64,000 nucleotides of DNA from Prosopocoilus inquinatus (lineage: Eukaryota > Arthropoda > Insecta > Coleoptera > Lucanidae): positions 35,495,001-35,559,000 of the forward strand of contig CM069876.1 in the NCBI GenBank assembly GCA_036172665.1, given 5' to 3'. Of this stretch, positions 1 through 64,000 are shown one piece after another. The translations under genes and the position numbers were made by a program. How positions within the stretch are numbered: the stretch's first letter is position 1; each line of letters begins with the position of its first letter. The notes below the pieces were generated by a model. That model did not search any database. It saw only the letters and a program-made list of their open reading frames with translations, and had not been told where the DNA came from.

Positions 1-226
1 TTGCTGCATTGAAGATAGAATGCGATATCGGTGGGCGTGTTCTAACCGAGAGGAAGGCGAAGTTGACATTCATATCTTTCTCACACATTTCAGCAGTTCC
101 AAACAAGTGGTCCATCCGAAATTCTTTGGCTATGATACGGTAGCCACCAAATAATACCGGCAGAAGATAGCATTTCGTGTATTTACACTGAGGCTTTTTA
201 TTTGCACACAGTAAAAGAACACCCTG
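1..226. mobile_element. 3' part of a ~930 bp TIR element (copy A)
   Basis: This is the terminal ~226 bp of an element family seen complete at 21313-22246 and 48387-49312. It ends in the inverted terminus GCACACAGTAAAAGAACACC CTG followed by a TA at 227-228. The rest lies outside the window. The termini and TA flank suit a non-autonomous Tc1/mariner-type (TA-inserting) element. The superfamily assignment is inference because no transposase is encoded. Confidence 0.75.
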
Positions 227-228
227 TA

Positions 229-2153
229 TTATAGGAAGTGCTGTTTGAAATAAAATAGTTGCATCCTATACCACTGTTTTGATTCATTCTGTATAGATGA
301 AAATAAGTTTATGATGTAGACCTCTGAAGTTTTAAACAAAAATGTCTTGAATCTTCTTTTGTATGTTCAATAGTTATTGAGGTATTGCATGTGAACGCAC
401 TGTCGGACAGCCTATACAAGTTTTTTTTTTTTTTTTTTTTAAATTAAATCTATTACAGTTGATATTTCAAACAATATTATTTATTTGTTTTTTCTTTTTT
501 GTAAATTTAAATAGTTGTTTAATATTACGATTTTCTGTCAGCAGGTTTCTTATTAAATACAAAACGAAATACAAATTAATTAAAAAGTTGTAATAAATTT
601 ATGTAATGGATACCGAACATGTTACTAACGAAGCTTACGAAGACCTTGTATTCTGTGGTAATCCCACATTTAATTGTTAATTACTGTTGATGTTCTCTGA
701 CCCATTTGCGGACGCTTTTGAATTATTCCATAGCTTTGATTTACATCGCTCGTTAGCTTACATGCCTAAAATTGAGTTCTAGTTCGTAAAATAAATATAC
801 TTCACAAAAAAATATACTTTCCGTCCGACTTGAACTAGTTTAAAGGTCTCAAAGTCAATAAAGCTTTCGCTTCAGTTTTCAGCTTCGTCAGGAATGTGAA
901 AATGAAAGTGAGCTCGCGCAAGAAAATCTCGAATTCACAACAAGACCTCCTTCCACATGCAGGAATGTTGAATTTCTTCGGCGCTTTCATCTCTTCTCAA
1001 GTAAACCGCAGGAACATTTTAAATATCAAACTTATTTAAAGCTTTAAATAAACTCGTCGGCTGCGGCGGCGGCGGGAATCTGGTGTATTATTAAAACTTG
1101 GCTCTTCTGAAAGACAAACATCCATTTAATAAATTAATCCTTCGAAGTGTTGCAGGAGATAAGTGATAAAGTAAACAGAATCGGACGAAGTTTTTCCGTT
1201 TTTCATTTAATTTTTTTTTTATTATTATTAAAGTATACAGGCTTTTGTGTGTTTACGTTTTTCGGAAACTTCGCCTTAAAAATTTGCAATTTGTTTATCT
1301 TCCAAGTTTAATTAGGTTTCCCAATCGATCTGAAAGCGCTCGGAAAATTAATTAATAAAAAACTTCGATAAGTAAACACGTCCCTTGTATTTCTCAATTA
1401 TAATAATTGTTATTTTTTTTTGAAAGCACACAATCACTATATTAATAAGCACGAAACTAATAAGAGTTTAAATATAGCTTCGCCGTGGCGAAATCCTCTT
1501 AGGGAAATTAAAAATTCGAAATATGCAAAGCAAGGCGTAGCTTCTGAATCATAATTTTCCTCGAAAATTCTTGCAAATTTACACAAACAATTTCTTTTAA
1601 AAATATTTACCAGCTTAATAGGATTCCACGGAATTTGAGTAATGGATAAGATTCGAATCCCATTTTTTATATAAAGTTCATAATTCAGCAGCGCGCGTAT
1701 GGAACCTTGAAAAATTGATGCTTACAAACTAAAAAAAATAATTAATTGCGAAAGCTCTCGTGAATAAAATATGTACCGGTAATTACGTTATCGTGTTGCT
1801 AAAGTGAGATGTTTAGTTTACTTTCTTTGAAGACAGGAAATTTGAAAGTACTTCCGAGCTCCTGACCTACATTGAATGTGTTCTCCTTGGGGGGATACCT
1901 ATTTAAAAAGTTACTGAACGGGTGGAAACCGCTCGAAAGATTAATTACTTTATTCATATTAATCGTTGTAAGCTAAAGATTCAAAGATTAAATTATTTCG
2001 ACATAAGAAAATCGCATCGAAGTACCGAATTCACCCAATCTGGCAACCCTGCTTCTTGCTGCACCTATTTCATCGGATTTTACTGCGATAAGAACATCGT
2101 ATTCGTTGCTGGAATAATTCAAATCATAAAACATCAAATGATTTCACGCTTTG
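229..2153. other. AT-rich stretch without recognisable gene
   Basis: No coding region could be supported. It holds a 20 bp poly-T run near 421-440, scattered A/T homopolymers and one hammerhead-like stem-loop motif at 865-891 (separate entry). The open frame at 1922-2191 runs into the repeat family beginning at 2154 and has no recognisable domain. Confidence 0.5.
865..891 (-). other. Hammerhead-core-like stem-loop motif
   Basis: On the minus strand the segment reads CTGACGA, a weak GCT/AGC stem, then GCGAAAG. This matches the CUGANGA...GAA core order of hammerhead ribozymes, with one extra A after the first block. The same pattern recurs at 8547, 26977, 49704 and 61873. Self-cleavage is not established, and stem III and the cleavage triplet were not resolved. 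Confidence 0.3.
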
Positions 2154-2726
2154 CATTCGTTTTAAAATACTCCGGCCATAAAATAACATAAAATAATCGA
2201 TCCACCCACACTGAAATGAATAATATCGTTCGGAGATTTTATTTTTAGATAGGATTACCTCATCTTTTGTAAACGATTGCAAGCGCATTTCATCTGTTTC
2301 AGGAGAACCGTTCGAAATTATTATTCTGTGCGTTTGGGTAGTCATAAAAAAATCCACCAAGCGTCTTTTTTGCTAGACTAGTCTATGTGAATCATAATTT
2401 TTCGCTTGTTGTTATTTCAACGGAGAGATTAAAATTGCGTTCCCTCCTGACCTTTGACGTGATTGTATTTTCTTGACGTCATCTGAAATGCGGTTGGTTC
2501 CTGCTAATGTCACGATGATTCCAATTCGTGCAAATCCTTCCTTCGAACGGCTAATTTTGCCTTACTAACTTGCAACGCGCTTGAAGCAAGTGAGCCAGTC
2601 GTTTGACGATATCCCTAGCACCTAGTGGTGTTGTTTGTGGGGCGCACTACCCCATTTTCGCGTCGTGGTGTCATCCTACACCTCTTGCTATCATACCTAT
2701 CTTGTTATTACGACTCGGCAACTTTA
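2154..2726 (+). repeat. 573 bp dispersed repeat, tandem unit 1
   Basis: The unit starts at CATTCGTTTTAAAATACTCC and is repeated immediately downstream at 2727 with clear but imperfect identity. Reverse-strand relatives occur at about 12590-13137 and 36620-36905, so this is a dispersed family and not only a local duplication. No terminal inverted repeats or transposase were seen. The family is unknown to me. Confidence 0.8.
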
Positions 2727-3280
2727 CATTCGTTTTAAAATACTCCAGTCATAAAATAATACAGAATTATCGATCCACCGACACTCAAATAAATAATATC
2801 GTTCGGAGATTTTATTTTTGGATAGGATTGCATCATCTTTTGTAAACGTTTGCAAGCGCATTTCATCTGTTTCAGGGGAACCGTTCGAAATTATTATTCT
2901 GTGCGTTTAGGTAGTCATAAAAATATCCACCAAGCGTCTTTTTTTGCTAGACTAGTCTATGTGAGTCACAATTTTTTGCGAGTCGTTATTTCAACGGTGA
3001 GATTAAAATTGCGTTCCCTCCTGACCTTTGACGTGATTGGATTTTCTTGACGTCATCTGAAATGCGGTTGGTTCCTGCTAATGTCAGAATGCTTCCAATT
3101 CGTGCAAGCGCTTCCTTCGAACGGCTAATTTTGCCTAATTAATTTGCAACGTGCTTGGAGCAAGTGAGTTGGTCGTTTGGCGATATCCCTAGCACCTAGT
3201 GGTGTTGTTTGTGGGGCGCGCTGTGTCATCCCACACCTCTTGCTATCATATCTATCTTGTTATTGCGACTTGGCAACTTT
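2727..3280 (+). repeat. 573 bp dispersed repeat, tandem unit 2
   Basis: This is the second tandem unit, 554 bp. It aligns with 2154-2726 along its whole length but lacks about 20 bp present in unit 1 around the GGGGCGC block. The small open frames seen in both units are not conserved as protein and are not called as genes. Confidence 0.8.
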
Positions 3281-5617
3281 GTATTTAATTAGATGTTCAT
3301 CAAATTTTGTAATAAATTTCAACTGCACATAAAAAGAAAAGCGCAGTTTCTCAGAATGCACGTAATTAAATTGCAAAGTAGTTACGTTTTTAATGGCGAG
3401 GAGAGCTTCTTTCAAAGAAATCAACGACGAGTGCTAGTTAATATGTAAATGAAAACATTTCTCGAAGATATTCGCCTGATGACAGAACGAGTATTTCTAT
3501 GCGAAGAAAAAAAAATTGCTGTAAATTAATGAATTCTACTCAACTTCCTAGGGGTCACGTAAATATTAGGTTAGTCATCGCGTGTCGGCCGCTGCTTTTA
3601 TTTCGAATTTTTCAACGGAAGCTTTTAATCGTAATTAATACCAGGCGAGCGCTATTTAGTATCCCGGAAGTTCGACCCTTTCTTTCTTTGGACGTCCTGG
3701 CGTTGTCTGCGAACTTGAAAAGCACCGTCGCGTTTTACCTTTTTGGGCTTTGTGTGTTTTCGTTTTTCTTTTGCCTGCAAAATGCGCTTGTTGGACAGAC
3801 GCCGGCCTTTGTTATCATGCAACAACGTCCTCGTCCTCGTCGAAGAGCAAAAGAATTTCGCCGAGGTAATTTAGCGGAAACCGACGCGCGCGGGAAATTA
3901 TGCAAAAATTTCGTACGCCGGCGAAGAGTGATTTTATTTTGAAAAGTAGGTGCATCAAGAACGTACTATATTTACTATATTAAAATTCTGTTTAAAGCTC
4001 GAGCTTTAGTTTTTAGCCTCATCTGTTGTTTTATTCTTGCAGACAGCATGCAAAGAATAGGTTTTTTTTTTTTGTTGAATAAATGAGGTATTACATAAAA
4101 CAAAACTGCTTTTCTAGCAAATAACAACGTCAAATTTCAACTTTACGATTCTGCATTTAACATTGTACTTTCATGTTTAATATCTCTCTGTGGTGCGGAT
4201 GCAACTTTATGAATTCAGTTCTACGTCCTGGTTTTATCCTGTTATGTTCACTTACATAAATAGATAAGAGATTTTGTGCTAAAATTTTCTTACGTCGGTC
4301 ATATACAGTGGAACCTCAGTTACAGAAACAGTTTTTGTCTGAAGTCCCGTCTGCGCTTCAATGTTCCGTGAATGTGTATTGTGGTAGTTATTAAAAGAAA
4401 GTAATAAACTGTTCGCCTGTAGAGGACACGCTTTAGATTCGTTAAAAATCCAATTTTGCACAGTGTTTGTGGATCTAAAGAAGAACGAATGGAGAGTTTA
4501 GACACAAAAAAAGCAGAGAAAAAATGAGAGTAAAAGAAGATCTTGTTAATAAGAAATTAATAATGATATAGATGTTTAAAAGAGAAGATGATGAACGAAT
4601 CAAATCCGATGCTGTGGATCAAAAAAGGAAGGAGAAGTTGTTACTGTTTAATTCCCTGGTTACTTTCAGCAGCATGCGTGGTATGGTTTTGCTGTTGATA
4701 GATGGTCACATTGTTTTTCCCGCTTGGCACCTTTTGATATCACACTTTCTATTAGACACGTAGGTCACGTTATTTAATACCGCCTTCTGATTGGCAAACA
4801 TCTTGTCCGTTTGGAGCATTGGCCTTCGGCGACCAGGTTTGTTACTTTGCATTTCGTCAACACGACGAACAGACGTTATGAACATTTTTCTCGTGAATTG
4901 TTGGTATTTAGATCAAAATTCAAATTGACAACAGTATTTACTGGAAATATTTGCACCTTTTGATTCATTTGACGTGTTATTAGCAAATTTTACCGAACGG
5001 ATTGTCCGTTTCTCCGACAAATAGAAACGCAATTAGGAACGCCATTAGAGTGATCCATGTTTACATTCGATTTCTTTGTTTCAACAGAGGAATTCACTTT
5101 TTATTTTCGCCTTCCGTTTCTTCGTCCACCTGTTTCGATGGCGAATACGCTTCCAAATATTCAACGGTAGTCGCTGGTGGGTGTCACTCAGCAACACCGT
5201 GGAACACCTTGGAGGACGGTTCCGCAGTGTGAATTTTGATCAGCCAGAGTCTATCCTCCTTGCACCCTAGAACTTTTATCCAAGCCTGATACACCTTCTG
5301 AATTACTAGCTCAGGACAGCTGATTGTCTTCCTCAGCGCTAATTTGCAACCTTTTCGTAAATTTAACGGAAGACAACGTAACTTCATTCAGGTGGTAGCA
5401 AAGTATTCCCCAACTCGGTCTTGACATATTTTTAAATAAATTCCTAATTCTTAAGTTATAAAATCAGGAAAGGTACACGGTAAAAATTTGGCAAGTACAG
5501 TGTGCAAGTTACAATAGTACAACAAAATAGAAAATTACAATAATAAAATGATACTTATCAGAATCAAATATGGAGTGTAGCTAAAATATAGACGTATTCG
5601 ACATATTAAAATGTACA
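3281..5617. other. No recognisable gene; one lone pogo/Tigger-like end
   Basis: The longest open frame here (3499-3942, 147 codons) has no recognisable domain and biased Arg/Phe/Leu composition, so it is not called. At 4304-4322 the sequence TA-CAGTGGAACCTCAGTTAC resembles the terminus of pogo/Tigger-type elements, but no inverted mate was found. The rest is AT-rich with no structure seen. Confidence 0.4.
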
Positions 5618-5619
5618 TA

Positions 5620-6171
5620 CAGGGTGCATAGGAAATTCCAAGTTAACTTAAAGGTGCTCGAATATTAGCTTCCCTAATTATTGTACAGCAAAATTCCATT
5701 TAGGTTTCTTAAAGTGCTCCTCAAGGTGAATCTGTCCGTGGAGTTTGAGAATTTTTCATTCGCTCAGTTTCAAGATATTTATAAAAGATCAATAACCATA
5801 CTCAATTTATACCAAACTATCAGTACGGTCTTTATCAAAAATATTAAAATAAATTACTGGAAAAGCCTTTTCTATCAGTCTTTTTTCAAAAACGAACTAG
5901 ATTTATTAATTATCTGTTCAGTTTTAACTATTATTGATTATGGCCGTGCTAATAGTTTGGTATAAATTGAATTTAGCTACAGAATCTTTTTTAAATATCT
6001 GAAAACTCAGCGTACGAAAAATTCTCAAACTTCACAGACAGATTCACCTTAAAGAGTACTTTAAAAAACCTAAATGGAATTTTGCCGTAAAATAATTAGG
6101 GGAGCCAATATCCGAGCACCTTTAAATTAACCTGGGATTTCCTATGTTGCGTTCCAAAATGCAGCACCCTG
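5620..6171. mobile_element. 552 bp long-TIR element, TA-flanked
   Basis: The two halves are imperfect inverted repeats over most of their length. Termini are CAGGGTGCATAGGAAATTCC on the left and its diverged complement ending GCAGCACCCTG on the right, with TA at 5618-5619 and 6172-6173. A truncated relative lies at 46725-47011. The element is non-autonomous: the open frame 5681-5965 simply crosses the arm. TA target and CAGGGTG end suggest the Tc1/mariner group (inference). Confidence 0.88.
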
Positions 6172-6179
6172 TATGCATA

Positions 6180-6600
6180 CAGTGACCGGCAGAAAGTTAG
6201 ACACATATGGGAAATCTTTTTATTATTGATTTATCATGCATCAGAGTTTAAATATCTTTCGTACAAAATACCTTTATTTTTGAAAATCCACGAAAGTATT
6301 ATTTGGAAAAATTGTTCATAATTATTAAGAGACTTCAAATATGAAATCATGGCTGTCTATGATCGATGAAAGGAAAAAGGCAACCGGAAACGTTAACAAT
6401 AAATAGAAGAAGGAAGGAGTTGATTAAAAGAGATGTTCAATCACTACGATCAGTAAATACAAAAATCTATAAGATGCATGAGGAACAGATAAGTCAATTG
6501 GATTTAGTATAAACCGCGGAAGTCCTAAGCCAAAAAGGACAGGCAAGAAGAAGGTCTTGTAAGCATTTTGGGAATTATGATGTCATTTGAAAATTACATA
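6180..6600 (+). pseudogene. Possible Tc1-like element relic (5' end)
   Basis: A TA followed by CAGTGACCGGCAGAAAGTTA sits seven bases after the previous element and resembles Tc1-like termini. Downstream, a stop-riddled frame near 6490-6560 reads like the short basic GRPR/AT-hook-type linker of Tc1 transposases (RGSPKPKRTGKKK). No right end was found. This is weakly supported and may be chance. Confidence 0.3.
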
Positions 6601-8174
6601 AAGCGAAAAAAGACGTTTACAAATGCCAACGTTCGTTTAGGTATGTTTACCCTTAAGTACAACTCGCATTTATCTATACAGACTTAACGATTATCCACGA
6701 GATTAGTGAATTAAAATTTTGAATAAAATTCCTCGAAACAGTTACTATAAAATTTTGTAGGTTAAGTTTCCAAATCCGTTTATCGAGTGAACATCTCAAT
6801 AACATAGGTTGACATGTTTTGGAAGAAATTCCATTTTCAATTCTTTAAGTCGAATCCCTGAACGTCGCCATTTCTAAACTAAACTACTAAATACTACTAA
6901 CCTATAAAATTTCGTGACTCGAGGCTTCTCTTTTGACGAATCTTACACAAAACTTAACGATTTTGCACAACCAATCAATCATCTTGCACGTCGTTGTTCG
7001 GCGAGTGAATAGTAAATGGAGTAAATATTGTTTTCGAATTCATCCACTTTTATATTAGCTTATGAAGACGGCATAAACAAACGAAGCACTTCTTAAGAGC
7101 TCGCTTATTATTTAAATAAGAGTTAACTTTAACTCCCAGTTTATAGCCATAACAGCAATTGCGTTCACAATTATTAGCATGGAAATAAACCAATAGTTAA
7201 AGCTAACTTACCTTTATAATACCTGACCTGAAGGTGTTAATATTTCATTCCGGAAGTGTGGGTTATATTATTTTAAATCCGTCAGGCTACGGTATACTGT
7301 TGCATAATAAACCGACTCGTGTGTCTAAATATATACCTTTTAATTATGTGTTTAATGGTTTGCTGCGTCGATAAGCTATTTTGAATGCCCGAGTGTCAAG
7401 GTTTTCGAATATTGGCGTACGCTGTGAACGCTTGGGAGTCGGTTTTACTGTGCGCAGTGATCGGCTGATGTCCTCCCTGGCGCCCTTAATATTGACATAA
7501 TCGTAAGGGCTTTACAAATTTTTTATTGCTTTTGCTTTTAGAAATATATATTTGTTTCAGCCACATCTTATCTTGGCCGCATTTTTTAAGTGTACTTATT
7601 GACACTTGATTTAACAGCGAAACTTTAGTAACTTTGTTATCTTGCAACGAAATGTAAGCTTCAACGCTGAAACTTTTCGCAAGCGACAGCAATTTCGCCG
7701 GCGGTAAATACCAAAGTACAAACAGTTATTATGAGAGTGCCTGACGGACGCAAGCCTTTGTACAAGCTAGCCACGTCCGAAACAATTAACGTAACTCCAG
7801 CTCGTCGGGGCTCTTCTAAAATTTCCCCGCCGGCGCTTTCCTGTGGAAGACGCGGCAACAATGTCCCGAACTATTCGGGGAATTTCGAAATTCATGTGCA
7901 TTTTATTGCCAATTTGTCCGGCGTACCGCGAACTTCCCTTGTAGTTTCAATTAAATTATAAAAGCGGGCTTCCCCGAAAATGATTAAACTTTTGACATAC
8001 TCCAGGGGGATTAACCTACTACAAGAAATGTGAAGAGTCATTCGTGGTGAAATTGTTTCGTAAATTTTACGAACAAAATTACTTTTTCCCCTTTTTATAT
8101 AATAATAATAAAATAATAATAGTATTAAATACTTGATACAAAACCCAGATACAGGAAAATATTAAATGTATGTA
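6601..8174. other. No recognisable gene
   Basis: The stretch is AT-rich with a slightly more GC- and CpG-rich patch at about 7670-7980. Overlapping short frames on both strands in that patch have no recognisable domain. Nothing else could be supported. Confidence 0.4.
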
Positions 8175-8442
8175 CAGAGTGTCCCAAACCTCTGGAAAAG
8201 TCCAAGAGTGCCTCTTTAAATTCATTTTATCAAGAAAAGGTCTTAACAAAAGTTGTGTAGTTTTTCATTCCGCATAATCTAAAATTATTTCAAATATACA
8301 GGTCGTTCATTTATTAAGTTACAGACCTAACTTATTATTTTTTTAAATGGAACACATACTACATACATATTTTACTACTACATATTTTATTGCAGTTTCG
8401 ATTAGCCCTTGAAGAGACGATAAAAATGATATAACATTATAC

Positions 8443-8765
8443 GGGATAAGTGAAAATGGCGTCCTGTTTTATTAATTTTGAAAAACGTGGTAACTTGAAC
8501 GGGCTTTTTAGGACAAAAAAGGATTCTAAATCATTCAGCTGACCAGTTTCGGTTTTATTTAAAACCTTCCTCAGAGTCTAAAAGGTATACAGTGAGAATC
8601 TATCAACTAACAATTAAAAAGAAGTATTACCTCTGATTAACACGAAACAATAAACTACAAACCATCGAACGATTTGGGGTGAGAGGAAGGTTTTAAATAA
8701 AACCGAAAATGGTCAGCTGAATGATTTTTTGTCCTAAAAAGCCCGATCAAGTTACCACGTTTTTC
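8443..8765. mobile_element. Fold-back element nested in the left TIR
   Basis: The insertion is bracketed by ATAACATTATAC at 8431-8442 and 8766-8777. The matching site in the right arm of the host element (around 10474-10485, reverse strand) has this sequence once, so the pre-insertion state is visible. Inside are ~85 bp inverted arms starting near 8480 and ending at 8765, GAAAAACGTGGTAACTTGA and complement. About 37 bp at the left lie outside the arms. A hammerhead-core-like motif lies in the left arm (8547-8574, minus). Confidence 0.85.
8547..8574 (-). other. Hammerhead-core-like stem-loop motif
   Basis: On the minus strand: CTGAGGA, then A, then GGTTTT / AAAACC hairpin, then GAAAC. All core letters of CUGANGA...GAAA are present, with one extra base before stem II. 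The copy in the other arm (about 8683-8708) is diverged in the first block. Confidence 0.35.
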
Positions 8766-10715
8766 ATAACATTATACTTACTTATTTTTAGTATTTACCG
8801 AGTTATTTTTAATTTTATGCAAAAAATGAGTCATGTTTGATCGTCTGCCAAATTGTCAATTTTAATGATACGACAATCAACCTCGGACCAAAATATTTCT
8901 AAATCCCTCTACTTTTACAATATTCATAATTTCTAAAAACCTAGCGACTATCAACAATACTGCGATTCAATTCGCGTATTGTAAAATTAGTCATTTTTTT
9001 CAAATGGTGTTCAATTCCTATATATTATAGTTTATTTGGATAATGCTTTCTACGAGCTTTCCAACCATATAATATTCTACGGTCTTAAGATTTATAGCTT
9101 GTGAGTTATTATCACTTCTTTGTCATCAACTTATGGAACGTCCTGTATAATATTTTCATTCGCCTCAGAATCATTTAAGATATTTATCCATACAGTATAT
9201 CCTACTTTTAGTGACTTAAATAAAAATAAATAAATAAAGTCAGGAACTGAACGGTTTTTTTCAAATAATTCCTATCATGTAAGAACATATTATGAATCGG
9301 TTGGATGATCGCTGGTTAGAACGTGGTAACGCTTTGCAGTGGTCTCCAAGGTAACCAGATTTGTCTCTCGACTTCTTTTATGGGCATATCAGCAAGCAAA
9401 TGAAAAAATATTCTCTTGTCATAATTTGTTTATAATCGTAGATACGTATTTCGACAGCCACGCCACAATCTTCATTTCTATTGGAGATTCAATGAGAATA
9501 TCCTCTGGCTCATGCCAACCAAAGAGTGTGCACGTGTGGATGATTGAAAATAGCAGCGTACCTGTCGAAATACGCGTAAAAAGATATAATCTAATAATAG
9601 TATGAAATAAATTTCAAAAAACTATTACTAAACTGTTTTCACCTGTACTACTCTTAATTTATGGGGATACGTACAGAAACAAGAGTATAAAGATGTACTC
9701 GGCACATGCAAAGAGAAGAAAATGCATGTTTAGCAATATGACAGAGTTTCTTTTAAATTTTTTTTAATAGTTTAAATTTTTATGATTTTTTAAACCTATT
9801 TGTGACTGGAGACATTTTGCTTTTCTTAGTTAATGTGTAAAAAATGTTAAGATTCAATTTTTTATATGTAGTTTCTAAATATTAGAATCTTTTTACAGTA
9901 CAAATAGATTCTTTCCATTCGTTTTCATAGTGTAATTGGAACTATCTAGTGAAAATCGTTCAATTCCTGTATTTATTCCATATTTTTTATTGTAACCGCT
10001 ATAACAATGATAAAGATATTTTTAATTTGAACAAAAATAAAGTGTTTGGATAAATATCTTGAATGATACTGCAGATAAAATATTTCTGAGACAAATAAAA
10101 ATATTATACAGAACGTTTCTTATTTGATTGTAGAGAAGTGATAATAACTCACAAGTTATCAGTCTTAAGACCATAAAATACGATATGGTTAGAAAGCTTG
10201 TAGAAAGCACTATCCAAATATACTATAATATACAGGATGTTCCATTTGAAAAAAATGACTAACTTGACAATACGCGAACTGAATCGTAGTATTGTTGATA
10301 GTCGCTAAGTTTTTGAAAATGATGAATATTGTAAAAGTAGAGAGATTTAGAAATATTTTGGTCCGAGGTTGATTGTCGTATCATTAAAATTGACAATTTG
10401 GCAGACGATCACACATGACCCATTTTTTGCATTAAATTAAAAATAACCCGGTAAATACTAAAAATAAGTAAGTATAATGTTATATCGTTTTTATCATCTC
10501 TCCAAGGGCTAGCCGAAACTGCAATAAAATATATAGTATTCCATTTAAAAAATAATAAGTTAGGTTTGTAACTTATTAAATGAACAACCTGTATATTTGA
10601 AAATAATTTTGTATTATACGGAATGAAAACCTACACAACTTTTGTTAAGACCTTTTCTTGATAAAATGTATATAAGAGGCATTCTTGGACTTTTCCAGAC
10701 GTGTGAGACACCCTG

Positions 10716-11640
10716 TATAGAGTGATATTTAAAATAAAGTTGCCTCCTTCTCTGAAGAGATGCGTTGGTTAATTAATATTAAATATTATAACTGTGAAAA
10801 TCAGCTTTCCATTTAGTTTCAATCATGTTCCTGTATATTTCCGTTTTTAAAATAAAAACTCCAATCGCAGTGATCTTTGACGTCTGACCATGGAAGTTTA
10901 TTTTGCAAGCCTTTTATTACCGCTGGTAATATAAAACAATTTTAGGGCCCGTTTGAACGATGAATAAATTAACACCAAGCACGTACTGAAAGACCTTGCC
11001 GCTAAATATTTAAAAACCAATAAAACACGGCGCGTTAAAACGTTCGTTTCGATGGTGGAATTTTAATGCAATTTTTGTTTAAACTGCTCGGCTTTATCAT
11101 TACTGCTTACAAATCTAGTATTAATGTTTTTATTTTTTTATAACAATACCATATAATTTGATTTTATTACACAATCAAAAAAGAAAAGTTATTGTTGAAT
11201 TATTTTGTACACGGTGTCCCAACGAATTGTGTCTCAATATAACTCCTCCAGAGGTGACCCAAAATGTAAATACCTGATTACCACTCGTATTTCGTAAAAT
11301 TATTTTTAACTATACAAAGTGTTTCATATACTAGTTGCGCATCGAGGAAATGGTTCTGAGTCAAACCCAATAATAGAATTTTATTTTGCATGAGTTTATT
11401 ACCGCTAATAATTAAAAATTAAATAAGAACGTGGTTCTTAAGGCCAGTTTAAACTATGAATAAATTAACGCTAACCGTGCATTGAAAGGTGCCCGCTAAA
11501 TATATAAAGACCAATAAAACGCGGCGTGTTATAAAATTGTTATAGGTTCGATGGTGAAATTTTGATACGCTTTTTATTTAAATAACTCGGCGTTTTTTTA
11601 AGTAAGTTTAATATTCCTATTTATGTTACACAGTTGGAAA
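10716..11640. repeat. Diverged direct duplication, ~490 bp period
   Basis: About 10890-11095 and 11380-11600 share an ordered series of blocks: TTTATTTTGCA, TTATTACCGCT, ATGAATAAATTAAC, GCTAAATAT, CCAATAAAAC and TCGATGGTG. Between and around them only AT-rich sequence is seen. The duplication is old, with indels. Lone CACGGTGTCCC and AAGTGTTTCA tracts near 11212 and 11318 look like decayed element ends. Confidence 0.6.
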
Positions 11641-11644
11641 CATT

Positions 11645-11867
11645 GGGGTCTATTCTGTAACATTGATATGGACTTGACATTGCTATGTTTCAAGCGACCT
11701 TGCAAAATTGGTATTCTGTAAATAGTTTGCAATCCGTTTTAAGTGTGATCTCGAGTTAATATGCATCTCTCTTCAATTTGCGGTCGGCAATTGACGTGAA
11801 ATGTTATGAAATCGTAATAAGTTCTCTTCAAATATTGAAGACCATATCAATGTTACAGAATAGCCCT
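11645..11867. mobile_element. 223 bp MITE with CTATTCTGTAACATTG ends
   Basis: The left end GGGGTCTATTCTGTAACATT and the right end (reverse strand) AGGGCTATTCTGTAACATTG form a ~26 bp terminal inverted repeat continuing into GATATGG. The end type is like PIF/Harbinger MITEs of insects, but no clean 3 bp TSD was identified, so the class is uncertain. Confidence 0.7.
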
Positions 11868-12006
11868 GAATGTTTTGTACTTGGTATCCCAAGATTTATG
11901 CATTTATCAACGATATCAAAAAACTATGTTGCAATATGTTTGAGCTGATCTAAAGCACAATTTTATTTCCTCTTTGCGTCGCCTCTACCACAATTAAAGC
12001 GGTGAC

Positions 12007-12036
12007 GTACAGTCATACTTTTTAGTAATGTCTCCC
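12007..12036 (+). repeat. Lone TIR of the TACAGTC family
   Basis: TACAGTCATACTTTTTAGTA followed by ATGTCTCCC matches the termini of the complete element at 22266-22576. No mate is present nearby. About 65 bp further on, CAGTGGCGTAGCTATAGGGG at 12101-12120 resembles another, hAT-like, element end without a mate. Confidence 0.55.
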
Positions 12037-12426
12037 TTTTAAACTGCGGTCTGATGCCTTCTGACAATAATAACATGTAGACAGGAAACAAACCAGCAAG
12101 CAGTGGCGTAGCTATAGGGGTTGCAGGGATTGCGAAGCAACCCGGCGCCAGAACGCCATGGGCACCTGTTCCTAAAACCAAAGGAAGAAACCAAAATAAT
12201 TATTAGCAAGCATAATTACAGTTTCGTATTTTCTTGATTTCTAAAAAAAGTCACAGGCGCAGAAAAGCAAAAACTTAATTCCAAGATTTCCGATAAGCGC
12301 ATATTTTCGATTGCATAATAATATGTAACTCTAAAATAAGAAGAGAAAAGAAATCTGGAAGAATTAAAATAAAAATTCAAAGCAACTGAAAAAACTAGAG
12401 AAATTCAAGCGTTAATTTCCCACGTG

Positions 12427-12606
12427 GCGCCATCTGGTAATCCGCGTCTTACGTTTGTAATTCACCGGAAAAGATTAAACAAAAAAACTGAAAACGCTAG
12501 GGTAATGAATGTTCAAAAACAACGTTCCCAAAAAACAACTTCTAATAAATTAATAAAATTTAAATGCAAAGCGAAAGAATTTCTTCTATTTGTGGCGCCA
12601 TCTGTT
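12427..12606 (+). repeat. Direct repeat GTGGCGCCATCTG
   Basis: GTGGCGCCATCTGGTAATCC at 12424-12443 and GTGGCGCCATCTGTTATCCT at 12592-12611 are followed by similar bases, giving a ~168 bp spacing. The core GCGCCATCT is the reverse complement of the GATGGCGC motif spaced ~160 bp in 25165-25780, so the two may be copies of one repeat family. Confidence 0.5.
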
Positions 12607-12611
12607 ATCCT

Positions 12612-13137
12612 GAACCGTAAGTTCGTTACGCGAAAATTGGGCAGCGCCCCCACAAACACCACCAAGTGCTGGGGATATCGCTAAAACGACTGAGTCCCCA
12701 CAAATTAATAAATCGAAACCAACCTCGCCCCAAAATGTTTGAAAGGAGGGTTTGCACGAATAAAAACCATTATGACATCAGCAGGGACCAACCGCACTAA
12801 ATGTTAAGAGTGAAACCAATTAAACTGACCACGACCGCGGAAATGTTAGCTCGTAAAAACCTGTAGTTCACATACTCATCTAATTTAAAAAAAAAAAAAA
12901 CAGACAACACCGTCATCTTTTTGTGAGCGTCTGAACGCATGGAATAACAATTACGCCACAAATTTCACGAGCCAGAAATAAAAATGCGCTTTCAAACGTT
13001 TCTACAGATGATGCAATCCTATCAAAAGAAATAGAATCTCCAAAAGATATTGTTAATTTATAGCCACAAGGAGTGCCAAGGCCTCAAGAATTTTGCGCTA
13101 GTTTATGGCCGGAGTACTTCGAAACGCAAATAACCCA
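12612..13137 (-). repeat. Minus-strand copy of the 573 bp dispersed repeat
   Basis: Reading the reverse complement gives, in the same order as 2154-2726, blocks such as TACTCCGGCCATAAA, GATAGGATTGCATCATC and the GGGGGCGC-type block near the far end. It is more diverged than the tandem pair. A 14-base A run lies at about 12886-12900. Confidence 0.65.
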
Positions 13138-13685
13138 AATAAATATTTAAAAGGAAAGCAAAGCGTGGGATTATTTATTATTTGCAATTCGCCTAATTAG
13201 TAACTCCAGCGATCATTAGAAACTGTTTGCAATAAAGATTTTAGGGACTGGGTGCGGCAAACGAAGCGTCTTTAAACACGAAAAAAATAATTTCTTAATA
13301 TTGCGAAATCGGAAATAAATGAGAGTCGAACGGAATGCATATGTCGTTCCTTGAAAGCGGTTTTCACACCGTAACACGAGCTTTTGTTTTTTTTCTTGAG
13401 TTACCTGTCTCTTTTTCTTATTTATTTTCGATTTCTCCGACTTTTAAAGCCTGTGGCCCGTTTTAGACAAATTTTATTTTACCATGAAGTATTCAATATA
13501 GAAACCACGATGAATAGAATTTTATTTTTGTGATGTCACATTGCCTAGCAACGGCAAACGTTCACCTTACCGCCATACGATAGCAGTCGTTTAGAGACGA
13601 CGTGATGCCTTAAAAGTAGAATTCCATACATCGTGTTCCCCACACTGGTCCTTCTTCTGATTATAAACTTTGTTTCCTTTTGAGG

Positions 13686-13955
13686 TATCTGTCTGTTTCC
13701 CCGTCTTGTTTCTTTTCGATTCCTTGATTTATAAAGAACATCCCTCTTCCTTCAGCCGAACAATTTTTTTTCTATATTTACCAGGAAGGTCCTGGTCCTT
13801 CCAACCTTCTTAAGTTTATGCCTAAGCACCTCTTCCTCTTTCAATCAGAATGTGGAGATAACTTTCTGTTCCCCTTCTTGTTTTTTTTTTCGATTCCTTG
13901 GTTTTTAAAGAACATCCCTCTTCCCTCAGCCGAACAATTTTTTTTCTTTTCAACT
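13686..13955 (+). repeat. Tandem duplication, 173 bp period
   Basis: AACATCCCTCTTCC at 13738 recurs at 13911 with matching flanks (CGATTCCTTG before, AGCCGAACAATTTTTTTTCT after). The copies share at least 90 bp. The open frames over this pyrimidine-rich tract are not conserved between the copies. Confidence 0.75.
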
Positions 13956-14613
13956 GTTCTATGAAGAGATGTAGATATCAAGAGAGTGACGTTAGGCTGA
14001 TGATAAGAATACGAAGAAGAAGAAGATATCAATCAATCAATTCTTTCCATAATCCAAATGCAGGGGGGTATTACTTGCGCCAGATGTTTTTAATATAAAT
14101 AAATTCCTCCACACTTATAAGTAATTTGTCTCCTTTTTTTTATAATTCTATCAAGCGTTGTAAGACCCTAAGAAAAATTGTAAATCTGCGATATGCTAAG
14201 CACAGAAAAAGTTAACGATTAAAAATAACCCAAGTACGACGGTGTAATAAAAAGAAAGCGTAGATAAAATGCAAATCGCCCCGTTCAATGCAAACATACC
14301 TCCGGCACTGGGGGTTGAAACTCACGCGAGCAAAGCGCCGCGACGGGCGTCGGTTTCTCCTCCTAAATCGAGTTAAAAGAGCCGGGAAAAGTTCGCGGGG
14401 GTGCCTTCCTCAAAAAGCAAGCGTGCGCGTTAATTTGCGAATTCGCCCTAATTTCCCATTCGGGCGCCGATAACCAATTCTGTTTTGTGCTGGTTTATGT
14501 TACGTTCTCTTTTTTTTGTTAAACGCTAATTAAAAAGGGAATTTTAAAACAGTCTTCTTTAGAAATGGCTTTCTTTGCATCGCCTTGTCCACTTTGTAAT
14601 TTGTGCAATATTG
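13956..14613. other. No recognisable gene; GC-rich patch
   Basis: A CpG-rich patch at 14290-14475 stands out from the AT-rich surroundings. The frame 14288-14473 across it lacks any recognisable domain. It could be a fragment of an older element or a conserved noncoding segment; the sequence does not decide. Confidence 0.35.
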
Positions 14614-14615
14614 TA

Positions 14616-14909
14616 CAGGGTGGCCCACGAAAATACTCCCACCTGTCACTGTTTTTACATGCGGAAGAAAAATAAATGACAGATTTGACAACACCTCCTT
14701 CTTCAATGCTTATGGCTTTGTCAGTCACCGAGGAGTAAAATATTGGCAATGTTTCCAAAAAATACTTTGTGACTTGAACGTTGTTTCCGATTAATAAATG
14801 CGATGGTATCAGAGAAGGCTGCTTTATAATCCATCTATCTCCAAAAGATTCTTTGTCACCTGAAAGTTGCTTTCTGTGAAACCATCGGCGATTTTCTTGG
14901 TCCACCCTA
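14616..14909. mobile_element. 294 bp MITE, CAGGGTGGCCCACGAAAAT ends
   Basis: The left end CAGGGTGGCCCACGAAAATA and the right end, read in reverse, TAGGGTGGACCAAGAAAATC form an inverted repeat with TA at 14614-14615 and 14910-14911. The open frames 14519-14905 and 14603-14794 just cross the element and have no domain. Confidence 0.82.
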
Positions 14910-14911
14910 TA

Positions 14912-17065
14912 TGTATGTATAAATAGGCAAATTAATTTTCCTACTCGTTATAGTTTATTCTTTCTTCATTTCTAGTGTCAAAAAAAAAGAAAAAAAACTA
15001 ATCGTAAAATTCTATTAATTCCCTTTAATGAAACGCGAAGTGTATACCAGAAAGAGACGTTTTGCGGTGCAGACTGCCTTTGATCAGGGCCGTCGTTAAT
15101 CTTTTTGCAGCGCGTAATTAAATTCCACGATAAACGAGCCTGCGTGTCACTTCAACACAGTGCCAAGGCTTACCAACCACCCACGACGGAGATACTTCCG
15201 CATGTTGGGACAACACGCTCGTTGTAACAGACAAATTTTAATTAATAACCAGCCGCTTCCTCGCGTTAATTAAATCTTAACGTGGGTTTTGCTAATTGTT
15301 ACGGTAACGGATTTCAGTGTTCCTATGAAATCGGTGAACACATTCGCGCGAGATTTTCATTTTTAAGGCCCCTACACACAATCAGTTTTTAAAGACCTCA
15401 ACACACGAGTATACATATTCGTAAACGTGTTCGAAAAATCATGCAGTTTCACAAATATAGGATGTCTCAAACCCTCTGTCTTTAAATGACATTGTAAGTT
15501 CCTCGTTACATAAGAGATTAATTCTCCAAATCTAAAATGTTTTGCCCAAAAATGAAAAAAACTGACCTATCACAAGCGAGCGCAGTCCCTTTATTTTGAA
15601 ACCTCTGCTTGGTTTACGACTTGTTTCAGCAATTTATTCCGGTAAAAGCAATAAACCGCAATAAAACTTTTTATTTACGTTTAGAAGAACTCGGTCAAGG
15701 TCTTATTGTATACGAATATGAATCCGACTTGCGGACATCGACATATTTATTTGTATTTTGAATATGCGATAAGTAACAACGTTTGTTTATGCACCTCTTT
15801 GTAATAGACAATAACAATTATGTTAAAAACGAGTACCTAATTTTCGTTAGATTTTTGCTAAAGTAATTAAACATCTTCGTACTCTAGTTTTGTAACTGCG
15901 TTGAAAATGCGTGAAATTATTTTTTAATTATCGCACTAATAGCTGCAGAAAAAGTATGCAAGAGCAGAAACTATTCCTATTGTAAAAACAGAAAGCAAGA
16001 ATTGGAGTACGATGAAAAATTTAAGTAAATTAGATTGCCTGTACACACAATAATCTATGGGTTCAAGATAAGTGATTGAATAACTTCGCTAGCTCTCAAT
16101 CGAACTATTTTATTATTTGTTTACATTCCAACACAAAACACATGTTTTTATAAGGATAATATTAAACCTAAATTTCTGCGTCGGGTTAAACCAATAAGAC
16201 ATAAAAAACTCTCGCCTAGTGCAGACGTTTATTTTGTCTTTTCGTCGTAGTTTTAATAAAGAAACAAATTTATTTTTGCTGTACAAATACAATAACTTTA
16301 GCAATCAATATTGTAAATTGGCAATTTACAAATTAATATAACGTAAGAATTTCTTCTTTTTCGATCGCATTTAGATTGAATTTTTTAAATTTAACTGTTA
16401 AAGTACGGATTAGCACAAAACTAATCATCAATTAATGCAACACGCACAAAATAATTTAAACTATTAAGAACTTTCCTAATTACAAACTTTATCTGCTTTT
16501 AAAATTAACAAAAAGACACGATACTTGATCTGTCTTAAGTACAATACCTGTGCATGAGGTCATGGTCTGCGTTTTTATGACTTTTCTGGCCTTGAACGTC
16601 GGAGAATAGTTGAAAACGAAGCTCCGCCGGAACATTTAAGCTGCATTCAGCGACCCTCAAACAATTTCTATGAAAAAATTATTGCTATCTAACCAATAGT
16701 TGTATAACAAATTTTGCTTCTTTTCTTGACCACTATTTGTAGTTTCAATTAAAGACAGGTTTAGAGACACGCTGTGTATATATATTATGTCGTCGTAGAA
16801 ACGCGTAATTCGTATTTACACGAAAAGGCGAGGAGTTTCGCGAAAACTCGCAATAACAACAATAATTTCGCGAAACCATGGACTGAATCTTGCGTTTTTG
16901 TAAATATTATTATGTAGATATTTTGAGTAGGTAAGTTATGTGTTACATAAAAGAAATTGAAACAAAACTGTTTTTATTATGTTGAAAAAGTAAAAAAAAA
17001 AACACTGTAATGGATTATAATATATTTAATTTTGGCTTAACTATTGAATATAACACTTAAGTAAT
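14912..17065. other. AT-rich stretch without recognisable gene
   Basis: Nothing coding was recognised. A lone ATAGGATGTCTCAAACC near 15458 resembles the outer end of the 8175-10715 element, suggesting a decayed relative. The frame 16113-16304 (minus) has no domain. Confidence 0.4.
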
Positions 17066-17300
17066 TTACGTATAGCATCTAAAGTTACAATTTTTTTTCT
17101 GTACACATCTTTTACTTTTGCAGTGAATCTTCGATTTTGCACAACATTTATTAAATCCATGACCTCCAAATAACGAATGCTTCCAAGCGATTTCCCGTAA
17201 GGAAAATTTGTTTTGTGGAACTGTATCCAAAAACTTCAAATGTGAGGGTTGCATTAAATTCCGAGACATCTTTTATAACAGGCCTGGGCATAAAATACAA
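17066..17300 (-). pseudogene. KRBA2-like integrase gene relic, Cys-rich C-terminus
   Basis: The minus-strand frame contains VPQNKFSLREIAWKHSLFGG followed by a Cys/Lys-rich tail (KCC, CKSKRC, KKNC, CNFRC). This combination of a SLRE block, a GGxGF block and a run of short Cys motifs is typical of the C-terminus of transposon-derived integrase proteins related to vertebrate KRBA2/SCAND3. It lies downstream (minus strand) of the integrase and zinc-finger remains at 18740-19640. The 1.05 kb palindrome 17364-18417 sits between the two parts. The frame is a remnant, not an intact gene. Confidence rests on motif order, not on a database search. Confidence 0.65.
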
Positions 17301-17363
17301 GAAGAGCCAGGACGTAGTATCTCCCACTATTCGATAAGTGTTAATGAAACGTCGATAACAATG

Positions 17364-18417
17364 ACCGATGAGAAGTTAGCAATAAAATTATAAAATTTCA
17401 AAACGCTGCCACCGCTAAAATAACGATCACAGATCAATAATATTCAATCTATTACAAAGAGTATAATGTGTAGATTCCCCTCATATGAAGAAACTGAAAA
17501 AATATTTGATATTAAGTTAACTATGACTATTTAAACCAGCATAATCATTATTCATATATCGCACCAAAACAATTGCTTTCACTGAAAATTTTCACGTAGT
17601 CATAAAGTAAACATACATATCTATTTAATAATGCCATCAGAAAGTTTTAGCCGGTTGATTTGAAGTAATTAGAAATTAATTAAAAGTGACGCACAGATCA
17701 ATGAAACAGTACCAATTTCAAATGTTCATAACTTTTCTCAGAGAACTTGCATAAAAATTCTGTTTGCAGAATATTAAAGCACGGATCGAAATCTATCGTT
17801 TAAACCACCCTCTGAGTTTTAGCCGGTTGGTTTGAAGTAATTAGAAATTAATTAAAAGCGTCACTTTTAATTAATTTCTAATTACTTCAAATCTAATTAA
17901 AAGTGACGCTTTTAATTAATTTCTAATTACTTCAAACCAACCGGCTAAAACTCAGAGGGTGGTTTAAATGATAGATTTCGATCCGTGCTTTAATATTCTG
18001 CAAACAGAATTTTTATGCAAGTTCTCTGAGAAAAGTTATGAACATTTGAAATTGGTACTGTTTCATTGGTCCGAGCGCCACTTTTAATTAATTTCTAATT
18101 ACTTCAAATCAACCGGCTAAAACTTTCTGAAGGCATTATTAAATAGATATGTATGTTTACTTTATGACTACGTGAAAATTTTCAGTGAAAGCAATTGTTT
18201 TGATGCGATATATGAATAATGATTATGCTGGTTTAAATAGTCATAGTTAACTTAATATCAAATATTTTTTCAGTTTCTTCATATGAGGGGAATCTACACA
18301 TTATACTCTTTGTAATAGATTGAATATTATTGATCTGTGATCGTTATTTTAGCGGTGGCAGCGTTTTGAAATTTTATAATTTTATTGCTGGAATTTTATT
18401 GCTAACTTCTCATCGGT
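17364..18417. mobile_element. 1.05 kb fold-back element with 9 bp TSD
   Basis: The two ~515 bp arms are near-identical inverted repeats around a ~20 bp loop centred near 17890. The outer ends are ACCGATGAGAAGTTAGCAAT and its complement, and ATAACAATG is duplicated exactly at 17355-17363 and 18418-18426. Each arm holds two copies of a ~45 bp block, AGCCGGTTGATTTGAAGTAA and onward. The right arm has a 17 bp internal duplication near its tip. A 9 bp TSD with arm-length TIRs is typical of Mutator-like and FB fold-back elements; no transposase is encoded. Confidence 0.92.
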
Positions 18418-18426
18418 ATAACAATG

Positions 18427-18739
18427 AGCCAGCCTGCCAGCCGATCGTGTACCAATAGAAGTTATAAAACGTGTGGCTTGCGTGAAATACAAACATGAAC
18501 CAAAATTATGAACTTAAGTGATTGTGTTTTATAAACAATACAGGTAATGCAGATTGTATTATTTGCGGTAAACCTGTTGAGCTTAAAACGATATAATATT
18601 GCAACAACGTTTTCCATAAAGAATATTATCTACATAAGTTTTGTATATCGTTGGTTGTTGAAATTGAAGCGTCTGAGTGTCAAGCGGGAACTGGCACTGC
18701 CTGTGCGATCGTAGAAGGAGAATATACCCTCGCATGATT
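18427..18739. other. Flank between palindrome and integrase relic
   Basis: No clear protein similarity is seen here on the minus strand, although the KRBA2-like relic should continue through it. On the plus strand around 18541-18582 a short CIICGKPVELKT reading suggests a zinc-ribbon fragment, perhaps from another element. It is too short to call. Confidence 0.3.
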
Positions 18740-19640
18740 AGGCTTGTTTTATAATACCAGATGTTCCACTTTGGTACAGACCATTTTTCTTGTCCATAAT
18801 AATACCATCAATGTTTTTCAAATCTATATAAAAGGCCTCTGTCAATTTTCGTAACTTCTATCAAAACAGCAGAACCTCTTTCGATGTCTTTAAACTTTCT
18901 GGCCGTAACTTTTGTCATTTTTCCTGTAGATCTCTTTATATTTTTCATAGCATCTTCTCTTTCTGATCTTATAGCATTTTCCTGTTTCATAAAACACAGA
19001 ATACTTTCGCACCATAACCTTCTTCCTCTATTGACTCTTTGCAAATAGCATGCACAGGTTGCTTACAAGTGACGCAGGAATGTGAACCATCATGCTCTTA
19101 TGGTCACAGCTTTACTCTACTATGTTCCTGTTGAATGACATAATTATACTAATATGAAAAATCTTCCTCATGTATTGGTAAAGGTAGTTCAATACTCTTT
19201 AAGTCCTGTAACATCTGTGAAAGAGATAGATCGTCTGCGATAATTTCTTGTGTATGAGTTTGATGGTTTACAACAGACTTATAAAAGGAGTTTCGTTATC
19301 TACAATAGGTGTTAATGAAGAACGAATTTGGTTTTCACCTATAGGTTGTTTGGTACGATCCTTTGTGATAAGTTTCTCGAGCAAACCTGGTGGCACAACA
19401 GTTGTACCGAGGCCTATTATTGGATCTAACCACAATAAAGCCTTGTACTACGCTGTTGTGTAAAGTGCTTGGGCCAAAGATTTCTAAGAATATTTTCAAA
19501 AATTTTGTTGCAACTTCAGCAGCTCTTTTAGAGGTTAATAACCGTAAAAATGAAAATTTTGTGTGATTTTGATAGTGCATTATCCACTTGTATTGTTTAA
19601 ATGGGATACACTGTAGATCACCGACTTGCCCTCCATTATT
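18740..19640 (-). pseudogene. KRBA2-like integrase gene relic, integrase and zinc-finger part
   Basis: Minus-strand order: near 19640-19460 an integrase-core segment with YKWIMHYQNH and TKFSFLRLLTSKRAAEVATK then FLKIFLEIFGP, which is the start of an rve-type integrase fold in the KRBA2/SCAND3 group. Near 19080-18990 follows CVTCKQPVHAICKESIEEEG, a Cys-rich domain. Near 18930-18780 comes a basic helix and IDRGLL...LYQSGTSGIIKQA, matching the DRG-type module of the family. The expected downstream integrase DNGREF-type segment is missing or decayed, and stops and frameshifts occur throughout. With 17066-17300 it forms one broken gene interrupted by a fold-back insertion. Assignment is from memory of the family. 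Confidence 0.72.
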
Positions 19641-21310
19641 AAAATCATTGTAAATAATTGTTTTTTTATCATCGATTACTTGGAATGATATGTTTTACAA
19701 AGTTTTAAAAAATTTCTGGAGAAAATAGAAATCTTTTTAGTTTTGAGTTGATGTTAGAGTTTGTCTCTGCGCCCATGACCTGCAGATTTATGTCATTCGA
19801 CCAAAACAGAAAGATAATCTTCCGAACCGACTGTAAATGAACCATCAAGAATTCACCCTGGCGACATTAGTTTGTCGTACGCAGCAAGCTACAAAATTCC
19901 ACAAAGACGGATTTCTTGTGATTAGGTGATTTCAGAGTAATATCGGGATACACAGGTATCTCATAAATATCCATCCTTTATAGGCTGACATTGTCAGTTC
20001 CTTTAGTCCTCCAATTAAGGATTATTTGCACAGCAAATACAACATCCAATATTCCCCACTTACGTAACAATCGGGAAGGGCGAAGTGCTTAAGTGGAGCA
20101 GGACCTTACAAGAAATTAATCTTCGGCGTTCCTCGAGTGATGATTTTTATCGATTAATGTCCGCTATCTTGACTCATCTTGTACACGACTCTTCCTTGCT
20201 ACTTTAAAAGCCCATAAATTCCCTCCCGTAGCTGACTTTGTTTGTTTTATCCCCCGTTTACAATAATTTTAACTGTTCATTAGGGAAAGAACCACTAACA
20301 GGAGGACAGACATCCGGGATGCGACAGAATTTTCCTGTCCTCCTATTAGTGATTATTTCCTTAATGAATTTATTTCGCTAACAATATACTTTCCTTTTCA
20401 TTTGTGAATTTTAACTGTATTTAATGTGTTTGACAAAACAACAAGTCTCAAGACATACAACAATCGTTGGAATTTTTTGCTTTTTAGGAATCTAAGAAAT
20501 CCTGAAATTCCGTTTTCGTTTAGATCTTTAAAAACTGAAAAAAGGCATTTTAACTAAAGTCCGGTCCTTACTCATGACTTATAAGTGAGTACTACGAAAA
20601 AAAATATTTACTAAGTTATGTTCACTTATGAACTAACTATAAAAAACTAAAATAACGCTTTCGATAGACTGCTCTAGAGCAGTATTCCCATCTTGCTTTA
20701 ACATAAATAACATAAAAACAAAGAGTGGAGCTTGCTCTAGAGCAGTGAATTGAAAACGCTATAATATACATATTGAATTATAAAAAGTATTTTTTTTTTC
20801 ATTTTCGCAGATTTTTTGTTTGTATGTTTTTTTGGTAGCAAACTTTTTTGCAAATATTTTATTTTTCTATCAATTGCGAGTTTTGAGTTTCATTTCTAAA
20901 ACGGTTTTGGAGAAAAAAGAACACTGTTGGGACAGCCTGTATTTTTAAATTGACCTTCAGCATAACATGTATTTCTTAATCTCCCCCTCAAAAAGGAGGT
21001 ACGAAATTTTAACACTGTATCCGGGGGCACGTCAGCAGATCAAACAATTTCATAATATTTTCCCCACAAAAGGAAAACACGCGCAGAACTAGATTAATCT
21101 CGTCGGAAGGCGGTAACCGAATTTTCGATTCACTTTGTGAGGAACACGTGGAAGGAGAGGAAAATTAAACAGCCCTTGAAAATATTCCCTTTGAATGGCA
21201 CGAAATAAGTCGCACGAAAAACACACGCACACGCATGTTCAGCCAGCCACTAAACATTCAGATTAATTTTAATTAATTTAAACGAAAGCCTCTCTGAATT
21301 ATTGTACCTA
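19641..21310. other. No recognisable gene; two short palindromic features
   Basis: Apart from the hairpin at 20276-20368, the tract 20668-20747 contains CTGCTCTAGAGCAG near 20670 and GCTCTAGAGCAGTG near 20732, two copies of one 14 bp palindrome about 65 bp apart with related flanks (AACGCTTTCGAT / GAAAACGCT). No coding region is supported. Confidence 0.4.
20276..20368. repeat. 93 bp hairpin (fold-back MITE)
   Basis: TTCATTAGGGAAAGAACCAC and onward to AGGAGGACAG pairs with CTGTCCTCCTATTAGTGATT and onward, giving ~34 bp imperfect arms around a ~24 bp loop with CATCCGGGATG. It is small enough to be a single folded MITE remnant. Confidence 0.7.
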
Positions 21311-21312
21311 TA

Positions 21313-22246
21313 CAGGCTGTTCTTTTACTGTTGCAAATATTTAAACCTGCAATATATCACCATAAATGGCAACGATTGAACTAACATGTTCTTAACATAA
21401 ATGTAATAGTTTTCGAGAAAAATGCAGTAGATAGATTTTCACTAAAGCGTTTGAGAACTGCTGGCATAGCTGAAAGTGGAACGTGGGCGCCTCTTCAATT
21501 ACGAGCCGCAGCCGAAGTAGGCCAGGGTCAGTGCCTTACTGGATCTTGAGTAGGAACGACGTAAACAGCGCCGCTCCGATCAGCTGGTCCGTTAAAACAT
21601 TAACAATTTATATTAACTTCACTGCAAGTAATTACAAGTTTAAGTATTTTAAATTACGATCTAGTGCAATTCAAGAAGCTGCGGTTCGTGATTGCTGAAC
21701 AAATTAAAAGCGAGGTATAAGCAAATCGTAATTTTTCATTCCATATTATTTTTAAAACACTTATGAAAAATTTTACTTTTACTTTGTTTCCAAGGACCGT
21801 AAGTAGTAATCCTTTCATAGCTAGCAGCGAGATTGCAGCAATAGTTTATTTACGTAAAAGGGTGAAGGAGGAACATTTTTGACGGGCTTGCCTAATTGGT
21901 GCATAAATTTTCGGTTTTATTCGTCGATAGTTGATATCGTGAAACATATTACTTCGCTCAGTGAATTAAAATTTTAAATAAAATAATTAATAAACGATAT
22001 CAGTGATTATTATTACGAAACTCTGCGTTGAACATCGAGTGCGGTATCGGTGGGCGTGTTCATACCGAGAGGAAGGCAAAGTTGACCTTCCTATCTTTCT
22101 CGAACATTTCAGCGGTTCCAAACAAGTGGTCCATTCGAAATGTTTTGGCTATGATACGGTAGCCACCAAAAAATACCCGAAGAAGGCAGCATTTCGTGTA
22201 CTTACACCGACGTTTTTTTATTTGCATACAGTAAAGGAACACTCTG
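21313..22246. mobile_element. 934 bp TIR element (copy B), complete
   Basis: Ends CAGGCTGTTCTTTTACTGTT and, reversed, CAGAGTGTTCCTTTACTGTA form ~28 bp TIRs with TA at 21311-21312 and 22247-22248. It aligns end to end with 48387-49312. The internal frame 22003-22284 (VEHRVRYRWACSYREEG...) is also open in copy C, but I recognise no protein family and copy A has stops in it, so coding is not claimed. Confidence 0.88.
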
Positions 22247-22265
22247 TACATGTAACTAATAGGTA

Positions 22266-22576
22266 CAGTCCTGCTTTTAAGTAATGCCTCCCCAACAGAA
22301 TTTTAAGTCGCGATATAAAAGATAAGGAAACAAGTGTTGAATTTTATTTCATGTTTTCATTTTGTGTTTGTTTAACAACTTGCTGTCTACCTTTATTACT
22401 TGTGCTCATTTTGGACATTTAAGTGCTTTATTATTATCGAGAAAATGTTTATAAGACTAAATAATAACGTTTAAGCTGTAAAGACTTACTGTATAAACAT
22501 TTATAAGAATTTGGTTACCTGGGATTAGGACGCAATTTGACATTTGCAGGGGAGACATTAATAAAAAGCATGACCG
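22266..22576. mobile_element. 311 bp MITE, CAGTCCTGCTTTTAAGTAATG ends
   Basis: The left end CAGTCCTGCTTTTAAGTAAT and the reverse of the right end CGGTCATGCTTTTTATTAAT continue to GTCTCCCC as a ~30 bp inverted repeat, flanked by TA at 22264-22265 and 22577-22578. A lone terminus of the same family is at 12007. Confidence 0.8.
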
Positions 22577-23035
22577 TACATACATTCAAAATACATACAT
22601 TTTTAAACTCTTGCCTGGTTATTTATCTATTAATTTATTTTAATTGATTTGCCGTTGTTTATTGTAAATCGGGCGCGTGGAAACGCAATCGTAAATTTTT
22701 GGGCGCGCATTTTTGACCGACACGTCCGTTTCCATTTGCGAATTAACGACGCGTAACGAAACGCATTAGTCCAAAACTATTACAACGTTATTAAAATTTA
22801 TTGTGCACGGAATGAAAATTTCAATCGCACTTGCTTCTCTTTACACGCGGTTTGTAATTTGCGTTTAATGTTCTCTAAATCGAATCGTATCGCTTGTGAT
22901 AACAGTTCTCTGAACAGAACGGCCCGAAATTATTTGCGTTTTGATTGCGATTGAGAAAGAAGTAATGCGACGAGAGGTTTCCAAATTGGGGTTCACGAAC
23001 ATAAAATATCAAATATGTACTTCTATTAGATACTG
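22577..23035. other. No recognisable gene
   Basis: Moderately CpG-containing, AT-rich DNA around 22660-22960 with no open frame of note. No structure beyond the adjoining elements was seen. Confidence 0.4.
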
Positions 23036-23601
23036 AGCCGCGTTCAGAAACTGCATCGCGAATGCACTTTGAGCGTTTAAAATGGAAAGCAAAATTACTT
23101 ATAGTCGGGCCGCCGAAGAAACGGAGTGATCACGCGCTGCTCTAGTGACACCGACACGGAAAGCCGTATTTACATCAAACACCAGAAATTACCACTTACC
23201 ACTATTTTATTCAAATATTAAATTAAGTCTTAAGAAAGACTGATTAATAATAACGCCAATTTGTTAAAAATAGGAAAAATACAAACTACTGGAAATATGA
23301 CCACGTTGTTACTCTGCAGAGTGACCGACATTGTAGGCTAGTGTAAATCTGTCGGTACTTAGCTCACAGAAACAGCAATCACGTGTATATCACGCAGTTT
23401 TATTACTCCGTTTCTTCGGCGGCCCGACTATAGGCCACAGTTTTTCAATCACAAGTTAACCTCAACTTGCAGTTCATTTCATTTGTTTCCATGGCAGTAA
23501 ACTCAAGGTTAAAGTTATCTTGTAATTAAAAAAAACGGCCCTTATATGAAAGAGAAAGAATACTACCCAAAGCGCGCTCTTTTTTATTCATGAATGTACC
23601 C
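23036..23601. mobile_element. PIF-like MITE, disrupted copy
   Basis: Its reverse complement matches 36967-37103 in blocks: AAAAAAGAGCGC, TTCTTTCTCT, AGTAATTTTG, TTTCCATTTTAAACGC and GTTTCTGAACGCG. The shared ends (GGGCCCGTTCAGAAAC-like) suggest a PIF/Harbinger-type MITE. This copy is enlarged by the 333 bp element at 23100-23432 and by about 100 bp next to it that the other copy lacks. Confidence 0.6.
23100..23432. mobile_element. 333 bp MITE, TATAGTCGGGCCGCCGAAG ends
   Basis: Perfect 28 bp terminal inverted repeats, TATAGTCGGGCCGCCGAAGA then AACGGAGT, lie at both ends. TA TA at the tips is compatible with a TA target site. The related sequence at 36985-37105 lacks this insertion. Confidence 0.88.
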
Positions 23602-23944
23602 GTGCGCTACTTTTCGCTTGCTTCAGCATTTTGAAATATATTGTATTTGAGATCCGCTGAGAATGGGTGCGTTTAGTCGGAATCCAACCGTTGAGAAACA
23701 ACGGTCGACACGTTTACTTTACTTTACTTTACTTTACAATCAACAATTTTGAGTTCCCTGAACGCTGTGCTAACATCAACGTTATTAATTAAGGAACAGT
23801 TTAAACAGCGACATCCTACGATCGCTTTTTGACCTGATATTGCATAAGGATTGACAAATTGACACGAGTTTGCTACATAAAAGGTCATCCCGTGCAAGGC
23901 GGCCATGCTAGCTGTCAAAACATAATGAAAGTTTAAAGAAAAAA

Positions 23945-24080
23945 ATTGTTGCAAATCGTTTTTGATTGCAGTGAATTCCTCGATCTCGAACAGCCTCTTT
24001 CTTGGGGCTTCATCAGCAATAACAGCTGTACAGAGGCTGCTCGGGGGATTCACTGCAATCAAACACGATTTGCAACAATT
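23945..24080. repeat. 136 bp imperfect hairpin
   Basis: ATTGTTGCAAATCGTTTTTG and GATTGCAGTGAATTCC on the left pair with GGATTCACTGCAATC and CACGATTTGCAACAA on the right. Inside the loop the minus strand has CTGATGAAGCCCC (about 24003-24016), a partial hammerhead-like core without GAAA. Open frames on both strands over this hairpin are artefacts of the symmetry. Confidence 0.7.
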
Positions 24081-25029
24081 TTTTTTTGTTTTCTTATCGT
24101 GTCTGATTTTCCAACAATCCGCTTTCGCTCTCTTTTTCTTCATATTTCGTCGTGTTTTATTAAATTTTTCTCTATTTCCATCGCTTTAGATTTTCCTGTT
24201 TTTTTTTCTGTAAAAAGCGTTCATAAAAAAACAGAGTCAAGTAGACTTACAATATTGTTTGCATTAACATTAATATTCTTTTATTACATCAAATTGTATA
24301 AAATTATGTGACCTAATTTACACGAAAGGCCGTACATTCACCTCAGAAACAGAAAACCACAGCCTTCTTGGCCCTGTTTTTTATAAACGCTCGGTATATA
24401 TCACTTCTTGGTTTTTATCGATTTATTAATTTGTTTTTTCTTGTTTTGTTTTCGAGTTTCATTGTTCTCTGTTCAAGTTCTCTTCTGAATAGTTCATATA
24501 TTGATTAATTCTTATTGCAAATTATAATTTTCTTTTTTTTTCATATGCGATTCGATATTTGTGAGAGATTCGTCGATTTTCTTTTGTTTTTGTTATCTTG
24601 TAACGCTTTCCATTGTGCACCAAGTTGGCATTCAGAATTAATTCTCTCATTTTATTACATGAGGTCAGAACGAGACAGAAATGAATGTATACTACGTACG
24701 TATACTCACCAGCTTAATCGAAAGCGGGTTATTTTTTTTCCTCAGTGGCAAAATCACTTTGTAAAAGGAAATGAGAAATTAAAATTAATTTGAAAGAAGG
24801 ATTTAAAAAAAAATTGGTGCACTGCCAGAAACTTCCATGCCAGCGGAGTCTGCGCAGTGTTCGCTGCCGTCTAGAGCAACGTTGCTAACCTAAGAAGATT
24901 GTTACCCTTTTCAAATTGTACAAAGTCTCTAGGTTAAAAAAAAGTCCCCAGATGTTGAGTTTAACATTTAAGTGCAGAAACAGATGAAAATAAAACGTAA
25001 AATTAGTAAGTAAATTTACTTTTTTCACT
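24081..25029. other. AT-rich stretch without recognisable gene
   Basis: T-rich DNA with short hydrophobic frames on the plus strand that have no domain. Nothing supported. Confidence 0.4.
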
Positions 25030-25100
25030 AGCGAAACGTTGAGTGTGTTCCTATCATATTTCTGTCCGGTTCAAGATTAAAAAGACTTTGTACGTACAAT
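25030..25100 (+). repeat. Relic of the 27119-27285 hairpin element
   Basis: CGAAACGTTGAGTGTGTTCC, followed by TTTCTGTCCGGTT and AAAAAGACTTTGTAC, follows the order of the reverse-complemented left half of the element at 27119-27285. Only one arm is present. Confidence 0.5.
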
Positions 25101-25164
25101 TTTTTACAGTTTTCACATTCTTTTAATTTATATTAAGATTTTTAAGATTTAAGTTTCTGTTTTT

Positions 25165-25780
25165 GGTTAAGAGATGGCGCTCTAAATGATGACGATGATG
25201 CTTCCTTTAAAATCTTCTTTATTTTTTCTAGAAACCAATTAATTATTAAAAGGGAACAAATTCTTTTATAGCTAAAATTAGAAGATGAGATGAAATACAT
25301 TTTTAAATTCGATGAAATAGTTTTCCGTGTTGGTCAAGAGATGGCATTCTAAATGATTCGCGTTTTGATTCTACATATATTCGATTAAATTTTTAAAAAG
25401 AAAGTACTTTTGCGGAAAATTGTTAAGACGGTATCGCTTTCTTGAAGTTCGGTTAAGGCAACTTTCACTTTTGGACAAATTGAAAATAAATGAGCGAAAA
25501 GATGGCGCTCTAAAAAATAATACCTATTTCCTTCCAAATAAGTAAAATGATATAAAAAAGTAAAATATAAATAATGCAACGACTGCGAAGTTATTGCCAA
25601 CGTGAATTCGATATCTTGCTATTTTAAACCAGAACGAAGAAGCTTCAATTTTTAGTTAAGAGATGGCGCTCTGAAAAGTTTCCATCAACGCAGTTTAGAT
25701 TTTCAATTTAATACTGGATTTAAAGCCAATGTCAGCGTGAAGCTTTATTCATTTTTGGTTGAGAGATGGTGTCGGTGAAA
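25165..25780 (+). repeat. Degenerate ~160 bp tandem repeat with GAGATGGCGCTCT
   Basis: GAGATGGCGCTCTAAA or close variants start near 25173, 25338, 25499 (AAAGATGGCGCTCT), 25662 and 25765 (GAGATGGTGTC), usually after a TTTTTGGTTAA-like lead. The first four are spaced 160-165 bp. Sequence between motifs is strongly diverged, so this is either an old satellite or a selected motif. Confidence 0.6.
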
Positions 25781-25860
25781 TCTTTCTTTTCTTCTAAGGG
25801 GTCGATGCTTTAAAAAGTTTGACAGTCTCTGCAGTACACCTACGGAACTTCTATAAAAAT

Positions 25861-26163
25861 CAGTATTGCCAACCCAGAAATCAGATTGCTCCGCAAATAG
25901 TCCCAAATATCGCTAAAACTGAACCAAACATCCCTAAATTTCTGCTTTTCTTGACTTGCTACTGTTTTCCTTTGCTTTCAACTTTTTTATAATCAATATC
26001 CATAAATTTTTCTTAGTAGAAGTTGATTCCAAAACAAAAATCAATAAAAACGCATGTATAATAAGTAAAAGCATAATTTTTTTCTTTAAATGCTGACAAA
26101 CAATTGTTTTCCCTAAGAGATCCTCCCAAACGTAGGGATAAAATCTTCCAGTTGGTAACACTG
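25861..26163. mobile_element. 303 bp MITE with CAGTRTTRCCAAC ends
   Basis: Left CAGTATTGCCAAC and right (reversed) CAGTGTTACCAAC form 13 bp TIRs; CAGT-type ends are common among hAT MITEs. The flanking 8-mers (ATAAAAAT and AAACACAT) are not a clear TSD. The minus frame 25934-26161 has no recognised domain. Confidence 0.6.
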
Positions 26164-26866
26164 AAACACATAAAAGCAGAATCGAGCGGGCGATTTAAAT
26201 TGTTTTTTATTTAAAAAACCAAATGTGTGTTAGTTAGTTATTTCAAATTTGTTTTCTTTCGATCGTAGTCTTTTTAATTTAAAAGTCGGATTGAAGCAGT
26301 GAACGCCACTCGATTCGAGTTATTAAAATGCAAATGATTTTCGCACTCGAACGCGAAATCTGCAATCCGCGTAAATAAATAAACGTTCTACTCAATAATG
26401 CTTTAAAAATAGGCACCCCGAATGCCGCCAGCAGTGTAAACACATTTAATGTGTGTACGTAAATCGATTTTGAGCAAATTTAACAACAAAACCGCAGACA
26501 GAATGGATTCTTTTAGAATCAATGCGTGAACTAGTTTCTGAATGGGACGGAGAGAATGTAGAATTGATTGTTTAACTGAAGAGCGCTGTTATTTAACTTC
26601 TGTCCCAAAAAGAATTATTTCTCATTTTGTCAAAGTTTTAATTAAAATAAAGGGAATGATGAGAACCTAAAAGCTGTGTATGTATATATATGGGCTGCTG
26701 GAAAAGTTAAAGAAAGAATTAAACAAGCTTTTACTAATTACTAACTTTCGTATTAGACTTAAGTCATCATGGTGTACGTTAATTGGTAATGTTCCATTAT
26801 TAATGATATAAAATTAAGTGACAGTTGTAAATAAAAGTGTATGGGCTAAGACATATGTATATACGT
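26164..26866. other. No recognisable gene; mariner-end fragment
   Basis: At 26691-26708 TGGGCTGCTGGAAAAGTT matches the left TIR of the mariner at 31479 without a second end or transposase nearby. It may be a residue of another mariner copy. The rest is AT-rich. Confidence 0.45.
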
Positions 26867-27004
26867 ATTTCGGCAGCTAAGCTGCCATCTTCAGTAGATG
26901 CCTTCTTCGCATAGTATATAAGGTAGCGATAAGTACGACACAGTTATTTCTCTTGTGATTAAGAAGAAGGCATCTACTGAAGATGGCAGCTTAGCTGCCG
27001 AAAT
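26867..27004. repeat. Hairpin with 42 bp perfect arms
   Basis: ATTTCGGCAGCTAAGCTGCC and onward to GCCTTCTTC at 26867-26908 is exactly complementary to 26963-27004. Each arm holds the sub-palindrome GGCAGCTTAGCTGCC. On the plus strand 26977-27003 reads CTGAAGA-T-GGCAGC-TTA-GCTGCC-GAAA, a hammerhead-core-like motif, and the left arm carries the same on the minus strand. Confidence 0.85.
26977..27003 (+). other. Hammerhead-core-like stem-loop motif
   Basis: CTGAAGA is followed by T, a six-pair GGCAGC/GCTGCC stem with TTA loop, then GAAA. Core letters fit CUGANGA...GAAA with one extra base before stem II. Perfect arm identity shows it is recent or maintained. Activity is unproven. Confidence 0.35.
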
Positions 27005-27118
27005 TCATATAATATTTAAAAGACTTCTTGTGGTTAGGAGGATTTAACCCTATTTTATTGTACTGCAAACCACAGTCACAGTAAATATCACGATTTACAT
27101 TAGACATAAACTTAAAAC

Positions 27119-27285
27119 TTAAGTAAATGGTTTTTAAATTATAACCGGATAGAATTATAATTGGAAATAGCACTCAACGTTTCACTATCGATTGATAGCT
27201 GCGTCACTCCTGATCGACAGTGAAATTTAATTGCTATTTCCAATTATAATTCTGTCCGGTTAGAGTTTAAAAACCATTTACTTAC
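27119..27285. repeat. Hairpin MITE with ~53 bp arms
   Basis: TTAAGTAAATGGTTTTTAAA, CCGGAtAGAATTATAATTGG and AAATAGCA on the left pair with TTGCTATTTCCAATTATAAT and onward on the right. The loop (27179-27206) holds CGTTTCACTATCGATTGATAG, a degenerate version of the motif at 61873-61900. A one-arm relic is at 25030. Confidence 0.75.
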
Positions 27286-27970
27286 GATTTTCGTCGGACA
27301 AGAGTCACTTTTAATTAAAACTTAATATATTACAAACACATTTTTGTATTTTGGTCATTTTGGATGCCAGTTTTGAATAGGTTCGTTCCAGCAGCAGTTT
27401 CTGACTATTCCAAAACCGTCAAAACTAGTAGCCCACCAAAGTTATTGTTATTAGTATTATCGATTTTAACGTTTTTTTATTTGACGGTTTCGTACCAGGA
27501 GTACTTAATAGTCGGCAACAAATCTAATTTATGGACAGTGTTCGAATGATTTTTCTTAAATATTTCGACGTGAACAGGTTCTATGGCTTCCCGACTTATT
27601 AAATAATCTGTTTTGACGTCCGTCGGGTAGGTATTTTATCGTCTGCGGAGATTTACGAAACGGCGGCGTTTAGTATTTCCTTTGTATACATTTTCGCGTG
27701 CGTTACGTGCTTTTTATGATTTGTCATGTAAATATTATCTCATTTCCAGATGATTCAAAACGCGCTAAAATAGACACCGTCGGCCGACCTTTGGCTCTGC
27801 ATTGCCGCCGCCGCTACTGCTCCTCGAATCCTCCAGAAGATAGATACCATTGTTTCTCTAATAATTTTTGAAAATATACAGGTGCCATCTGTCTTAAGAA
27901 ACCTTTTTGCGTAGGAAGATGATATGGAAATAATTTCCGTTGATACCCATCGTCTTTATTAAAATCTATC
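27286..27970. other. No recognisable gene
   Basis: AT-rich flank of the LTR element. The frame 27364-27549 has no domain. The last four bases, ATAT at 27971-27974, form the left TSD of the retrotransposon. Confidence 0.4.
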
Positions 27971-27974
27971 ATAT

Positions 27975-28323
27975 TGTTACGTTTCTAGGGTTTAAATTTA
28001 TTTATTTAAACGAATAAAACACTCGATAAAAACTTAACCGTAATTTAATAAAGCTTAAAAACTAATTTATTTGTAACAATTTATTTTCACATTAAAATCT
28101 AACTTCGACTATCGCTGTTCGAATTCGACTGACTCGTGAGTCAACTCCGGGTGACTTTATATCATTTGCTGCCGTCTGGAATTCTCTACGCTGGAAGATT
28201 CGAGTTTGTTCCATCGCCAGAAAAGTCTAGGCTGTTCGATGTAGACCCCGGTGGCGTGGCAACCAATGACGCATAACGAACCGACTTCTTGACGCCCTGA
28301 GCTAAGCCGGGTGGCGCGCCACA
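27975..28323 (-). repeat. 3' LTR
   Basis: The LTR has TG...CA ends (minus strand TGTGGCGCGCC ... CGTAACA). It differs from 30776-31124 at about four positions, among them the CGACTATC/CGACGATC, GGGTGAC/GGGCGAT and GGCAACC/GGCAGCC sites. The last ~45 codons and stop (28186) of the macro-CCCH reading frame lie inside it. Confidence 0.95.
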
Positions 28324-29097
28324 CTGCCCCCTTCTTAAAAACGTTTCGTCTCGAAATGTTCCTGGTGATAGTCTTGAAGGAGGGTGTCGGAATCTACATG
28401 CTGGCCCATTCTTGCAACTTCCCGTCTGGAAGAAGTAGCAGTCTACGGTTTTGCTGTTGCTGACTGTTGCCTGTGGGTGGTGGCTGCAGACTAGGACTTC
28501 AATTCCCGTTCTATGGAAGATGACTTCCAGCATGCTTCGAATTACTCTCCAGTCTAGTCCGTCCAATCCGCAGCCCAATTTGGGGATGGCTAACTTCATC
28601 TGATGGTTCTCTATTAGCTGTCTCCTGAGGCTATATAGGGCTCTCCACATACTTTGATAGTCAGGTTTACCGCTTGATGTCTTCTTAGTGACTAAATAAT
28701 GCACGTGGCGCCTCCGATCTGCCGTCGAATCAATGATCTGCAAGCTCTTGCCTACCATGGGATCCTGTCTTCGTAGCTCCTCGATTTGGCCAAATTTCTT
28801 CCTAAACACCTGAGCGATTCCTTTGGACATTTTCAGGTCTTCTGCTACGCAGTGGGCCAGACTGTACTCCAGTGGCACTTTAAAGAGATCTTGTTGCTTC
28901 TCCGTGGTCACTCCAAACCGTGCCTTGCTTCCTTCGGCGTGATGAGACATGAAGGTTTCGAAGTTCACTTCGGAAACTTGCGCCCTTTGTACTGTCCCTT
29001 CATCTGCTTCTCCATGGTAAGGGGCTATCCGGTTGAAGTGGATTACTTTGGGTGTGCCCGAATACCACTTTCGCGGGAGTCTCCCCTGTTGTCTCAT
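28186..29097 (-). CDS. Gypsy pol C-terminus: TARG1-like macro domain plus CCCH zinc finger
   Basis: The open frame is 303 codons from the Met at 29097; its real upstream partner is integrase, in another frame because of a deletion. Residues ~14-29 (GTPKVIHFNRIAPYHG) are the usual end of Gypsy integrase/pol, and the frame simply runs on. Residues ~71-205 form a macro domain of the OARD1/TARG1 type: HCVAEDLKMSKGIAQVFRKK and FG (82-103), HYLVTKKTSSGKPDYQ (133-148), and AIPKLGCGLDGLDW (170-183). The Lys of RKKFG and the Asp of GLD match the catalytic Lys84/Asp125 pair known in human TARG1, which removes ADP-ribose from acidic side chains. Residues 220-238 form a CCCH finger (C-X7-C-X5-C-X3-H). 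The final part is encoded by the 3' LTR. Countering host ADP-ribosylation or processing RNA-bound ADP-ribose is inference. Confidence 0.9.
   Translation of the reverse strand: MRQQGRLPRKWYSGTPKVIHFNRIAPYHGEADEGTVQRAQVSEVNFETFMSHHAEGSKARFGVTTEKQQDLFKVPLEYSLAHCVAEDLKMSKGIAQVFRKKFGQIEELRRQDPMVGKSLQIIDSTADRRRHVHYLVTKKTSSGKPDYQSMWRALYSLRRQLIENHQMKLAIPKLGCGLDGLDWRVIRSMLEVIFHRTGIEVLVCSHHPQATVSNSKTVDCYFFQTGSCKNGPACRFRHPPSRLSPGTFRDETFLRRGQCGAPPGLAQGVKKSVRYASLVATPPGSTSNSLDFSGDGTNSNLPA
28324..28337 (-). promoter_or_regulatory. Polypurine tract
   Basis: On the minus strand AAGAAGGGGGCAG sits directly before the 3' LTR start TGTGG, the place and composition expected for the plus-strand primer. Confidence 0.85.
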
Positions 29098-30529
29098 GAA
29101 CAGATGAGCGGTATGCCATTAGAAACAGGGGGATGTACGTATCCCAGTCCCTCTGATGATTGGAAACGACCTTGGACAAATGTCGGTTGATGGTTCTATT
29201 GAACCTTTCCACCATTCCGTCCGACTGTGGGTGGAGTGCAGTTGTTCTAGTTTTTCGTACGCCGAGCAGAGTACACACGTTCTTGAACAAGGCCGATTCA
29301 AAGTTCCTTCCTTGCTCTGAATGCAGTTCCATAGGTGCACCATACCGATTGATCCATTCCCTGACAAGGACTTCCGCAATAGTGACTGCCTCTTGGTTAG
29401 GTAGGGCGTAAGCTTCAACCCATTTACTAAAGTAGTCCATTACCACGACGATGTACTTGTTTCCACCATTCGTTTCTGGAAACGGGCCGGCTACATCGAT
29501 GGCAACTCTCTCAAAAGGACTTCCAACGTTGTACTGTCTCATGGGGGCCTTACCCCGCCTGTGGGGGCCGTTACTGGCTGCGCAGACTGCACACTTTCTG
29601 CACCAATCCTTCACGTCTTCCTTGCAGTTCACCCAGTAAAATCTTTCGCGCACCTTCTCCATAGTCTTCTTAACTCCCAGATGCCCTCCCGAAGTTCCAT
29701 CGTGAAGTTCCCTCAGAACTTCTGGCACCCTATTCTTGGGGATTAGTAACTGTGTCTTCTGTTCCATGCCTTCTGGATTCTCCATGCTTCGTCTCAGAAG
29801 ACCACGATCCAACACTATGGAGTCCCACTGCGCCCAGTATGATTTTACGGACGGTGCACATGGTGCTACCTCTTCCCAGGTAGGCCTCGCGTCCCTGCTT
29901 TTCCACTCTAGCACTAATTTCAAATCCGGGTCGTTCTTCTGGTCTCTTCGCAGTTCTTCGTCTTGCCATTTGTCGTCAACTATGGCTGTCCTCGCAGTCG
30001 TGGCTACTTTCTCGTCCAAACGACTACAGTGCTTACAGTCTTCGGCACAGGGTCTTCTCGACAAAGCATCGGCATTTCGATGGCTAGTTCCTGCCCGATG
30101 CTGAATTTCAAAATCGTACTCCTGAAGTCGTTCGATCCATCGTGCAACTTGCCCTTCTGGGTTCTTGAAACGGAGAACCCATTTTAGAGCGGCGTGGTCG
30201 GTCCTCAGCAGGAAGCGTCTACCATACAAGTACTTGTAGAAGTGTTCTATCGTTTTTACGACGGCTAGCAATTCCCTTCTTGTGACGCAATAGTTTCGTT
30301 CCGGCTTTGATAGGACTTTACTGAAGTAGCCGATCACCTTCTCTTGCCCCTCTTGTATCTGGGAGAGTACGCCACCAATCCCAACGTTGCTAGCATCTGT
30401 GTCCACGACGAATTTGCCTTCCAGGAGAGGATAACTCAAAATAGGAGCACTAATCAAGTACTGCTTTAGTTGTTCAAAGCCAATTTGACACTGTTGGTCC
30501 CATTCAAATGGACGACCTTCTTCAGTGAG
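29000..30529 (-). CDS. Gypsy pol fragment: RNase H and integrase
   Basis: The frame enters at about 30529 (LTEEGRPFEWDQQC, the reverse transcriptase connection) and stays open for ~510 codons. Numbered from the Met at 30457: RNase H with DTDASN (D21), E62, TDH (D87) and NADALSRR (D130); integrase zinc module H252/H259 and CRKC/CAVC (286-292); catalytic core with D321 (AIDVAGPF), HSEQGRNF at 380-385 and E417 (GMVERFN). The middle acidic residue, position 381, is Glu instead of the usual Asp; spacing to E417 is 35, as in D,D35E enzymes. After ETTGETPAKVVFG the frame shifts to a different reading and stops at 29000. The GPY/F-type C-terminal module is missing, so the join to the macro frame is a deletion scar. 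Confidence 0.93.
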   Translation of the reverse strand, partial: LTEEGRPFEWDQQCQIGFEQLKQYLISAPILSYPLLEGKFVVDTDASNVGIGGVLSQIQEGQEKVIGYFSKVLSKPERNYCVTRRELLAVVKTIEHFYKYLYGRRFLLRTDHAALKWVLRFKNPEGQVARWIERLQEYDFEIQHRAGTSHRNADALSRRPCAEDCKHCSRLDEKVATTARTAIVDDKWQDEELRRDQKNDPDLKLVLEWKSRDARPTWEEVAPCAPSVKSYWAQWDSIVLDRGLLRRSMENPEGMEQKTQLLIPKNRVPEVLRELHDGTSGGHLGVKKTMEKVRERFYWVNCKEDVKDWCRKCAVCAASNGPHRRGKAPMRQYNVGSPFERVAIDVAGPFPETNGGNKYIVVVMDYFSKWVEAYALPNQEAVTIAEVLVREWINRYGAPMELHSEQGRNFESALFKNVCTLLGVRKTRTTALHPQSDGMVERFNRTINRHLSKVVSNHQRDWDTYIPLFLMAYRSSVHETTGETPAKVVFGHTQSNPLQPDSPLPWRSR

Positions 30530-30678
30530 TCTGGATCTTCACCAGCTGTCAACAAATCGCATCGGAGACGCTGTTGAAGTGCGCCTTTCAAACCACAGGT
30601 TTCTAACTCTCGTTCTTCCAATTCGGTTTTTAATTCGGCCACTTTTAAGTCTTTCAACAACACTTTTCTCGTAGCCAT
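30466..30678 (-). pseudogene. Gypsy gag N-terminus, SAP-like, truncated
   Basis: Met at 30678 starts LLKDLKVAELKTELEERELE and continues CGLKGALQQRL, a good match to the two-helix SAP DNA/RNA-binding motif known at the gag N-terminus of some arthropod Gypsy elements. After about residue 48 the sequence enters pol DNA in the wrong frame and stops. The deletion junction is near 30530; the rest of gag, protease and reverse transcriptase are gone. Confidence 0.75.
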
Positions 30679-30756
30679 TGTTTTTTTCCGGTACTGTACT
30701 TATTTAATAATATGATTAAATTTAATTTACTTTAAATTGTTTATTTATTTGCACAA

Positions 30757-30774
30757 ACCCGCACACCGACACCA
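30757..30774 (-). promoter_or_regulatory. Primer-binding site, tRNA-Leu-like
   Basis: One base after the 5' LTR the minus strand reads TGGTGTCGGTGTGCGGG. TGG fits the tRNA CCA end, and TGGTGTC matches the start of PBSs that use tRNA-Leu; the remaining bases fit less well, so the tRNA is tentative. Confidence 0.6.
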
Positions 30775-30775
30775 C

Positions 30776-31124
30776 TGTTACGTTTCTAGGGTTTAAATTT
30801 ATTTATTTAAACGAATAAAACACTCGATAAAAACTTAACCGTAATTTAATAAAGCTTAAAAACTAATTTATTTGTAACAATTTATTTTCACATTAAAATC
30901 TAACTTCGACGATCGCTGTTCGAATTCGACTGACTCGTGAGTCAACTCCGGGCGATTTTATATCATTTGCTGCCGTCTGGAATTCTCTACGCTGGAAGAT
31001 TCGAGTTTGTTCCATCGCCAGAAAAGTCTAGGCTGTTCGATGTAGACCCCGGTGGCGTGGCAGCCAATGACGCATAACGAACCGACTTCTTGACGCCCTG
31101 AGCTAAGCCGGGTGGCGCGCCACA
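30776..31124 (-). repeat. 5' LTR
   Basis: This is the promoter-side LTR, 349 bp, ~99% identical to 27975-28323. On the minus strand an AATAAA-like signal is not obvious; AT-rich tracts TTTATTTAAATAAA fill its 3' half. The short minus frame 30958-31140 is not a gene. Confidence 0.95.
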
Positions 31125-31128
31125 ATAT

Positions 31129-31476
31129 TTTTCTTTTCATTTTTCAATTCACATTCGTTTCACAATCGGTTATTTAAATATTACTGTACTTTTCCATTGA
31201 TGCTATCGAATAGTGGGGTTACTAATCCCTGGTTTATATAGTGCTTGTTTGCCCACGCCTGTTGTATTACGCAGTTTAATCGCATGGTGGAGGTTCAATT
31301 TCACCATTGTTTGTAACCATGTTCTGCCGACCAGATGTTATAATCTAATGCGGACAATTCACCTTAATTATGAATGTAGTAAACAATTTGAGTGATGCTG
31401 CTTACGTACACATACCAATGTAGATTGTGTGCCTACTTTGAGTAGCGGACCTGGTATATTATTATTACTGTATATG
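31129..31476. other. No recognisable gene between LTR element and mariner
   Basis: AT-rich spacer with no structure recognised. The frame 31213-31395 has no domain. Confidence 0.4.
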
Positions 31477-31478
31477 TA

Positions 31479-32757
31479 CGTGGGCTGCTGGAAAAGTTTC
31501 TGGAAACGGTATGAAAAAACGCATATGAAATTTGGTAAACGGTATCATTTTTTTTCGAAGTATTCCCCTTTGACGTCAATATACTTTTGCATACGCTCGA
31601 ACCAATTTCTAAAGCACGTTTTCCACTCTAAAAATGGTACCTCAGAAACCAGTGTCCGGAATGTCTCAACCGCTGCTTCAGCCGACGAAAATCGCTCACC
31701 ACGCAGTTTATTTTTGATATTTAGGAACCAAAAGAAATCATTAAGTGATAAATCAGGTGAATATGGTCAATGAGTCATTAATTCAACATTTTTGTTGGAC
31801 AAAAATTCAACTGTTTGACGGGCTGAGTGAGAGCTGGCGTTTTCATGATGGAGAATAATTCGTCGATTTCGATTGTGTCTTCTTATTTGATCGATGGCTT
31901 CCGGCAAACAAATTGTAGTATACCAATCAGCTTTCACGGTTTTTCGATCCTCTAAAGCCACGGTTGCTACATGTCCACTTAAAGCAAAGAAACAAGCGAT
32001 CATTTGCTTCGCAGCACTGCGTGAACGGACAACTTTTGTTGGTTTTGGTTCATTTTGAAATACCCAAACGGTAAATTGTTGTTTATTTTCTGAATCGTAC
32101 GAATAGATCCACGTTTCGTCACCAGTAACGATGTTATAAAATAAATTTGAACGACCTCCATTGAATTTCTTGAGCATTTCTTCGCACCATTTGATACGAC
32201 CCTGCTTTTGCGCTTCTGTTATATTGTGTGGGATCCATCGACTGCAAAGCTTTCGTACGTTCAAATGATCGTGCAAAATCTAGTGTATTGCTTTCATGTC
32301 AATGCGTAAGGATGCTTGAATCTCACGGTATGTCACATGTCGATCTCGCTCAAGCATTTCACGTACAGCAACTACATTAGTGGCAACAACAGATGTTGAT
32401 GGACGACCTTCACGAAATTCGTCACTGAGAGAGGTACGTCGACGCTGGAATTCGGCAAACCAATTATAAACACTGCTCTTTGATGGTGCTTCATCTCCAA
32501 AAGCCAAATGAAGACGATCGAGGCATTGTTTCGGCGTTAGACCACATTTGAAATCGTAAGAAATCATGGCACGAAAATTTTCACGCGAGATTTCCATGTT
32601 TACACAAAATTACTTTTTCTCAAATGCTGTGCAAACAAAACTAGTTCACTTGGATAGGAACTGTCAATAGAATTATATAGGCGAAGAACGTCAAATTTTT
32701 CAAATATGACAGTTGATAAACGCTAACAATTCTAGGCCTACTATACAGCAGCCCACG
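31479..32757 (-). mobile_element. mariner element, 1279 bp
   Basis: Ends are CGTGGGCTGCTGGAAAAGTT on the left and the complement of CGTGGGCTGCTG on the right; only 12 bp are shared as TIR. TA target duplications lie at 31477-31478 and 32758-32759. Size and content are those of a full-length mariner whose transposase (minus strand) has two nonsense codons. Confidence 0.95.
31545..32597 (-). pseudogene. mariner transposase, cecropia-like, two stops
   Basis: The single frame from Met 32597 to the stop at 31545 covers 350 codons, the usual mariner length, with no frameshift but TAG at codon 106 and TGA at codon 277. The N-terminal HTH part has MISYDFKCGLTPKQCLDRL and GRPSTS; HVTYREIQASL, RKLCSRWIPHN and KQMIACFF follow. 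Catalytic motifs are TGDETW (first D), LHHENASSH (second position is Glu where Asp is usual) and NDFFWF (third D), with 34 residues between the last two, i.e. D,D34D geometry. Wording of the motifs is closest to the cecropia subfamily (the one that gave SETMAR). The copy cannot make active enzyme as it stands. Confidence 0.93.
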
Positions 32758-32759
32758 TA

Positions 32760-33582
32760 TACATAACGCAAATAATTATGTCTCATAGAAATGAAACGTC
32801 TGTTTTATTTTATTTTATTTTTTGGAATTGAAAAGCGTGCGCTCGTTAAACTACATAACTCTATTCCGCCCTCCCACTGCGTCGTTCGATTCGGTGCGCT
32901 TCCTTTTTCCGCCCTCCTGAAATTTTACCCCGTCATTAAACCTGGCGTGCGTGCCTGTCACGAAATCATCCGCCGAAATAAAAATAAATAACCCGCCGGC
33001 AGACGTTTCATTTCCGCGGGTCACGTAGAACGCATTCGATTCGATTCGTGGCCGAACTGCTTTTTGTAGTCGACGTTTGCTATGCTAGGCAGATAACAAC
33101 GTGGGGCTTCATTAAAAAAAAAAATCGGAATTCGTTCAGTACTATGAAAGTCTGAAATAGAAAAAAATCACTTGTATTCAGAGATACAATGCGCATAGAG
33201 AGCTAAATGAGGACGAAAAAACAATAAAACTGCTGCGAATTCGACCTTTTCGAGGTTCTCATTGGCAGAGAATTTGTCTAATCCGCACAGATAAACTGGT
33301 GGTTGACGAAATGACTTAATTACTGTCGCTCCATTTTGCATTAAAAAATTTACTGAACCTGGTTTTACAGAACTAAAATGACCATCTTAAAACTCTCCCT
33401 ATAAAAACTACAAACAAAATAATCCCTGCCATTCGCTTAATTATTACTAAACCAACATCATTAATAGTATGAAATCTATAAAAATTGTAATCCCCACTAA
33501 TTACATAACAAAAATATCTGCCACCTATCGTGTATGTGTAGAAACAAGATTTGTGCTAAGCCAGTAGCTTCAGTCGTGACGG
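32760..33582. other. No recognisable gene
   Basis: AT-rich DNA with a slightly GC-richer patch at 32860-33060. The frame 32791-32991 has no recognised domain. Confidence 0.4.
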
Positions 33583-33966
33583 GTCTGGGTTAGGGATTGT
33601 AATACCGGTAAATCGCCAAAAATATTCATATTCATATAAATTTTACCGGTAATTTTCCATTTTTTTTACCGGTAATTCGGTAAATTACATAAAGCAATCA
33701 AAATCTAAGGTCTAAGTGGTAGGTACGCGTTTTCTACTTGCGCTTTAAGCGGTTTCTGATACAATGACATGAGTTAGCGTTATACTTGCATCGCAACTAA
33801 GCTAGATTTCATGTCGTTTGACGGTTTCAGTGAAAGTAATTTCGACATCTGAAAAGTTAGATTTTCGCTTTCCTGCTAAAGCACAAGATACAAGATTCGG
33901 CGACAAGTTCATATCTTGGAAAACATTAGAGATAAACATAACACTATACAGGAAGATTCAGGCAAC

Positions 33967-35755
33967 TCTTTCATTAAAAGTTTACGGACTTCTCCTTTGA
34001 ATTTCTGTGTCATATTTTGCACTTATAAGTTAACGATAAGGATCTATCAAAATGTAATATTTTCAATTTTTGGACACTTCTGCTTATACCGGAAGTTGCT
34101 GTCAACTTTCTTATTTTCAATGTAATATCCTATTTTTTATTGCATTTTCGAAATCTTCATAAAATTCTTAAAATATTTTGTGCATCATGTGATACAAGAA
34201 AAATTAACCGTTTTCGGGATATTTTCAATTTTTAAAAATAACTCAGACTTGTAGAACCTTGGTTATGATACTGCCACCTTTATACAACAAAAACCATGAT
34301 TCCCATTTTTGGTCTATAGTAGGCTACAGTAACATTCTTTCAGATCATGTCCAGTTTTGCACTTTATCGCTTACAGGCTGGTTGAAAAGTAACTTCTATT
34401 CGAGCTAATTTCAACTGTCGAAAAGTCATATTTTTTAAATGAAACGCCTAGTATATTTTTATACCATGTGACTGAGGATTGAATGTTCTTTCGTCTTGTA
34501 TTAGTATTCCCTATACCTATATCTTATAGTTCACTCGTTATCGATGATTTCTTTTTAACATCTATTTTTTTCCATTTTTCGGTATTGTTTTTAAATAGTG
34601 GGCTATGAGAACTAGAGAAATTATAATTTTTGAAATCATCCGTCTAGTAGAAATTAAAAACTATTTAATTGCTACGAAGAACCAAAAAATGAATATTCAA
34701 ACACAGACATATTAAATGTATTTGACGATAAAAAGTTCGAAAATTCAAGAAGTTAATAAAAAAATTGTTATATAGAGAAAATGCGTTATTGCTTGGATAC
34801 AGTAGAAAGTTATTACTAATAAATAATAGCCGAGGACAACTTAGAGCCAATATTATAACCAACAATTTGTGTATTATTTTTAATATTTCTGATTTATTTA
34901 GTGGTTTTCATAAAATTTTGTATTCTAAGTGTAAATTTCTTCTTGTAAATGTGTAAACAGTCATACCAAAAAATTCTAATACATGCGGCATATGTAAACA
35001 AAAAGTTCAGATGATAGATGTGTATTTAAATATTATTTGTCGCTTTTTAAAATGAAATTGAAATTACAGTCAGAAATTAATTTAAAAAGCCTCAGTTTGT
35101 TAAATATTCATAGCACACTATTCAGGAATAATACTGAAAAGTGAGAAAATTGATGTGTCAAAGAGAAAATCATGAATAGAAAGAGAAAGGTAAGAGGTGG
35201 ATACAGGGAATGCTAATACAGTTCGAAAGAACATTTAATTCTGATTCTTATGGTATAAAAAAATATTGGCTGTTCTATTTAAAAAACATGCCTTTTTGAC
35301 AATTGAAATCAGTTCGAATAGCAGTTACTTTTCAACCAGCCCGTAAACAATCTTGTGCAAAATTAGTTATGACCTGAAAGCTTATGAGCATAGCCTACTA
35401 CAGGCCAAAAATTGAAATTATGGCTTTTGTTACACAAAGACGGCAGCATCATAAACAAGGTACTGAAACTTTGAACTTTTTTTAAAAAATGGAAATATCT
35501 CTAAAACGGCTAATTTTTCTTGTATCACATGCTACACAAAACATTCTTAGAATTTCATGAAGATTTCAGAAATGCAATAAAAAATGGGGTATTCCATTTA
35601 AAATAAGAAAGTTGACAGCAACTTCCGGTACAAGCGGAAGTGTACGAAAATTGGAAATATTTTATTTTAATAGATCGTTATCGCTAACTTATAACCGCAA
35701 AATATGAAATAGTAATTGAAAGAGGAAGTTCATAAACTTTTAATGAATGGGTTGA
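33967..35755. repeat. Large inverted repeat inside the hAT-like element
   Basis: The arms 33967-34373 and 35346-35755 pair over ~400 bp, including GACAGCAACTTCCGGTA-type and AATTTTTCTTGTATCACATG blocks and AAACTTTTAATGAA at their outer ends. A further block resembling the right arm, AAAATAAGAAAGTTAG...TTTCCGGTAGAG, lies at about 35995-36050, showing a repeated module. Confidence 0.8.
34374..35342. mobile_element. 969 bp nested long-TIR element, TA-flanked
   Basis: The ends CAGGCTGGTTGAAAAGTAAC and (reversed) CGGGCTGGTTGAAAAGTAAC continue as ~160 bp inverted arms. TA lies at 34372-34373 and 35343-35344. It occupies the centre of the larger inverted repeat 33967-35755. Short frames in the AT-rich core have no domain. 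Confidence 0.8.
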
Positions 35756-36116
35756 ACTTTTAATGAATGGGTCACCTTTTACAAAATTCAGAAAAAATTA
35801 TATTTTTTTAAACAGAGAAGAATAATTCTCAATTTTTTTAGTTCATAAAATATGTCAGTTTACTGCAATTATTGTAATTGCCAAAATTTTCAGAAAAATA
35901 TTAATATCTTCAAAACAATTCATTTTAGTCCTGATGTATAGGAATACAAGAAGATGTAGGATAGTTATGAATTCAGAAATATAATCATACGGTATTCTAT
36001 TAAAATAAGAAAGTTAGTATCTATTTCCGGTAGAGCCAGAAGTAACCTACGACTGCTTTTATATTATTTGAAGAGCCACCGATTATTACCATGTACAAAT
36101 TTTTAGCGGCTTGTAA

Positions 36117-36469
36117 AGGAGCCCACAGACTTCGTTCAATTCGCACGGACCTGTTCGAACGCACTAAAAACCCAGTGTGTGGTATAAAAAAAACTGTTTA
36201 ATCGTCGTGCAAAATCTGTTTTGGTTAGATTTTTTGAATGTACGGACAGGAGAGTACATTCTTCAATTGCAGTGTGTGTGTCGTTCGTTCCACCCAGTAC
36301 GTGCAGCATAGGCGCACTGGTCACAGTGATGATTTATAAAGAATTCTTATTCGAATTATTTAATTTGTACAAACATTGATTGTGTGAAAAACAAACCTAT
36401 AATCTCGATTCGCACGATTTAGTTCGTTCGATCCAATTCGTACGAATTGAACGAAGTGTATAGGCCCCT
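36117..36469. mobile_element. 353 bp PIF/Harbinger-type MITE
   Basis: Left AGGAGCCCACAGACTTCGTT and right (reversed) AGGGGCCTATACACTTCGTT give a ~30 bp TIR continuing CAATTCG. TAA is duplicated at 36114-36116 and 36470-36472, the 3 bp TWA target of PIF/Harbinger. It is nested in the 33591-36597 element. Confidence 0.85.
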
Positions 36470-36619
36470 TAAAGTACAGTTTCAAATATATTCCGAAATG
36501 CCACTCACCGTGAATATGCCTGTATTTAATATTAACATTCACCGGTAATTTACCGATAAACTGTAATTGAAAAAAATCGGCAAATTTACAATCTCTAGTC
36601 TGGGTGTTAATTAAAGGCG

Positions 36620-36905
36620 ACAATAAATGAGCGCTCCACCGACCAAATGACTGAAGTGCTTCGGGCTCGTCACAAGTTAATGAAGCAAAACCAGCCTTAC
36701 TTCCTAACGTTCGAGGGAAGGGTTTGCACGAGTTGGAACCTTCGTGACATCAATAGGAATCAACCGAGTATAAAACGACGCGACGTCAAGAATACCCAAT
36801 AACGTTAAAGGTCGAGAGTGGACGCAATTTACTCTCACCGTCGAAATAACCACTCGCAATAAACTGTAATTCACATGAACTAGTTACGTAAAAAAAAGTA
36901 GACGA
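36620..36905 (-). repeat. Partial minus-strand copy of the 573 bp repeat
   Basis: The reverse complement aligns with 2727-3280 from the CGAGTCGTTATTTCAACGG-like block through TTGACGTC to the CAAACGACC-like block. The hAT-like element's right TSD lies directly beside it. Confidence 0.7.
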
Positions 36906-36966
36906 CGGCGGCATTTTATAAATGTCTCGCCATTTTAATATAAACAATCGCTCTTTTCCACACCTG

Positions 36967-37103
36967 GGGCCCGTTCAGGAATAGAAAAAAGAGCGCATTC
37001 TGGGTAATATTCTTTCTCTCTTATGTCAGTAATTTTGTGCATTTTGTTTTCCATTTTAAACGCCCAAAGTGCACTCGCGATAAAGTTTCTGAACGCGCCT
37101 CTG
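36967..37103. mobile_element. 137 bp PIF-like MITE
   Basis: GGGCCCGTTCAGGAATAGAA at the left and, reversed, GGCGCGTTCAGAAACTTTAT at the right form imperfect TIRs. It is the undisrupted relative of 23036-23601. Confidence 0.6.
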
Positions 37104-40100
37104 CAAACGTTTGCGAATAATTACGATTGCGATAATTACATCCGAAAATAGAAACTCCAGACGGTATTGTATATCGTCGGAGTTGCATTGCGAAAATAAA
37201 ACAGAGCGTGAAACCATTTACGTTATAAGGAATCCAATTAAATATTTCGACGGCGCGATGATGGTGTGAAAGAGTTACTATTTTTTTTAATCAAGGACGT
37301 AGTCAGATATAACAAATATATATGTTAATAATATAAAAGAACTTATATGTTGATAACAACCACAATTACACTACGAAAAGAGCTTTACGTGCTCTAATGG
37401 CATTACCTAACTTACACCTAGCTTCTAATCTACTTATAATTTAGTTCCAATTAATTGTTATAAGAACGCAGGATTTTTATATTACTTGCGGAACCGAAGA
37501 GGACCGATGAGTGACGAGGGAGAAATTCAGTATCACTGCGAACTAGTTAGAGATGTTCACATGCACAGGTGTTCTTTACGGTGAGAAATAATGAACGCAA
37601 TAAAAGCAGACGAAATAGGTGCAGCATAAAGCGTTTACCACACACACAATTTCTTAATATTGCGCCATCAAGGGTAAATACGATTTAAGACTCGATGTAC
37701 ATGGCGCTTCCTGAAAAGCGGTTTTCAAACCGTAACATATCCTTAGGAGTCGCTTATTTTTTGTTGCGCCCGATGGTATCTTGTTTTTATTTTTTCCGTA
37801 CCTTCCATCTTATTTGGTTCAAAGTTAACAATGGGGTAGAGACTTTAAACTAAGCCTGTATAAGAAGAATCTGTACAATATCAAACAATCGATATTGCAC
37901 AGATTCTTCTCGTACAGTGTTAGTCTAAATTCCTTTCCACACTGTTAATTTGGAACTAGAAAAAAAGTATAAGGTACAGATAAAGACAAAATTAGGTTAC
38001 GTAGAAACTACTAATTCTTCAGACGTAATTACTTTAGAACATCCACGATGTGACATTGTGCGTACTATGAGCTTCAATCTTTTAAATGTCAAGATAATAT
38101 GTCAGTTTTAACAGTCTTATGTTGCGTGTTGTTTTTGCTCGTGGAGTGTGATTGCTATGTTCGGTGCGACGTAAGCTCTTTGCCATTAGGTTGCGTGCAA
38201 ATCTCCATTTTAGGGCGAGTTTGCGACGCGCTTGGGTGTGCGCGAACGTTGTTCGGGTCACTTAGTATCACGCTAACTCGAGGTGGATGGTGAATTTTGT
38301 TTGTTATGATAAAAGTTTTTGACGTACCCTCATTTTTCGGGTTCTGTTTGTCTGTTTGTGCTGCACGTCTGCCATTTGTTGACTACGTTTTCGCTTTTTT
38401 CCTGGCGTTTTATTAATTTGATGTTGTTTTCTAAAGCAACTTGTACGGGGCTTATTTTCTACCCCTCTGATCGTGAGGTAGCCGCTTTGTAACAAGGTTA
38501 TGAATCCGACACCGCATTTCATATCCGTTTTTTTTGGTGTCGTTGACGCTTCGAGACCAATCCAACGCTCGAGGGGAGACGACTCTTTATCTGCCGTCCT
38601 GAAAACATCCCAGGCGGGATACGCTGTTGCGAGTGGAATTTTCCCATCACGTAAGATTGTTCCAATATTTTCTTTTCTTCTCTACGTTCAACTCCCGGCT
38701 TAGACGTCGTGTGGAACGTCGCCCTCCCACTGAACGGCGCGACTTTTGAATTTTTGCGGCGGCGACCTTACTTTGAATTTGCCCTTGACGAGAACATCTA
38801 AGAACACACCTTCCCGGCCGTATGGTGTTCCGGACACATTTGAGTTGCGTAACCACTGCTGGCTCCCTTTCCCGTAACATCTCTAGAGTTTTCCCACGCC
38901 GTCTCCACTGAGTGGGCACCTTTTCCGATTTTTAATAATATTTTATAAAACTTAGGGCGCTATTATTCTTATGCAAATTTTCGAGCATTCTCTTTCAACT
39001 GTCCAGGACTATACAACCGCTCGTATTCACACTTGGTAACGGAAAGAAAAATCGAACGACTTAGATGATGAAGGAATTTCAAGAAGACATGAAAAGTAAA
39101 CGATGCGACTCAAATAACGAAGCAAAAAGAAGGAAGAACAAAAAAAAAGGTGTAGAGTTTCTTAACAAACAGGAAACAAAATTTAAATATACGAAAGGAA
39201 TAAGAAAGCAAAGGCGACGAATAAAGTCACCAAAGTTAACTGATTAAAGCCACGTTTAAATCTGTCGTGATTAATTATTGTAATTAAACACAAACCTTAA
39301 TTGCAGAGTTATTCTCGTTTAAACATTTAATTAATTATAGTGTATGTAACGCATCAGCAAAGTTGAAAAGATGTCAAGGGTACCACGCGTAAATGCAAGC
39401 CAAAATCGTTGTTTCGGATGTTATTTAACGCAGGTTTCTCACAAAATACGTAATACTAATAAATAACCAGCTGCATCTACAATATACCTACATATTTAGG
39501 TCGGCTAATTTTGAACGACCCCACAATTTTCTTAAAATACCGATCTTTGTCAAGGTCGGAATATTTAGGCCACCTAATATAATTTTATTTGAATCGCGCT
39601 AAGTTAAACAAAATCTTAATAAAGCCTGGCGTAGACGAAAGGCCGTTCAGGTGCCGTCTGAATCAAGGCAAATGCGATGAGAGTCCAGTCTGAACAAAAA
39701 AATACAATGGTGATTATCGAGCGGCTCGAGGTAATTTATTTGGTTCATCAAGTGCGCTAGAAGTGCGTCAGAGTCATAAAACTATTATTTATTTACATTG
39801 TTTGAACGGCGCCGATTTACTGCTAATCTATCAGGGATTATCGGTGCTTAATTTCTTAACGACTTTTATAACGCCGAAATAAAAACAGAATCGTCGGAAA
39901 TATGTAAATAGATTTGGCAAGAAATTATATTAGTAGTTTTCCCCAGAAAATATGGAATTTTATTATTCCTTAAAACGAAAAATAAAATTCGATGTTCTAA
40001 GGTAGTGGCAACATACGTCGAAACGGTTTGATTGATTAAATTAATGCAAATTGTCTAAAGTTACACCTCGTTTTAAGAAAGCTGATACTAATGATTTTGA

Positions 40101-40130
40101 TCTTTATCGAAATTGACACGATAGTAAAGC
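37104..40130. other. No recognisable gene; CpG-rich patch and hairpin
   Basis: A hairpin at 37864-37909 pairs AGAAGAATCTGT and AATATC across an 8 bp loop. At 38099-38925 CpG density and GC content rise; frames there (38099-38293 with a hydrophobic start, 38500-38703, 38647-38919 minus) overlap on both strands and match no domain I know. A basic frame at 39065-39247 is likewise unsupported. Confidence 0.35.
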
Positions 40131-40132
40131 TT

Positions 40133-40482
40133 TGGTTTCCTAGGACAGCGATATCGCAATGTAGCGGCCGCCATATGAGTAAATAACGACGAGTAGCGTT
40201 GAAAAATGAGCAAAAGAAAAACCAAATAAGCAAAAGAAGTATATTTATTTCACATATTTCATCATTTCAACTCGGTTTGACATTACTAACATATTTGGAA
40301 AATGAGAATTCACTAAAAAAATTTAAAATTCCAAACTTTTTACATTTTCTTACGTAACGGTAACATTTACCACTTTCTAGCAAAGCAGGAAAATTACTTA
40401 ATATTCGAAGCACGTGTTTTATGAAGTCATTCATCACCAATTTGCAACCGCTGTTTTACGGTACCGCTATCCTAGGAAACTA
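40133..40482. mobile_element. ~350 bp MITE with GTTTCCTAGGATAGCG ends
   Basis: TTTCCTAGGACAGCGATATC on the left pairs with the reverse of GTACCGCTATCCTAGGAAAC on the right (~22 bp). The right flank is TA, the left TG, so a TA target with one change is possible. Confidence 0.6.
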
Positions 40483-40513
40483 GAGCGTTAATGAGGAAAC
40501 TAGAGCGTTAATG
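40474..40513 (+). repeat. 20 bp tandem duplication
   Basis: AGGAAACTAGAGCGTTAATG is present twice head to tail at the right edge of the preceding MITE. Confidence 0.85.
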
Positions 40514-41115
40514 TCAATCTTTCCTAAAATGAAAAAAAATCGAAAAAGTACAAAACTTTAAACTGACTTTACACAGGATTTAACACTGTTAATAGTGTCG
40601 CGAAAAGCCTTCTGCGCCTTCACCATGACAAGCAGAGACTTTCGGGTCTTAGGGGCGTAGGTAGAGCTTCTTAAATAATCAAGTTACAAAAATATACCTC
40701 ATTATTAAGATTTGCTTTAAATTAATCTCTGGGAGTCGGGTTTTTTTCTGTTAGTCCGGGGTTCCCTTTCGTCCTTGACGCAGACGGTGCTAGGGGTCGT
40801 GTGGAGTGGACGTACTTCAGTACTGTTGTACGGAGCTCGGTGGCCTTGAAGTGTTTTCATGTGGCTTACAGGCGGCTTCTCCAAGGTGTTCGATTAACCG
40901 ACCCAGGTGGCAAAGCGACGATAGAAGCTGAATTATTGAATCGAAGTCCGATGTCGACGTGGTTAAAGATCCAGGGGCAACGGCGACGGCGCCTTTCGGG
41001 GATGGAAGACTGCACGGTCTCTTTAAGGTGAATCGTTTTACCGACGACTAAAGTTCAAAATTCGGTTCGGACTATTTAAGCGGGTTTGTTTACAAAAATT
41101 TGCTTGCCTAAAACT
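40514..41115. other. No recognisable gene
   Basis: A GC-richer tract at 40740-41030 carries one open frame (40801-41031) without a recognisable domain. Nothing else seen. Confidence 0.4.
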
Positions 41116-41224
41116 TTTTCACCTCCTGATAAATTTATCTGCCAGGTAATATCCCCGGAAACTACTACTGATTTTTTTTACAAGGTTAATACCTGGTAGG
41201 TAAATTTATCAGGAGGTGAAAAAA
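41116..41224. repeat. Hairpin with ~33 bp arms
   Basis: TTTTTCACCTCCTGATAAAT and onward pairs with its complement at 41190-41224; loop contains ATATCCCCGGAAACTACTAC. It directly abuts the tandem duplication that follows. Confidence 0.75.
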
Positions 41225-41225
41225 A

Positions 41226-41915
41226 TCGGGTTTAACCCTGAGTTTGCGAAATACTTGCGACGCTCGCGTTCCAGCTACATAACCTGCGCGTCGTTTTTGT
41301 CTCCGAGTTTTAGAGTTTCGTAAATGCAATGTGATTACGGACTGGTTATGCATAAAGTTTAAGTGTGTTAATTATTTTCGTAATTTTTAAATTGTCTTAT
41401 AAAAAAAATCTAATTGCGACAATAGCAATGTAATAATATTAAAAACGAGCACTAAAACTGTCGTGAATACTCGACATTTGCGATTAAGGTGTGAATAAAT
41501 ATCGAAGAAATGTTACTAACTTTTGTTGCTATCAATAACCGTTGCTGTTAATAAAATTTTTGTTGCTAATCGGGTCTAACCCTGAGTTTGCGAAATGCTT
41601 GCCACGCTCGCGTTCCAGTTACATAACCTGCGCGTCGTTTTTGTCTCCAAGTTCTAGAGTTTCGTAAATCCAATGTGATTACGCACTGGTTATGCATAAA
41701 GTTTAAGTGTGTTAATTATTTTCGTAATTTTTAAATTGTTTTATAAAAAAAATCTAATTGCGACAATAGCAATGTAATAATATTAAAAGCGAGCACTAAA
41801 ACTGTCGTGAATACTCGACATTTGCGATTAACATGTGAATAAATATCGAAGAAATATTACTAACTTTTGTTGCTATTAATAACCGTTGCTGTTAATAAAA
41901 TTTTTGTTGCTAATC
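41226..41915 (+). repeat. 344 bp tandem duplication
   Basis: Unit 1 (41226-41569) and unit 2 (41570-41915) start TCGGGTTTAACCCTGAG / TCGGGTCTAACCCTGAG and end TTTTTGTTGCTAA. I count about 14-16 substitutions, so identity is near 96%. No open frame is conserved across both. Confidence 0.88.
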
Positions 41916-43064
41916 GCAAGTGATCGTAGGATGTCGCTGTTCTATTTGTTGCTGTTAGCATTTTTTTTCCATTAACATATTCATAACATAACATGTTGAG
42001 ACGCCGACAAGTTTACACAGGTTGCGTTTGCACGCCACCGCGGCCGCGCCAATGTGATTAGCGCTTAAATTCAATTGAATGCGTTCAGATGAATCCGGTC
42101 TAAGTGTCTTGGTTCGATCTTTAGCAATAGTCTTTCCAGCGCTAGAATGTTAATTACATATTTGTTACTAACGTTTTTTGCTATTAACATGTTTTTGTTT
42201 CTTTTTCAGTGTGGACACACCTTTATAAAATTTTTTAAAGTTTTTTTAAGCCCGAGAAAGTGGAAGAAGATTCCAATTCTTCACTGAATTAAGAGAACCT
42301 CAAGCAAGAAGAAGGTACATATTAGAAATTAAAAAACGTAAGATTCTCGATTTTGAAACTAGTTTGAAACTTGTTAAGTTTTGCTAATTATTTAATTTTT
42401 GAACTAAGGAAAAAAATTGTTTTGAATGCAATGCAATTCGAGAATCTTAGTAAATTAATGACAAAGTCTCAAAGTTTTTGTTTTCGGACAAAATGTTATT
42501 TTTTTATTGCATTACATTATTTTTTTTTTAATTTTGTTTTTGGTAAAAACTAATGCCATCCGTTAGAAGACTTGGTATTTCCATCCAAACCTATCTGCTG
42601 CAACCAACTTAATTTCATTAAGTATTTTTTTCTGTGGTAGTCAATTCTTTTTGAGATATTTTTTAATATGTATGTTATTTTCTCTTTCTCTTAATTTTAC
42701 GTCTTGTTCTACTTGTCAGTTCCTTGCATTGAGCATGTTTGTTGTAAAAGAACATAAGTATCCATGAAGCAGGTTCTAAAATAAGAAGAAGAAAAATATA
42801 AAGATAAGAAGCTTGCAAGAAACAAAAAGACAACTTTCTGGGAAGAACGGGTTGTAAAGTATATTTGGAAAGAAAATATGAGAAACGAAGGAATCGGAAA
42901 GAATGGAAACAAAATTACGTTTTTGTTCGCAAATCAACATCGTTAGCGAAAGCAAGCGGACAGTGAACAAACAAATCGATCCATTTTGATGTCCGAATTT
43001 TAGATCCTTTTAAAACTTATTGAATTCAGCAAGAAGCAAGAAACAACGTATTTATGAAAGAAAA
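41916..43064. other. No recognisable gene
   Basis: AT-rich DNA, purine-rich on the plus strand at about 42770-42910. Short frames lack domains. Confidence 0.4.
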
Positions 43065-43326
43065 ATTTTTTTTCTGTGGTATTTGTGGGGTCCTAGGTCT
43101 TGGACTTGTCAGGACCTCAGGAGCGGGAGTGTATTTTTTTTGTGTGTAAAGTGTTCCATGGCTTTGTTACTTCCAACCACCTCGCTGTTGAAGGGGAAAG
43201 AGTGTCGAATTTTCTCCCCAACACTGAAGGGTACCTGAAGTGAGTAACGACCCCCGATAAATATTTCAAGCTGGTGCGAACCCACGACCTTACGGCCGGT
43301 CCCTTACCACTGAACCATTCAGGCGT
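43065..43326 (-). mobile_element. tRNA-derived SINE
   Basis: The minus strand from 43326 reads a tRNA-like head: box A TGGTTCAGTGGTAAGG and, ~35 bp later, box B GGGTTCGCACC, the internal RNA polymerase III promoter. An unrelated ~190 bp body follows and ends in an A-rich tail at 43065-43074. Length ~260 bp suits a SINE. The tRNA part does not fold as an intact tRNA gene by eye; TSDs were not clear. Confidence 0.75.
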
Positions 43327-44288
43327 TAAATTAAAAATAAATTATTCTAGTAATCAATAACAATAATTATTAGACTGGTGTTAATCAATCTCATGCAATT
43401 CAAATTAAATCAAGAAACTATCAGATCTACAGTGTGGTCATCATGAAACGGCTGATAATATTGAAGAATTCAATGAAATTTATTTTGTACCTGGAGACCC
43501 AAAATACCTTCCCCTCAACTATGTCTAAAGAACGATTTAGTAAAAAGCAACGTTGTTATTAAGGGCACCACTAACGCTTAAAATAAGTAGCAATAATCAA
43601 TTCAAGATGTTGGCAATAAATTTTGAAAGAAAAGTGCTTCGGTGTTAAGGGAAAATGAAACCGAAAGCAACGACGATCGTAACCTAGAGATTTTTCTAAA
43701 GCAAAATAGATAAATACAACCCTTGAGATACTGATTGGTTTGTTTCTTCTTCTTTCTGGTTCTTCAGCTTGTTCTTGACCAACTTGTCCAGATATGTACG
43801 TCCGCTTTGAAAATATTATTTACGCGAAGCGTTGAAATTTATACGCAATTTACGATGCAAACGATCGCTTCGAATTCCTACCGTGTAGGGTTTATGCAGG
43901 AAATAAATTCGTGTTAGTAGCCATTATGTTTAAAGACCGAAGGTAAATATAAGAGACGAAATGTTTTTTATGGGTTTCGAGTCAACGTTTGTGATGTATG
44001 TACAGTGGACGGAATTTCAAGACCTCTTTTTCTAATCGATGAACGCAGCAGCGATGTATTATGTACGGCCATTCGCAACTAAAATGCACCCCCTTCTGTT
44101 AAACATGGAAGTAGTAACTGACAAAATCAATGCTTCGAGATGTTCCTCATTTAGTAAAATTTGTTGAGCCACTAAGTTTAAATATTTTATTGAAAATTAA
44201 ATGTAAGATTTGTTAAGAGGTTGCAAAGCAGAATTTAATAAGCCAAAACATGTAGGTCATGAAACGTCATAAGCCAAGCATGTAGGCG
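43327..44288. other. No recognisable gene
   Basis: AT-rich; TACAGTGGACGGAATTTCAA near 44000 looks like a lone Tc1-type end, unpaired. Nothing else supported. Confidence 0.35.
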
Positions 44289-44405
44289 TGGGTCTAGAAC
44301 AATTCACCGCCGCCGATTTACCATCGCCAATTCACCGTCGCCGATTTGCCGTAGGTACAATTCGCCGTCGGCAAACTCGCCGTCCGTAAATGCGCCGTCA
44401 GCGAT
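44289..44405 (-). repeat. Lone end of the GCCG-repeat (Mutator-like) family
   Basis: GTGGGTCTAGAACAATTCACCGCCG at the left begins with the same GGGTCTA tip (next bases TTCACCGC versus TTCCACCGC) as the reverse of the right end of the 58367-61665 element. Six or so copies of an AATTCGCCGTCGNC-like ~18 bp subterminal repeat follow. The partner end is absent. Confidence 0.5.
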
Positions 44406-45379
44406 TAAAGTTTTAAATGCAGGTACACATCCAAATAATAATTATACGTCAATAAAATAAAAAAGCTAACTAATTCAACTTCGTACTCAGCATCGACAAA
44501 TCCCAAAGATGGTGTCTACTATTCCTCCAACTTGATTCCTTGCACCATTTTTGTTACTTTCTGCTATTTTTTTTTCTTCTACGAATAGAATAAGAAAGGA
44601 ATATAATCAGAAAATAATTTGTTCCTTCTCGATCTTTCCTCCAGTACGTAGTTTTTTTTTTTTGTAAATGTTCTCGAGTTTTGAAAGACTGAATTGTTTT
44701 AATTGTAAGTAAAATGGTGCATTCAAGCTATGGAATACAATATTGCTAATATCTTCTGCTCGGATTGTAGCAGATCTAATTGAAGTTTGATTCTGTTAAA
44801 ACGGGCAATTACGCTTCGTATAAAGAGAGTAGCTTCAATGAGCGTCAATTGAACGCAAGCGTAACAAGCAACGGACTGCATAATTAATTGCTGTGTCCAG
44901 GCGTTTCTGCTTAAGTGAAAACTCGAAGTTTTTTTTATGGCGCATAGAAATATTAAAAAGCGTAATCCGAAACACTGAAAAAGAAAGAAGTCCATCATCC
45001 TTCTTGAACTTGAACACCTTCCGGATTGTTATCCGCACTAGATATTCCTCCACGCTACTAAAATACATGTGAAATTCGCGTTGTTTTATGTTATTGCAGG
45101 CTGTACTCCACAATCAAATCAAAATCAATCAAAACTTGTAAAAATGTAAACTGAAAATGCACGCGCAAAACCAAAAAAAGAAATTTGGTCCTGGACTACT
45201 TTTTATTGCGGAGACGTGACATGTTAGGTGATCGGAAATAAAATGATTCAGAGTTTTATAGGTAAAACATTTAAAAAAGAATTGGTTTATAGAATTTAAT
45301 CGTGATATTTTAATGGTTTCATAATATAGGAGTTGTAACACGAAACGTTGATGTTGAAAATTAACTCCGACATGGGGAA
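44406..45379. other. No recognisable gene
   Basis: Several minus-strand frames of 87-92 codons overlap in AT-rich DNA; none has a recognisable domain. Confidence 0.4.
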
Positions 45380-45434
45380 AAAATTGAATCATGGCCTGCC
45401 TAGATAGTACCTAGAAAGGCCATGATTCAATTTT
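45380..45434. repeat. Hairpin with 18 bp arms
   Basis: AAAATTGAATCATGGCCT at 45380-45397 is complementary to 45417-45434; the loop itself contains a short TAGATAGTACCTA. Confidence 0.8.
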
Positions 45435-45550
45435 CGATTCAATTTGTTTTTCGATTGTTTTCCTTTTTGTTTCTGCTCTGCCTATTACTTGCTGCTCTAC
45501 GTCAACAACCTTGCAGAAACTTTTTTGCGATAGAAAAATATTGTAGAGGG

Positions 45551-45830
45551 ACCGGAAGTCCCGATGAAAATTGAGGCAGTCTTCCCACTCACCGAGAAAA
45601 GCGTGACTTTCCAAGTTTTCCCAGCGAGTGGGAACCCTGCGTCAATCTTCACATACTGGGAAAACCTGGAAAACCAGTTTTTCCTGGTGAGTGGAAACCC
45701 TGAGAATAGTTCCACCGGAAGTCCCGATGAAGACTGACGCAGGGTTGCCACCCAGCGGAAAAATCTGGAAGACCAGGAGAAGTCAAGGACATGAGAAAAA
45801 GTTCTTAACGTCAGGAAGTCAGAGAATTTG
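45551..45830. repeat. Clustered CAGGGTT(C/G)CCAC repeats
   Basis: CCGGAAGTCCCGATGAA occurs at 45551 and 45715 (164 bp apart). Between and after them AGTGGGAACCCTGCGTCA, AGTGGAAACCCTG and ACGCAGGGTTGCCACCC are the same end type in opposite orientations. This looks like pieces of a short TIR element with CAGGGTTGCCAC ends, rearranged or inserted in tandem. Confidence 0.55.
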
Positions 45831-46360
45831 TTTATTTTAATGCAGAGGTCAGTGAAATTAATTAAAGAACTGGAATTGAAAATAGAAAGCTGGAAAATTG
45901 TTTTAAATATTAAAAAAAAATTGATAGAACTGATTAATCTAATTGAACTGTGAAAATATTTATATCAAGTTTTTAACAAAGAAAATCATGGAGTCCTCAA
46001 TATAGGCAAGCATACAAACAAGTATGTTCATTGGGTTGCCTATACTAAAACCTCCGTGAAGGGAGTAACAACTGGAGGGCGCCTGAGCTATGCTTGCAAT
46101 GTAAATTTCGTGAATGGAACAGACACCGTACAAACACCTTTAATGGCCCTATTTGTACCTCCCGCCCATACAGAAGTAGCAAAATTTTCCATCAGTTCCA
46201 CGATACCATTGGCGTCGGGCCTTTTGATCGTGTTTAGGGTTATTCTCGTTATTCTCTGGTGCTTGGTGTTCTGTTATGTCTTCTGCGTTGTGTTCATACG
46301 GATTGTACGAGTTATTGTATTATAGTATAGTTCTCAAATGATTTGTTAGTAATCTTATTT
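45831..46360. other. No recognisable gene
   Basis: The frame 46056-46325 ends in a hydrophobic stretch but matches nothing I know. It precedes the P-element relic and is not in the same family. Confidence 0.35.
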
Positions 46361-46707
46361 AATCGTAAAACAGGTTTTATTGGTTTTGTAATTGGATTAC
46401 ATTTAGTGATTAAACTGGAAACTTGGAAATGTTTTTCAGTTCAATAAGATCTTCAGGAGGTTGTAATAATAATCCAACTTGTCGTCAATTTAAAAGTGCT
46501 TATAAAAAAATTACTATTGTTTGGACTGAATTGCAGTTATTTGCAGACGAACTGTCAATCAATAATTCAAATCTGAGGTGTTTTGTTACAACAATTACAG
46601 AATCCAGATTCAAACTGTTCAAAACCAGACTCAAACTTTTAGGCAAGAGAAAGCAGCTTATCAGCATACCCTTGATCAATGATAGTCAAAACTGGACCGA
46701 TAATTAA
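46361..46707 (+). pseudogene. P-element/THAP9-type transposase relic
   Basis: The sequence RKTGFIGFVIGLHLVIKL (46364-46417) is followed, after a frame change, by LEMFFSSIRSSGGCNNNPTC and RQFKSAYKKI (46420-46512). In P-element and THAP9 transposases a KTGF-xGF block is followed by a longer spacer, then an L-(E)-x-FF-xx-IR-xxGG-xNxNP-xxxQF block; here the spacer is mostly deleted. The frame then runs to a stop at 46705 without further recognisable motif. The catalytic parts upstream are absent, so this is a small C-terminal fragment. Confidence 0.8.
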
Positions 46708-46724
46708 TACATCTAGTTCGTTTT

Positions 46725-47011
46725 TGAAAAAGATTGATAGAAAAAGCTTTTCCGGTAATTTATTTTAACATTTACTTATCAAGGCCGTGCTGATAGTTTG
46801 GTATAAATTGAATTTCGTTACTGATCTTTCTTAAATAGCTTGAAACTGAGTGAATGAAAAATTCTGAAACTTTACAGACAGATTCATTTTGAAGAGCACT
46901 TTAAAGAACCTAAATGGAATTTTGCTGAAAAATAATTAGGGAAGCCAATATTCGAGCACCCTTAAATTAACACGGGATTTACTATGTTGCGTTTCAGAAC
47001 GCAGCACCCTG
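46725..47011. mobile_element. Truncated relative of the 5620-6171 element
   Basis: It matches the right half of that element from GATAGAAAAAGCTTTTCC through CTGATAGTTTGGTATAAATT to the GCAGCACCCTG end, with TA following at 47012-47013. The left half is missing. Confidence 0.8.
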
Positions 47012-47013
47012 TA

Positions 47014-47374
47014 TGTACAGCTGGTTTTGTATCATTTAAATTAGGGAAGTATAATAAAGAAACTGCTCGAAATAAGTATACAAAATTAATACTCCTACAT
47101 TTTAAAGGTCAATAAAACGTTTTAATAAATTAATATGTGTTCTCTTTCTTTATCAGCTACGCCACTGAGAAGGTCAGCCACAGTGAGAAACTCTTTACGA
47201 CTCTAACTGCTTTGGCGTTTCGCCACATATTTGAACTGATGCTCCCTCCTGTTGTTACTCCCTTCATGAAAACTTCTGATTTTCTGAAAAATCTCAATTT
47301 TTCAATTTTTTATTTTATTAACGTACAGGCATGTAAGGTAATTCGATAATTCTCCCCATAATATAAATATATAA
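47014..47374. other. No recognisable gene
   Basis: AT-rich spacer; the frame 47137-47349 has no domain. Confidence 0.4.
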
Positions 47375-47376
47375 TA

Positions 47377-47661
47377 CAGGGTGTTTGATTATTGCCTGGA
47401 CAAATTAAAACTGTGGATTCGGATTACCAAATGAAGTAAGAAAGTCCTACACATAATGTCCGTTCTGTCCATTTTTGAAAACTATCTTTGCAGCATTGAA
47501 GACGTTAATCGGCGGTTTCCACACAATTTTTTTCGATTTTTCTTTCAATTTTTTTCCCGAAAACGAAAACTGTAGCCCCCCGGATTATCAAACTTTTTTT
47601 ACTCTACATAGTGCCCCCAATATGCCGTGTAAAGGTGTTCAGTCAATTACCTAACACCCTG
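47377..47661. mobile_element. 285 bp MITE, CAGGGTGTT ends
   Basis: Left CAGGGTGTTTGATTATTGCC and reversed right CAGGGTGTTAGGTAATTGAC are imperfect TIRs; TA at 47375-47376 and 47662-47663. Confidence 0.78.
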
Positions 47662-47663
47662 TA

Positions 47664-48384
47664 TAAATAAAATATAAATGTGATAATAAAAAAAAATTAA
47701 TAAATTACCGATTTTTGTACTTACGTTTATTTTTGCTGCTTTGAAATTAGGAAAAAATTGTTTAAATACGTAAAAATTAGGAAATTTCCACAGACGCAGT
47801 CAATACTAAAAGTTTTTTCATGAAACATCGGTGAAAACCTTTGAAAAACAAGTTATCCTCCAATAAAAATAAACTGGGAACCCCGTGGACCACGCTCTTC
47901 CGGGAAAACTCTTCAACTTTCAACATTTTACGTTTCCGCTGTATTAATATTTTTAAGGAAATAGTTTTTAAACTTTACCGGACAGTAATACGGAGTGAAA
48001 AAGTAAATAAACAAGTTTTCAGGATGAACAATTTATCAAGAGAAACGAAAAGGTAACAGTGACAAATTTTATAGTTTACCAGCTCATTAAATAAATAATT
48101 TATAAATTAATTAATTAAAGCAACAATCTTTGTTAATGGCCGTTCGACATTTAAAATTAGGAAATGTTTTGAAATCAGTTGTTTATAAATACTTTTTTCC
48201 AAGTTTCAAAATACTGATCATTTAAAATAACCGTCAGGCAAAAGTTTGAATTTAGATTGTGTGTCGAATAAAATACGTAATAACTTAATAAAGAAACAAC
48301 CTGTATAATTAAACGTAACTTTGAGTTGTGTATCAAAAGAACCTGGATAGCTTTTGTTAATGCTTGTTTTTGGTAGACACACAG
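47664..48384. other. No recognisable gene
   Basis: AT-rich spacer. The frames 47841-48056 and 48175-48447 (the latter overlapping the next element's TIR) have no domain. Confidence 0.4.
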
Positions 48385-48386
48385 TA

Positions 48387-49312
48387 CAGGGTGTTCTTTT
48401 ACTGTGTGCAAATATTTAAACCTGCAATATATTACCATGAATGGCAACGATTGAACTCATATGTTCTTAACATAAATGTAATAGTTTTCGAAAAAATATT
48501 CACTAAACCGTTTGAGAACTGCTGGCGTAGCTAAAAGTGGAACGCGGCCGCCTCTTCAACTACGACCCGTAACCGATGTAGGCCAGGGTCAGTGCCTTAC
48601 TGGATCTTGAACAGGAACCACGTAACTCTCGCCGCTGCGATCATCTGGTCCGTCAAAGCGTTTACAATTTAAATTAACTTCACTGCAAGTAATTACAAAT
48701 CTAAGTATTAAATTAAAATCTAATGCTCTTCAAGAAGCTGAGGTTCGTAATTGCCGAGCAAATTAAAAGCGAGGTACAAGCAAATTGTAATTCCTCATTC
48801 CATATTATTTTTAAAAGACTTATAAAAATTTTACATTTACTCATTTACTTTGTTTCCAAGGACCGTAAGTAGTAATACTTTCATTGTTAGCAGCGAGATT
48901 GCAGCAAAAGTTTATTTACGTGAAAGTGTGAGGGAAGAACATTTTGTAACACGCTTGCCTAATTGCTGCATAAATTTTCGGATTTATTCGTCGATAGTTG
49001 ATATCGTAAAACATATTACTTCGCTCAGTGAATTGAAATTTTAAATAAAATAATTAATAAGCGATATCAGTGATTGTTATTACGAAACTCTGCGTTGAAC
49101 ATCGAGTGCGGTATCGGTGGGCGTGTTCATACCGAGAGGAAGGCGAAGTTGACCTTCCTATCTTTCTCGCACATTTCAGCGGTTCCAAACAAGTGGTCCA
49201 TCCGAAATTTTTTGGCTATGATACGGTAGCCACCAAAAAATACCCGCAGAAGGTAGCATTTCGCGTACTTATACTGAGGTTTTTTATTTGCACACAGTAA
49301 AAGAACTCCCTG
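48387..49312. mobile_element. 926 bp TIR element (copy C), complete
   Basis: CAGGGTGTTCTTTTACTGTG with its inverted partner at the right end, and TA at 48385-48386 and 49313-49314. Full-length match to copy B (21313-22246). The 28 bp TIR is better preserved here than in B. Confidence 0.9.
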
Positions 49313-50345
49313 TATATGTTCACTAGAACTTTTTTGACTTACTGGGCCTCAGCAACACTGTGTTCAAATTTTGCCGCTTGTTTAGTAGTACACCCTGTAT
49401 AAATGGGACTTGCTGCGGCTGCAATCGACTTACAGTATTCGCATTGAAGAGAAACAACAAAAAAATCTTGTTTTGTACATTTTTTAATACTCCTATTTCT
49501 AGATTCCTTCTTGATAAATTTGATTGATTTCTTCAATTCTACAATCTTTCTGAATACTTTTTTTTTCCTTCTTTTTATACACATAACACCGAAGTGCACA
49601 TACGCAATAAGTGTCTGCTGAAGTATGTCTATTTCATTTTAAACTCAAGAAATAGAATGAAATGGAGAGACTGTCACTTGAAAAATTGAGATTTATGTCA
49701 ACGTTTCGCTGTGCGTTTGACAGCTTCTTCAGCAAAATTTACGTCTTTAGTATATCAGGCTAAAAAAATCTGGTTGTATTTTATTTTAGTTTTGATTTTT
49801 TTTTTCAGATGTCGGCGTTTTTCCTGTTATTGTTATTACAAAAGACCGTTGCACGATGTGTATATATGAATAAAGGTCAACGTGACCTCTTCGATTTATC
49901 CGTTTCCATGACGTACAGAGTACGTAACTACAAGCTTTTTTTTAAACACCCTATATGCAAATAGAACAAAACAATAGATGCGAAGGGGTAGATTCGCTCC
50001 TTTCTTGTCGTCATTGTTGGGGAAATATCAAACTCAATAACCAGTTAGCTAGCTAACAAGGAGCGTTTCGCAGTAACGAAAGGTCCTTCGAATTTAAATA
50101 TTTTTATGTTATGTGATGTATGCTTGCGCACGAGTAAAAGACCACGTGTTTTTCTCTAACCTTGCATCTCTCTATGTATCTACATCTCTGTCGATTTATC
50201 AATCATTTCTGATCACACTGTACAACATCCGCTGAAAGAAGGAAAAATGATGAAATGATTACTAAATTATTTTTTACTTATTAAATAATGAATAGTTTAA
50301 GTATAATTTGTGAAACGTTTTATTGTTCATTAGTTATTGTGGTTT
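49313..50345. other. No recognisable gene; lone element ends
   Basis: Unpaired CACCCTGTA at 49391-49399 and AAACACCCTATATGC near 49947 look like right ends of decayed TA-type elements. A hammerhead-like motif is at 49704-49732. Frame 49339-49599 (minus) is not supported. Confidence 0.4.
49704..49732 (-). other. Hammerhead-core-like stem-loop motif
   Basis: Minus strand: CTGAAGA, A, a GCTGT/ACAGC five-pair stem with a CAAACGC loop, then GAAACG. Same layout as at 26977 and 61873. Confidence 0.35.
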
Positions 50346-50354
50346 GTCATCAAT

Positions 50355-50496
50355 ACAGGACGGAATTATATATTTTGTTCGGTTTATTTCTAACGAGGCG
50401 GCAACGAGCTTGTGGCCATTGACAAGTCGCTGTGACGTTATATGTTCGCCGCTTCGTTTGTATTTAATCGAACAAAATATATAATTCCGTTCCCTG
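50355..50496. mobile_element. 142 bp MITE with 9 bp TSD
   Basis: The ends ACAGGACGGAATTATATATT and, reversed, CAGGGAACGGAATTATATAT form ~40 bp arms including TTTTGTTCG; GTCATCAAT flanks it at 50346-50354 and 50497-50505. Confidence 0.82.
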
Positions 50497-50667
50497 GTCA
50501 TCAATTACCAATTATTTTTTTTTAAACTTAAAATCTGCTTTGAGTGTTGAACTTTGTAATACCAAGCAGAATTTATTTAAACAGTCAACAAAACATGTCA
50601 TACAATAGACTTATGTTATTAATTTCAGGAGGAAACTGGGGTCTGTATGATTATTATAAATTGTGAA

Positions 50668-51231
50668 CAGTGCTGGGCATTAGTCGAATAAATTTTTAAT
50701 CTTGACTAAAACTAAACCACTAAATTAGTCATGACTAAGTCAATCACGACTAATTTAGTCGTTAATCGTCAATCATATTTTAGTATTAGTCTTTGAATAA
50801 AAAGTTGATTATTAGTCGACTAAATTCAATCATGAATAATAAATAAATAAATAATTTTCAGATGAAATGAAATGTCACTAAACTGGCCACTGATTCACTA
50901 AATTTTAACTTTTATGAACTATTTGCAGAGAAAGTAACTTTTTATAATCAAAGTAACTCGTTCCGAACCCTGTAAATACCTCGGGTCTTCTGTAGTTAAG
51001 AAACCATTCATGTATTCTTCAAGCAATCCGGTGACGAAAATTAAAGGAAACGTCTGAAAATACATTAAGCAGCCTTACACTGCACAGATTAATTAGATTA
51101 GTCTGATGACTAACTTAGTCATTAGTCACCAGTCAAGATTAATGACTAATTTAGTCATTAGTCACACATCTCACGACTAATGACTAATTTAGTCATTAAT
51201 CATTAATTCGACTAAAAAATGCCCATCTCTG
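50668..51231. mobile_element. 564 bp hAT-type MITE with 8 bp TSD
   Basis: Ends CAGTGCTGGGCATTAGTCGA and, reversed, CAGAGATGGGCATTTTTTAG; ATTGTGAA is duplicated at 50660-50667 and 51232-51239. Both sides are packed with the palindromic unit GACTAATTTAGTC and variants, presumably subterminal transposase-binding repeats. No coding capacity. Confidence 0.93.
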
Positions 51232-51239
51232 ATTGTGAA

Positions 51240-52059
51240 GTGATGAACCGATGAAGATAATTATTTTCCTAAGACGGTGACTGAATCGTTAAAGGAAAAA
51301 GAAGAATCGGCTATCAAGAAGAGGTTATTCATCTTGGGAAGAAGTATAAAATTAAATTGGTAACCAGAAAGAAGCTCGGAAAGAATTGATGAAGGGCGTC
51401 TTGGTTACCACAACTTTCTGATTGTACAAAGAAATGATTCATTCGACTTTGAAATATTCCCTTGCCTTTTTTAATGGCGGTTTCAATTAATTACTCCTAA
51501 GCACTTTGAGAGTAAGTATCCCCATCTCATGTTATTACCAGGGAAAAGAATTCGGGCCACTTGTTCGGCGAACGGTATGAAAATTTGGTACTCGGACTGT
51601 ATCAGCTTCGCCTACAATAATTTCTTCGAAGCGCGATGCCTCCCACTCAATAATAATTCGATGCATCGGGTTCGCGGAAAGGCGGTAGGAGTAAATAGTA
51701 CATTCGACATAAACGCTAAGTGGTCTGAATTCTTTTCCCTGGTTATTACATTACATTAAAACAAGATAGAAAGAAACTCTCTAGAGCAGCCAATTGATAA
51801 GGGTATTCGATTGTGAAACGAGTAAATTTCCATCAGCTGATTGTTAATTTATCATAGATTTTCGTTCGTGTATCCAGTGCTTTGCTGCTGTTTGTTTTGC
51901 GGTGAAAGTTAAAAAAAGACTGATTTTCCTTGAGCGCGCAATTTCCGCATGTGAAAAATCAATCGGTTGATGTTCGTGATTAGCAGTTGTATACTTTAGG
52001 TTATTGTGATGATTACGACTGTTATTGACAACGCCAAATGTTATTTTTTTTTGTTGTCC
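51240..52059. other. No recognisable gene
   Basis: Frames 51529-51759 and 51844-52083 (minus) have no recognisable domain. Confidence 0.4.
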
Positions 52060-52172
52060 TAATTGAATAATAATTGTTACCATAGATAATAATTGTTGCC
52101 ATAGGTAATAATTGTACTATAGATCACAATTGTTACTATAGATAATAATTGTTACTATAGATAATAACTGTT
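52060..52172 (+). repeat. ~20 bp minisatellite
   Basis: About five copies of ATAATAATTGTTACTATAG with point changes follow each other. Confidence 0.85.
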
Positions 52173-53457
52173 AATACAAATTAGGAAGTGCCTTTTCATA
52201 CGATGTTCTTATTATTATTTTTTTTCAAATACCAATAAATCATTTATAACAAGCATTTAGAATTCGTAAATAATGTTGATCACCAATATTTTGTGCAGTT
52301 GTCCTTATACAGAGTGATCAAAAAATTTAGAGCGAGTTGCGGTCGAGACCTACATTGACCTAAAAATGCCAGTGCGCATTTTTTATTAGGAAACTAAGAG
52401 AATTTATTACATGGTTCTTTAATTCCGTTCATTTAAATATGCAGTCAGAAATTTACATAATGTAACGACGATTGCGTGTTGGTTATAATGTATGTCAACT
52501 CGCTTCCAGTAATTACGGTCGCGAAGTTTAGTACTCCAAATTTCATTTTTCCGTCGACTTTTACGAGCCCCTTTCGGCTGATTAAAAAAGCATCATAAAA
52601 AAAGCCGCCGGCCGCTAATTTTAGAAACGCAAAAAAAATCAGAGGAAAAACTTTTGGCGAAAAAATGATACACGTGGAAATTCGCGCTTCGTTCGCATGC
52701 AGGCTTTTCGCGCAACATTTTTCCTCCTACCTTGAATCATGGCTGGCTGCGATCTCTGAAAAAAGCGGCGAGATCTGAAGAAACAACGCGACGCGCGCTC
52801 ACGACGCCGACGACTGACGGCGCAAAAGGGAACGACGCCCGACAGATCCTTCGGCGGTCGGCCAGCAACTGGTGGGAATGGGAAATTGTTAGCGTGCGCC
52901 GTAGGAGGGCCGCAGGAAACCTCCACCACTGCGGAAGACACGCTTTAGCACTGCAGGAACTAATAATGCCAAGGTCAATACCAACGGTTGGAGTGAGTCA
53001 GTGGAATTCATTTCTTTAAATTTTTAACTCTTACCATCTGACGATGGCCAAAAAACTCGTACTTAACATGCTCTTCAGTACCTGGTGTTAAGTCTAATAA
53101 AAGAAACTTGCAAAATAATTAATTAATTAATTAATTTCTACCGTATTTCAAAAGTATAAGTAAAATTTATTTCTTATTTCTTTGCTAATCTGTTCCAATC
53201 AAGAGAGTGCAACCAATTCACCTGGACCCAGTACACGTTAAGTTCAGCGTCCTGTTGAATATCCGCAGTTTGCATCATAAAGTAAAGGGGGCGTCGCATT
53301 TCAAGAGCAGGGACCCTTGCTTGTAAATATTACAAAAATGGTTGGAATGAAATCGAATTCATTTCGTTCAAAACCGACTTAATTCTGAAACTAAGTAGTG
53401 CTTAGTGTTTGCCTGGGCCGGGTACTCGTCAAATTCAACGATGTCACACTTGGGTCC
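52173..53457. other. No recognisable gene; CpG-rich island
   Basis: TATACAGAGTGATCAAAAAA near 52308 is a lone end of TA type. At 52600-52960 GC and CpG content are the highest of the window, with overlapping frames on both strands (52639-52941 minus, 52732-53019 plus) that are Arg-rich and match no domain. It might be a promoter or exon of a host gene, or a decayed element. Confidence 0.35.
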
Positions 53458-53572
53458 AGTTTTACAACGACGGTTTAACTTTGAGCCGAAGCTTAAATCC
53501 TTCACAACAATTGTTCAAATAATCGTTGCTAAGGCTTTAAGCCTCAGCTCAAAGTTGAGCCCCATTTGTAAA
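53458..53572. repeat. 115 bp imperfect hairpin
   Basis: AGTTTTACAACGACGGTTTA and ACTTTGAGC on the left pair with GCTCAAAGTTGAGCCCCATT and TGTAAAATT on the right; the inner GCTTAAATCC / GGCTTTAAGC also pairs. Confidence 0.7.
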
Positions 53573-53723
53573 ATTGAATCTTGGTCTCTACTAGACTACA
53601 GGAAAGCGGAAGAGACGCTACATTTTAACAAACAAAGACCAAGTGATTACTTTTTTTCTTAAACCATACTCTAAACAATAGTGTAACTATGAGAAGCAGT
53701 GCCAAAAGTTCAGTGTTACCAGT

Positions 53724-54684
53724 TATAGTTTGGCCAACGCTATTTGGATAATACGATCGTTAAAACGAATTTACTTTACGATAGGTTTGGCAGGTAAGGC
53801 TGTAAAATTATTAAGCTGTGGAAGTATAAAAATGTGATTACTACGTTCGTCGTATAGTAGCCGTATTCAAGAAATTTGTTAGGGCCACAGCTCTTCTAGG
53901 TAATGTTAAATTCAAGCAAATGGTACTTATACGCTTTGGCGAAATTAGCGCTTTCACCTTAATGCGCGGATTATTTGTAAAATTATACAAGAAAACAACT
54001 TTTAGAAATTGTTAAGGCTTTTACGTTCAAAAAAGATTATGCAATCGATACTTTGGCTAAGGAATATGGACATCAAGTTATCAGACTACCTCCATATCAC
54101 TGCATTTTAAATCCTATAGAATTTATTTGGGCCAACTTGAAATGTAATATAAGGAAAAATAACAAAAATCCTCAATTTAGTAATGGAGTACTTGAATTAA
54201 TAAAAGAGGAAGTTAATAAAATCGGTGCAGAAATGTGGGCCAAGTGTATTCAACACGTAGTAAAAGTAGAAGACAACTACCGATCAGAATTTGTTGAAGA
54301 CTTCATAATACATTTAGGGGACGATAGTAGTACCGAAGATAGTGAGAATGAAATGAGTGAAACGTAAAAATATAAAATTGTTATTGAATTTGTTATAACT
54401 GTTTGTATATATAATGCTTGAAATTAAATTATGTAGGTACGCTATGAAAATTACATTTGTTTTTAATTTCATTTAATATTGCCTTTATATCTATAAATCT
54501 AATTCATAGTTTTAATATCTGAATAATTTAAGAAATTACATCGTAAAATTTAAAGTACGGATCTGCAAGTTTCTGTTAGCGCGTGCCGCATTTACTGCAG
54601 GGGGTGCTTCTGGTGCCATAAACGACCCTTAAAGTGAACTAGTCCTAACGACCGTATATTCCAAATAAAGTTGGACAAACTATA
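53724..54684 (+). mobile_element. 961 bp Tc1/mariner-type element, internally deleted
   Basis: TATAGTTTGGCCAACGCTAT on the left and, reversed, TATAGTTTGTCCAACTTTAT on the right extend as ~45 bp TIRs (to ACGNTCGTTA). TA is present at the tips. It encodes the C-terminal third of a transposase (53985-54367). A full-length relative would be longer. Confidence 0.85.
53985..54367 (+). pseudogene. Tc1/mariner-type transposase, C-terminal part
   Basis: The frame is open from KKQLLEIVKAFTFKKDYAID through LAKEYGHQVIRLPPYHCILN and PIEFIWANLKCNI to a stop at 54365. RLPPYHC-LNPIE-xWA is the signature around the last acidic residue (the E of PIE) of DDE_3-type transposases of the Tc1/IS630 group. An Asp/Glu/Ser-rich tail (GDDSSTEDSENEMSE) ends it, as in a widespread arthropod family of this type. 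The DNA-binding domain and first two catalytic Asp residues are missing. The remaining frame has no stops, so the deletion derivative is not old. Confidence 0.85.
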
Positions 54685-55134
54685 CCAAAGGTATTAGTTG
54701 TCTGAAAGGCCTGCAAATTTTATAACTGACGATTTTTACATATTTTTTTGCGTATATTTTATTTTATTGCGTATTCGTGTTTTAAAGTTATTTTTTTCTT
54801 TCATTAAAGATATTTCAAAAGGAAAAAAAAACAAGACTTTTAGCAAGTCTTGTTTACAATATAAATCACTACACATAAAACGACGAAAAATAACTGGTAA
54901 AAAAGAAGGAAAAAACGTTACAAAACAAAATCGGAATTCACACGCCAACAGTAGCTGAAATATATTTTGATACTTAGAAACTTTGCATTTGTTATTTTTT
55001 TTTATTTATCTGATAAGACAGTCATACAACAGTTACAATACTTTTGAAATTTTGTTTTTGTGCTCTTTCGGGATGTCATTGCCGGAGAAGATGCAAAGCG
55101 CAACAAACTGTTGTCAGTTCAACATTTTTTTTTA
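54685..55134. other. No recognisable gene
   Basis: AT-rich spacer; frames 54698-54958 and 54736-54948 (minus) lie on opposite strands of the same A/T-rich tract and are unsupported. Confidence 0.4.
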
Positions 55135-55136
55135 TA

Positions 55137-56921
55137 CAGTCTGTTTGATTTTAGCTGTCACAGCAGATATCTCGCCTATTGTTAAAAATACTACAAAATG
55201 TTATGAAAGGAAAGTTGCTCTACATTTAATTTTCCATTACCTGCCTTAGTCGGAAAAACAATTGAGCGTCAAATGTGTTAGATGAGCAAATACATTAAAA
55301 ATTTTAAATGGAACATATCCAATTTCATTACGTTTTCCAAAACTGTAAAAAATTCTCTTTACCACATGTCATAAATATCTAACCGATTAAAAACATAAAT
55401 CGATAATTAAATAGTAAATGCGTGCTTACGCAGATTAGAGATTTATGTGAAAAAGAAGACAAATGAAGTAATTTTTCAGTTTCCAATAGCAATGTTTCTT
55501 AATATTGTCTGGACAACATATGGTATTCAACATAAATACTACACAACAACATGAACAAAGTAACAATAACTTAATACGTAAATACGTAATACATAAGTTC
55601 AAAGGGATCTCTATTCTGTGAAATTATCAGCAATTTCGTTCTACTTAGGGCATGAAATACCGGCGTATTTTTACAATACCGGTATTCATTCGATATTTAT
55701 ATTTAAAATACCGAGATTCCGGGATTTCGGCATTTTTCGGTGTTGAAATAAATATGATTATGTAGTACAAAAGACAGAAGCAAGAAATGCTTTTAGAAAA
55801 AAAATTAGTCATTTATTAAAACAAAATCATTTTAAAACTAAGATTAGCAACATTATATTTTATAAATAGTCAACTTTTCTGTTGAATAACAATAAATAAC
55901 TAAAATTAAAATAAAGCTTCTGTCTTTGTGACAATATACTACGCAATAAGTAATAACAATAATAAATACGTCGTCTTTATTTTGTTGACGAAGTTCAACC
56001 AAGCAGTTACCACTTAACCAACAAAAGAACATATTTAATATAAATGTAAATCATACAATTAATACATACTAATTATAAAAGTATAAGTGGGAGAGTGAGA
56101 TAATAAAAAACCAAAAAATGAAGTGGACCACTAAAACATTTCGAACGAATTGTTATATTAATTTCTTCTCATTTAATCTAACTTTTTTAAGTGACCCGGT
56201 TCATTTATTGAGAAGAATAATTATTAGAAAACAAAGATAATTATAAAAAAAACAAACACATAAGTAAATTCCTGAAAATAATCAACAAATAATAATGAAA
56301 ACGAAAAGTCAAAGTTATAAATTAGGATAATTTTGTTGGCGTTAAGTGAGATAATACCGATATCGACATTTCGGTATTTCAAGTCTTATTACCGGTTTTA
56401 CTAAACGGTATAAGTGTCCGGTATTCGGGTTTTTCGATATTACCGAAAACCGGTATCCATGCCCTAATTCTACTTAATTAATTAATTTTTACTTTGTTTA
56501 CGTTATTATGTTGTATTATGTTGAATAACACACGTTTTCAAGGCTGTAAATATTAGGGAACATTCTTCAATTGGAAGCTAAAAAATTATTTCATTTGTTT
56601 CACCGCCTACTTTTTCGAATAAAGCTCTAATCAACGTAAGTATGCATTTGCTAATTTTCGATTTATGTTTTTAATTGAATAGATGATTATGGCATGTGAT
56701 ATATCGTTGTAAGGAGATTTTTTTACAGTTTTAGAAAACGTAATAAAGTTGGGTGTGTTCCGTTTAAAATTTTCAGTGTACTTGCACGTTTGATACTCAA
56801 TTGTTTTTCCGACTAAGGCAGATAATTGAAAATTAAATGTAGAACAACTTTCCTTTTATAACATTTTATCCTATCTGTAACAGCAGCCGGCATATCTGCC
56901 GTGACAGCGAAAATCAGACTA
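55137..56921. mobile_element. 1.79 kb long-TIR element, TA-flanked
   Basis: The left arm (CAGTCTGTTTGATTTTAGCT onward to ~55600) and right arm (reverse of ~56490-56921) are inverted copies for ~450 bp. TA at 55135-55136 and 56922-56923. Its centre is occupied by the nested element 55647-56467. Matching internal blocks include CGGAAAAACAATTGAG and its complement. Confidence 0.82.
55647..56467. mobile_element. 821 bp hAT-like nested element
   Basis: AGGGCATGAAATACCGG and, reversed, AGGGCATGGATACCGG form the TIR; many CCGGTATT and CGGTATT subterminal repeats follow on both sides. TTCTACTT is duplicated at 55639-55646 and 56468-56475 (8 bp; if the TIR is read two bases longer, 6 bp). No transposase. 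Confidence 0.85.
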
Positions 56922-56923
56922 TA

Positions 56924-58318
56924 GTGCTGTAAACGGTAGAGTAAAAAAAAATCAAGTGTCCTAAATTTTTTGAACATGAGTGTACTTTTAAGATTAATAA
57001 ATACAAAGTGGTGAATCTCAAATGCCTGGGGTTGGCAACAAAAAGATCCCTACATTAGTACGTTAGTATTATGTTTGGTAGTTTACCAACCGCCGAACTA
57101 TCAGACATGATGCACTCCTATTAGTTGCCAGATTTAAGTACACATTCAAGCTTATTTGTTCGCTCGAACGGAAATGACGCTTATCTGAGCTGATGTGAGT
57201 TTTGCGGTAAAAAGAACACACCTAATGTTAGATAATTATTTACAAGGTCATGCCACCTTAAATTAAGTATTCCCACCTGAGGACAGTTAACATTGACCAC
57301 CCAATACATTGTACGTGACAAAAGTTCACAAGACCTTTCCATTTCTTTTGGAAAGTGACAGAAAGTGGAATAAGCTTAACATTTTTGTCGAAAAAAAAAG
57401 AAAAAGTAAAAACTGAATAGAAATATCTAGCTATACCATCCTGTTTCTTAATTTATGTGATTTTTCGTTTCTTGAAAGAATGAAAAAGAATATGAAGAAG
57501 AAAATACAATGACGAGACTTTGATAATGACTCGTCCAAGGGAAAGTGGAAACGGTTCTCTTTAGGACCACGAAATTTCTCTGAGGATTTTTACTCCTGCA
57601 GGTACAATCTTTATTTATACCGGGTGTCTCAATAAGGGCGGCGATCGGCCGGCGATATACCTATAGCAAACCGTAATACCTATAGCTTCGGGAGAAAAAA
57701 AAATATTTCAAGTCAAATAAAATATAAGTATCTGAGTTGACCGCCAGGGGGGCAATCCAAAGGCTCAATAATAAAAATTAATTTTACTATAAAAAATCTT
57801 AGAATAAGCTATAGCTCTGATAGCATCATTGGAAAGCTGAATTAATTCTGCACAATTTTGATTTTAGACCTACTATCGTATCACTACTAATAAGAGTGGA
57901 GGAAACAGTTGAATTATTTAGGTACTTTAAAAAATATCATCTTTTGTACTCTTTATCAGAAACTATTGAATTTCAACTTATTTTCGGGTTGTTACCAAAA
58001 TGTTCTCCTGATTATTGGATGCTATGCAGTCATTGTGAGAAAGATACACCTTTCCATTTAATTTTTTTGGAAAACTAGGATAAACTATTACTTTTGCAAA
58101 TAGCTCCCTCTAACTAATTTATAACAAAGTAGCTCGAATTATTGAAAATATATTTTAAATCAGCTTAAAATTCCCTTTCAAATGAAATAAAATTCGATAA
58201 GCTCTGAATAAAATTCCGTTCCGCAAAATGCATCCACAGAGAAGAAAAATGTTGGCGTTTGTAGAATTGTAAATATAAGAATAATTAAGAAAAAGTAGGA
58301 CAATTAAAAACGGCGCTG
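56924..58318. other. No recognisable gene; one lone element end
   Basis: TACCGGGTGTCTCAATAAGG near 57618 resembles the left end of a TA-type element with no mate found. Frame 57896-58078 has no domain. Confidence 0.35.
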
Positions 58319-59023
58319 AAACGAAATGCATGTAAATCACATACTCTGCGCTACAACTCTAATGGATGGAATTGGACTTTTCGCCGCGGCCATTTCGTCG
58401 AGGGCGTTTCGCCGCTGAACCGTTTCGCCGCTGGGATATTTCGCCACCGGTTATAGTTATTTGGGAAAAGGTGTACTTAGTTTGCTTTTTGGTATGCTAC
58501 TTTTGAATATGCATTTAACATCGCATTCGAGTTTATACTAAGCATTAACCACGCTTCGTTTTCTGTAGATGAGAATATTCGACCTACAATCTAGTATGCA
58601 TCGGCCTGTCAAATGAACATTTGGCAACCAGTGCCAAATTAGTTGTTTCCTGTAGCTATTACGAAAGGGTGTATTTTTGTAAAAATGGAATATCAAATAT
58701 TAAGTAAGCGTGGTTTTCAGAAGTTTTAACACAATGGATTTGTGTACTTTTCGATAAAGTTAGTGCCAAAGATGACAACCTGAAATTCTGGCGCTGTGAA
58801 GAAATGGGTCGGATGAAAGTTGGAACATGTGGACCCAATATCAAAAACCACTTGATTTTTTAAATGTGTTTTTTCTATATGGTTTCTCCTCCCATATGCC
58901 TATCCTCCTTGATTAAACAGACGTGTGGCAGACTAATCAATCTAATCAGGTTTGGTGTTATTTAGGAAATTATATTTGCAGTTCATAATAAAGAAGAACG
59001 TGTAATGTAAATGTAATACAATA

Positions 59024-60542
59024 CACCGTGTTCACATTTCGATGCTCACCATTGGCATCTCGGTTATTAGAAGACATAGAGCAACGGTTAAATGGGGAAT
59101 GTTTTGCAGAATTCAATGCTCGCAACAAATCTCATTTCAAATTCACCATAACTTATTTTAATTTTAACATAATTTAAGAAAACCAAAATTTGACGATTTC
59201 AATATTCCTCAATAACTCGATAACACCTGATATGACCTCTTCTAAACTTTTACATTGTTCAGACACTTTTTTAAGACAAAGTTTTTGATGCAAACAGAAA
59301 CCTCCGATTGTCATTTGTTTTCAAGTTATTAGCCCTAACTTTTGTTTTTCATATGGCACCCATATAAGGTTTTTAGTCAGTTAGATAGTCTTTAAAAAGA
59401 GCTTTTCAACGATGTATAACATACCCAAAAAAAATTTATTTTTAGGGGAGATATTAACAAAAACATAAATTAATCCCTTATGAAATTAGTAGGCTATGAA
59501 ATTAAACACGCAATGCTGTAAAATAACGAAACGATATTGACGTAACAGATATTTGGAACTACTAACAATCGAAAAATACCTGCTTCGAAACAAATTATTA
59601 ATCCTGACGACATGCAGAACATTTGGTTCCAGCAGGATGGTTACCTGGCCCATAACAGTCGTGACGTACATTTTTTGAGAGGAAACTTTAATTAGAGTGC
59701 TTTCAAATAATGGACCAGTACAATTGTTTGCAAGATCGCCCGACCTTACCCCCCTTGACTTTCATTTATGGGGTACCACTAAAAACGAAGTATTTGATTT
59801 TGCACCGCCAAAAGCTCGGGGAATTTTAGAGCAAAGAATTCTGAATGTGCTGAGATTATTAAACGAAAACACACTTTGTAGTGTCTGAAACTCTGTTAAT
59901 ATAAGGTGTCAAAAGTGTGTAACAGAATGGTCGTCATATTGTACAGTTTCTTTAAGTCAACCTGAACGCTTTCTTTACTTTTTTTTTCTTTTATGACTTT
60001 TATTATCATTTCGTTATTTTACAGCATACTTAGCATATCTTTAAGCTTTCTCATTGGTGTTTAATTCCATAGCCTACTAATTTCATAAGAGATTAATTTA
60101 TGTTTTTGTTAATATCTCCCTTAATAATAAAAATTTTTCGGGTATGTTATACATCGTTGAAAAGCTCTTTTTAAAGACTATCTAACTAACTAAAAACCTT
60201 TTATGGGTGCCATATGAAAAACAAAAGTTAGCGCTAATAATTTGAAAACAAATGACAATCGGAGGTTTGTGTTTGCATCAAAAAGTTTGTCTTAAAAAAG
60301 TGTCTGAACAATGTAAAAGTTTAGAAGAGGTCACATCAGGTATCATCGAGTTATTGAGGAATATTGAAATCGTCAAATTTTGGTTTTCTTAAATTATCTT
60401 AAAAATCAAAAAAGTTATGGTGAATTTGAAATGAGATTTGTTGCAAGCATTGAATTCTGCAAAACATTCTCCATTTAACCGATGCTCTATGTCTTCTAAT
60501 AACCGAGATGCCAATGGTGAGCATCGAAATGTGGACACAGTG
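59024..60542 (+). mobile_element. 1.5 kb long-TIR Tc/mariner-type element
   Basis: Arms of ~500 bp (59024 to ~59530 and ~60000-60542) are inverted copies; tips are CACCGTGTTCACATTTCGAT and, reversed, CACTGTGTCCACATTTCGAT, with TA at 59022-59023 and 60543-60544. The centre carries a degenerate transposase fragment (59600-59888). Confidence 0.9.
59600..59888 (+). pseudogene. Tc/mariner-superfamily transposase fragment
   Basis: QNIWFQQDGYLAHNSRDVHF (about 59614-59675) is followed, after a stop and frame change near 59690, by NNGPVQLFARSPDLTPLDFH and LWGTTKNEVF. The QQDG-x-x-AH and SPDLTPLDF-xLWG blocks carry the second and third catalytic acidic residues of the IS630/Tc1/mariner DDE/D fold, as seen in insect DUF4817-type transposases. 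The first D and the HTH are not present. Clearly non-functional. Confidence 0.82.
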
Positions 60543-61116
60543 TATATTTTAAAAAGGTAAAATCAACCAATTTTAAAAGCTACTTTAAATTTAACGTAAC
60601 GTACAGCATTGCTTAATGCTTTACCAGTGCATGTAATTACGGATTCCTTTAAAGATTTCAGATTGCACTACAAATAGTGCTGAAATTATGTCCTCTTTGA
60701 GAATTCCTCTTTTAAATCAAACAACCATGACATTACGTCCAAAAATATCAAATATACAAATGGCGTCTTTAATTCATTATACTTACAAATTGGATTATGT
60801 CTTACACAAATACCTATTAATTTGGAATGTTTCTGAAAACATATAAAACGAAAAACCTTTACTTCTTCACTTTTTACAATTAAATACCGAAATATCTATG
60901 CAATATCTGATCGTAATGTCAAAATTAATTGCCAAATTGTATAAAGTCATATACTCCTTGAAAATGATTCCAACCAATCAAAATGGATATCACACGTGGC
61001 TCAACTCTTATCCTAAATTATAAGGTGCTTTCTTTCGCTTAAAAGTTTGAATCGTGTTTCGAATAGTTTGGACCCGAATTTCATAGTTGTTGGAACAAAA
61101 CACCTGACTTGGATTT

Positions 61117-61537
61117 TTGATTGACAGTTCATTTGTAAATAACCATAATTCAATTCAAAAAAGTTTTAAAAATAGAGAGATTCAAAGAAAAGAATGTCTG
61201 TTTTTGAATCAAAACACGTTTGGATCACGATTTTGTGAGCGAAAGAAAGTACCTTTGTACAGGAACTCTAAATGGGTCGGTGCGAAGCTCGAATCTACAC
61301 TTTCAATGGGGAAGTGACTAAGAAATTAAATGTTCACTCTCATGACGCTTCGGCGGAGTAAAGTCGGTCGTAACTAAAATAAAAATTCGATCAGAGGAAA
61401 CTGTCGAACCTACCAACCAAGTGATTAATGAGTGCATAAGTGCTATGACGCAAGCCTCTCAAGCTACATTACCGAATAATGCAGCTTTGAGAAAAATAAT
61501 TAGGAAGAAAACGCACAATTATCAATTTGACCAATAA
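61117..61537 (+). pseudogene. FLYWCH-type zinc-finger gene relic
   Basis: Reading across two frames gives GSRFCERKK, then GRCEARIYTFNGEVTKKLNV and HSHDAS, which follows the C...C...H-x-H order of FLYWCH fingers. It is followed by KSVVTKIKIRSEETVEPTNQ, INECISAMTQASQATLPNNA and LRKIIRKKTH, the linker typical of FLYWCH/MULE-associated proteins. The first conserved Trp and one Cys are lost, and a frameshift lies near 61270. The context is the right half of the Mutator-like element. Confidence 0.65.
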
Positions 61538-61705
61538 AAACTTAGATTCAAAATAATATGTTTCTTTCCGGCGGCGAAATGGGCTAGCGGCGAACTTTCC
61601 CAAAGGCGAAACGGCCGCGGCAAAATGATCGCGGCGAAACGGCTGCGGTGGAACGTCATAGACCCCTAATGGACACGTCTCGAATGATTTACATGCATTT
61701 CGTTT

Positions 61706-62797
61706 GGGAGTCGCGCCGCGCCACTCTGCTCAACCGACCTAATGGACGCTCAGCTTAACGAAATCAAAAACTCTGACGCCAAATTAAAAACAGTAATTGA
61801 AGTCAAATCTTGTCCGATGAAATAGTTTTTAAATTTTAAAACAAACACTGAAATCGCAGTGAACAATCTACGTTTCGCTATCGCTTGATAGTTTCGTCAG
61901 AAGTGTAACAGTAACTTTAAAAATTATACCTACGGTACACCCGTCCCGTAGAAATATATATTTTTTTCGCAAAATGAGCAGGAAAATCAAAAAGCTCTTT
62001 ACCAATTTAAAAACAACGGGCCGTATTCTTGGTTGAATTCTCGGCTTCCGGTTGGAACCGCGTGTCTCAGATTTCTTCTGCTGTCGACGTTTCCTTTTCC
62101 GTTGCAGAAGAACTTCGTCAGGACTACTGCTGCTGCTGGTGATGATGGTGGTGCTGCTGCTGCTGGTGGTGGTCGTATTCTCATCTCATAATTAAACTCG
62201 CCTCTAACTAAAACCGTGATTAAAATTAACATAAACGATAGAGCTTTATTGGAATATCATGAGTAAGAGAGTGAGTAATCACGGCGTTGCTATATTAAAG
62301 ACGAGGTGAGAATACGGGCCATTTCTTTAAAACTTATATCTACCGTTAAAAGTCCGAGAACTAGAGGACTGGACGGCGCGACGGTATGGCTAAACATGAG
62401 AATATGAGCCAACTTATCCAACGAAAACCTTCCAACTATTGCTTATGTATCGACTAAACAAACAAAATAAATGTACACGCGGCAAAAAAAAAAACATGAA
62501 GTGTATTCACTGCGCTCTATGAAGTGATTAATGATTTATCACGACTAATCTGTTTCCGGCAGGAAAGCAAACTGAAATATAGTACTTATAAATTCTACCG
62601 TCAACGGCAGCGTTATACACACATCTCTATAGCCCCTACATCTCTAACTCGTCCCTCTTTTCGTGGCCGGCCCCCGACCATAGAACGGTAACGCCTATAC
62701 CATGATCTCTCTTGGATGTGTTATACTCACTGATATTTCTGTAAAGGGCTGAAACACTTCTTTTTTAATTGTCGCGCTGGGTCACTCTAAAATCTCT
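61706..62797. other. No recognisable gene; triplet repeat and possible MITE
   Basis: CTG/GGT-type triplets at 62122-62172 encode the Ala/Pro-rich part of a spurious minus frame (61999-62232). GGGCCGTATTCTTGG near 62018 and the reverse of GAATACGGGCC near 62312 could be the ends of a ~305 bp PIF-like MITE. A hammerhead-like motif is at 61873-61900. Confidence 0.4.
61873..61900 (-). other. Hammerhead-core-like stem-loop motif
   Basis: Minus strand: CTGACGA, AA, CTATC-AAGC-GATAG, C, GAAACG. The degenerate loop sequence of 27119-27285 (27179-27206) carries the same stem. Confidence 0.35.
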
Positions 62798-64000
62798 AAA
62801 CAGAGTCCTGTGGTACGGTTAAATAGAAATCTGTAGTATTTTTAAGTAGAAACCTATCGTACAATTAAACAGAAATCTGTGGTATTATTAAATAGAAATC
62901 TGTGGTATTATTAAATAGAAACCTATACTATTAGTTAATAGAAACCTATACTATTTGACATAGAAACCTGTAGTATTATTAAATAGAAACCTGTAGTGTT
63001 ATTAACTAGAAACCTGTAGTATTATTAGCTAGAAAGCTGTAGTATTATTAAATAGAAATCTGTAGTATTATTAACTAGAAACCTGTAGTATTATTAACTA
63101 GAAACCTGTAGTTTTATTAAATAGAAACCTGTAGTGTTATTAACTAGAAACCTGTAGTATTATTAGCTAGAAACCTGTAGTATTATTAAATAGAAATCTG
63201 TAGTATTATTAACTAGAAACCTGTAGTATTATTAGCTAGAAACCTGTAGTATTATTAACTAGAAACCTGTAGTATTAGTAACTAGAAATCTGTAGTATTA
63301 TTAACTAGAAACCTGTAGTATTATTAGCTAGAAACCTGTAGTATTATTAAATAGAAATCTGTAGTATTATTAACTAGAAACCTGTAGTATTATTAGCTAG
63401 AAACCTGTAGTATTATTAACTAGAAACCTGTAGTATTAGTAACTAGAAATCTGTAGTATTATTAACTAGAAACCTGTAGTATTATTAGCTAGAAACCTGT
63501 AGTATTATTAAATAGAAATCTGTAGTTTTATTAACTAGAAACCTGTAGTATTATTAGCTAGAAACCTGTAGTGTTATTAACTAGAAACCTGTAGTATTAT
63601 TAGCTAGAAACCTGTAGTATTATTAAATAGAAATCTGTAGTATTATTAACTAGAAACCTGTAGTATTATTAGCTAGAAACCTGTAGTATTATTAACTAGA
63701 ATCCTGTAGTTTTATTAACCAGAAACCTGTAGTTTTATTAAATAGAAACCTGTATTAATATTAAATAGAAACCTGTAGTATTATTAACTAGAAACCTGTA
63801 GTTTTATTAAATAGAAACCTGTAGTGTTATTAACTGGAAACCTGTAGTATTATTAGCTAGAAACCTGTAGTATTATTAAATGGAAATCTGTAGTATTATT
63901 AACTAGAAACCTGTAGTATTATTAGCTAGAAACCTGTAGTATTATTAGCTAGAAACCTGTAGTATTATTAAATAGAAATCTGTAGTATTATTAACTAGAA
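62798..64000 (+). repeat. 23 bp satellite with 7-unit higher-order repeat
   Basis: About 52 head-to-tail units of AACTAGAAACCTGTAGTATT ATT run to the window edge. Three unit types (AAATAGAAATC, AACTAGAAACC, AGCTAGAAACC starts) alternate in order. AAATAGAAATCTG begins at 63188, 63349 and 63510, exactly 161 bp (7 x 23) apart, and the intervening unit order is repeated. The first few units are the most diverged, as usual at an array edge. Confidence 0.95.

What the first reader, a model, noticed from the sequence alone, without database searches (positions are those of the whole stretch)
28186..29097. Gypsy retrotransposon pol ends in a TARG1-like macro domain and a CCCH finger
The frame runs without a stop from the standard Gypsy integrase end (PKVIHFNRIAPYHG) into a macro domain with GCGLDGLDW and RKKFG, then a C-X7-C-X5-C-X3-H finger. 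In human TARG1 the corresponding Lys and Asp are catalytic for removing ADP-ribose. Several RNA viruses use macro domains against host ADP-ribosylation; a retroelement carrying one as the last part of pol would be a parallel. I do not know of a description of this, but cannot search.
Basis: partly seen in the sequence, partly recalled or inferred. Interest (0 to 1): 0.92.

Follow-up and report, generated by a model that had tools for sequence, protein, structure and literature searches.

The report
Retrotransposon with an ADP-ribose-removing enzyme
A family of jumping genes in an insect genome carries, fused to its copying machinery, a domain that looks like the human enzyme TARG1 that removes ADP-ribose marks, and other jumping-gene families in the same genome carry it at other places, which hints that such marks matter in the contest between hosts and jumping genes.

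Summary
The window copy is a decayed Gypsy-type LTR element (349-bp LTRs, 4-bp target repeat, two internal deletions). Its last frame runs from the integrase tail into a TARG1/OARD1-class macro domain and a CCCH finger, and stops inside the 3' LTR. The predicted fold matches human TARG1 (TM 0.96, rmsd 1.1 A); both catalytic residues are present, the lysine in VTKK, not RKKFG. It is a family trait: 128 scored copies in this genome match, and related elements of several beetles carry it. In an integrase tree all 23 macro-bearing rows lie in one 27-row clade; the 93 rows outside have none. Beyond the finding, the same genome holds other Gypsy-like lineages with a TARG1-class domain elsewhere in pol: protease-RT (two lineages), RNase H-integrase, and behind a distant integrase. 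Several captures is the simplest reading, but one origin was not rejected (p 0.08-0.33). Activity and target are inferred; my best guess is removal of host ADP-ribose from element protein or nucleic acid. Macro ORFs in fish retroviruses are a precedent; I found no description of these elements in the listings seen.

The parts
30776..31124 (-). 5' LTR, 349 bp, TG...CA
   Evidence: 4 mismatches of 349 to the 3' LTR
27975..28323 (-). 3' LTR, 349 bp; holds the end of the pol frame
31125..31128 (.). target-site repeat ATAT, 5' side of the element
27971..27974 (.). target-site repeat ATAT, 3' side of the element
30530..30678 (-). remnant of the gag start (SAP-like N-terminus), cut by the large internal deletion
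   Evidence: SAP 2.6e-6 in copy L046
29003..30538 (-). RNase H and integrase (H2C2, rve) frame; true integrase sequence ends at the second deletion at about 29056
28936..29058 (-). integrase C-terminal tail (PKVIHFNRIAPYHG) and linker, in frame with the macro domain
28483..28935 (-). TARG1-class macro domain (residues 62-212 of the frame)
28684..28686 (-). Lys codon equivalent to TARG1 K84
   Evidence: invariant in the 50-row alignment
28561..28563 (-). Asp codon equivalent to TARG1 D125
   Evidence: invariant in the 50-row alignment
28384..28440 (-). CCCH finger C-x7-C-x5-C-x3-H
   Evidence: PDB matches: CPSF4 fingers
28324..28336 (-). purine-rich tract before the 3' LTR, also read as protein (RRGQ)
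   Evidence: role as polypurine tract is inference

Best explanation
A clade of Gypsy-type LTR retrotransposons, whose named animal hosts so far are beetles, captured a TARG1/OARD1-class macro domain at the end of pol, behind integrase, usually followed by a CCCH finger. SHOWN here: the architecture, its presence in many copies and in several species, the predicted TARG1 fold and the catalytic pair, and sequence constraint. INFERRED: the domain is an active ADP-ribosyl hydrolase that travels with integrase or is cut off by the element's protease, and takes off ADP-ribose that host PARP-type enzymes put on element proteins or on its RNA or cDNA; the finger holds it to nucleic acid. Other Gypsy-like lineages in the same genome carry the same class of domain at other joints of pol, which suggests that removal of ADP-ribose is repeatedly useful to such elements.
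For: Family trait: 128 scored matches of 3242 candidates in the own genome. In 17 of 20 fetched copies, chosen partly for long frames, one frame runs from the integrase core to the D125 codon. Outside: 199 proteins match, 120 listed; 22 of the 120 integrase relatives listed have a macro hit. Fold: pLDDT about 90 or more over most of the macro core; TARG1 4j5r TM 0.96, rmsd 1.1 A. Catalytic K and D: each in 139 of 141 element domains, many of them near-copies; both in 22 of 25 representatives at 90%; own copies K 35 of 35, D 34 of 35. Constraint: dN/dS 0.26 in the macro (35 copies) and 0.30 in RNase H-integrase (16 copies; macro of those 16: 0.36); changes shared by copies pN/pS 0.11. Other positions: protease-macro-RT, RNase H-macro-integrase, macro behind a distant integrase; one example of each of these four lineages was read and 4 of 4 keep K and D (sequences). 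Context: TARG1 frees Asp/Glu of proteins and thymidine of DNA from ADP-ribose (passages of PMC9967889; PMC8501950).
Against: No activity, expression, processing or substrate was tested. 3 of 25 representatives lack part of the catalytic pair (P0251 and P0256 K to R; P0256 and P0258 D to N), so binding alone may be enough for some. 4 of 27 rows of the integrase clade lack a macro hit: P0246 looks like a deletion, P0296 is a short model, P0250 and P0259 end just after integrase. The finger is missing in 8 of 24 other representatives, some of them cut short. The copies used for dN/dS were picked by protein score, which favours low dN. That insect hosts attack retrotransposons by ADP-ribosylation is not established; in Drosophila PARP-1 loss raises several gypsy-type elements, perhaps indirectly, and lowers a few elements (passages of PMC7712786).
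Confidence: 0.55

Rival explanations
1. The domain is a reader, not an eraser: it binds ADP-ribose to steer integration to chromatin or DNA breaks marked by PARP, as chromodomains behind integrase do in other Gypsy elements.
For: Same place behind integrase as chromodomains (recalled); macro domains bind ADP-ribose; 3 of 25 representatives have lost part of the catalytic pair. For chikungunya virus in Aedes, a preprint title says that ADP-ribose binding but not hydrolase activity is critical (title and start of abstract in the listing).
Against: Both catalytic residues are kept in 22 of 25 representatives. In other lineages the domain sits between protease and RT or between RNase H and integrase, where tethering of integrase is a less natural reading.
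Confidence: 0.2
2. The domain aids cDNA completion or integration by clearing ADP-ribose from DNA ends, phosphates or bases at the integration site; it serves repair and not counter-defence.
For: TARG1 removes thymidine-linked and phosphate-linked ADP-ribose from DNA (passages of PMC8501950); DarG, which acts on ADP-ribosylated DNA, is the next class of fold match; the domain is fused to pol, in the window lineage next to integrase.
Against: Near relatives without the domain are plentiful (98 of the 120 integrase relatives have no macro hit), so it is not needed for the basic cycle.
Confidence: 0.2
3. One-off fusion, host OARD1 fragment, or assembly artefact in this copy.
For: The window copy itself is broken by two deletions.
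Against: 128 scored copies; 17 of 20 fetched copies join integrase core and macro in one frame; relatives in named beetles.
Confidence: 0.01

Closest known systems
Human TARG1/OARD1 (ALC1-type macro domain hydrolase)
   Same: Fold (TM 0.96), about 37% identity, catalytic K84 and D125 equivalents; the window copy fits the published pattern TKx(30,35)Px[IL]GxGxD
   Different: Part of a retrotransposon polyprotein, joined to integrase and mostly to a CCCH finger; in the window lineage it falls below Pfam's Macro cut-off
Fish epsilon-like endogenous retroviruses with a macro-domain ORF (Basta et al. 2009)
   Same: A retroelement carrying a macro domain
   Different: By the citing sentence (PMC4977317, passage) an additional open reading frame of vertebrate retroviruses; the class of macro domain is not stated there; the original is not held and was not seen
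Gypsy elements with accessory domains (chromodomain, DNA methylase, viral helicase)
   Same: Accessory domain in an LTR-element polyprotein (PMC6338049, part 1 of 4 read and passages)
   Different: The term search of that paper found no ADP-ribosylation and 'macro' only in 'macrophage'
Macro domains of RNA viruses and of insect viruses
   Same: Macro fold in a viral protein; the best viral fold match is Kadipiro virus VP8, 40% identity
   Different: Chikungunya and coronavirus NL63 domains are more distant (15-17% identity)

Membership tests
Gypsy-type LTR retrotransposon | Direct LTRs beginning TG and ending CA | tested here: met
   Window copy 349/349 bp
Gypsy-type LTR retrotransposon | Short target-site repeat | tested here: met
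   4 bp; identical in 11 of the 12 copies, of 20 fetched, in which both LTRs were found
Gypsy-type LTR retrotransposon | Order protease, RT, RNase H, integrase | tested here: met
   Pieces of copy L046; only RNase H and part of integrase remain in the window copy
Gypsy-type LTR retrotransposon | tRNA primer binding site behind the 5' LTR | not tested
   Sequence seen, not compared with tRNAs
Errantivirus (Gypsy element with env) | env gene behind pol | tested here: not met
   The pol frame runs into the 3' LTR, no room for env behind it
Chromovirus | Chromodomain behind integrase | tested here: not met
   No chromodomain listed in Pfam scans of the window frame and of L046 pieces
TARG1/OARD1 class of macro domains | Macro fold closest to TARG1 | tested here: met
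   Predicted model; the first eight PDB matches are TARG1/C6orf130 entries
TARG1/OARD1 class of macro domains | Catalytic Lys84 and Asp125 | tested here: met
   Window K145, D186; both in 22 of 25 representatives
TARG1/OARD1 class of macro domains | Published pattern TKx(30,35)Px[IL]GxGxD (PMC6397177) | tested here: met
   Window yes; 34 of 35 copies; but only 15 of 25 representatives of the lineage, and of the other lineages' domains tested L052 yes, L051 and L055 no; 105 of 112 free-standing relatives
TARG1/OARD1 class of macro domains | ADP-ribosyl hydrolase activity | not testable with these tools
   Needs purified protein

The most novel reading that the evidence does not exclude
LTR retrotransposons of one insect lineage have taken up TARG1-class ADP-ribosyl hydrolases several times, at three joints of pol, because the host uses ADP-ribosylation as a defence against retrotransposons; the element domains are counter-defence enzymes, and insects have an unrecognised ADP-ribose arm of transposon control.
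Probability: 0.3. Interest if true: 0.93.

Novelty: new variant of a known kind. Interest (0 to 1): 0.8.

Why it matters
Macro domains of RNA viruses counter host ADP-ribosylation; for retrotransposons I found hardly any work on the question. Here the domain is of the TARG1 class with its catalytic residues, is part of pol, is present in many copies and in several beetles, and in one genome sits at three different joints of pol. That makes it directly testable whether hosts mark retrotransposon proteins, RNA or cDNA with ADP-ribose. It also shows a gap in annotation: in the window lineage the domain falls below Pfam's Macro cut-off, and none of the 120 relatives listed carries that Pfam label.

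Tried and rejected
Rejected: one-off capture, host OARD1 fragment, chance frame. Rejected: RKKFG as the catalytic lysine.

Led nowhere: scans of viral contigs with the window frame and with the protease-macro-RT piece gave no relative. The host's own OARD1 gene was not settled: the flea OARD1 query returned mostly matches in long frames of elements. Whether all element macro domains have one origin was not settled: holding them together gave p-AU 0.33 and 0.109; on integrase 0.144 and 0.076. Papers: searches showed no description of a macro domain in a Gypsy element, but most listings were partial (for example 20 of 38, 20 of 31, 25 of 1277, 10 of 273), and the library holds only CC0, CC BY and CC BY-SA papers.

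Full report
WHAT IS THERE. The frame lies on the minus strand, 29118..28186, 310 residues without a stop. It belongs to a decayed LTR element bounded by 349-bp LTRs (31124-30776 and 28323-27975) that differ at 4 of 349 positions, with the target repeat ATAT on both sides. Against two longer copies the window copy lacks 3.0-3.1 kb at about 30530 (most of gag, protease, RT) and about 330 nt at about 29056 (integrase C-terminal part), where the frame also changes. So in this copy the integrase core (frame 29003-30538) and the macro domain are in different frames, while the integrase tail and the macro domain share one. The frame stops inside the 3' LTR.

THE DOMAINS. Pfam gives zf-CCCH 2.9e-6, above its cut-off, and Macro 0.0027, below its cut-off. 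By sequence the domain matches human TARG1/OARD1 at 2.8e-29, and the finger matches CPSF4 fingers at best at 1.2e-7. An AlphaFold2 model on 50 sequences has pLDDT of about 90 or more over most of the macro core but is poor in the finger region. Its first eight PDB matches are all TARG1 entries (4j5r: TM 0.96 on the target, rmsd 1.1 A), followed by DarG macro domains. TARG1's K84 forms the lysyl intermediate and D125 resolves it (passages of PMC9967889, and of PMC6397177). These residues are K145 and D186 of the frame. The window copy fits the published TARG1 pattern.

A FAMILY TRAIT. In the own genome (650 Mb, unnamed) 128 of 3242 candidates were scored and 128 matches are listed; the count is a lower bound. 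In 17 of these 20 one frame runs from the integrase core to the D125 codon (in L040 it stops soon after); the exceptions are the window copy, L034 and L037. In 12 of 20 both LTRs lie in the stretch, 11 of the 12 with identical 4-bp repeats. Pieces of copy L046 show SAP, protease, RT, RNase H, integrase (H2C2, rve, C-terminal domain), macro, CCCH. In public proteins 199 match and 120 are listed; nearly all named ones are from Aromia moschata and Molorchus minor (longhorn beetles), one from a contig assigned to the fungus Erysiphe pulchra (insect contamination is possible but untested). Shorter hits come from Pyrocoelia, Callosobruchus, Leptinotarsa, Gonioctena and Aquatica. The named animal hosts of macro-bearing relatives of this lineage that I saw are beetles; that the window is from a beetle is an inference.

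ONE CLADE IN THIS LINEAGE. Of the 120 integrase relatives listed (4520 matched), 22 have a macro hit and 98 do not. A tree of 120 rows of RNase H-integrase (119 of the 235 listed proteins that cover enough, plus L010) puts all 23 macro-bearing rows in a 27-row clade (SH-aLRT 99; a quick tree without bootstrap); the other 93 rows carry none; the label needs five changes on the tree. The four rows of the clade without it are P0246 (a finger-like remnant follows a gap), P0296 (short model), and P0250 and P0259, which end just after integrase; the last two may be real losses or exceptions. The macro domains of this lineage form one side of a branch against 55 OARD1-like proteins (99/99; 31 rows; 86 of 142 rows used). 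With three domains of other lineages added the support was 93/91; in a reduced set of 62 rows 100/100.

CONSTRAINT. K and D are each present in 139 of 141 element domains (window included; many are near-copies); at 90% non-redundancy 22 of 25 keep both. Among 35 own copies K is 35 of 35 and D 34 of 35. Mean dN/dS is 0.26 for the macro (35 copies) and 0.30 for RNase H-integrase (16 copies); for those same 16 copies the macro gives 0.36. Changes shared by two or more copies have pN/pS 0.11, single ones 0.42; one shared and one single stop occur. The copies were picked by protein score, which biases these figures downwards; the comparison between species is the firmer evidence. The finger is less constant: 34 of 35 own copies but 16 of 24 other representatives, some of the eight misses being cut short.

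OTHER LINEAGES IN THE SAME GENOME. A flea OARD1 query against the own genome gave 151 matches, many in frames of other lengths. Reading small stretches of one example each showed the domain at other places. (B1) Frames of 1914-1916 aa: protease, macro (Pfam 7.7e-9, above cut-off), RT, TARG1 1.4e-38; of 65 listed rows, 10 match the whole 947-residue piece at 98% or more without a stop and 7 rows with frames of 1947-1953 aa match at 74%. (B2) Frames of 1764 aa: protease, macro (TARG1 3.3e-37), then RT; 23 of 112 rows match the whole piece at 98% or more without a stop, 17 of the 23 in frames of 1764 aa, which points to recent movement. (C) Frames of 1784 aa: RNase H, macro (just below Pfam's cut-off), integrase; in the 6 copies for which searches list both, the macro lies 499 nt behind the RT match in all 6, and two more RT rows of this kind (C4:19003839, C3:5908968) have no macro row in the capped list. 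(D) Frames of 1575 aa: integrase, then macro (1e-8, above cut-off), then a charged tail without CCCH. A 1238-aa family has protease next to RT with no room for a domain between them; the rest of it was not read. All four domains keep K and D (sequences). LTRs of B1, B2, C and D were not checked.

HOW MANY CAPTURES. For several: three different joints of pol, and integrases only 37-46% identical to the window lineage over 247-298 residues, while the macro-free relatives listed have 54% or more over RNase H-integrase. In the macro tree of 62 rows the domains of B1, B2, C and D and the window lineage lie apart among OARD1-like proteins (five changes; 5-95% bootstrap range 5-5), yet one origin is not rejected (p-AU 0.109; 0.33 for the window lineage with B1 and B2). 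Against several: the four other integrases fall together as one group outside the 120 rows (99, long branches warned of), so B1, B2, C and D might share one old capture with later moves; and holding the window lineage with D gives p 0.144, with B1, C and D p 0.076. Several captures is the simplest reading, not shown; a domain passed between elements is also possible.

MECHANISM. Shown: architecture, predicted fold, catalytic residues, constraint. From published work: TARG1 removes ADP-ribose from Asp/Glu and from thymidine in DNA; viral macro domains counter host ADP-ribosylation (starts of abstracts); in Drosophila PARP-1 loss raises several gypsy-type elements, possibly indirectly. Inferred: hydrolase activity, delivery with integrase, and element protein, RNA or cDNA as substrate.

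LITERATURE. Nine searches over the held CC-licensed papers, with mostly partial listings, showed no macro domain in a Gypsy element. A sentence in PMC4977317 (passage) cites Basta et al. 2009 for fish epsilon-like retroviruses with macro-domain ORFs; that paper is not held (its title seen in a reference list). A survey of TARG1-type proteins (one section read, PMC6397177) kept only proteins of 130-230 residues, so domains inside pol were left out by design.

Noticed in passing
31767-32609 (minus strand): Remains of a mariner-type transposase next to the element: HTH_48 (1.5e-9) in 32283-32609 and a partial, below-cut-off Transposase_1 match in 31770-32279, separated by a stop.
   Followed up: partly
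33963-34550 and 35167-35754: 588-nt inverted repeat arms, 80% complementary, 616 nt apart.
   Followed up: no
26860-27011 and 27114-27290: Short inverted repeats (49-nt arms 96% and 64-nt arms 89% complementary) downstream of the element.
   Followed up: no
L058:1-1125 and L060:3-1439: In the 1575-aa family the macro domain is followed by a charged tail with repeats of the type W(D/S)-x-EDEIPL(S/A)EL; the integrase end before it has an AT-hook-like stretch RKPGRPKK.
   Followed up: no
BFVD A0A8E0KJF2: The best viral structure match of the domain is Kadipiro virus VP8 (40% identity); further matches are in thrips-associated and virga-like insect viruses.
   Followed up: no
G000 C4:18968482-18968835 and C5:3752910-3753233: Matches to flea OARD1 (53% and 50%) that could be exons of the host gene or element fragments.
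   Followed up: no
P0137 (Rhamnusium bicolor, 260 aa): A free-standing macro protein of a longhorn beetle that I counted as OARD1-like; it falls next to the window lineage in one tree (97/81) and unplaced in another. It may be kin of the donor gene or an element remnant.
   Followed up: partly
P0250, P0259: Two members of the macro-bearing integrase clade end just after integrase, like the macro-free relatives: loss, recombination or misplacement.
   Followed up: partly
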